DNA of 43,078 nucleotides from Marinifilum sp. (GTDB lineage Bacteria; UBA9089; CG2-30-40-21). Under the pieces are notes generated by a model that saw only the letters and a list, made by a program, of their open reading frames with translations, ran no database searches and was not told the DNA's origin. This document shows, in pieces, positions 1-43,078 of the stretch. The position numbers were made by a program, and so were the translations under genes. The stretch covers positions 1-43,078 of the forward strand of contig DYDG01000010.1 of assembly GCA_020717845.1 (NCBI GenBank), read 5' to 3'. Numbering within the stretch: position 1 is the first letter of the stretch; every line of letters begins with the position of its first letter.

Positions 1-64
1 GACAATGCACTATCTTCTTTTACCTACCAATCACTGACGCATTACGCATAATACAAACTTTGTC

Positions 65-93
65 TTGCTTTATAACGATTTTCATGGTATAAT
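65..93 (+). promoter_or_regulatory. Putative sigma70 promoter, TTGCTT (65-70) - 17 nt - TATAAT (88-93)
   Basis: Consensus-like hexamers with 17-nt spacing upstream of the 222 CDS. Confidence 0.6.
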
Positions 94-221
94 ATTATCC
101 GGGTTAGTCGTCGGTGTGAAAAACCGCATAACGCATTCAAAGATGCGTCTTACCTGTTTCTCCTGCCAATTACTGATCCATTACATAGTATTAATAAATC
201 TCAAAAGGGGGTAATTGAATT

Positions 222-3200
222 ATGTTTGCTAAGTGTAACCACAAATTAATAGGATTGGTGCTTTGGATGTTTATGACTGCTACTGCCTATGCTGGTGGCG
301 GGATTGAATGGACGGATATTAATGATGGGCTACCAAACGATATTTTGATTGATACTCTGGCTGTTGATCCAGACAGCTCAAGTATTATCTATGCTGCTGC
401 AAGTTTTGGCAGGGTGTATAAAACCATAAATAGCGGCAGTAGCTGGACAGATATTACCAATGGATTGGATATTTCGTCAGGTAAAAATAGTGAACAGATT
501 GCAATTGCCCTGGCTGTGGATTCGACTAATGTTTACCTTGGCTGTGGTGGCAAGATATTTAAGGCTGCAAAGAATGGGGACAGTTGGGTGGATATTACGG
601 GTACTCTGACCATTTATCCATATTCAAGCTTGAGTATTGTTGCTCAGGCTGATGTTATTTATGTGGCCAGCGGGCATGATGGCGTGTATAAGGGAACAAA
701 TACGGGAGCATCCTGGACAAAAATAAATAATTCATACTGCTTTAAGCTGGTTGCTGGAACAACAACAAGTAGCCTTTATGCCCTTACTAATTCGGGATTG
801 TTTATAATCACAGATGGGGGACAGGGCTGGGGCACGGTTTCATCCTCACAGCTCAATGACCTGCTTGTTTATCCAGACGTTATGTATGCAGTAAGAGTCA
901 ATAGCATTGTCAGCAGCACAGACAATGGATACGCATGGGGAACAAAGAGCAGCGGCCTGCCATCTCGGGGCACAATTACACTTGCCGGACATCCGACTGA
1001 CAGCTCAAAACTATATAGCTGGATAACAACATATTCACCAGCAGGCAGTGCCTTATATAGCACTACAAACAGTGGCGATATATGGGGAACAGTTACCACA
1101 CCCTCTTCTGCTGCCAACGCTCAAACGATATTAGTAACAAATGATGCTGTCTATGTGGCTGGCAAGGGGATACACAAGAGTGCGGATAGTGGTTTAACAT
1201 GGAATCTTATCAATACCGGCCTGCCCCATCATGTAAATGTATCTGCCATGGCTGTTGACCCCAAAGCCACTGGCACGGTTTATATTGCCAATGATCGCGG
1301 CATATTCAAGAGCACTGATGCTGGCAATAGCTGGTCTGCGAAGAATAATGGACTATGGTTTAATATACTTGCCATTGATCCCAATAATTCACAGACAATC
1401 TATGCAGCTGGAAATCAGATGATTTACAAGAGTATAGATGGCGGTGATAGCTGGGGTTCTATCACAGCTAACCTTATGCAGCTTGCACAATCATATTCTT
1501 GTATCAACAGCATTGCCATTGACCCCAATAATTTACAGACAATCTATGCCCTTGTTGATAGGATGCTATGCAAAAGCACAACTGCTGGAACAAGTTGGAG
1601 CAAGATAGTCAACACACCATTCTCTTATTGTGCTGGTATGTTTATCTCTCCAGCAGATGCCAGCTTGCTGACTTACAACAATATGTGGGATACTTCCAGC
1701 AATATGTATAACGGTAATATATATCGCAGCAATGATCATGGTGGCACATGGACAACAATACCAGTATGCAGTAACCTGTGGATTGAGGGCATTACACTTG
1801 GGACTGCCTCCAGCACCATCTACACCTTTGGCAACTTTTACAAATATTACCAATACAGCAATCTTGCCAGAATACTCAAAACCACAAACAGCGGCGGCAC
1901 ATGGACACAAATAAGTGATAAAAAGGTTGATTCACTGCTTATCAACCCTGATATTGCTGGCGTTTTGTATGCTCATAGTGATGATGGGGTTATCAAGAGT
2001 ATTGACGATGGCAAAAGCTGGGGTGAAGCAAACCAGGGGCTGCCAATTATTAATACTGGCAAACTAATCTCTGCTATTGCTGGTAGTGTAGGCAGCACAG
2101 CCTTTGCTATGGATCCAGCCATGCATAACAGGTTTTATCTCAACTATCCACCCTATGGCATCTACCGCGGCACAGATACTAATACTGCACCTGCACCACC
2201 AACCATCCACACACCAGCAAATGCAGCAAAAACATCTGATTCAACACCACTGATCATAGGCAGCAGCAGCCCTGGCAGTGTGGTACTTGTTTATAACGGA
2301 ACTGCCACTCTGCTTGGAACAGTAGCAACTGACTCAAGCGGGCTGTTTAGCTTAAGCTGTAGCAACTTAAACACAGGGACTCACATCTTAAAGGCTATCA
2401 GCGTTGACAGGTTTGGCACCAGCGGTCAAACATATCTTTCCCTGACCATTGTTCCGGGTGTTGCCCCTACCATTGATAGTCCAGTATCTGGTGCAACCAA
2501 TCAAGCAACTATAACCATTACAGGCACTGCTGAGGATGGAAGCACGGTTGTCATTTATGACAATCTTAAGCCTATTGGAACAGTAACCGCTACCAATGGC
2601 TTTTATTCCTCTACAGTTAAGTTGGTTGATGGGTTGCACAATCTTTATGCCCAGTCAACAAATAACTCTGGGGTAATGGCATCATCAGACATGGTAAATC
2701 TTTTGATTGACACTGTGGCACCAATGCCGCCGATTATAACAAAACCAGCATCTGGCAGCAAGATGCCGGACGATATATTGACTATCACCGGACTAACCAT
2801 TGCTACCAGTACGGTATTTATTTACATCAATTCTATTGAAGTGGGCAGTGTTACCAGTAATGAAAGCGGTGGATGGACATTTACTACCCAGGTTTTATCT
2901 GATGGACTGAATGAAATTACGGCAAGGGTAAAAAATTGGTTAGGCAATATCAGCCCTTCTTCGTATCCTGTAAAGGTTACGATAGGTATTCCGCCAGTCA
3001 TTGTCAGCCCTGTTTCTGGCAAGACCACTAAGTCCACGGATATCATTATTTCAGGTAAATGCCGGGCAAATGCATCGGTCGGGGTTTATCTTGATAATGC
3101 AAATATTGGCACTGCAACGGCATCTATTAGTGGAACATTCAGCTACACCCTGACCAACCTTACTGCTGGAACACGTACCGTAACAGTAAACGCGGTAAAG

Positions 3201-5483
3201 GGGGATAAAAGTGGCTTTTCTAACATAGTAACCTTGATTATCCAGCCAGATCTGCCCATTGACCCGGTAGGTGTCAATATCTCCTCACCTCGCGGCACAG
3301 AGCATCCCATGAGTATGGATGAGGATAGTAGTGTAGGCGTTCACTGGCAGAGTACTATAACAGTTACTGTTCCTGTAACCGGTTCACCTACGCGTGTATA
3401 TATTAAATATAGCGGAACTGAGGCTACCATGAGTGATATTGATAATGACAACATCTATACGTATTCCTTTGTCCCCTATCCGCTTCATGGTAATGTGCCC
3501 CTGACAGTAGTGATTGAGTATGCGACCAGCGGAACATCTGAGGTTAATATTGGCACACTATTGATTGATCCTGATGGACATGTCTATAACATTATGACAA
3601 ATGGAACGGTTACAGGGGCAGTCGTTACCTGCTATTGGTTCAGTACAGCAACTACTACCTGGGAAATCTGGCCAGCATGGGATTATCCCTTCAACAGTGT
3701 CCCGCAAATAAACCCCCAGACCACGACCACAACTAATGATTGTTATTACAGCTTCATGGTTCCAGCAGGCAAGTATTATGTTCATGCAGTATGTTCGGGA
3801 TACAAAACCTATCAGAGCGGTACTCTGGAGGTAATCAATGACCCGGTTCATCATGATGTTTATATGGAGCCAATACCGATTTTGACCACATTAAAGGTTG
3901 CACCGCAGTCAACAGTCCTCGGACTAAGCGGCACATACTCATTTACAGCAATAGGTTATGATCAGTATGAAAGATCAATGGGAGAGATAGAATGTTCATG
4001 GAGCAGCAGCATTGGCAGTGTCCTGCCAGCCAATGGGAAAAGCATTATATTTACTGCTCCTGGCACTGTAACTACTGGAATAATCACTGCAGCATCAGGA
4101 ACCGTTCAAGGAACTGCATCAGTAATTGTCTGCCAGCCTGCTACGGTTAAATTATCCCCTCAAGCTATATATACACGACAAAATGAGGTCTTTACCCTGA
4201 ATATCGATATTGCTGATGTGGTTGATTTGTCAGGGGCAAAGATACTCTTGTCCTTTGACAAGAGTAAGCTAAGGGCAGGAACAGTAACAATAGGCAGCTT
4301 CTTCGGTCAGAATGACCCCAATTTCCTATTATTTTCTGCTATAAAGAATCCTCAAGGGACTGTAGAGATTAGTGGGACAAGACGTGCTTCATCAGGTGTT
4401 ACAGGATCAGGAACGATTTATTCTGTTACCTTTTGCCCCATGTTTAATGATTGCTCAGGAACCATATCCATTAGTGAGGCAGTATTAAAGGATGTCAATC
4501 TGGCGGTTATTTTAGTAGGGGATAAATATCCAGCTGTGATTCGTGGGAAACGACTTCTTGGTGATTTTGGTCAAAAAGACAACGAATATCCTGATAACAA
4601 AATAAACTTTAATGATTTGATGTGGTTTACTAAGTATTGGAATGACAATAATCCGAAAGGCGATATCGCCTCAACCAGAACCACAGGCTTTGCCCCTGAC
4701 TTTACCTATGAGCTGGATGGCAGGATAGAGTTTGAGGATCTGGTTTATTTTGCAGCGATGTGGAAATGGGATTATAACAAAGGGACACAAGCTCCAAGGT
4801 TGAAATCAAGGGGTGCAATAGATACTACGGCAATGGTTAAATTAAAAACCATGAATGTAGATGAGAACAAGGTATGTGTCGATGTCGTTGTGGAGAATGT
4901 CTCTGACCTGCTTGCTGGACATTTTATCTTGCAGTTTGACACAACCAAACTGGAACTTGTAACCATTACCTCTTTGGCAGATAAGTTTGTTAAAGAACAA
5001 CATGGACAATTGGATATCAGTATTGCTGACTTGAATGGTCAAATCGCAGCAAGCAGTACTATTGTCAGTCTCACTTTTCTTATTAAATCTCCAATTTCTG
5101 ATGACCGATTGCCAATCTTTGTTGCTTCTGCTGACTTACGAAGCACAGCAGCTAAGCCGATATCGTCATACATCGTTCCCATTTCTGTCACTGCATCAGA
5201 CTTAACCAGAGTCTACTGCTATCCCAATCCTTATATTTCATTAGAGCATACGCAAGGCATAACCTTTGCTGAACTAACTGATGAAGCAAGGATTAGAATC
5301 TTTGACATAGCTGGTGAGCTGGTTTATGATTCTGGGATGATTAACACAAGAGACAAATTTGGCAAATTCAACTGGCCTGTAGTCAACGAATCAAACACAC
5401 CCGTTGCCTCTGGCATTTACCTCTACCTTATCACAAATAACAAGGAACAGAAAAAGACGGGTAAGGTGGGGATAGTCCGGTAG
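222..5483 (+). CDS. Large exported protein: Asp-box (sortilin/BNR-like) repeats, Ig-like domains, cohesin-like domain(s), dockerin-like EF-hand pair, FlgD/T9SS-type C-terminal sorting domain
   Basis: Signal peptide MFAKCNHKLIGLVLWMFMTATAYA; repeated KSxDxGxSW motifs; cohesin-like VKLSPQAIYTRQNEVFTLNIDIADV..; dockerin-like GDFGQKDNEYPDNKINFNDL..ELDGRIEFEDL; C-term CYPNPY...RIFDIAGELVYD...GIYLYLITNN..KTGKVGIVR. Confidence 0.85.
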   Translation: MFAKCNHKLIGLVLWMFMTATAYAGGGIEWTDINDGLPNDILIDTLAVDPDSSSIIYAAASFGRVYKTINSGSSWTDITNGLDISSGKNSEQIAIALAVDSTNVYLGCGGKIFKAAKNGDSWVDITGTLTIYPYSSLSIVAQADVIYVASGHDGVYKGTNTGASWTKINNSYCFKLVAGTTTSSLYALTNSGLFIITDGGQGWGTVSSSQLNDLLVYPDVMYAVRVNSIVSSTDNGYAWGTKSSGLPSRGTITLAGHPTDSSKLYSWITTYSPAGSALYSTTNSGDIWGTVTTPSSAANAQTILVTNDAVYVAGKGIHKSADSGLTWNLINTGLPHHVNVSAMAVDPKATGTVYIANDRGIFKSTDAGNSWSAKNNGLWFNILAIDPNNSQTIYAAGNQMIYKSIDGGDSWGSITANLMQLAQSYSCINSIAIDPNNLQTIYALVDRMLCKSTTAGTSWSKIVNTPFSYCAGMFISPADASLLTYNNMWDTSSNMYNGNIYRSNDHGGTWTTIPVCSNLWIEGITLGTASSTIYTFGNFYKYYQYSNLARILKTTNSGGTWTQISDKKVDSLLINPDIAGVLYAHSDDGVIKSIDDGKSWGEANQGLPIINTGKLISAIAGSVGSTAFAMDPAMHNRFYLNYPPYGIYRGTDTNTAPAPPTIHTPANAAKTSDSTPLIIGSSSPGSVVLVYNGTATLLGTVATDSSGLFSLSCSNLNTGTHILKAISVDRFGTSGQTYLSLTIVPGVAPTIDSPVSGATNQATITITGTAEDGSTVVIYDNLKPIGTVTATNGFYSSTVKLVDGLHNLYAQSTNNSGVMASSDMVNLLIDTVAPMPPIITKPASGSKMPDDILTITGLTIATSTVFIYINSIEVGSVTSNESGGWTFTTQVLSDGLNEITARVKNWLGNISPSSYPVKVTIGIPPVIVSPVSGKTTKSTDIIISGKCRANASVGVYLDNANIGTATASISGTFSYTLTNLTAGTRTVTVNAVKGDKSGFSNIVTLIIQPDLPIDPVGVNISSPRGTEHPMSMDEDSSVGVHWQSTITVTVPVTGSPTRVYIKYSGTEATMSDIDNDNIYTYSFVPYPLHGNVPLTVVIEYATSGTSEVNIGTLLIDPDGHVYNIMTNGTVTGAVVTCYWFSTATTTWEIWPAWDYPFNSVPQINPQTTTTTNDCYYSFMVPAGKYYVHAVCSGYKTYQSGTLEVINDPVHHDVYMEPIPILTTLKVAPQSTVLGLSGTYSFTAIGYDQYERSMGEIECSWSSSIGSVLPANGKSIIFTAPGTVTTGIITAASGTVQGTASVIVCQPATVKLSPQAIYTRQNEVFTLNIDIADVVDLSGAKILLSFDKSKLRAGTVTIGSFFGQNDPNFLLFSAIKNPQGTVEISGTRRASSGVTGSGTIYSVTFCPMFNDCSGTISISEAVLKDVNLAVILVGDKYPAVIRGKRLLGDFGQKDNEYPDNKINFNDLMWFTKYWNDNNPKGDIASTRTTGFAPDFTYELDGRIEFEDLVYFAAMWKWDYNKGTQAPRLKSRGAIDTTAMVKLKTMNVDENKVCVDVVVENVSDLLAGHFILQFDTTKLELVTITSLADKFVKEQHGQLDISIADLNGQIAASSTIVSLTFLIKSPISDDRLPIFVASADLRSTAAKPISSYIVPISVTASDLTRVYCYPNPYISLEHTQGITFAELTDEARIRIFDIAGELVYDSGMINTRDKFGKFNWPVVNESNTPVASGIYLYLITNNKEQKKTGKVGIVR

Positions 5484-5577
5484 AGACGCTTGCTGAAGCA
5501 CTTAGTGTCGTGTCAAGTCTCAAGTGTCGAATGGTTTATTAATGTAGCTGCAGGGCTTGTCCCTGCCTTTTCCCAAT

Positions 5578-5605
5578 GTAGAGACGCGATTAATCGCGTC
5601 TCTAC
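5578..5605. repeat. Perfect 28-bp palindrome GTAGAGACGCGATTAATCGCGTCTCTAC
   Basis: Read directly; the two 14-nt halves are exact reverse complements. Confidence 0.9.
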
Positions 5606-5663
5606 TACATGCGACAGATTAAAGTTGACGCGACATTAGAGAAGTGCAGGAATTTTGTAGATA

Positions 5664-6110
5664 ATGGCACGATTTGATTTTAAGTTTCAACATATCTTAA
5701 ATGTTAAGAAACATAAGGAAAATCTATTACAGGAAGGACTGTCTCAATTAAAGCGGTTATTTCAACAGGAAGAATCTGTCCTCTGGGAGATAGAGGACAA
5801 GACAAAGGAATACCTCCTTAAATTAAAAGAGCTTCAAGCAGGGGTAATCTCTATCCAAGAAATCATGGATTATCATAATTTCCTCATCAGCCTGAACAAG
5901 GATATTATTGCTCAAAAAAACAAGCTTGAAAACCTTTCTACAGAGATAGATGATGCTATCTCTAAATTGGTCCATGCTTCTCAGGAAAGGAAAATCTTTG
6001 AGAAATTAAGGGAACGAAAATGGAATGAATTCTGGTTGGAGGCAAATAAAGAAGAACAGGAATTTATGGATGAGGTTGCCTCAATTGGTCATGAAAGGAA
6101 AAAAAGGTAG
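5664..6110 (+). CDS. fliJ: FliJ-like flagellar export coiled-coil protein
   Basis: 148 aa; MARFDFKFQHILNVKKHKENLLQEGLSQLKRL N-terminus and charged coiled coil typical of FliJ. Confidence 0.7.
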   Translation: MARFDFKFQHILNVKKHKENLLQEGLSQLKRLFQQEESVLWEIEDKTKEYLLKLKELQAGVISIQEIMDYHNFLISLNKDIIAQKNKLENLSTEIDDAISKLVHASQERKIFEKLRERKWNEFWLEANKEEQEFMDEVASIGHERKKR

Positions 6111-6177
6111 TTAGGCTTAACACGTAATAGTTCAACGCAGAGACGCAGAGGCACAGAGAAATTAACAAAAATTAGGT

Positions 6178-6323
6178 GGTGTCTGAGAATAGCTTAGCTT
6201 GTTAGTTGCCGGATAATTTCTGCCACAAAGGCACTAAGACACGAATGAGTGCTTTAAAATTTTCTTTGTGCATCTTAGTGCCTTTGTGCCTTTGTGGCAA
6301 ACTTTTAGCTAATTTCAGACACC
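6178..6323. repeat. MITE-like nested inverted repeat
   Basis: Outer arms GGTGTCTGA (6178-6186)/TCAGACACC (6315-6323); inner arms TGCCACAAAGGCACTAAGA (6221-6239)/TCTTAGTGCCTTTGTG+CCTTTGTG+GCA (6273-6299). Confidence 0.8.
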
Positions 6324-6335
6324 ATCAAAAATTCC

Positions 6336-6363
6336 TTGACAATATTTGAAAATTTGTTATAAT
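6336..6363 (+). promoter_or_regulatory. Putative sigma70 promoter TTGACA - 16 nt - TATAAT
   Basis: Perfect consensus hexamers, 74 nt upstream of cobT. Confidence 0.75.
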
Positions 6364-6436
6364 ACCAGTAAGTGTTCAGCTATTAGCAGTCAGCTTTTCA
6401 GTTTGGACAATTTGTTACTGCTTATTAAAAGGCATA

Positions 6437-7507
6437 ATGATGCAAAAATTAACAAAAACATTGACACAAATAGAGGATATTTTTCTCTCCTCCCTTTCCC
6501 TGGCAGAGGCAGTTCAAAGCCGTCTTGATAATCTCACCAAGCCGCAGGCAAGCCTTGGCAGGCTTGAAGAATTGGCAAAACAGGTGGTGATGATTACTGG
6601 GAACATGTCCCCCTGTCTTGGGAAAAAGGTTATTTTTACTATGGCTGGTGATCATGGGGTATGCGAGGAAGGTGTGAGTCTTTTTCCTACAGATGTGACA
6701 CCACAGATGGTTTATAACTTTATTCGCGGCGGGGCAGGGATAAATGTCTTAGCAAACCATGTGGGAGCTAAGGTAATTGTGGTAGATATGGGTGTAGCTA
6801 TTGACCTTGAGCCGCAGCCAGGGTTGGTTATAAAAAAGGTTGGTTATGGGACAAAAAATATATCCAGATGTCCAGCTATGAGCCGGGAGGAGGCAATTCT
6901 TTGTATTGAACGAGGGATCGAAGCCTTTGAGCAGGAGTTTGAGACTAATGGAGTGGATATTTGCGGGTGTGGTGATATGGGGATTGGAAACACAACCCCA
7001 TCTGCAGCCATTGTTGCTGCAATAACCGGTAGAGCAGTAGAGGACATCACTGGCAGGGGAACAGGGATTGGGGATACTGCCTGGCTGAAAAAGGTAGCTG
7101 TCATCAAAAAGGCATTGGCGGTGAATCAGCCAGACTCAACTGATGGGATTGATGTCCTGTCTAAGGTTGGCGGGTTTGAGATAGGCGGGCTGTGCGGCAT
7201 AATCCTTGCCTCAGCTGCAAACAAAAAGCCAGTGGTTATTGATGGTTTTATCTCTACTGCTGCTGCCTTGATTGCTTATCTATTGAAACCTGCTGCTGTC
7301 AAATATATGATTGCCGGACATGCCTCTGTGGAAAGGGGACAGCAGGCTGCCTTGAAGATGATGGGTCTTGAGCCTATCTTGGATCTACAGATGAGGCTTG
7401 GTGAGGGGACAGGGGCAGCACTGGCAATGGGTATTGTTGAGGCTGGGGTAAAAATATTGACACAGATGGCAACCTTTGCTGAGGCTGGGGTTTCAGAGGC
7501 AAATTAG
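6437..7507 (+). CDS. cobT: Nicotinate-nucleotide--dimethylbenzimidazole phosphoribosyltransferase
   Basis: RLDNLTKPQASLGRLEELA, AGDHGVCEEGVSLFP, GDMGIGNTTPSAA, GAALAMGIVEAG motifs. Confidence 0.95.
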   Translation: MMQKLTKTLTQIEDIFLSSLSLAEAVQSRLDNLTKPQASLGRLEELAKQVVMITGNMSPCLGKKVIFTMAGDHGVCEEGVSLFPTDVTPQMVYNFIRGGAGINVLANHVGAKVIVVDMGVAIDLEPQPGLVIKKVGYGTKNISRCPAMSREEAILCIERGIEAFEQEFETNGVDICGCGDMGIGNTTPSAAIVAAITGRAVEDITGRGTGIGDTAWLKKVAVIKKALAVNQPDSTDGIDVLSKVGGFEIGGLCGIILASAANKKPVVIDGFISTAAALIAYLLKPAAVKYMIAGHASVERGQQAALKMMGLEPILDLQMRLGEGTGAALAMGIVEAGVKILTQMATFAEAGVSEAN

Positions 7508-7649
7508 GTATCAGGTATCGGGTTCTACTACTCAGCTCTTGAGAGAATTAGCATGCTTATGGCAGAAAAACAAGAGGAATGAATCCATTCCCTACCCCCT
7601 TGGTTTTACTGATCTTACCTGACACCCGACACCTAAAACGGAGGATTCC

Positions 7650-8840
7650 ATGCAGCCACCTTCATGGGTTGAGATCGATTTAGATAATATCACGCATAAT
7701 ATAGGAGAAATCCGAAGAATTGTTGGAACCTCCTGTCAGATAATGGTAATTGTCAAGGCAGATGCTTATGGACATGGGGCTGTGGTTGTGGCAAAAACGG
7801 CCATCAAGGCTGGAGTGCAAAGGCTTGGGGTAGTCTGCCTGTCTGAAGGGATAGATTTAAGAAATGCAGGGATTGATTGCCCTATTCTGAGCCTTGGTCC
7901 ACCTATGCCAGATGAAATACAAGGCTATATTTATCATAATATTACCCCAAGTATCTTGTCCTGGGAACAGGCAAAGATACTTTCTGATGAGGCTATATCC
8001 AGGGGTAGGACAGTAAAGATCCATGTCAAGATAGATACTGGTATGTCCAGGCTGGGTATATTGTATACCGAGGTATTTGAGCTTATAAAAAAGATTCATT
8101 TATTGCCAGGTATAGAGATAGAAGGGATTTTTTCTCATCTGGCCTCATCTGATTCTGTTGACAAGGCATATGCTTATGAGCAATTTCGACGGTTTACAGG
8201 GGCCATCAATCGCCTTAAGAAAATAGATATTGTTGCACCGATTACTCACATCTCTAATTCAGGGGCAATTATTGACCTGCCAGAGATGAGGCTGGATATG
8301 GTTCGGACAGGAATAGCTATCTATGGGCTTTTCCCATCAAAATCAGTTGCACAGAATGTTTCTCTTCAACCAGCCATGTCGTTTAAGACAAGGATAATCT
8401 ACTTAAAGGAAATGCCAAAGGATTTGCCTGTGCATGGGTTTCTTCCTGTTTATGGAGGCATTTCGTATGGTAGAACATATGTGAAAAAAAAGATTAAAAT
8501 AGCAACCATACCGATTGGCTATGCAGATGGGTATCCAAGAGCATTATCCAATAAGGCTGAGGTTTTGATTCAAGGGCAACGGGCACCAATTATTGGCCGG
8601 GTAACCATGAATTTTTGCATGATAGATGTCTCACGCATTCCTGATGTCAGAACAGGTGATGAAGTTGTCCTGTTTGGGAAACAAGCCCAATCATCGCTGT
8701 CAGTGAATGAATTGGCAGATATCTGCGGCACAATCAGTTATGAGATATTATGCAGGATCAATCCACGTATTTTACGGGTGTATGTAAGTAAGGAGGGAAT
8801 AAACAATGTTTCGGACAATGTGCAAGTCAAAGATACATAG
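7650..8840 (+). CDS. alr: Alanine racemase
   Basis: PLP-lysine motif [35 protein letters not shown]. Confidence 0.95.
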
Positions 8841-9156
8841 GGTAACCATTACTGATGCAAATCTTTATTATACAGGAAGCATTACCATTGATGAGGCATT
8901 AATGGAGGCAGCCGATATCCTGCCCGGGGAACGGGTGCAGATAGTCAACCTGAATAATGGAACAAGAGTAGAAACCTATGTGCTGGAAGGGATAAGAAAT
9001 TCAGGATGTATCTGTCTGAATGGTGCTGCAGCAAGATGGGGCATGCCCGGTGATATAATAATAATCATCTCCTATGCTATGGTAGAAGATAAAGAAGCAA
9101 GAGGATTTGTGCCAAAGGTTATCTTTGTCAATGAACGAAATGAGATGGTCTTATAG
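8806..9156 (+). CDS. panD: Aspartate 1-decarboxylase
   Basis: 116 aa; [29 protein letters not shown] with GS self-cleavage site; overlaps the alr 3' end. Confidence 0.95.
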
Positions 9157-9327
9157 GTGTATAAGTGAATAGTTCCCCTGGCGGCAAATAGATTGTAAAC
9201 ATTTTCAGGGTCAACTGGCTTGGTTCACCGTGAATCGTAATTTTAGAGAGCGTTGTATGACAATCAAAGCAGTTGCCAGATTTGACACAGGTTTTGGAAA
9301 TTTCAGCAAGAGAAAACTTACCAAACG

Positions 9328-9354
9328 GTTCAAAAAGTTCAAATAGTTCAAAAA
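9328..9354 (+). repeat. GTTCAAA(A/T)A 9-nt tandem repeat x3
   Basis: GTTCAAAAA GTTCAAATA GTTCAAAAA. Confidence 0.8.
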
Positions 9355-9477
9355 GGCATAATTTGCCAACTTGACAATATTTTTGCCATATTCCCCAATA
9401 TAGCAGTGCTTAAAAAATATGGTTTTGGTTACTATGCAGCACTCTCTGAATTTGCCCTGTTTTCTGCAAAAAACATC

Positions 9478-9506
9478 TTGACAAACCCAAAAAAATGTGG
9501 TATACT
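9478..9506 (+). promoter_or_regulatory. Putative sigma70 promoter TTGACA - 17 nt - TATACT
   Basis: Near-perfect consensus upstream of the transglutaminase/SLT CDS. Confidence 0.8.
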
Positions 9507-9560
9507 ATAAATACTTTGAAATAAAATTTGTGAGGTTGGTGATGGCTATGTTCAGAGTTG

Positions 9561-9594
<34 letters not shown>

Positions 9595-9623
9595 TAGTAT
9601 GCCTTGATTTGATAAAGAGGGAT

Positions 9624-12600
9624 ATGCTAAGGCGTGCCAGAATGCAGGAAGCAGGGGCACGTTTTTTTGTTGCCTTATTGCTGCTAAACCTGTTTTTTGT
9701 CTCGCAGGATTGCCTGGCTGAATCGCAGCCTCTACATACAAAAATCGATAGAATTAAGGCAATGCCGCTTAAGCAAACAAAAAGTTCACTGGCTATTGAG
9801 GCAAAAGCATTCGAGCAGGTTGTACTGGATATCAAAGATGCTTTGAGCAAGATTAAGGGTGATGTGGAAAATAAACCTATCTCCATACAAAGCATAGTTT
9901 CAACTATAGAGGGAAAAAGGCTGCAAATTAAGGCCATTGATCTGGAAATCAAAGCTGCCCTGGAGCAGGAAGAGATCGAGCTTAAAGAAAAAGGGTATTC
10001 TTCAACAATTCTTAGACGCCATGAGGAGTTTGCTGAAAAATATAAAACCAATGTCGCAGCCTTGATAACCTGCCTCGATGAAGTGTGTGCTTCTGATGAA
10101 AGCAAGGTTTGTTCCAGTATCCAAAAAACACTGGATTTTATTGATAATGAACTCCTGCCCAAAGAGCCTTGTCTCAGCAGTCCATTGCCTGAGGATGTGA
10201 AAAAGCCTGAATTTAGCAGGGAAGAGATGTTGGATGTCAAAGGTATTATTAAAAAAGATGAGGAGACTCCACCTGTATTCAGCCCGCCTGCTGAAACAAC
10301 ATCTTCTGAGAAACAGTCTATGTATGCTCCACCTCTCACCACTCAAACAAAATATGCCCCGCTGCCACCTGCTGAATATGATCTTGATCCAACTCGTGAT
10401 ATTCATTTTACGCAGGAGATTATAGATTTAGCTGCCAGCCTTGACCATGACCCGGTTAAAATATTTGAATGGGTCTCTAATAATATTGATTATATTCCCT
10501 ACTATGGCTCATATAAAGGCAGTCAATATACCCTGCTTGAGCGATCAGGTAATGACTGGGATACCTGTTCCATGTTAATGGCTCTATATCGAGTTTCTGG
10601 TATTCCATGCCGGTATAGAAGGGGCATTATTCGGATGCAAAGCAATACGGTAAAAAATTGGGTAGGGGTCCAGGATGTTGATACAGCTTGGTCAATCTTC
10701 TGGAGATCCTATGTGCCAGTGGGTCCGATATGGGGAGATACTGCTTGTACCAGGCTGGCTGGGCTTGTCTTTGAACACGTTTTTGTAGAGGCTTATCTGC
10801 CTTATGGGAACTATCGTGGTCATATGAATGATCTGTCAGAAAAGATGTGGATTCCATTAGATCCCAGTTTTAAGTCATATGATTATACCGAAGGTAATGG
10901 TCAGGCAAAAGAGGTGGCTTTTGATTCTCAATCCTATCTGGCCGGGACAACTACTTTAAGCCCAATACAATATTTCAAGCAGCAGCTTCAAGATCAGGGT
11001 ATTTCTGTCCAGGAGGCTAAAAGGACACGGAAGATAAAAGAGCAGAAGTTTGAGGTCTTGCCATCTGCCCTGCCTTATTATGGGCAGGATGATCCGTATT
11101 ATAAGCTTGATAGTTGTATTGGCTCTTCACTTTCCAGGTTAACCATAAACCATCGGGTGCGAATAGAGTTATCTACCGATCGAACATATATGATTCAACA
11201 GATAACCGATGTGCCCTCGTTGTATGGTAAGAGATTGGCTATAACCTATAAGGGATACTGCCAGGAGGATGAGCAGTTAATTAGTGAAGGAAAGATTCAT
11301 TTAGCTAAATTAACTCCTGACCTGCGAGTGGATGGTTTATCAATTACCAATGGTTGGTTCGGATTAAAAATTGGTGAGACAGAGGAATTAAAACTCTTTT
11401 CTATCCCACCTGAGCCCGGATACCGCAAAGATGGAATTGGATACCCAGATGATGTTGGTGAGAGCCTGTATCTTGGCTATCCGTATACCCTCTATACCGG
11501 TGCAGTCCATAATTTAGCCCTTGATACGGCTGGAGATACCTCCAGATTGATTAAAAGTAGGGTTGATAGATTTATTTCTACTATTGAAAACCCACCATCA
11601 GAAGGCATTAATATCCTGTCAGAAGAGGTGATGGGTGAGCTGCTTTGTATCGCTGCCTTGAAATATCTCCAAAATACAGAAACAGAGATAAATGAATTGG
11701 CCAGCCTAAAAGATTACTCCATTAATCGTCGCATCTGGTCAGCTATGACTATTCAAAAGGTCAACCCTGTTGCCTTAGCTGGACAGCCAACCTATTTAGA
11801 ACTAACTACTAACCTGATTAATGCCGTTATCCCTGATGATTATGCAGATGTATTGTATTCAATTGATGGTAAAACAGGTGGCAACGGGGAGATAACAAGA
11901 CTATCCCTGATGAATGCTTCATTTCATGAGCATAAGATATGGGAAGAGGTGGTTGGGCTGGAGGCTATCTCTACAATTAAAGCCCTGCAATATGCTAAGG
12001 CTACCAATATTTCTATTCATACCATAACTTGGAATAATCAAAGTGAGATTGATCAATTGAATCTTGACTCCCGACATAAGCAAAGACTTAGAGAGCTTCT
12101 GAATCCTGAGAAACATCCCGGCTATCGTATCATTATCCCGCATTCAAAGTTTACTTATCACGATTGGACAGGGATTGGGTATGTCTGGGAACATATCGAA
12201 GATGGGTATGGAGGGTATTTTATTGAAGGAGAGATGAGAGGGGGAGAGACAGTGGTGAAGGATGATCCACTGGCAAAGATGGATGCAAAATGGAATGGGC
12301 TGGATGGAAAACAAAGAGGAAAAATAGTAAAAAATGTCAACTCATTTAATAACTTTACCAAGAGCTTCGCTCAAGTCTCTGATTTTAAGCTTAGAAAGAT
12401 AATAGCTGAACAGGGTGTAAATTATCCTGATGTGGATCAGGACTTGATGAATTTTATGGTTACTCTCGAGTCTGCCGGGAATAATCCGTATGCAATGAAT
12501 GTAAATGAGGATGGGGGTAGCGATGGAGGACTGGGATTGGGTCAGTTTATGCCAGATACAGCCACCTGGCGTATGCCAGGTATAAAAGTAAATGACGAAC

Positions 12601-13103
12601 TGCCACAAGATTTTATGGTACTTCAACTTAGCCCGTTAGATAGTATGCTAAGCCCACGGTATTTTGCTGATTTTAAGTATAATAAATTAGCGGCTGATGA
12701 ACGAACTAATACTGAAACAGGTGTGAAGTTGATGTTTAATTATATTAAGTGGCTGATGAAAAGACCGTGGATTGGAAATGATGTGGCTAAGATTGTAGCA
12801 GGGTATAATGCAGGGGCTGGAGGTCCGAAAGAGAGAAATGGTGTTTGGGGGGCTATAGAGAAGGCAAAGGAAGATCCAGGGGAATATAGAAAAAATAAAC
12901 AAATATCCAATGATACGCCCTTATGGCCGTATTACCTTCCTCTACCAAAAGTTACAGTAAAGTATATAAATGAGATGTTGCGAGCAAAAGGACTCAAAGA
13001 ATATGAAAAATACCCACTTGAAGACAAAAAGAAGGTAGATGAGGAGAAGGATAAAGAAGATGAGCCAAATGATGAAAACAAACAGAATGAGGAGGGGCAA
13101 TAA
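9624..13103 (+). CDS. Exported transglutaminase-like + lytic transglycosylase (SLT-like) protein; start revised to ATG 9624 (track start TTG 9558)
   Basis: Signal peptide MLRRARMQEAGARFFVALLLLNLFFVSQDCLA; TGase-like IFEWVSNNIDYIPYYGSYKGSQYTLLERSGNDWDTCSMLMALYRVSGIPCRYRRG; SLT-like MVTLESAGNNPYAMN...GLGLGQFMPDTA...VAGYNAGAG. Confidence 0.8.
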   Translation: MLRRARMQEAGARFFVALLLLNLFFVSQDCLAESQPLHTKIDRIKAMPLKQTKSSLAIEAKAFEQVVLDIKDALSKIKGDVENKPISIQSIVSTIEGKRLQIKAIDLEIKAALEQEEIELKEKGYSSTILRRHEEFAEKYKTNVAALITCLDEVCASDESKVCSSIQKTLDFIDNELLPKEPCLSSPLPEDVKKPEFSREEMLDVKGIIKKDEETPPVFSPPAETTSSEKQSMYAPPLTTQTKYAPLPPAEYDLDPTRDIHFTQEIIDLAASLDHDPVKIFEWVSNNIDYIPYYGSYKGSQYTLLERSGNDWDTCSMLMALYRVSGIPCRYRRGIIRMQSNTVKNWVGVQDVDTAWSIFWRSYVPVGPIWGDTACTRLAGLVFEHVFVEAYLPYGNYRGHMNDLSEKMWIPLDPSFKSYDYTEGNGQAKEVAFDSQSYLAGTTTLSPIQYFKQQLQDQGISVQEAKRTRKIKEQKFEVLPSALPYYGQDDPYYKLDSCIGSSLSRLTINHRVRIELSTDRTYMIQQITDVPSLYGKRLAITYKGYCQEDEQLISEGKIHLAKLTPDLRVDGLSITNGWFGLKIGETEELKLFSIPPEPGYRKDGIGYPDDVGESLYLGYPYTLYTGAVHNLALDTAGDTSRLIKSRVDRFISTIENPPSEGINILSEEVMGELLCIAALKYLQNTETEINELASLKDYSINRRIWSAMTIQKVNPVALAGQPTYLELTTNLINAVIPDDYADVLYSIDGKTGGNGEITRLSLMNASFHEHKIWEEVVGLEAISTIKALQYAKATNISIHTITWNNQSEIDQLNLDSRHKQRLRELLNPEKHPGYRIIIPHSKFTYHDWTGIGYVWEHIEDGYGGYFIEGEMRGGETVVKDDPLAKMDAKWNGLDGKQRGKIVKNVNSFNNFTKSFAQVSDFKLRKIIAEQGVNYPDVDQDLMNFMVTLESAGNNPYAMNVNEDGGSDGGLGLGQFMPDTATWRMPGIKVNDELPQDFMVLQLSPLDSMLSPRYFADFKYNKLAADERTNTETGVKLMFNYIKWLMKRPWIGNDVAKIVAGYNAGAGGPKERNGVWGAIEKAKEDPGEYRKNKQISNDTPLWPYYLPLPKVTVKYINEMLRAKGLKEYEKYPLEDKKKVDEEKDKEDEPNDENKQNEEGQ

Positions 13104-14713
13104 TGATAAAACAAAAGATAATAGTTTTAGGGATGAGCTTTGGCATATTATTTCTGATTGCTCAAATGGCAGTTTCAGGGCAGGTAACTATTTCGTCCGT
13201 TTTTCCAGAGAATGATCCAAATCACAGGATGAAAATAGGACTTTATGGTGCTACATGGTTGGCTACTCCTGATTGGAGTCCTGATGGCAAGGAAATCGTC
13301 TTTTGTTTTATCCAGAGAATGACAGGAAATACAGATATATGGATAGTTGATATTAATGGAACATATGTTCGAAAACTGACAAATAGTCCGGAATTGCCAG
13401 GATGGGAGCCTAAGTGGTCACCAGATGGTTCTAAGATTGCTTTTACAAGAGGCAGTAATATGTGGACAATGAAGCCAGATGGTTCTGACCTAATTCAACT
13501 CACTAACGATGATAAAGGGTATTCTGATTTTTCCTGGTCACCTGATGGGACCAAGATTCTTTTCTATAAATGGGATGATTCTAATAAAGATATTTTATGG
13601 ATAATGAATAGTGATGGAACAAATCAGAGGCATTTGGTTACAGGAGGAGCTGTCTCCCTACCTATTGAGTGGACAAATGATAACACAAAGATAGCATTCA
13701 ACTCTACAAGAGGCGGCAACTCTAATGTCTGGACAATAAATATAGATGGCACAGGCTTAACAAAATTGAGTAATTATCAAGGAACATCTTTGAGATGGTC
13801 ACCAGATGGGACAAAGATTGCAGCCATTGATCATCTTTCTGCAAAATTCCGGATAATAAGTTCTGACGGTTCAAACCGGACTGAATTAGATACTGGAGAT
13901 GTGGTAGTAAGTGGTTCTGATCAAAGGCCATCCTGGTCAGCTGATGGCAAGAAGATATTATTTCTTGGATATAACAAAGGAAACGACAAGACAAATTTTT
14001 ACATCCTAACCCTCCCTCTTCATCTCCAGGCAGGTCCTTGGCAAGGTTCTCAAAAATCCCCTGCTATATCTCAAGTGAAGAACCAGGAAACAGGCTATAT
14101 CTCACTTAAAGCTTTCAGAGCAGCAAACAAAATTGTTATTGGTGGCAAATTGAGTGAATGGCAGGGGATAGACAGAGCAATGCTTGACGAAAAACAATAT
14201 ATCACCTACAAGCCAGCCAATTGGCAGGGCAAGGATGATTTAAGTGCTGAACTAATGGCTCAGTATGATGATGAGAATCTGTATTTAGCGATTAAGGTAA
14301 CCGACGATAAATTTGTTCAGCAATTTAGAGGTGATGAGATGCTTAAGGGGGATCATGTTGAGTTGTGGTTTGGTACTGAAAAGGGCACATATCAATTTGG
14401 GCTATCTCCCGGAGATTTTAAGGGATTAAAGCCAGAGGCAGTATTGTGGCTGCCGAATGTTTCTTCAGATAACAAGCAAAAGGTTCTTAAAGGGATAAAG
14501 GTGGATAGTCAAAGAATAGAGGCAGGTTATAATGTAGAAGTAAAAATACCGCTGGCAAATATAGGTATCACCAAGGAGACTCAGTCGGTAAGGTTTACAT
14601 TGGTGGTAAGTGATACGGATGATGCGGCAAATCCAGAACAGGATTCTCTGCTGACTTCATCTAAGTTGAAGTGGAATAAGCCGGAGACGTTTGGGGAACT
14701 GGCATTTAAGTAA
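13103..14713 (+). CDS. TolB/PD40-type beta-propeller protein with C-terminal CBM9-like domain
   Basis: Repeated WSPDGTKI motifs; C-term VIGGKLSEWQGID..DENLYLAIKVTDDKF..GDHVELWFG..YNVEVKIPLANIG; start overlaps the previous stop (TAATG). Confidence 0.8.
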   Translation: MIKQKIIVLGMSFGILFLIAQMAVSGQVTISSVFPENDPNHRMKIGLYGATWLATPDWSPDGKEIVFCFIQRMTGNTDIWIVDINGTYVRKLTNSPELPGWEPKWSPDGSKIAFTRGSNMWTMKPDGSDLIQLTNDDKGYSDFSWSPDGTKILFYKWDDSNKDILWIMNSDGTNQRHLVTGGAVSLPIEWTNDNTKIAFNSTRGGNSNVWTINIDGTGLTKLSNYQGTSLRWSPDGTKIAAIDHLSAKFRIISSDGSNRTELDTGDVVVSGSDQRPSWSADGKKILFLGYNKGNDKTNFYILTLPLHLQAGPWQGSQKSPAISQVKNQETGYISLKAFRAANKIVIGGKLSEWQGIDRAMLDEKQYITYKPANWQGKDDLSAELMAQYDDENLYLAIKVTDDKFVQQFRGDEMLKGDHVELWFGTEKGTYQFGLSPGDFKGLKPEAVLWLPNVSSDNKQKVLKGIKVDSQRIEAGYNVEVKIPLANIGITKETQSVRFTLVVSDTDDAANPEQDSLLTSSKLKWNKPETFGELAFK

Positions 14714-14749
14714 GGAGAAGTTGATGTGGATAGTCTGTAGTGAGGGTCT

Positions 14750-14819
14750 GTAGGGTGGGCATTGCCCACCAAAAAGGTGTAAATGACAGAAATAGATTGG
14801 TGGGCGATGCCCACCCTAC
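14750..14819. repeat. Inverted pair of GTAGGGTGGGCATTGCCCACCAA palindromic repeats
   Basis: Arms 14750-14772 and 14797-14819, one mismatch; third copy at 21488-21510. Confidence 0.9.
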
Positions 14820-14875
14820 TCATAACCTACAATTTTAATTGTTATGAGGTACTATAATAGTAATGGAGCGTAAAT

Positions 14876-17800
14876 ATGGAATCAAGCAAGCTGAATGGAC
14901 TGAAATTACTATTAATATTGATGCTATTCCTTTTGTCTCATGAAGTACAGGCAACACAGACCACAGCTGTAGATAAAGGACTGCTCTGGCTCTACACCCA
15001 CCAGAATTCGGACAACAGCTGGGGAGAGAGGGGAGAAAAAAGCAAATTCAGGGATACTTGTGTAGTAGCAGAAACATTGTTGGAGTTGGGTGTGAACAAT
15101 GATGTGTTAAAGAATGCTCTGGATTATATTGAGGCTGCTGATGTAGAAACTACAGATTATTTAGCTCGCAAGATTATAGCTCTGGCTAAGGGGGGCAGAA
15201 ATACCGCAACCCTGACAACTATCTTGAAATCCTATACTAATATTGGCTTTATGAATGGAAATAAATATATTCCTGGTGGAGGGCATGGATATAAGAAAGA
15301 CTGGGAAGGGACACCATTAGATACTGCTTTAGCCATCAAGGCATTTGTTGCAGCTAATGCTATAGATGAGGATGTTGTTTGTCAGGATGTGCAATTCCTA
15401 TTAATTACATCAAATTTAACCTCAGATCATGGCTGGGACAGCCGATATTATGAAGAAACAACTGCCAGTATTTATACTACTGCTAACTCGCTTATTGGTC
15501 TTATTTCGTGTGATACCGTTAACCTTTTTGCACCTGATTGGTTTATTCAATGGTTTCATGATACCATAGATTCCAATACATTATGGTTACTTAACCAACA
15601 GAATCAGGATGGCAGCTTTGGAGAAGGGACAGGTACCACTTATCAAACTGCTTTAGCGGCATTAGCCTTACTGGAAACCCCTTTCAAGCATTCAGATACC
15701 CTGTCTAAGACCGTAAAATGGCTTAAAGATCAACAGTTACCAGACGGCAGTTGGAGCCAGAATGCGTATGAGACAGCCCTGGCCATGCAGGTATTGAGGC
15801 AGATTCCAGAAGTTAGTCTGGTAGAGCCGGGTTTTGGGACGGTTGGATGCCGTATTGATATAAACGGTTGTGGATATTCAGCCGGAGAAGAGATACGGAT
15901 CGACCTTGGCACTACCCTGAGCATTGCCACTACTATTGCAAGTGCTGCTGGGACATTTACGGCTGTATTTAGAGCAGATAGCCAGCCTTATGGGACAAAA
16001 ACTATTATGGCAAATGGTATGGGTTCGAGCAGAAAAGCCAGTAGTGAATTTTTCATTATGCCTGATGTTCAGGTAACCCCTTGTTCAGGTTATCCAGGCA
16101 CATTAGTAACTATTTTAGGCAATGGCTATTTACCTTCAGAGCCAATTCGGATTGATTTTGGTGTGACGAGCACTATGACTATAGCCAGTGCAGATACAAT
16201 GGGCAGGTTCGCAGTTACATTTACAGTGGATTCACAACAAATAGGTAGCCTGACAATAAAGGCTGTTGGGCTGAGTTCCAATCAAACAACCAGCTGCCCT
16301 TTCAGAGTAATGTCATCTGTCATTGAGATTTCCGGGCAGGTGCTTGATATTGATGGAAAGCCTATTTCTAAAGCCAGGGTAGAAGTTTTTCAATTAGAGA
16401 AATACAAAGACAAGGCGTATACAGATTCTGATGGACGATATCGGATTGGCAATCTGCCTTCTAAAGGTGATTACAGTGTAGTGACAAGTAAAATAACACA
16501 AAGCCGGTGGAAGGGGTGGAACATTATGTGGAATGAGTATATCCCCTATATAAAGGCTCAGCTGCCGTCAGATGAGAATGTGGTTGATCTTGACTTTATG
16601 ATGCCGAGGTGTAATCAATGGATACAATTATTGAAAGGAGCTCATGGAGAAGCCTATGGGTGGTGGAACAGTGGTGAGGGATATGGGTATGAGCGTCCGA
16701 ATAAACTACAGATAAGTCTAAACAGTAGGGAATGGAGGTCTAAATATAGATTCTATTTATCTCCTCGTGATTCTGCTAAAATCACTGATTATGATTCATA
16801 TTCTACTGGGCAGAATGGAACCACATATTATGGATGGTATTGGTGTAAGAGTTGCCAGAGATGGCATAGTTATAGCTGGCAATGGGATTTTAATCAGAAA
16901 TATGCCCGGATTGATGCGGCTAAGAACCGATTGGTTATTGATGTTACTCTGAGAGGTCTGTGGTGGCAAAGGGCTTTCTTTAATCAGGAGTATATTATTA
17001 ATACTGGCGGGAAGTTAGCTCCCGGGATGGTATTGGAAAATGCAACCTTAGCTGAATCGATAGAACTACCTGAGAAAAGGGCAGCAAAGGCTTCGGTTAG
17101 CTTGAGTTTTCCGTCTTCTGGTTCTGATTCAGACAGCAGAGCATTAGCCCCGATTCTTGGTGATTCCAGAACCTCGATTATGGTCAGGGATGTAGAAGAA
17201 GACTTGACTACAGCTAAAATGACTGTGAAATTTGATCCTGGTAGGGTACAGGTAAAGGATGTTGAATCACCCACTTTACCGGATGATGGTTTAACCGTAT
17301 TGATTGATAAAGAGATTGATAATGAGACAGGGGTAGTGAAGATAATTGCCATGGTAGTAGGGAAAGAGCAATTAGAAGGCAGCTCTACTGCAGCTGCTCA
17401 AGCTATACCCTTGAGAGCACCCGGGTTTATGTGTGCTGCTCCGGCAATGTTGCTTGATAGTCCACACGATAAGAATACTACCTACACCCCATCTACTTAT
17501 GAAGAGATAGAGAATATAGCTCCAATTGCTGAGCTAATTATTGCTTCGAGCAACTCGGCTCAAAGCCCGCCTCTATCAACGAAAGAGATGGCTTCAGCAA
17601 TATGTATTTCATCTATTGAATTGCAAGACTCAAACGGAGGTATCATTGAGGCAGAGATAGCAGATAACAGGATTGTCAGGGTAGAGTCGGAATCAAGTCT
17701 TGATAATGCCTGTTGCTATCCAAATCCGACTAAAACAGGAGAAATGGTTTTTGCCAGATTAACAGATCAGGTCAGGGTGAAGATATACAATATAGCTGGA

Positions 17801-17959
17801 GAGCTGATATATGACAGAACTCACACCACTAATGGCAAATGGACATGGGGATGTGAAAATAATGATGGTGATAAGGTTTCAAGCGGGATATACATCTACC
17901 TCTTGAGTGATCCAGTAACAGGTGGCACCAAATCGGGTAAGCTTGGGGTAATACGATAG
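14876..17959 (+). CDS. Exported protein with prenyltransferase/squalene-cyclase-like alpha-toroid repeats, IPT-like and carboxypeptidase-regulatory-like domains and FlgD/T9SS-type C-terminus
   Basis: Signal peptide; LLNQQNQDGSFGEGTGTTYQTALAALALL and KWLKDQQLPDGSWSQNAYETALAMQVL; ISGQVLDIDGKPISKARVEVF; CCYPNPTKTGE...KIYNIAGELIYD...SGIYIYLLSD. Confidence 0.75.
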   Translation: MESSKLNGLKLLLILMLFLLSHEVQATQTTAVDKGLLWLYTHQNSDNSWGERGEKSKFRDTCVVAETLLELGVNNDVLKNALDYIEAADVETTDYLARKIIALAKGGRNTATLTTILKSYTNIGFMNGNKYIPGGGHGYKKDWEGTPLDTALAIKAFVAANAIDEDVVCQDVQFLLITSNLTSDHGWDSRYYEETTASIYTTANSLIGLISCDTVNLFAPDWFIQWFHDTIDSNTLWLLNQQNQDGSFGEGTGTTYQTALAALALLETPFKHSDTLSKTVKWLKDQQLPDGSWSQNAYETALAMQVLRQIPEVSLVEPGFGTVGCRIDINGCGYSAGEEIRIDLGTTLSIATTIASAAGTFTAVFRADSQPYGTKTIMANGMGSSRKASSEFFIMPDVQVTPCSGYPGTLVTILGNGYLPSEPIRIDFGVTSTMTIASADTMGRFAVTFTVDSQQIGSLTIKAVGLSSNQTTSCPFRVMSSVIEISGQVLDIDGKPISKARVEVFQLEKYKDKAYTDSDGRYRIGNLPSKGDYSVVTSKITQSRWKGWNIMWNEYIPYIKAQLPSDENVVDLDFMMPRCNQWIQLLKGAHGEAYGWWNSGEGYGYERPNKLQISLNSREWRSKYRFYLSPRDSAKITDYDSYSTGQNGTTYYGWYWCKSCQRWHSYSWQWDFNQKYARIDAAKNRLVIDVTLRGLWWQRAFFNQEYIINTGGKLAPGMVLENATLAESIELPEKRAAKASVSLSFPSSGSDSDSRALAPILGDSRTSIMVRDVEEDLTTAKMTVKFDPGRVQVKDVESPTLPDDGLTVLIDKEIDNETGVVKIIAMVVGKEQLEGSSTAAAQAIPLRAPGFMCAAPAMLLDSPHDKNTTYTPSTYEEIENIAPIAELIIASSNSAQSPPLSTKEMASAICISSIELQDSNGGIIEAEIADNRIVRVESESSLDNACCYPNPTKTGEMVFARLTDQVRVKIYNIAGELIYDRTHTTNGKWTWGCENNDGDKVSSGIYIYLLSDPVTGGTKSGKLGVIR

Positions 17960-18128
17960 GGAATCCTGTTTGTGACCGTAGCCAATAAGTGCGTCCTATG
18001 CCCTTCTATCAACTGATAAATGACCCGATTGAATGTCTTCCGGGATAGCAATACCAAAACATGGCAGGAAATGGAGTCAAACAGTGCTTAAGAATATAGA
18101 TGTGGCTTTGGTTGCTATGCAACACTCT

Positions 18129-18162
18129 CAATTTAATTACACTTTTTCGCTAAATTAAATTG
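18129..18162. terminator. Possible hairpin between convergent genes (CAATTTAATT...AATTAAATTG)
   Basis: 10-bp perfect inverted repeat in a convergent intergenic region; AT-rich, no clear U-tract. Confidence 0.3.
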
Positions 18163-18210
18163 AAGAAAATTATGATTCCGTCTGAAGCAGCACACAGGTA
18201 TGCCTGTCCC

Positions 18211-20811
18211 TTATGTCCTTATCTCCATTGGTGACAATATTCTGCCATTTACTTCACAACATTGGGCAATCCTGATACAAGAGGTTATGTTTGCATTTGG
18301 ACATAAGGCATGGACAACCTCTTCTGGCTTGCCTGTTCCAGAATTGGTTGTCTTAATCTCCATCAATAACTGAAATCCTGCTGTTCCCATTCCGCATTCC
18401 GCATTATGTATTTCAATACCACGAACAAACTCTCGGATATTTACCTGCTTTATTGTATCCTTTCTCTTCCGCTGGACAATAACCTCTGTTTTGCTCATAA
18501 AAGAGGCAATGTCACTGAGTGATATTATTCCCTGTCCATCAACCTGATAACGGATAAAATCTACAATAGATGTCAATGCACCAGCATTTGAGGCAATAAA
18601 TACAGCATCCATAATCCTTATGCCACAAGGCAGCACCTCATTCAGCCTCCTCATTAACTCATCCAGCTTCATGGGTATCTCAAGCTCTATATCCAGGAAT
18701 TCCTCCTGACTCATTATCCCTACGCTTAAGGGATGGCCAAAGGAAAGCCTTGGATGCGGACTGTAACCACTGCTATAGGCAATCGGGATACTGGCTCGGC
18801 TTAATGATCGCATAAACATTCGGAGCATATCAAGATGGGAGACAAACGATACCTCTTTTCCTTTGGTATATTTCAATCTTACCCGTATCTGTCTTCCTTC
18901 TACAGCATTTCTGGCAGATGGCGGAAGGTAATATGTTGTCATAGGAGTCTGCTCGACTGCATCCTCTTGTCCTTTTTCTCCTTTTTGTCCACCTGTCTCA
19001 CATACCCCGCACTGCTTGCATCTGCCTATCTGACATGCAGGGGTAGTTATAGCCTCATAGGCACGCTTTGCCTCTTTTATCAGATATTCTTTGTGGACAC
19101 CAGTATCAATATGATCCCATGGAAGGTGTTCCTCAAGACTTCTTTTTCTGGCAGTGTAAAATTCAGGGGATATTCCCGCCCTTGCAAAGGCATCCATCCA
19201 GGCAGAGAGCTTAAAGTATTCTGACCAGGCATCAAATTTACACCCCTGTTCTAAGGCATAAAGCAGCACCTGTCCCAGCCTTCTATCACCCCTGGCAAAT
19301 ACTGCCTCCATAAAGCTTGTTGCCGGGTCATTCCAGCTAACGGTTATCCATCGACAACGTTGAAACTGTCTCTTGATATAGTTCAGTTTTTCCCTTAATT
19401 GCTCAATAGATTCCTGTGCCTCCCATTGGAATGGGGTATGTGACTTGGGAACAAATGAGGCAAGGCTTATCTTGAGTTGTTTTTTGCCATACCTGACACT
19501 ATTTATCAGGGAAACCATGCCCTCTATATCCTCCCATGTCTCTGTTGGCAAACCAATCATAAAATACAGCTTTACAGTATTCCATCCCTGGTGATATGCA
19601 TCCCTTATAATTGCAGGCAGGTCATAATCAAGAACATCTTTATTAATTACACAAGATAATCTCTTTGTCCCTGCCTCTGGGGCAATGGTCAGCCCTGTTT
19701 TTTTGATTTTGGACAATATAGCTGAAACCTCTGTTACCAATGAATTCAATCGCAAAGAGGGCAGGGAAATGGCTAATTTTCTACCATAACACCTCTCTAT
19801 CCCTTTGACCAGATCCAGAATATCCGAATGATCTGTAGAACTTAAAGAGCCAAGAGACAGCTCCTCATAACCAGTTTCCTTGATTATCTGTTGAGACTGT
19901 TTAAGCAGGGTGTTTAATGACCGCCCCCGAAGTGGTCTATAGATAAAACCTGCCTGACAGAATCGGCATCCCCGACTGCATCCTCGCTGAATCTCCAATC
20001 CAGCCCGATCATGAGCAATCTCTATAAACGGCACTATTGGTTTAATGGATGCCCTCTGCTGCTCAAGATCAACCACCCGTCTTTTTATTTTTGATAAAGG
20101 CTGAAGGCTGAAGGTTGAAGGCTGAAGGGGAAGATCTTCAATCTGTGGTGTGAACTCTTTGATTGTTCCATCTGGATGATATTCTACCCTATAGAATGAC
20201 GGCACATAAACGCTTTCTATTTGAGATAATGCCAGAAGCATTTCATAACGGCTTTTGTCTCGATAGCTTTTAACCGTTGAAACTATCTCAACAATAAGCT
20301 CCTCAGACTCACCGATACAGAATACATCAATAAAATCAGCCAATGGCTCAGGATTAAGGCTGCATGGCCCGCCAGCAATGATTAAAGGGTGTTTTTCTCC
20401 CCTATCTTTAGAAAGCAGGGGAATGTTTGATAACTGCAGCATATTCAGGACATTGGTATAACTCAGCTCATATTGAAGGCTGAAGCCGATAATATCGAAC
20501 TCTGACAGAGGTGTTTTAGACTCCAGTCCAAACAAAGGGATACCTTCTTTTCTCAGCCTTTCCTCCATATCAAGCCATGGGGAATACACCCTTTCTGCAG
20601 CCACATCTGGCAGATCATTCAGGATTTCATATAATATTTTCAATCCCAAATGAGACATGCCTATCTCATAAACATCTGGAAAGGCTAAGGCAATCCTTAC
20701 CCCTGTTGAGGAAATATCCTTAAAAACACTATTAATCTCACCCCCTGTATATCTGGCTGGTTTGGTTACAAGTGGCAATATATGTTCTATGTTTACCTTA
20801 TTCATGTCCAC
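18211..20811 (-). CDS. Fused radical SAM protein (TIGR03960-like, B12-binding type) + DUF2344/TIGR03936 domain
   Basis: CSRGCRFCQAGFIYRPLRGRS radical SAM Cx3Cx2C; PARYTGGEINSV N-term; C-term IRVRLKYTKGKEVSFVSHLDMLRMFMRSLSRASIPIAYSSGYSPHPRLSFG. Confidence 0.9.
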   Translation of the reverse strand: MDMNKVNIEHILPLVTKPARYTGGEINSVFKDISSTGVRIALAFPDVYEIGMSHLGLKILYEILNDLPDVAAERVYSPWLDMEERLRKEGIPLFGLESKTPLSEFDIIGFSLQYELSYTNVLNMLQLSNIPLLSKDRGEKHPLIIAGGPCSLNPEPLADFIDVFCIGESEELIVEIVSTVKSYRDKSRYEMLLALSQIESVYVPSFYRVEYHPDGTIKEFTPQIEDLPLQPSTFSLQPLSKIKRRVVDLEQQRASIKPIVPFIEIAHDRAGLEIQRGCSRGCRFCQAGFIYRPLRGRSLNTLLKQSQQIIKETGYEELSLGSLSSTDHSDILDLVKGIERCYGRKLAISLPSLRLNSLVTEVSAILSKIKKTGLTIAPEAGTKRLSCVINKDVLDYDLPAIIRDAYHQGWNTVKLYFMIGLPTETWEDIEGMVSLINSVRYGKKQLKISLASFVPKSHTPFQWEAQESIEQLREKLNYIKRQFQRCRWITVSWNDPATSFMEAVFARGDRRLGQVLLYALEQGCKFDAWSEYFKLSAWMDAFARAGISPEFYTARKRSLEEHLPWDHIDTGVHKEYLIKEAKRAYEAITTPACQIGRCKQCGVCETGGQKGEKGQEDAVEQTPMTTYYLPPSARNAVEGRQIRVRLKYTKGKEVSFVSHLDMLRMFMRSLSRASIPIAYSSGYSPHPRLSFGHPLSVGIMSQEEFLDIELEIPMKLDELMRRLNEVLPCGIRIMDAVFIASNAGALTSIVDFIRYQVDGQGIISLSDIASFMSKTEVIVQRKRKDTIKQVNIREFVRGIEIHNAECGMGTAGFQLLMEIKTTNSGTGKPEEVVHALCPNANITSCIRIAQCCEVNGRILSPMEIRT

Positions 20812-20903
20812 CTCGGGTAGAATATGTTTGAGTGCAATTGACCACCGGCAGTGGACATTCCATCACCACAGACAGGAATGTCTGTGCTACGTTGTTTGGC
20901 AAT

Positions 20904-21440
20904 TCATTTAGCACTTAGCCTCGAAAGGCTCCTATCCTTTTCAGAGATAATTGGGTCATTAATCGGCCAGTTGATATTAATCTCAGGGTCATTCCAGATG
21001 ATCCCGCAGTCATGCTCAGGGGAATATTCCTCTGTACACTTATAAACAACCTCAGCCATTTGGCTTAAAACAAGAAATCCATGGGCAAAACCAGTCGGGA
21101 TATAAAGTATGGACTGATTTTCTTCTGATAGCTCAATCCCAACCCATTGGGTATAGCTGGGTGAGCCTTTTCTTATATCAACAGCTACATCAAATATCCT
21201 CCCCCTTAAGCAGCGAACCAATTTACCCTGTGCCTTAGGATTTTTCTGATAATGAAGACCCCTTAACACAGATTTCACAGACATTGATTGATTATCCTGA
21301 ACAAATTTCTCCATTATCCCCATTTTAACAAAATCAGAATACTTATAGGTTTCCATGAAGAAACCTCTTTCATCTGTCAATACCTTTGGTTCAATAAGGA
21401 TAATTTCAGGTATGGATAATTGTTTGAAATCAAAGGGCAT
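20904..21440 (-). CDS. rfbC: dTDP-4-dehydrorhamnose 3,5-epimerase
   Basis: IPEIILIEPKVLTDERGFFMETYKYSDF, FVQDNQSMSVKSVLRGLHYQ, GFAHGFLVLS. Confidence 0.95.
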   Translation of the reverse strand: MPFDFKQLSIPEIILIEPKVLTDERGFFMETYKYSDFVKMGIMEKFVQDNQSMSVKSVLRGLHYQKNPKAQGKLVRCLRGRIFDVAVDIRKGSPSYTQWVGIELSEENQSILYIPTGFAHGFLVLSQMAEVVYKCTEEYSPEHDCGIIWNDPEININWPINDPIISEKDRSLSRLSAK

Positions 21441-21487
21441 ATCTCCTCCCTATGTTTAAGGTTGACACGACAATAGCATCTCATGTA

Positions 21488-21510
21488 TTGGTGGGCAATG
21501 CCCACCCTAC
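21488..21510. repeat. TTGGTGGGCAATGCCCACCCTAC dispersed palindromic repeat
   Basis: Exact reverse complement of 14750-14772. Confidence 0.9.
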
Positions 21511-21579
21511 AACTAAAAATAGGGGCAGAGAAAATAAACCCTGCCCCTACTCAAAATATCAATCTTGTCCCTTGATAAT

Positions 21580-23409
21580 CTATCTTTGTTTCTTTCTCAG
21601 TCCTCTGGCAAGTCCAATTAATCCGCTGCCCAGAAGCAATATAGTTGTTGGTTCTGGAACAGCAGCTGGTCCCCCTACAGGAGGTGAGCCAGGAGCAGGT
21701 GCACCTATTCCACCACCACCGCCACCGCCTGGCAAGGGTGGATCACCGATAAAATAACCTGGTCTTGGATCAGATGTTGCATACGGGCCATCTGTCCCAG
21801 GATAAGGGCTGCGGAATGAAAAACCTGCCAGATCATTGTCTGGAGTGATGTTATGGGTTGCATAATCTGTTGAGTACCAGCGAAGTATCTCTGGCGGATC
21901 CTGCCAGAGGTTACCATTGCTGCCCCACATACCTCCGGTATTCTGCCAATTCCAAATTGATGGATCAGGAGATACCATTTGATATGACCATCCTGCAGGT
22001 GAATTGATATCAAATACCGTTCCCGGCCAGATAGGCACCTCATAGTCAACAATATTCTGAGCAGAAAGGTCAGAGTTATTCACTGTGAAGTTATAGGTGA
22101 ACCAGTTATCAGCTCCAGTAGTGATCATGGTATCAATCCATGAGATATGTCCCCCATTACTAACCACTGCACCAGCTATCTGAGCAGGGGTTGCCGTTGC
22201 TGGAAGTGAATTTCCTGCTGGATCAACCAATGGCGGTGAATCTGGTGGAGGGGTTGTCTCTCCAGATGAATCTTCTGGCAATGGCGGATCACCTATAAAC
22301 GGAAAGTCACTCGGATCAGAGGTTTGATATGGTCCCCCTGCCCCGGCATAAGGACTGTCAAACCTGAAGCCAGCAAGCGATGTCCCTGGATTAACCATGT
22401 CAGGATAGTACCAGTTACTGCCTTCTGCCTGCCAGTGCAGGATTAATGGTGGATTCTGCCAGTTTGCCCCCCATGTGCCAAACTGTTGGTTCACATTTTC
22501 CCAATTCCAGATAATACCAGGATCACCTGGTTTGCCAATGGTATATGTCCAGCCAAGCGGGGATTGGATATTGAATACCGTTCCAGGGAAGATAGGCACC
22601 TCATAATCAATGATAGGAGCGGTTGATGTTGCCGAATTATTAACCTCAAAGTCATAGGTATACCAGCCACTTAAGGAATCCTGGTTGACAATGGTATCTA
22701 TCCATGATGTATGCTGCCAGGGTTGAAAGGCAGCCGTGGCTGTGCCGTAAAACTCTGAAGATGTCTCCCAGTATTCATAAGTACTGGTTCCTTCTGGTTC
22801 ACCTTCTGGTTCACCTTCTGGTTTATCCAACAGTTCATTTATATAATAATCATACTCATATCCACTTCCTATTTGCCAGCTTCCACCAACTGTTTCATAT
22901 GGTGTAGCAATTGGTGACAGTGGCGTAGTAAACCCAAAACCATTCAAGATATTACCAGCAGGTATGGGAGAGTCATGCTCACCTCCATACACTGTACTTT
23001 CTTCATACCAATGCAATGTTGCTGGGAAAGACTGCCATCGCCAGCTTGGTGTAATGGGCACCAATCTATCCTCAATCATATTTATAGGAGTTGCATTACC
23101 CCATACCTGTGAAAAATGCTCCAACCAACTCCAAGTATAATTCCACCCTTGTGGCGAGGTAATATTGTGTGTTGTGGTTTGCCATGGCCACACTGGCAGC
23201 ATAAAATCACTTATCTCATCCGTGCTATTCAAGGCATTGAGGACAGTAAAATTATAGGTATATTCTCCGTTAGCAGTAGGGCTAACATCAGTTAGCACCG
23301 TAGAGGTATGAGAACCATCCACCGACCACCCCCAATAATCTGCTCCTGCCTTTCCCTCAAACAGAAAAAAGCATGAAATCACCAATAGAAATATAAAATA
23401 CCGTTTCAT
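21580..23409 (-). CDS. PEP-CTERM sorted exported protein with three internal repeats (start revised to ATG at 23409)
   Basis: C-term VPEPTTILLLGSGLIGLARGLRKKQR; MKRYFIFLLVISCFFLFEGKAGA signal; GGAGG upstream of 23409; repeats around DYEVPI(F/W)PGTVF(N/D)I(Q/N)SP. Confidence 0.9.
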   Translation of the reverse strand: MKRYFIFLLVISCFFLFEGKAGADYWGWSVDGSHTSTVLTDVSPTANGEYTYNFTVLNALNSTDEISDFMLPVWPWQTTTHNITSPQGWNYTWSWLEHFSQVWGNATPINMIEDRLVPITPSWRWQSFPATLHWYEESTVYGGEHDSPIPAGNILNGFGFTTPLSPIATPYETVGGSWQIGSGYEYDYYINELLDKPEGEPEGEPEGTSTYEYWETSSEFYGTATAAFQPWQHTSWIDTIVNQDSLSGWYTYDFEVNNSATSTAPIIDYEVPIFPGTVFNIQSPLGWTYTIGKPGDPGIIWNWENVNQQFGTWGANWQNPPLILHWQAEGSNWYYPDMVNPGTSLAGFRFDSPYAGAGGPYQTSDPSDFPFIGDPPLPEDSSGETTPPPDSPPLVDPAGNSLPATATPAQIAGAVVSNGGHISWIDTMITTGADNWFTYNFTVNNSDLSAQNIVDYEVPIWPGTVFDINSPAGWSYQMVSPDPSIWNWQNTGGMWGSNGNLWQDPPEILRWYSTDYATHNITPDNDLAGFSFRSPYPGTDGPYATSDPRPGYFIGDPPLPGGGGGGGIGAPAPGSPPVGGPAAVPEPTTILLLGSGLIGLARGLRKKQR

Positions 23410-23513
23410 AATAAACACCTCCAACTAAGATTAGATGTATGCCATCAACTTTATATGTTAATAAATTCCTGATTCAATCAAGAATTTGATATTTTTGTCT
23501 GCCAAATATTTAC

Positions 23514-23542
23514 ATTATACCACAAATATATCGATTTGTCAA
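23514..23542 (-). promoter_or_regulatory. Putative sigma70 promoter TTGACA - 17 nt - TATAAT (minus strand)
   Basis: Perfect consensus: ATTATA 23514-23519, TGTCAA 23537-23542 on +; upstream of the PEP-CTERM gene. Confidence 0.8.
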
Positions 23543-23820
23543 ATTTTTTTTGCTATCCGGCAGGGCAAACGCATCTAAATCCCACACCCGTAAATGTGGA
23601 ATAGCACCACAAAAGCAGTTCTTTCGCAACCTTTGTTTGTGTAAAAAGACAACAGCTTGTGGGTTTTTTGCCCCATACGTTTAGAGTGCATCAACTATAA
23701 AACTACCCCAAATAATATGGCAAGTAGCAATTAGTACAGCAATTCTCGGTGAAAAACATCACTCTTGCCTTTTTTACCGAGAATTGCTGATAATTTATCC
23801 TGTATCCGATTACTAATTCT

Positions 23821-24285
23821 CTATGCGGCTAATTTTAGTAATTCGCCCTTTATCCCTACTATCTCCTGCTCTACATTTATAACCCTAATTTCTAATTTCT
23901 CTTGCTCCTCACGCCTGACAACTGCTCTATAAAGTTGATCAATTCGCTCATTTGTTCTGTCTAATCGTGCACTTAAATTTATGTTCATCTGATCCATTCG
24001 ATTATTCGTCTCATCTATTCGTGCAATTAAACTCCTATTCATCTCGTCCATTCGTGCAATTAAACTTGTGTTCATTTCACCCATTCGATTATTCGTCTCA
24101 TCTATTCGTTTATTCGTCTCATCTATCCTTCTACTCTGGTCAACAAGATGAGCGTTCATATCGTCAAGCCTCTTATTTGTCAACTGCAACAATACATTAA
24201 TCTTTTCATTCTCTCCTTTGATTACGCCAAGTTCAGGAAGTATAAGTTCCTGAACAACCTTTTTAATAGTTTCTGCTATTTCCAT
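23821..24285 (-). CDS. Coiled-coil protein with tandem 7-residue-type repeats
   Basis: RIDETNKRIDETNNRMGEMNTSLIARMDEMNRSLIARIDETNNRMDQMN. Confidence 0.75.
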   Translation of the reverse strand: MEIAETIKKVVQELILPELGVIKGENEKINVLLQLTNKRLDDMNAHLVDQSRRIDETNKRIDETNNRMGEMNTSLIARMDEMNRSLIARIDETNNRMDQMNINLSARLDRTNERIDQLYRAVVRREEQEKLEIRVINVEQEIVGIKGELLKLAA

Positions 24286-24312
24286 TTTTTTTCATCTCCT
24301 TTTGATTTTATT

Positions 24313-24567
24313 TTAGTAGCACAGGCATCTTGCCTGTGAGGAGCGATGCTCCATAGTTTTACTTATTTTAGTATCCCGGACATTACCTTTTTTGTAGAGT
24401 TTTTTTGACAGGATTACAGGATGGACAGGATATTTTTTAATTTATTTTTATCTTTTTTGTTTTTATCCTGTCCAATCCTGTAATCCTGTCAAAAATCTTA
24501 TCTGGTAGAAATTATCTGTTCTACTATAGCAGATTAAAAAAGGCAGGTTGGAAACCTGTGCTACTAA
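24313..24567. repeat. Nested inverted-repeat element
   Basis: Outer arms TTAGTAGCACAGG (24313-24325)/CCTGTGCTACTAA (24555-24567); inner arms TTTTTGACAGGATTACAGGATGGACAGGATA (24402-24431)/TATCCTGTCCAATCCTGTAATCCTGTCAAAAA (24464-24495). Confidence 0.9.
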
Positions 24568-25436
24568 CCAACCAATCTCAGAAGATATTGTCCATACTCA
24601 TTTTTGCTTAAAGGTTCTGCAAGCCTTAACAGCTGTTCCTTATCGATATATCCCAAAGAAAAGGCTATCTCTTCTATACAGGCTACCTTCAGTCCCTGCC
24701 TTTTTTCGATTGCCTCGACAAACCCTGCAGCATCAAAAAGGCTTTCATGTGTTCCTGTATCAAGCCAGGCATATCCCCTTCCCATCAGCTCAACCCTGAG
24801 GTTATTATTCTCCAGGTATCTCTTGTTCACATCTGTTATCTCCAGCTCTCCCCTCCATGAAGGCTTGATATTTTTAGCGATATCAACAACCAGATTGTCA
24901 TAAAAATATAGCCCTGTAACCGCATAATTGGATTTAGGCATCATGGGTTTTTCCTCAATAGACAAAACCCTGCCATCCTTGTCAAACTCAACCACACCAT
25001 ATCTCTGCGGATCTGTCACATAGTAGCCAAATACTGTTGCCCCTTTCTGGAAGGATACATCCATAACCGCCTTTTTTAACAGCTCGATTAATCCATGGCC
25101 ATAAAAGATATTATCTCCCAGGATGAGGCAGACATCATCATTCCCAATGAATTCCTCACCCAGGATAAATGCCTCTGCCAATCCATTTGGAGAAGGCTGT
25201 TCCTTGAATTTAATATTTAACCCAAGATGATTGCCGTCACCAAATATCTCTTCAAACCTTGGCAAATCCTGAGGGGTTGAGATTATCAGGACATCCCTTA
25301 TGCCTGCAAGCATAAGTATAGAAAGCGGGTAGTAGATCATGGGCTTATTATAAATTGGCAAAAGCTGTTTGCAAACACTAATGGTTACTGGATAAAGCCT
25401 TGATCCGCTTCCTCCTGCAAGAATAATTCCTTTCAT
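24564..25436 (-). CDS. rfbA: Glucose-1-phosphate thymidylyltransferase
   Basis: [39 protein letters not shown]. Confidence 0.96.
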
Positions 25437-26470
25437 CTTTGCTCCTTCTTAACCCTTTTAATATCTGACTCTACCATCATTTTTGCCAGCTCTTCAAACT
25501 TAGTCTCTGGCTGCCAGCCAAGTTTTTCTTTAGCCTTAAGGGGATTGCCCAGTAATATATCTACCTCAGCCGGCCGATAAAATTCTGGTGATACCTCTAT
25601 CAATATCTTACCTGTTTTTTCATCAATCCCTTTTGTTTCAACGCCCTGTCCTTGCCATTGTATCTTGAACCCTGCACAATCAAAGGCATATTCTACAAAT
25701 TCCCGGACAGTATGAGTTTCTCCAGTAGATAAGATGTAATCATCTGCCTTATCTTGTTGAAGCATACGCCACATCCCTTCCACATACTCCTTGGCATACC
25801 CCCAATCTCTTTTGGCATCCAGATTGCCGAGGACAATCTTTTCCTGCAACCCAAGGATGATCCTGGCGATGCCATAGGTTATTTTCCTGGTAATAAATTC
25901 TAAGCCTCGTAGCGGAGATTCATGATTGAACAATATCCCGGAACAGGCGAACATATTATAAGATTCCCTATAATTTACTACAGCCCAATGAGCAAACAAC
26001 TTTGAAACCCCATATGGGCTTCTTGGATAAAACGGTGTTCTTTCTGTCTGAGGCATCTCCCGGACATCACCAAACATCTCGCTTGTAGATGCCTGATAGA
26101 ATCTTGCCTCTGGTTTCAGTGTCCTGATTATCTCAAGCAATCGCAAGACACCAATGGCATTCACCTCTGAGGTCAGGATTGGCTGTTCAAAAGAGGTATG
26201 GACAAAGCTCTGAGCCGCCAGGTTATATATCTCATCTGGCTGGATTTTTTCTATTATTCTATAGACATTTTCAAACTCCAGCAGATCCATATAAACGATC
26301 TTAATCTTGTCTTCTATCCCCAGATCCTTTAATCTCCAATTGCTTGAATCACCGCTTCTTCTGTCAGCCCCAAAAACCGTATATCCTTTTTCCAATAGAA
26401 GCTGTCCAAGATATGCCCCATCTTGTCCACGAATACCTGTAATTAATGCTGTTTTACCTTGCTCACTCAT
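25433..26470 (-). CDS. gmd: GDP-mannose 4,6-dehydratase
   Basis: [66 protein letters not shown]. Confidence 0.95.
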
Positions 26471-27098
26471 TATTGTCTCCTTTGCACTTTACTTTAAGAT
26501 GTCTTCTGATAAAGACATACAATCCAACAACAAGAAGAATGCCTATGAATAGATCACACTTATGGAATATTGGAGAAACAACAGAATGGTATTTTTCGCC
26601 AAATTTCATCCCCAAATAGGTAAGTCCATAATTCCAGGGAATAGAGCCAATGGTTGTATAAAGACAAAACTTAAAGAAGTTCATCTTTGATATGCCTGCT
26701 GGCAGGGAGATAAACGTTCTGATAACCGGCATATTTCTGGTAATAAATATTGCCCATTCACCATATTTACTAAACCATCTATCGGCTACATCTATATCGT
26801 GATGGGTGATTAAGATATATTTGCCGTATTTCATAATAAATGGTCTGCCGCCAACCGCACCAACCCAGTAAGCAATTACTGATCCAACCAGATTACCCAC
26901 TGTCCCGGCAAATACCACCCAGAACATTGAGAATTTCCCCTCAGCTATCAAACAGCCTGCAAATGGCATGATAATCTCAGAGGGCAGAGGAATGCAGGCA
27001 CTTTCTATTGCCATGGCTATTCCTACACCAAAATAGCCTGTGGCATCAATGATATTTTTTACAATAACAGCCAAGAATTCAAGTATGTCAGTAATCAT
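26463..27098 (-). CDS. DedA family membrane protein
   Basis: ESACIPLPSEIIMPFAGCL, GNLVGSVIAYWVGAVGGRP, RNMPVIRTFISLPAGISKM. Confidence 0.92.
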   Translation of the reverse strand: MITDILEFLAVIVKNIIDATGYFGVGIAMAIESACIPLPSEIIMPFAGCLIAEGKFSMFWVVFAGTVGNLVGSVIAYWVGAVGGRPFIMKYGKYILITHHDIDVADRWFSKYGEWAIFITRNMPVIRTFISLPAGISKMNFFKFCLYTTIGSIPWNYGLTYLGMKFGEKYHSVVSPIFHKCDLFIGILLVVGLYVFIRRHLKVKCKGDNNE

Positions 27099-27171
27099 GG
27101 TAACTCCTTTTAGGTAAATAGACTGAAGGTAAATACAGTGAGCAGATGTTTAATCTTTTTACCTTCAGCCT

Positions 27172-30123
27172 TCAGTCTCTCTTTTGCATTTCCTTCTGTT
27201 CCTTAAACAGTATCAAATCCCCTACCTCTACCTTGCCTGTATGCGCCCTGCCTGCGGGCAGTTCGAGCACATATTTGGCTAATCGCTGAGAGGTGTATGC
27301 CTTCCATGTATTGAGCTTGGTTGGATTAAAGGGGGCAACATTTTCAGCAATATCTACAACCTTAAAGCTCGAATCAAGCCAGATTATATCAATGGATACT
27401 GGGACAAAAAGCATATGAATCGAGACCCTTGTCCCTGTTGGATGTGGATATTCCATCAGAAGAGGGTCAGGTGATTTGGCAAACATCAGCCCTTTTGCCC
27501 TCTTTAAGAAACTGCGGGCAACACTTATCCTGGCAGATATTTGAATATTCTTGGTTACATTATGTCCTGTGACTACATCAAGATATTCTACAGCCATTAC
27601 TGATTCCTTGATCATTGCGACATAGCTTTCTCCACGACTCAGCAGCTCATAAATCCCAACCTTTGTTTCATCTGCCAGCAGTCTTCTTGACCCAAAGTAA
27701 CGAAACTTAATAGGTGCTCCCATGCTTTTTATTATCTTATAGGTATTTTCTCCGGCAAGGATTTGTCCGCCATTGGCTATTCGTCCAATCTTGGTAGCCA
27801 GATGGACCTCAATACTTGTAAGTGATGTTTGAGGTTGAGGATTTCCTGAAGCCATTCCCATCCGTATATAAAACTTTCGGCTTGGCTGCCTGAGATTATA
27901 CTCATCTATTTCCTCTTGCACCTTGGCAGCAGTATTAATCGCCTGAGCAGGTTCTTCAAACAGGGCAACGAATGTGGCACCAGTAAATTTAAGTATCTTC
28001 CCCTGACAATTAGTTACATTTGGCTTAATAGTATTATTATAAACCTGTAATCCGGTTAATCCCCTTGTTTCGCCAAGTTGTCTAATTAATTCCAGGGATC
28101 TTTTTATGCTCATAAAGAGTATGGTTGTCTTGCATTCAGGCAATGGTGCAGGGACAGTTTCAGGGGTGGGAGGAAAAGGTGTTTCAGATCTTGGTATAAT
28201 TTCGATCCCTTCCTTTTTTGTCGGCACAACCTTAGGAAGGATACCTATTTGTATTTGAGGGAAGGAAATCGCAATATTTTCTTTTTCCCTTCGTTCTATT
28301 TCAACGATAGCTTCAAAGGCAGCATTGTATACAGATGGAGACTCATCTGCAAGCAATCTTTCAAGATACGGGATAACCTCCCGGTCACATAGCTTGCCCA
28401 ATGCTCTGGCAGATTTTTCCCGACGTATCCAATCCTCATCTCCGAGCCTCTGGATAAAGATATCAATTGCTTTATTTTTGCCTGTTTCGTCCAGATAATC
28501 CTTTGCCATCTTGTCTGACATGGATGCCTGTTTGCGAGCTGCACGGCCAGCTATTCTGGCAAGCCCATAAAGTGCCTCTCTTTGATTATGCCAGTATCGG
28601 TCGTTTAATCGATCTTTTAATAATCCTATTACCCTGTTCTCAATTGTCTCCTCTACATCACCGCTGGACACACACTCAGCAGCTAAGAATAACGGATTAC
28701 GATACTTATAAGGCATATTCAGTATTGCCTTAACTAAATTAGAGGTATTGTTGGTATCCATTAATCCTGCCAGATAAACAAGCACATCCTCCCAGCGGGG
28801 ATGACTGCAAATAGTAGACAAATCAATATTCTGTAGAAATAATTCTTTCAACTTCTCTGCAGCAAAATATTCTCTGAATGACTGGTAGAAGAATTTCACC
28901 TCATCCTTTTGAATCCTGATAATACCAAGCTGGGTGCAGAGATGAAGCAGCTCTTCTGGCGAATTGCCATTATGTCTACTTTGATTGGCAATATTCTTAA
29001 ATAGGGTAACAACCTCCTGCTTATCCAGAACAGTAGCATTGTGCATCTGAAGTGTAAACCCCATCATAGCCAGTCCCTGTGCAATTATCTGTTTGTCTGC
29101 TTCAACAAGTTTCCCCATTTTTTCATAGAGGTCATAGAGGCAGTTAATGTATGCAGCATATACATCGGTCTTATTTTTGGGTATCTTTTTATAACGAATA
29201 AAGGTGGCCATCATTAGCAGGAGAAGGAGCGGGCTTTCAGCAATCTCTTTCAGGCTTGGGTCATCCATAATAGCATTAAAGACCACATCCCTTTTTTCCG
29301 TATCCTTGATATAATGACCAAGATATTCTCGGACATCATCTTCTGTTAATTCCAATAATTCTATAACCTTGTAATTTGCCGGGAAGCTGGTATAACAAAC
29401 CCCTTTACGGCAGCTAAGGATGTAATTATTTTGGGGGAATTGACTGATAAATTTCTGAATAGATTCTACTGGATTAAACCCTTCATAAGGGCAGAGAAGA
29501 TCAAGCCCATCAATCAAAACTAAAAACAGATTTTTTTCAAACAATATCCTTAATTGATCATGATTTAAGGTAAGCTTTCTATTATTTAATTCACTAAGAA
29601 GATAGTCTGAAAAATTTCCAGAACGAAAACCGCCCATATCCAGAAAAATGGGTATTAATCCTGCAAGGTTATGGCTTACGGTTGTCTCTGGGGAGTTTGT
29701 CATCTCTTGTAAACATTTTGTGGCATACAAACTTGTCAAGTATCTTAAGGATGTAGTCTTGCCTGAGCCTGATTCACCTATTAAAATAAGCGGGAGACTC
29801 GTCATGTCTTTCGTTTCTAATGAGTGAGAGAATAAGTCAGGCTCTGATTGCAACCCTTCTATCAATTCCTGAATAGTCTGCCTCTTCTTTGTCCAGGCAA
29901 GCCCTTCAGGTAGGACAGCACCACTATAAGCAAGCTCTTTTGTCTCTTCTAAGATTATATGACGAAGACAGGGAATAACAGGTAAATCTTCAGCACTTTC
30001 TGTGATATGAAGAGGCACATAAAGAGCTCTCCATTTGCCTATTTCACTATCAGCTAATAGATTATTCAGATATGACTTGAGATCCAATTTCTCCCTCCTT
30101 TGAGGCGTAAGTTGCAGTGGCAA
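27172..30123 (-). CDS. NACHT/STAND NTPase - HEAT-like - degenerate class III nucleotide cyclase - DUF192 fusion
   Basis: Walker A LILIGESGSGKTTSLRYL, Walker B LFLVLIDGLDLL; FFYQSFREYFAAEKL; HEAT RREKSARALGKLCDREVIPYLERLLADES; cyclase-like TILFMSIKRS...GKILKFTGATFVALFEEPAQAI...IRMGMASG...GGQILAGENTY; DUF192-like RAKGLMFA...HMLFVPVSIDIIWLDSSFKVVDI...YVLELPAGRAHTGKVEVGD. Confidence 0.85.
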   Translation of the reverse strand: MPLQLTPQRREKLDLKSYLNNLLADSEIGKWRALYVPLHITESAEDLPVIPCLRHIILEETKELAYSGAVLPEGLAWTKKRQTIQELIEGLQSEPDLFSHSLETKDMTSLPLILIGESGSGKTTSLRYLTSLYATKCLQEMTNSPETTVSHNLAGLIPIFLDMGGFRSGNFSDYLLSELNNRKLTLNHDQLRILFEKNLFLVLIDGLDLLCPYEGFNPVESIQKFISQFPQNNYILSCRKGVCYTSFPANYKVIELLELTEDDVREYLGHYIKDTEKRDVVFNAIMDDPSLKEIAESPLLLLLMMATFIRYKKIPKNKTDVYAAYINCLYDLYEKMGKLVEADKQIIAQGLAMMGFTLQMHNATVLDKQEVVTLFKNIANQSRHNGNSPEELLHLCTQLGIIRIQKDEVKFFYQSFREYFAAEKLKELFLQNIDLSTICSHPRWEDVLVYLAGLMDTNNTSNLVKAILNMPYKYRNPLFLAAECVSSGDVEETIENRVIGLLKDRLNDRYWHNQREALYGLARIAGRAARKQASMSDKMAKDYLDETGKNKAIDIFIQRLGDEDWIRREKSARALGKLCDREVIPYLERLLADESPSVYNAAFEAIVEIERREKENIAISFPQIQIGILPKVVPTKKEGIEIIPRSETPFPPTPETVPAPLPECKTTILFMSIKRSLELIRQLGETRGLTGLQVYNNTIKPNVTNCQGKILKFTGATFVALFEEPAQAINTAAKVQEEIDEYNLRQPSRKFYIRMGMASGNPQPQTSLTSIEVHLATKIGRIANGGQILAGENTYKIIKSMGAPIKFRYFGSRRLLADETKVGIYELLSRGESYVAMIKESVMAVEYLDVVTGHNVTKNIQISARISVARSFLKRAKGLMFAKSPDPLLMEYPHPTGTRVSIHMLFVPVSIDIIWLDSSFKVVDIAENVAPFNPTKLNTWKAYTSQRLAKYVLELPAGRAHTGKVEVGDLILFKEQKEMQKRD

Positions 30124-30156
30124 TGATATATTAATGAGTAGTAAAGCTCATCTGCT

Positions 30157-30255
30157 TTATACCTGCCCTAATCCTCTTCGATGGCTTTCGTACCAATCAA
30201 AAATCTCTTTCAGATCATCTTCAGCCTCTATTGTAACAACGAGTTCATGCTTCAT
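30157..30255 (-). pseudogene. Truncated ParE/RelE-type toxin remnant (32 aa)
   Basis: Not in track: MKHELVVTIEAEDDLKEIFDWYESHRRGLGQV*; start overlaps the antitoxin 3' end; ParE-like N-terminus then stop. Confidence 0.65.
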
Positions 30256-30472
30256 AACGTTTCACAATTCTTTGGCAGACTTCATTCCATGGAGATACGG
30301 CATTAGGATTACAATGGTATGCCTCTATGCGTTGATCGAGTATCTGTTTCTCTTTGTCTGTCAATTCGATTGCATCTACCTTAGCAGCAATTGAATCCCA
30401 GATATCTTCAACAAGCACAATTCTCTCTGGAATTGAAAGATTTAGTGTATCAGTTACCATTGTTTTTTGCAT
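30245..30472 (-). CDS. Addiction-module component (TIGR02574-like antitoxin), start revised to MQKTMVTD
   Basis: LNLSIPERIVLVEDIWDSIAAKVDAIELTDKEKQILDQRIEAYHCNPNAVSPWNEV; RBS-like GAAGGGGA before ATG. Confidence 0.8.
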   Translation of the reverse strand: MQKTMVTDTLNLSIPERIVLVEDIWDSIAAKVDAIELTDKEKQILDQRIEAYHCNPNAVSPWNEVCQRIVKRYEA

Positions 30473-30583
30473 AATTCCCCTTCTTCCGAATATTTTGTCT
30501 TCCAACATATCTGACAGCAGTTAGTTCATTCCCTGTCTTGCCCACTGACTGCTTAATGCCATGCATTCGCTCCTCTTTGCCGG

Positions 30584-30865
30584 TTAACACAACCCATTGT
30601 TGAACAAATTATTTGGCAGATTTGTCGATTCCGCTGGAAGCATTTCAGCAAGCAAGGTTTCTGGAGCAATGTCCTGTTCGTTTGGCCATGTTACTGCACC
30701 GAATAAAATGCCAACCTGATTAAAGTAATGTATATCTTGAAGTTCGTGCAAGACACCTCGACCAAGATATGGTTTAAGGTCAAAGATACCCTTACGCCCA
30801 TTCTCAAGCTCTACATAAATACGATAATCTGACAGTGGTTTAACAAATTTAGCATCCCAATACAT
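30584..30865 (-). CDS. DUF2442 protein (start revised to MYWDAKFV)
   Basis: MYWDAKFVKPLSDYRIYVELENGRKGIFDLKPYL; GAGG RBS just upstream. Confidence 0.8.
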   Translation of the reverse strand: MYWDAKFVKPLSDYRIYVELENGRKGIFDLKPYLGRGVLHELQDIHYFNQVGILFGAVTWPNEQDIAPETLLAEMLPAESTNLPNNLFNNGLC

Positions 30866-30872
30866 GACAACC

Positions 30873-31139
30873 TCACAAAGGGACAATTTTATAGGGTTGT
30901 TCACCACTGATAATCAATTCCCAATCTGCCAGTAGTTCATCATAGTGCAGTTCTATCCATGCCTGCACTAACCGCAATTGCTTGCGAGGCAATTTGCCTG
31001 CCAATATCTCACCATCTTCAATACTGATAGAAGCCTCAAACTCAGCGTATTTGGCATGAATATGCGGCAGATTATGCTGCCGGTTATCGATAAGATACAA
31101 TCGAATAATAATTCCATAAAACATGGAAATGATAGGCAT
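30873..31139 (-). CDS. DUF4160 protein
   Basis: MPIISMFYGIIIRLYLIDNRQHNLPHIHAKYAEFEASISIEDGEIL. Confidence 0.85.
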   Translation of the reverse strand: MPIISMFYGIIIRLYLIDNRQHNLPHIHAKYAEFEASISIEDGEILAGKLPRKQLRLVQAWIELHYDELLADWELIISGEQPYKIVPL

Positions 31140-31157
31140 AATTCAACCTCTATTGTA

Positions 31158-31850
31158 TTATCTAACTGACCTGTCAATCAATTCTTCTGCCTCTCTACTC
31201 AAGGCATTCAGCCGTTCTTTCAATATATCACATTCCTGCTGAACAGATGTATCCTCCCCTACTTTATACGGCTGGCCAAAAGCAATCAACCCCTGGCTAA
31301 ATGGTTTTGGCAATACATACTTATCCCACGCTGCCTCAAATATCCATTTATGCCTTGATGCTGAAACAAGTGGAACGATATATGCCCCTGTTTTCCTTGC
31401 CAGGGTTATTATCCCTTCCTTTGGTTCGTAGATTGGACCTGTTGGACCATCAATAGCCAGTCCACAATCATGTCCATCCCTCATCCCACGGATCAGCCCT
31501 ATCAACCCGCGTGTTCCGCCTTTAGCCGAAGAGCCTCTTACAATTTTGTAGCCAAACCTTTGCAATATCCTTGCCTGATACTCTCCATCCTTGCTCAGGC
31601 TGCTCATTAATATAATATTCCTCTGACTCATAAATGGCACAAGCAGAAATTGCTGTCCATGCCAGAAGGCGTAAATAACATGAGGAGAATGCAAAATGTC
31701 AGACTCGAAATCCGCATTCCGCATTCCGCATTCCGCATTCTCTTTCCCAACAACCCTCAGCCTGATGGTACAGAATAAGAGGCGGATAAGGATCTCAGCC
31801 AGCAAAGGCAGGATTATAGTTAATATCCTTTCTTTAATCTGTGCAATCAT
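31158..31850 (-). CDS. DUF374-type lysophospholipid acyltransferase family protein (start revised to MIAQIKER)
   Basis: VIYAFWHGQQFLLVPFM; SSLSKDGEYQARILQRFGYKIVRGSSAKGGTRGL; AIDGPTGP. Confidence 0.88.
   Translation of the reverse strand: MIAQIKERILTIILPLLAEILIRLLFCTIRLRVVGKENAECGMRNADFESDILHSPHVIYAFWHGQQFLLVPFMSQRNIILMSSLSKDGEYQARILQRFGYKIVRGSSAKGGTRGLIGLIRGMRDGHDCGLAIDGPTGPIYEPKEGIITLARKTGAYIVPLVSASRHKWIFEAAWDKYVLPKPFSQGLIAFGQPYKVGEDTSVQQECDILKERLNALSREAEELIDRSVR
31711..31740. repeat. Heptanucleotide microsatellite GCATTCC x ~4 inside a CDS
   Basis: TCC GCATTCC GCATTCC GCATTCC GCATTC. Confidence 0.95.
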
Positions 31851-33585
31851 TATACTGTATCTCATAAAGCCTCTTATACAATCCATCAGAGGACAGCAGT
31901 TCGTCATGTGTCCCTATCTCTGCAATCCCCCCCTGACTGATGGTAATAATCCTGTCTGCACGAATAATGGTCGAAAGTCTGTGAGCAATAATGATAGTTG
32001 TCTGTTGACGCATAATCCTGAAAAGAGCAGACTGGATAAGGTTTTCTGATTCTGTATCAAGGGATGCTGTTGCCTCATCCAATATCAATATCCCTGGTTT
32101 CCTAAGCAATGCCCTAGCAATGGCTATTCTTTGCCGCTCTCCGCCTGAAAGCCTGACTCCATGCTCTCCGATAGGGGTATCATACCCTGTAGGAAGACGC
32201 ATGATAAAATCATGCGCATTAGCATTTAGGGCTGATTCAATTATTTCCTCCATGCTTGCATCCAGCATACCGTAGGCAATATTTTCAGCGATACTGCCGG
32301 AGAAGAGAAATGTATGCTGCGGGACTATACCTATCTGTCTTCTTAGGCTGCTCAAGGTTACATCCCGAATATCCATCTCATCTATCCTAATGACACCTGA
32401 TGCAGGGTCATAAAGCCGTGGGATAAGATTGACCAATGTGGTTTTTCCGCCGCCAGATGGGCCAACAAGAGCCAGAACCTCACCTGGGTCAATCGTCAGG
32501 TTTATTCCCTGAAGCACAGGTTTATCATCGTATACAAATGATACATCTACAAACTCTATCTTTCCTTTAAGGGTTTGAGTTCCTTGCATTTCCTCTGTTG
32601 GCATTTCAAAGGCATTTGGTGACTCTTTAACCGTAATCATGGTATCAAGCAGCCCAAATATTCGCTGACTTGCTGCTGCTGCCTGCTGAATAAGGATATT
32701 TGCCTGAGAAAAATCCTGGATTGGCCTGGATATGGTCAATAAGTATGCTACAAAAGACATCAATGCTCCAGGACTCAATCGTTCATGAGCAACCTCATAT
32801 CCACCATACCAGATAACTAAGAGCATACCAACTATCCCAATAATCCAGACAAGTGGACCAGAGAGAACCATCAGTTTTATTCCTTTAAGATACAGGCGAA
32901 AATAACCTTCATTCTCCTTAGAAAACCGTTTTGACTCTATCTCTTCAGCACAAAAGAGCTTAACGATAGATACGCCAGAGATGGTTTCCTGTAAAATATT
33001 AGTAACATCTGCCATCTTTTCCTGAATCTGATGGGTTACCTTTCGTATCCTTTTCCCTATTTGCACAATGACTCCAGCAATAAGCGGAGCAACAATCGTA
33101 ACAAGGAGGGCAAGTTTCCAGTGGATGCAAAAAATAATACATATCCCGCCTATCAGAATAAACGGGGACTTGATCAATGTCACTGCCCCAGAGGTGATAA
33201 GGTTTTGCAGGATATTAACATCATTTATTGTTCTTGATATAAGCTCACCGCATCGGCTATCCTTATGAAATTTCATAGAAAGATGGGTAAGATGCTCAAA
33301 TATCTGATTTCGAATAACAAAAAGCACACGCTGTCCAATATAATTCATAATAAAGCTGTGGGTATATTGAGATACAGCCTGAATAATAGCAACTCCAAGG
33401 GCTATTATTAAAATAATATTTAATTGAAAAAGATCTTTTTTGTTTAAGGCATCCTCTATCAATCCCTTGATCAGCCATGGGAATGTCAGGGCACACCCAG
33501 AAACAATCAGGATACAGCAAAAGGCTGCAAATAAACGTAGTTTGTATCCAAGAACATATTTCAGTAATCGAGACATAGCTGCCAT
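31834..33585 (-). CDS. MsbA-like ABC transporter (fused permease-ATPase)
   Basis: Walker A LVGPSGGGKTTLV; signature RLSGGERQRIAIARALLRKPGILILDEATASLD; six-TM N-terminal region. Confidence 0.92.
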   Translation of the reverse strand: MAAMSRLLKYVLGYKLRLFAAFCCILIVSGCALTFPWLIKGLIEDALNKKDLFQLNIILIIALGVAIIQAVSQYTHSFIMNYIGQRVLFVIRNQIFEHLTHLSMKFHKDSRCGELISRTINDVNILQNLITSGAVTLIKSPFILIGGICIIFCIHWKLALLVTIVAPLIAGVIVQIGKRIRKVTHQIQEKMADVTNILQETISGVSIVKLFCAEEIESKRFSKENEGYFRLYLKGIKLMVLSGPLVWIIGIVGMLLVIWYGGYEVAHERLSPGALMSFVAYLLTISRPIQDFSQANILIQQAAAASQRIFGLLDTMITVKESPNAFEMPTEEMQGTQTLKGKIEFVDVSFVYDDKPVLQGINLTIDPGEVLALVGPSGGGKTTLVNLIPRLYDPASGVIRIDEMDIRDVTLSSLRRQIGIVPQHTFLFSGSIAENIAYGMLDASMEEIIESALNANAHDFIMRLPTGYDTPIGEHGVRLSGGERQRIAIARALLRKPGILILDEATASLDTESENLIQSALFRIMRQQTTIIIAHRLSTIIRADRIITISQGGIAEIGTHDELLSSDGLYKRLYEIQYNDCTD

Positions 33586-33633
33586 TAACCACCCCTGACT
33601 CCTGTCCCCTTATTTGAAAGGAGTGGAGCTATT

Positions 33634-33735
33634 CGGTAATCGGTGATCAGTACACTACAATTACCGTTTACCCTTCCAACTCACCATTCACCGCTTTCTG
33701 CTTTTCGCTCACCAATTACTGATCACCGATTACCG
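33634..33735. repeat. 19-bp perfect inverted repeat CGGTAATCGGTGATCAGTA / TACTGATCACCGATTACCG
   Basis: Arms 33634-33652 and 33717-33735; heptad periodicity. Confidence 0.9.
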
Positions 33736-33736
33736 A

Positions 33737-34711
33737 TCACCGCCTACATAGAATCCTTGCCTTTATCTGCTCTAAAACACTCAAGGTTATCCTCAATGCA
33801 GTCAAATCATCCTCTGGTGTAGTTAATGGTTTGGTTCCATTGGCAATACAGCTTAAGAAATGGAATAATTCTAATTTTAACGGGTTGTCTTTATGGACAA
33901 ATACCCTTTCAATAACTGATCTTTGCTGGTATCCAACCGTGTCATGGGTCAGGATATAATTGCCGGTTGTTTGACGATGGATATGAATATCCTGCTCAGC
34001 ATAATCAAGAAAAATATAGGCATCCGGCTGGGTAATAGCTAATGTCCGTATCTTATTTTCCGTTGCCCTTGATGCTGTTAGATTGGCTATGCACCCATTG
34101 GCAAAAATAATCTGAACATTGGCAATATCCTCATGCTCCTGAGAATAAACCCGCGTTCCGATGGCATGAATTTCAACAACAGCAGAGTTAATAAGATTAA
34201 GCACAATATCAATATCATGAATAAGCAGATCAAGAACAACACCAGCATCGTCTATCCTGGTATTAAACGGTCCCAGTCGTCGGCATTCAACAAACAAAGG
34301 CTTGTTAAGCACCTTTTTCAGCTCCCAGATAGCTGCATTAAACCGTTCCACATGTCCTACCTGCAGGACAAGATTATTCTTTTGGGCTATAGCCATTAAT
34401 TCTTCAGCCTCTTTTATATCCTGAGTTATTGGCTTTTCAAGGAGAACATGAATCCCTGCATTCAAAAAATCTCTGGCTACCTGGTAATGAAATCTGGTAG
34501 GGACAGCAATACTTACAGCTTCAACCTTATCATAAAGCTGTGAATAATCAGCATATGGAACAGCACCATATTCTTTAGCCACATTAGAAAGTATCTCTGT
34601 ATTAACGTCTGCAATGGCAGTTAATCCTGCCTCAGGGATATCATGATAGCATTTTACATGATATTTACCCATATGCCCAATCCCAACAACCCCAACCTTG
34701 ATTGGCTTCAT
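33737..34711 (-). CDS. Gfo/Idh/MocA family oxidoreductase (start revised to MKPIKVG)
   Basis: VGVVGIGHMGKYHVKCY Rossmann motif; VLLEKPITQDIKEAEEL. Confidence 0.92.
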   Translation of the reverse strand: MKPIKVGVVGIGHMGKYHVKCYHDIPEAGLTAIADVNTEILSNVAKEYGAVPYADYSQLYDKVEAVSIAVPTRFHYQVARDFLNAGIHVLLEKPITQDIKEAEELMAIAQKNNLVLQVGHVERFNAAIWELKKVLNKPLFVECRRLGPFNTRIDDAGVVLDLLIHDIDIVLNLINSAVVEIHAIGTRVYSQEHEDIANVQIIFANGCIANLTASRATENKIRTLAITQPDAYIFLDYAEQDIHIHRQTTGNYILTHDTVGYQQRSVIERVFVHKDNPLKLELFHFLSCIANGTKPLTTPEDDLTALRITLSVLEQIKARILCRR

Positions 34712-34753
34712 TTCCCTTCCTTCCATCTGATAATCCTTAACTTGTGTGAGGAT

Positions 34754-34782
34754 ACTATATCATATAAAGATTTATTTGTCAA
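34754..34782 (-). promoter_or_regulatory. Putative sigma70 promoter TTGACA - 17 nt - TATAGT (minus strand)
   Basis: ACTATA 34754-34759, TGTCAA 34777-34782 on +; upstream of the oxidoreductase gene. Confidence 0.75.
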
Positions 34783-35398
34783 GGAGTAATTAATTAGCCT
34801 GCAGGGCAAATGCATCTAAATCCTACAATTGCGTTTGGCGACAAAGTTTTGTTAATTTTTATTTACAGTTACAGATATTGATAGAGGAGATTGTAAATAC
34901 GCAATATCTTGCGTCTCTATAATTGCAAGCTGTTTAGAGGCAGGGTGTATTGTGTATGGTAATTGAACATGTCCAGACAACTATGTCCAAAAAATAGACA
35001 TGACATGGCATATTCCTGCAGGAAAAACTTGCATAAGATGAGATAAAACAAGGGGATAAATCATAACTAAGTGCTATTAATAAATGCCTTAGAGTATTAA
35101 TTATTCCTTTGCTACATTACTGCTGGTATGAAACTTGCTAACACTAAAGTATTAAAGGGGATAGGTGTATCAAAACACAACTATCCCATATTGCTTTGTC
35201 GTAGCAATATGTTGTATAGCAAAAGTAATGCCAGATGGCGAGAAACTTTGTTAATGCTTAGCATCATAAGCAGTTATGGTTTATAGTCGTAATGCTTGAT
35301 TGCCAGAATGTGTACGTATGGGTGCAAATGATAGCTTTTGGGGGTACACATGTCGCTCGTGTGAATTATTTTGAACGCTTACACAAGGTGAGGTAATT

Positions 35399-38300
35399 AT
35401 GAAAAATGTAGCAGCAATATTCATCGCAACTATCCTTTGCTTCAATGCTATTACCGGTTATGCTCGAGGATTAACAGGTGTTATTGCCGGTGATGCCAGA
35501 GATTTGAACACTGCTACATTTAAGTTTTCTGCCGATAATGCTGATCAGCAAATATTGAAAAAGAATAGCAGCTCTATGGGTTATGCGGAAATCCCTTCTT
35601 GTTATGGAACAGCAGACGGTATGAGGATATATGTTGATGGTAACGATATTGCCTCAAGCAATTACGCTTATCCCAAGAAAATCATAGGCATGGACCTTTC
35701 AAATGCAGCTGGCTGGCCAAATATAAGTATCCCAACAGGTAATGTAGCCATTGACCCAAAGCTGGGCAGATTTAAGTTTTCTGAGGGAAATAATAGCCCG
35801 CCAACCCTGCTTTCTACCTTTGATACCTATGAAGTTGCCTATGGGGTTTCTGTGGTTGATAATGTGGCTTTTGTCGCCTCGTTTCGCTCTGGATTATATG
35901 TCCTTGATGTTAGCAACTCCAAAAAACCATTATTAATCAGCAATTATAATACTACTGGCTGGGCATATGATGTGTGTGTTAAAAATGGCTATGCTTTTGT
36001 GGCTGATGCCTATTCTGGCTTGCAGATAATTGATGTTTCTAATCCTAAAGATCTCAGTCTGACATCTACCTGTTATACTGGCGGCTGGGCATACGATGTT
36101 TTTGTTGAAGGAAGATATGCCTACTTAGCTGATTACCGCTCAGGATTGCAGATTATTGATGTGCAAAATCCCAGACAGCCTGAGGTTGTGGGTGCATGTC
36201 GGACAGATGGGACGGCTTATGGCATCTGGGTTTCTGGACAATATGCCTATCTGGCAGATGGGGTAAATGGATTGAGGATTATAGATGTATCCAATCCTAA
36301 CAGCCCAAGATTGGTGAGCACTTATGATACAAAGGGTAAGGCTTATGATGTTCAGGTAGTAGGTCAATATGCCTTTGTGGCTGATGGTCAATATTCAGGC
36401 TTGCAGATTATTGATGTCTCAAACTCAGCTGCCCCTAAACTGGCTGGCTGTTGCACTACGCCAGGCATAGCCAGTAAGATTTATGTCTCAGATGGATATG
36501 TTTATCTGGCTGATGGACAGAACAGTGGTTTGCAAATAGTGAACGCTCGAGATATTAAAAATCCTATTGTTGTCTCCAATTATAAAACCCCTGGCAAGGC
36601 TTATGGGGTTTGCCTTTCTGGCAGATGTGCCTTTGTTGCGGATGGTTCTTGTGGCTTACAAATAATCGATGTGCCTCATCCAACAGAGGTGCCCAAGGGC
36701 AAGGTGACTACAGATTGCTATATTGCCAGTGATTACCTTATCCTTACCTCTCCGAATGGTCCAGAGCATTTAATCGGCGGCAAAGAGTATGAAATAACAT
36801 GGCGAATATCGGGCGGGGTGTTGCCATATACCATGTCTCTCTGGTATTCTACTGATCATGGACGGACATATCCCTATAAGATTGCCTCTGGCATAAGTGG
36901 CAGCTCTTATAAATGGCTTGTTCCTAAAATAGATGCTGAATCCTTACGCATAAAGGTTGAGCTGACAGATGGGAATGGGGAATATGCGTATGATGAAAGC
37001 GATTCAAGCTGCAGCATCGATTCTACGGCTCCATTTGTTACTGGCTTTTTCCCAACAAATAAACTCTCGGATGTGCCTGTCCATACAGATATGGTCATAA
37101 ACTTTAGTGAGGTAATGAATCCTTCGTTCACTGAGGCGGCATTTGTTATCAGTCCTGACCCAGGAATAAATGAATATAAATGGAGTAATGATGGTAAGAC
37201 ATTAACCATTGATTTGAAGAATCTTGGATATAATAGCCTGTATAATTGTGTGGTAACAACACAGGCAACAGACTTGTATGGTAATCCAATGCTTCAAAAA
37301 TATGAGAGTGCGTTTTATACAGAGAAGCAGGCAATACCATTTCAGTCTGTACTGCTTTTCCCGGGGTCAGGGACATCTCTTGCTGGCGGGAATGTGTATG
37401 CTCTTACCTGGCAGGTGAGCGGCGGCAAGCCGCCTTATCTTATTGACCTCTACTATTCTACAGATGGCGGAAAGGTTTATCTTCCTATTAAACAAGGCTT
37501 GACTGGAAACTCTTATCAATGGTATGTGCCGTATGGGAACTTTAATGATGTTAAACTCAAGATAGTATCTACAGACGCAAGTGGTGTTCAGCTTGATACG
37601 ATTAATAGTGAACCATGCAGGATTGATTCTATCTCTCCGGAGATACAAAGCATTTCTATCCCCAATGGTGCGGCAAATGTACCGGTTGCCTCTGATATAA
37701 TCATTAATTTTAGTGAGGCGATGGATACCAAAAAGACGCAAGAGGCATTTAGTATTAGCCCAATCGTGGGGGTAAATGGCTGTTTATGGAGCAATGGGAG
37801 CAAAACCCTGACTATTGACCTTAAAAACATGGACTATGAGACCACATATACCTGGAAGCTTGGCACAGGTGCAGTGGATCTTGCAGGAAATCCTGTTATT
37901 AATCAGCCGCAGGCATGTTTATTTACCACTGAAAAGACACCACAGACGCTGATGATTAAGGTTATCTCTCCTGATGGCGGGGAGTCTTTTATTGGTGGAA
38001 GCACGCAGAACATCTCCTGGAAGGTAACTGGCAGTGTTAATTCGCATTCTGTTTCCCTATCTTATTCTATTGATAGTGGGAAGAGTTATTCGTCACCCTT
38101 TGTTATATGCCTGACATCCTCCCCTTTTTCATGGACAGTGCCTAATATTAATACCACTCAGGCAAGGATAAAGGCTGTGGTTTATGATGGCTCTGGGAGA
38201 CAGAGTGAGGATGTGAGTGATGCTGATTTTGAGATAGATTCTATCCTGCCAGCGGTAAAAAGTACCATTCCTGTAAGTGGAGCGACAAATACACCTGTTT

Positions 38301-41300
38301 CATCAGATATAACGATTAACTTTAGTGATAATATGGATGCCCTCATCACCCAGTCTGCCTTTAGCATCAGCCCAAACCCGGGTATTCTCAACTATAACTG
38401 GGCTAATGGGACAACTACCCTGAATGTGGACATGAATACCTTAGCATATAATACTAAGTATACCTGTACGGTTTCAAACGAGGCAAGGGATACTGCTGGC
38501 AATAAAATGGCATCTGCTTATACATGGACATTTATGACCGAACCTGTACCGGCAAATAATGGTGGCGGGCCAACCCTTCAGCTTTATATTCCAGGCTCTG
38601 TCTATGGCTCACTTACAGAATCATGGGTAACACATGAGCCTGAGTTTGAGCTTCAGGTGCTTGGAGCATCCTCGCCTGAGCCTGTTCAATATATCAAGGA
38701 TGTGAAGCTTTATATTGTTATCAAGGAGAGTGAAAAGGACTTAGTTGGTGCATATGTAAAGGTTAATGGTGTGCCTATAACCTTTGATGTCTATGGCAAG
38801 CCTTTTACCCCAGGTCATGGTATCTATCCTACCCATTATTGTGTCTACTCCTTGCCAGACCTTATGGTAGGTGCTGCTGGGGAGATTATTCATAACTATA
38901 ACCCTGGTGAAAGCGGCACCGGCACAGGAGATATTCATTATCTTCAGATAGAATATGCGGGGTATTCGTTCATTCATTTTGATGCAAGCGGTACGGCCGT
39001 AGCTCCAGATGGCAAGACATGGCAGAGAAAGGCACCATTTTCTCATGATGCAGAGGCTGTTATTCCGCCCAGGGTGCAGGTATTGTCACCAAACGGAGGG
39101 AGCCACTCTGGCGGAGGTGAATGCTGGGCAGGCGGGAGCAATAAATCGATATACTGGAATATGTCTGGCGGAACACCGCCATACAGGGTGGCTTTAAGCT
39201 ATGTTGTGGGGACAAATGCAACCTTAATAGGGACTGGAAGCCTTCAGTCGCCATATGTCTGGAATGTGGCTAAGATAGACTCCACACAGGTTAAAATTAG
39301 GGTTGAGGTTATTGATGCGGCTGGCAAGACAGCAATGGATGAAAGCGATAATGTGTTTGAGATAGACTCAACCCCGCCAACGGTGATTTCAACTACACCG
39401 TCAAACGGTTTGAATAATGTTGATGTGAACATCGGCACAATCACTGTTGTCTTTAGTGAGGAGATGAATGCTCAGGAGAGCCAGAATGCGTTTATCATTA
39501 CTCCAGATGTTGGCATTACTGGATACAGCTGGAGCCCTGGCAGGTCTGTTTTGAGCATTGGTGTAAACAAGCTCGTAGCAAACACAGAATATACCTGTGT
39601 CATCACTACTCAGGCAAAGGATACCTGTGCTGGTAACCCGCTGGCATCAGCCTACAAGTGGGCTTTCAAGACAAAGCAGGATATTAGCCCATTGAACGTG
39701 GCATTGATCCAGCCTCAGGGACTAAAATGCATTGCTGGTGGCAGTCAGCAGTACATTGAGTGGCAGACAACAGGCGGGGTTCAGCCATATCAGGCAAGCC
39801 TGTACTATTATTCTGGCACATGGGTAGAGATTAACAGCAATGCCACATCACCATACAAATGGTCAGTGCCCATGATCAACTCGGAGTCTGTCAAGGTAAG
39901 GGTAGTGATCAAGGATGCACTTGGGTCAACATGTGAGGCAGTAAGCAGTGTGTTTGAGGTAGACTCAATATTGCCAACCATACTCAGCACCATACCAGCC
40001 AATAATGCCATAGATATTAGCCGGATGAGTGCTATTGTCGTCAACTTTAGTGAGGATATGAACGCTGTTGAGACACAAAATGCGTTTGTGATGATACCCG
40101 GACCAGGTAGTATGACCTATACATGGAGCAATGCTACAAGCACCCTGATGATCAAGACAGCAGAGCTTAAATATGATACCCGATACACCTGCATGGTAAC
40201 CACTGCGGCTAAAGATACCTGTGCCGGCAATCATCTCTTGAGCAACTACACATGGGAGTTTGTTACTGAGAAGCAGATATCGACGCTCAAGGTACAGGTA
40301 TTGTCACCCAATGGAAGCAGCACCATTGGCAAGGGTGAATGTTGGGCAGGCGGGAGCAATCAACTAATACACTGGAGCATGTCTGGTGGAACACCGCCAT
40401 ACAAGGTGGCCTTGAGCTATGTTGTTGGCTCAAATACAACCTTGATAGATACTGGCAGCCTTCAGTCGCCATATAGCTGGAATGTAGCCAGGATAAACTC
40501 ATGCCAGGTTAAGGTTAAGGTTGAGGTTATCGATGCGGCTGGCAAGACAGCAGTGGATGAAAGCGATAATGTCTTTGAGATAGACTCAACCCCGCCAACA
40601 GTGATTTCAACCACACCGGCAAACGGTCTGAGCAGCGTTGATGTGAATATTGGCACAATCACCGTTGTTTTCAGCGAGGAGATGAATACGCAGCAAAGCC
40701 AGAATGCGTTTGTCATTACCCCAGATGTTGGTATTACTGGATACAGCTGGAGTACTGATAAGTCTGTCTTGAGTATTGGCATAAACAAGCTCATGCCAAA
40801 CACAGACTATACCTGTGTTATCACCACTCAGGCAAAGGATACCTGTGCCGGCAACCCGCTGGCATCAGCCTACAAGTGGGCTTTCAAGACAAAGCAGGAT
40901 ATTAGCCCATTGAACGTGGCATTGATCCAGCCTCAGGGACTAAAATGCATTGCTGGTGGCAGTCAGCAGTACATTGAGTGGCAGACAACAGGCGGGGTTC
41001 AGCCATATCAGGCAAGCCTGTACTATTATTCTGGCACATGGGTAGAGATTAACAGCAATGCCACATCACCATACAAATGGTCAGTGCCCATGATCAACTC
41101 GGAGTCTGTCAAGGTAAGGGTAGTGATCAAGGATGCACTTGGGTCAACATGTGAGGCAGTAAGCAGTGTGTTTGAGGTAGACTCAATATTGCCAACCATA
41201 CTCAGCACCATACCAGCCAATAATGCCATAGATATTAGCCGGATGAGTGCTATTGTCGTCAACTTTAGTGAGGATATGAACGCTGTTGAGACACAAAATG

Positions 41301-43078
41301 CGTTTGTGATGATACCCGGACCAGGTAGTATGACCTATACATGGAGCAATGCTACAAGCACCCTGATGATCAAGACAGCAGAGCTTAAATATGATACCCG
41401 ATACACCTGCATGGTAACCACTGCGGCTAAAGATACCTGTGCCGGCAATCATCTCTTGAGCAACTACACATGGGAGTTTGTTACTGAGAAGCAGATATCG
41501 ACGCTCAAGGTACAGGTATTGTCACCCAATGGAAGCAGCACCATTGGCAAGGGTGAATGTTGGGCAGGCGGGAGCAATCAACTAATACACTGGAGCATGT
41601 CTGGTGGAACACCGCCATACAAGGTGGCCTTGAGCTATGTTGTTGGCTCAAATACAACCTTGATAGATACTGGCAGCCTTCAGTCGCCATATAGCTGGAA
41701 TGTAGCCAGGATAAACTCATGCCAGGTTAAGGTTAAGGTTGAGGTTATCGATGCGGCTGGCAAGACAGCAGTGGATGAAAGCGATAATGTCTTTGAGATA
41801 GACTCAACCCCGCCAACAGTGATTTCAACCACACCGGCAAACGGTCTGAGCAGCGTTGATGTGAATATTGGCACAATCACCGTTGTTTTCAGCGAGGAGA
41901 TGAATACGCAGCAAAGCCAGAATGCGTTTGTCATTACCCCAGATGTTGGTATTACTGGATACAGCTGGAGTACTGATAAGTCTGTCTTGAGTATTGGCAT
42001 AAACAAGCTCATGCCAAACACAGACTATACCTGTGTTATCACCACTCAGGCAAAGGATACCTGTGCCGGCAACCCGCTGGCATCAGCCTACAAGTGGGCT
42101 TTCAAGACAAAGCAGGATATCAGTCCATTGAGCGTGGCATTGATCCAGCCGCAAGGCTTAAAGTGCATTGCCGGCTCAAGTCAGCAGTACATCGAGTGGC
42201 AGACAACCGGGGGCATAGCACCATATCAGGCAAGCCTGTACTATTATTGCGGCTCATGGATAGAGATTAGCAGCAATACCTCATCACCATACAGATGGTC
42301 AGTGCCAATGGTCAACTCTGAGTGTGTCAAGGTAAAGGTGCAGGTCAAGGATGCTGCTGGGTCAACATGTGAGGCAATAAGCAGTGTGTTTGAGGTAGAC
42401 TCTATTCTACCAACCATACTCAGCACTATACCGGCAAATAATACCCTGGATGTTGGACGAAATGGTGCTATTGTTGTCAACTTTAGTGAAGATATGAATG
42501 CTGTTGAGACACAAAATGCGTTTGTGATGATACCCGGACAGGAAACACCTGGCAGTATTACCTATACGTGGAGCAACGGGACAAGCACACTGATGATCAA
42601 GACGGCTGAACTAAGCTATGATACTAAGTATACCTGTATGGTAACAACCGTTGCCAAGGATACCTGTGCCGGCAATCATATGGTTGGTAACTATGTTTGG
42701 GAGTTTACGACTGAGAAGCAAATATCACCGCTGAAGGCAGAATTAATTACACCAAATGGCGGCGAATGCTGGGCTGGCAACACGGCTCATGATATTCACT
42801 GGAGCATGTCTGGCGGGATGAGGCCATACAAGGTGAACCTGTATTACACCACTGGTGGTGAGTGGATAGAGATAGCAAGGGGTGTGGGTGGTTCGCCGTA
42901 TACCTGGAATGTGGGCAGGATAGATTCTACGCAGGTTAAGGTGAGGCTTGAGGTTATTGACGCTGCTGGTAAGACAGTGACAGATGAGAGCAATAGCGTG
43001 TTTGAGATAGATTCAACACCGCCGTGTGTGAAGGCTACTGTCCCTGATAATGGGGTTAGCGGTGTCCTGGTTGGCAGT
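35399..43078 (+). CDS. Giant exported protein (partial at 3' end): LVIVD 7-blade beta-propeller followed by about 10 Ig-like/SbsA-Ig (Big_5-like) modules
   Basis: Not in ORF track. ATG 35399, RBS GAGGT; MKNVAAIFIATILCFNAITGYARGLTG; repeated YAFVAD..SGLQIIDVSNP; repeated ..TPPTVISTTPANG..NIGTITVVFSEEMN..NAFVITPD..; frame checked at several points to the window end. Confidence 0.92.
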   Translation, partial: MKNVAAIFIATILCFNAITGYARGLTGVIAGDARDLNTATFKFSADNADQQILKKNSSSMGYAEIPSCYGTADGMRIYVDGNDIASSNYAYPKKIIGMDLSNAAGWPNISIPTGNVAIDPKLGRFKFSEGNNSPPTLLSTFDTYEVAYGVSVVDNVAFVASFRSGLYVLDVSNSKKPLLISNYNTTGWAYDVCVKNGYAFVADAYSGLQIIDVSNPKDLSLTSTCYTGGWAYDVFVEGRYAYLADYRSGLQIIDVQNPRQPEVVGACRTDGTAYGIWVSGQYAYLADGVNGLRIIDVSNPNSPRLVSTYDTKGKAYDVQVVGQYAFVADGQYSGLQIIDVSNSAAPKLAGCCTTPGIASKIYVSDGYVYLADGQNSGLQIVNARDIKNPIVVSNYKTPGKAYGVCLSGRCAFVADGSCGLQIIDVPHPTEVPKGKVTTDCYIASDYLILTSPNGPEHLIGGKEYEITWRISGGVLPYTMSLWYSTDHGRTYPYKIASGISGSSYKWLVPKIDAESLRIKVELTDGNGEYAYDESDSSCSIDSTAPFVTGFFPTNKLSDVPVHTDMVINFSEVMNPSFTEAAFVISPDPGINEYKWSNDGKTLTIDLKNLGYNSLYNCVVTTQATDLYGNPMLQKYESAFYTEKQAIPFQSVLLFPGSGTSLAGGNVYALTWQVSGGKPPYLIDLYYSTDGGKVYLPIKQGLTGNSYQWYVPYGNFNDVKLKIVSTDASGVQLDTINSEPCRIDSISPEIQSISIPNGAANVPVASDIIINFSEAMDTKKTQEAFSISPIVGVNGCLWSNGSKTLTIDLKNMDYETTYTWKLGTGAVDLAGNPVINQPQACLFTTEKTPQTLMIKVISPDGGESFIGGSTQNISWKVTGSVNSHSVSLSYSIDSGKSYSSPFVICLTSSPFSWTVPNINTTQARIKAVVYDGSGRQSEDVSDADFEIDSILPAVKSTIPVSGATNTPVSSDITINFSDNMDALITQSAFSISPNPGILNYNWANGTTTLNVDMNTLAYNTKYTCTVSNEARDTAGNKMASAYTWTFMTEPVPANNGGGPTLQLYIPGSVYGSLTESWVTHEPEFELQVLGASSPEPVQYIKDVKLYIVIKESEKDLVGAYVKVNGVPITFDVYGKPFTPGHGIYPTHYCVYSLPDLMVGAAGEIIHNYNPGESGTGTGDIHYLQIEYAGYSFIHFDASGTAVAPDGKTWQRKAPFSHDAEAVIPPRVQVLSPNGGSHSGGGECWAGGSNKSIYWNMSGGTPPYRVALSYVVGTNATLIGTGSLQSPYVWNVAKIDSTQVKIRVEVIDAAGKTAMDESDNVFEIDSTPPTVISTTPSNGLNNVDVNIGTITVVFSEEMNAQESQNAFIITPDVGITGYSWSPGRSVLSIGVNKLVANTEYTCVITTQAKDTCAGNPLASAYKWAFKTKQDISPLNVALIQPQGLKCIAGGSQQYIEWQTTGGVQPYQASLYYYSGTWVEINSNATSPYKWSVPMINSESVKVRVVIKDALGSTCEAVSSVFEVDSILPTILSTIPANNAIDISRMSAIVVNFSEDMNAVETQNAFVMIPGPGSMTYTWSNATSTLMIKTAELKYDTRYTCMVTTAAKDTCAGNHLLSNYTWEFVTEKQISTLKVQVLSPNGSSTIGKGECWAGGSNQLIHWSMSGGTPPYKVALSYVVGSNTTLIDTGSLQSPYSWNVARINSCQVKVKVEVIDAAGKTAVDESDNVFEIDSTPPTVISTTPANGLSSVDVNIGTITVVFSEEMNTQQSQNAFVITPDVGITGYSWSTDKSVLSIGINKLMPNTDYTCVITTQAKDTCAGNPLASAYKWAFKTKQDISPLNVALIQPQGLKCIAGGSQQYIEWQTTGGVQPYQASLYYYSGTWVEINSNATSPYKWSVPMINSESVKVRVVIKDALGSTCEAVSSVFEVDSILPTILSTIPANNAIDISRMSAIVVNFSEDMNAVETQNAFVMIPGPGSMTYTWSNATSTLMIKTAELKYDTRYTCMVTTAAKDTCAGNHLLSNYTWEFVTEKQISTLKVQVLSPNGSSTIGKGECWAGGSNQLIHWSMSGGTPPYKVALSYVVGSNTTLIDTGSLQSPYSWNVARINSCQVKVKVEVIDAAGKTAVDESDNVFEIDSTPPTVISTTPANGLSSVDVNIGTITVVFSEEMNTQQSQNAFVITPDVGITGYSWSTDKSVLSIGINKLMPNTDYTCVITTQAKDTCAGNPLASAYKWAFKTKQDISPLSVALIQPQGLKCIAGSSQQYIEWQTTGGIAPYQASLYYYCGSWIEISSNTSSPYRWSVPMVNSECVKVKVQVKDAAGSTCEAISSVFEVDSILPTILSTIPANNTLDVGRNGAIVVNFSEDMNAVETQNAFVMIPGQETPGSITYTWSNGTSTLMIKTAELSYDTKYTCMVTTVAKDTCAGNHMVGNYVWEFTTEKQISPLKAELITPNGGECWAGNTAHDIHWSMSGGMRPYKVNLYYTTGGEWIEIARGVGGSPYTWNVGRIDSTQVKVRLEVIDAAGKTVTDESNSVFEIDSTPPCVKATVPDNGVSGVLVGS
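39635..42120 (+). repeat. Apparently perfect tandem duplication, period 1218 nt (39635-40902 matches 40853-42120)
   Basis: Direct comparison; four antisense ORFs in the track recur identically at offset 1218. Confidence 0.95.

Follow-up and report, generated by a model that had tools for sequence, protein, structure and literature searches.

The window, the whole 43,078-nucleotide stretch of DNA that was analysed, encodes on its minus strand a 971-residue protein in which a NACHT NTPase, HEAT repeats, a class III cyclase-like domain and a DUF192 domain follow one another in one chain. The cyclase-like domain has lost its catalytic metal aspartates, the DUF192 domain belongs to a cytoplasmic class, and the whole architecture is found in all eight genomes of the order that were examined. 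This fusion protein probably acts as a built-in regulator and not as a cyclase, nor is it an obvious phage-defence gene; pilus or envelope control is our leading guess for its role. No earlier description of a NACHT, DUF192 and dead cyclase combination was found in the literature searched, in agreement with an earlier note on this DNA that had called the architecture undescribed, and a literature search for STAND NTPases joined to class III adenylate cyclases found nothing. NACHT-HEAT proteins are already known and cyclase-NACHT proteins also occur in the phylum (L056, L014); it is the addition of DUF192 and a dead cyclase that was not found described.

Gene, domain layout and distribution

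The earlier note had reported a 983-aa ORF at 27172-30123. The ORF exists and is carried by the minus strand, the plus strand of the same interval being full of stops, but the 983-aa form merely follows the mechanical ORF start, TTG 30123. The start was assigned to TTG 30087, which gives 971 aa, because a good ribosome-binding site precedes it and because the first residues, MDFKSYL..., are common to seven homologues, which begin at the same residue. The extra 12 residues come from the upstream DNA, part of which resembles the remains of a toxin-antitoxin pair. Just upstream, at 30134-31139 of the window, several small genes are clustered (DUF4160, DUF2442, Unstab_antitox and a truncated ParE-like toxin), a group that was not seen at the corresponding place in genome G001. 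The features of the gene are as follows.

27172..30087, minus strand: whole gene, 971 aa plus stop (homologues' start residue and AAGGAGG)
30094..30100, minus strand (30100-30094 as read on the gene strand): ribosome-binding site AAGGAGG, 6-nt spacing to TTG 30087 (sequence)
29794..30087, minus strand: N-terminal region, aa 1-98, no recognised effector domain (Pfam, NCBIfam, PADLOC and homologue alignment)
29302..29790, minus strand: NACHT NTPase, aa 100-262 (Pfam; NACHT in 8/8 homologues)
28828..29301, minus strand: presumed helical or winged-helix part of the STAND module, aa 263-420, with the FFYQSFREYFAA motif (conservation)
28288..28497, minus strand: HEAT repeats, aa 531-600 (Pfam, also in homologues)
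27622..28137, minus strand: class III cyclase-like domain, aa 651-822, metal Asp lost (NCBIfam, PDB, hhalign, Foldseek)
27211..27531, minus strand: DUF192 domain, aa 853-959, cytoplasmic IHxFFM class (Pfam, tree, motif)

Pfam finds NACHT (2.6e-7), HEAT_2 (4e-10) and DUF192 (2.5e-16) in the window protein, each above its curated cut-off, which bears out the HEAT-like repeats and the C-terminal DUF192-like domain that had been read from the sequence; NACHT (PF05729), HEAT and DUF192 families are likewise detected in 8/8 homologues. Membership of the NACHT / STAND NTPases follows from the profile together with both Walker motifs. Walker A (GESGSGKTT, 29778-29752, minus strand) is intact, as had been claimed of both motifs. 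Walker B (DGLD, 29511-29500, minus strand) is there but lacks the acidic residue that should follow it, reading DGLDLL instead of DGLDE. All eight homologues carry GES(G/A)GKTT and hhDGLD, with the last acid of DGLDE replaced by Leu, and in the alignment the 8/8 sequences differ in Walker A and the sensor-region motif SCRKG at one Ser/Ala position only. Judged from the motif, the conserved DGLDLL may make hydrolysis slow. We take aa 263-420 to be the helical or winged-helix part of the STAND module from the resemblance of the FFYQSFREYFAA motif. At the N-terminus the motif MDFKSYLxNxLxDEE..KW..LY is conserved in the homologues, and a search for an effector in aa 1-98 yielded nothing of note from Pfam, NCBIfam or PADLOC.

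The eight proteins that share the architecture are 44-86% identical to the window protein: the other three members of the window's genus, whose named records include Candidatus Desantisbacteria, are 78-86% identical to it, and the four in another family 44-45%. The gene is single-copy in every one of these genomes and its tree follows the genera. Whole-protein dN/dS is about 0.17-0.23, purifying selection is also seen per domain in nearly all comparisons, and the HEAT repeats have the lowest values of the protein in most pairs. Since eight genomes carry the whole architecture under purifying selection, an assembly error or frameshift that joined two genes, for which no evidence was found and which the earlier note had named as something that would refute it, was rejected as having a negligible chance of being true; the same full-length fusion stands in eight separate assemblies of different species, and the single polypeptide proposed there is real. 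Among the matches listed from a search for DUF192 across 384 genomes, the NACHT-HEAT-cyclase-like-DUF192 order occurs only in these eight, and searches of 50,697 phage and 72,556 plasmid records turned up no full-length relative. As far as searched, the architecture is confined to one order.

A cyclase-like domain without its metal aspartates

The cyclase-like stretch of the window protein is too diverged to pass the Pfam threshold, and PF00211 is found weakly in 3/8 homologues (best 0.0087). Other profile searches did recover the similarity to cyclases that had been predicted: NCBIfam LipJ matches the domain at 3.2e-6, Ma1120 in the PDB at 1.3e-5, and a profile-profile comparison by hhalign with intact cyclases, nearly all of them from genomes of the window's own order, gave a probability of 99.4 and E 1.7e-21. 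AlphaFold models had a pLDDT of 37 for the full length and 40 for the C-terminal half, too poor to read domain interfaces, and their use was confined to the cyclase core (about 60-80). With the weak model of the C-terminal half, all 50 PDB matches shown by Foldseek were class III cyclases.

The catalytic residues tell a different part of the story. Aligned with intact cyclases, all eight proteins have Ser or Asn in place of the first metal Asp (FTDI), and none of them has Asp at the second position (GD). The transition-state Asn-Arg pair survives in only two of the eight (L025 and L026, VNLAVRI), the window protein having His and Lys, and in the second family the alignment is also gapped close to the Asn, and the Lys of the substrate site has gone. 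The domain therefore resembles the class III cyclases Ma1120, Rv1900c/LipJ and CyaC in fold and overall sequence profile, as had been proposed, but differs from them in lacking the metal Asp, so that catalysis is not expected. An active nucleotide cyclase gated by the NACHT module would explain the recognisable fold and the Asn-Arg pair kept in L025 and L026; with both metal-binding Asp replaced in 8/8, and further active-site positions gone in the second family, it was rejected on its catalytic residues as very improbable. We regard the domain as a pseudocyclase which, because both metal-binding Asp are lost throughout, should not make a cyclic nucleotide. Its dN/dS is 0.17-0.40; a domain that stays constrained though its catalytic residues are lost is therefore presumably kept for something other than catalysis.

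Two proteins of the same phylum, L056 in the window's genome and L014 in G017, also hold a cyclase-like and a NACHT/STAND domain in one chain, L014 with HEAT repeats as well. They differ in having the cyclase at the N-terminus, no DUF192, and a cyclase that is less degenerate by inspection, the first metal Asp being kept in both and the second in L056. The cyclase-like plus NACHT-like protein of L056 (G000:C54) and L062 (G001:C126) keeps GD and DGLDE and is preceded by another STAND-like ORF. Separately, three genus members (L054, L055, L057) have a small stand-alone degenerate cyclase-like protein next to a folC-like gene, and in L054 it also adjoins a PilC/T2SSF-like gene.

DUF192 class and gene neighbourhood

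The DUF192 domain scores 60 bits against PF02643 (cut-off 27), and the family is matched in 8/8 homologues. A tree was built from 65 stand-alone domains, one of them unclassified, and the eight fused ones; its support values are rough because the alignment has 105 columns and the bootstrap had not settled. A supported branch (95/89) separates an FWM class from an IHxFFM class, and among stand-alone members an N-terminal hydrophobic stretch is present in 25/26 of the former and 0/38 of the latter. The fused domains form one clade (92/92) on the IHxFFM side, sister (96/80) to the stand-alone DUF192 from G008 and G013, two further members of the phylum, and carry the motif IHM/IHT, with neither the FWM of the exported class (FWMKNT) nor an export signal. 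The description of DUF192 as often exported thus fits the other class, by motif, tree position and hydrophobic-stretch counts, and not the one fused here. The fused domain resembles cytoplasmic PRK03760-like DUF192 (PF02643, COG1430) in sequence, IHxFFM signature and tree group, and differs in its setting: such proteins are normally small, stand-alone and often beside tadB/C, and here the domain forms the C-terminus of a 971-aa STAND protein.

DUF192 was matched in 164/384 genomes searched, and beyond the eight fusions the matches listed, all but the weakest, are small proteins. In each genome of the order the one DUF192 detected is the fused copy. Two long DUF192 frames, in G045 (1120 aa) and G196 (846 aa), were rejected as fusions, being high-GC read-through upstream of an ordinary signal-bearing DUF192. 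Elsewhere, at L048:1412-2404 (minus strand), DUF192 is joined to a phospholipid/isoprenylcysteine methyltransferase-like membrane domain in a protein of 331 aa (PEMT 3e-5). The titles and abstracts of open papers yielded no functional study of DUF192.

The IHxFFM class has a distinctive neighbour. Of the IHxFFM loci, 19/38 have a TadB/C-type T2SSF gene no more than 5 kb away, against 0/26 loci of the exported FWM class (Fisher p 4e-6, with no correction for relatedness); 19/38 is a rough figure because the loci were chosen by score from one search and some of them (L010, L033, L046-L048) lay outside the Tad scan and were counted as negative. All 19 loci (L078, L081, L084, L086-L089, L091, L094, L096, L097, L100, L102, L106, L108, L110-L112 and L114) have the two genes on one strand, separated by a median of 216 bases and by less than 350 bases in 14/19, and Pfam identified T2SSF, T2SSE, secretin and RcpC/CpaB among representative neighbours. 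Stand-alone IHxFFM DUF192 is thus a candidate accessory of Tad/Flp pilus operons. The link holds at the level of the class only. Neither in the window nor in L025-L029 does the fused gene have a recognised Tad operon beside it, no Tad genes lie near the sister stand-alone genes of G008 and G013 as far as those loci reach, and the fused clade falls, with weak support, outside the main Tad-linked group of the tree. CpaB/RcpC was detected in only 4/8 genomes of the order, the fused gene in 8/8.

Around the fused gene itself, the immediate neighbours in the window are the following.

26463..27098, minus strand: downstream neighbour, VTT/DedA-family membrane protein (Pfam; kept in G001 and G002)
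31158..31907, minus strand: upstream neighbour, DUF374-like (lysophospholipid acyltransferase-like; order kept in G001 and G002)

Further upstream of the DUF374-like gene is an MsbA-like ABC transporter, in an order that is also kept in G001 and G002; we take the family names of these two upstream neighbours from sequence and general knowledge. Three of the four genus members share an envelope-type order of Gfo/Idh, MsbA-like, DUF374, fused gene and DedA, directly followed by gmd and rfbA in G000 and G001, with these further off in G002. The neighbours differ in G003 and in the second family, where the window's gene order is not kept. In G006 (L029) the fused gene is convergent with a group of T4P-type pilin, pilB, pilT and pilC-like genes, assigned from sequence. 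Elsewhere in the window, at 21580-23424, there is a secreted repeat protein with a PEP-CTERM-like tail (PEPTTILLLGSGLIGLARGLRKKQR).

Proposed role and its alternatives

We propose, with a probability of roughly 40%, that the protein is a cytoplasmic ATP-gated STAND switch that acts as a regulatory scaffold, and that its likeliest partner is host envelope machinery, most specifically the Tad/type-IV-like pilus assembly apparatus. The NACHT module would bind ATP or ADP and switch between closed and oligomeric forms. An arm that reads or touches the partner would be made up of the C-terminal HEAT repeats, the pseudocyclase and the cytoplasmic-type DUF192, the inactive fold of the pseudocyclase being retained to dimerise or to bind a nucleotide or other ligand. 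Output would come by protein contact and not from an enzyme, because there is no recognisable N-terminal effector and the cyclase is dead. A Tad or pilus partner is likeliest because stand-alone DUF192 of the same class is often a same-strand neighbour of tadB/C. The invariant motifs, the purifying selection, the Asp loss, the DUF192 class with its Tad proximity, the envelope-like gene order and the pilus group of G006 all point towards this reading; the sister genes and the fused clade lying off the Tad group, the detection of CpaB in 4/8 and a context not kept in G003 or the second family point away from it.

Bacterial NACHT proteins are described as effector, NACHT and sensor in series (PMC12169576; PMC10907252), and the earlier note had suggested a possible part in defence. 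The chief rival, though we think it unlikely, is a single-protein anti-phage NACHT receptor of the bNACHT kind, in which HEAT, pseudocyclase and DUF192 would do the sensing, perhaps as a decoy for, or guard of, the pilus-type machinery that phages use, and the short N-terminus would be a cryptic effector. It keeps that place because some antiphage bNACHTs, those of clade 14, are also without a discernible effector (PMC12169576). The window protein shares with bNACHT25, the clade 14 bNACHTs and EruA a central NACHT NTPase and a C-terminal repeat or sensor-like region, in a NACHT-HEAT architecture; aa 201-329 show a distant similarity to antiphage EruA (6.6e-9, far below the EruA cut-off), and further NACHT and cyclase-NACHT genes are present in these genomes and in the phylum. 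It differs from them in having no recognised N-terminal effector and in ending in a pseudocyclase and DUF192. Defence genes are usually patchy and mobile. This one occurs once in each genome of the order and its tree agrees with the genera, PADLOC reported nothing relevant for the protein or its neighbours, and neither the neighbourhoods nor the phage and plasmid records place it in a defence island or on a mobile element, so that the defence suggestion finds no support from context.

A regulator that is particular to this lineage and serves general envelope or stress physiology, without any pilus link and with a DUF192 that retains only an ancestral housekeeping binding role, would account for a gene present in all eight genomes under purifying selection, for the envelope-type neighbours in three genus members, for sister stand-alone genes away from Tad, and for the half of the order that has no detected CpaB. 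It names no specific partner, and the context that favours it is not kept in the second family; we consider it doubtful. The scaffold with a pilus or envelope partner remains the reading we prefer.

DUF192 is a widespread family, and the fusion places it in a signalling context; the split between an exported and a cytoplasmic, Tad-adjacent class makes its role testable. The gene is also an NLR-like protein fixed in an order without the signs of a mobile defence gene. It is conceivable, if rather improbable, that it is a non-immune NLR-like switch, in which a NACHT ATPase took over the genome's only detected DUF192 and, with a dead cyclase, monitors or gates a Tad/type-IV-like pilus or envelope machine. 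If so, DUF192 would gain a first role, and STAND signalling would extend from defence to the control of surface organelles.
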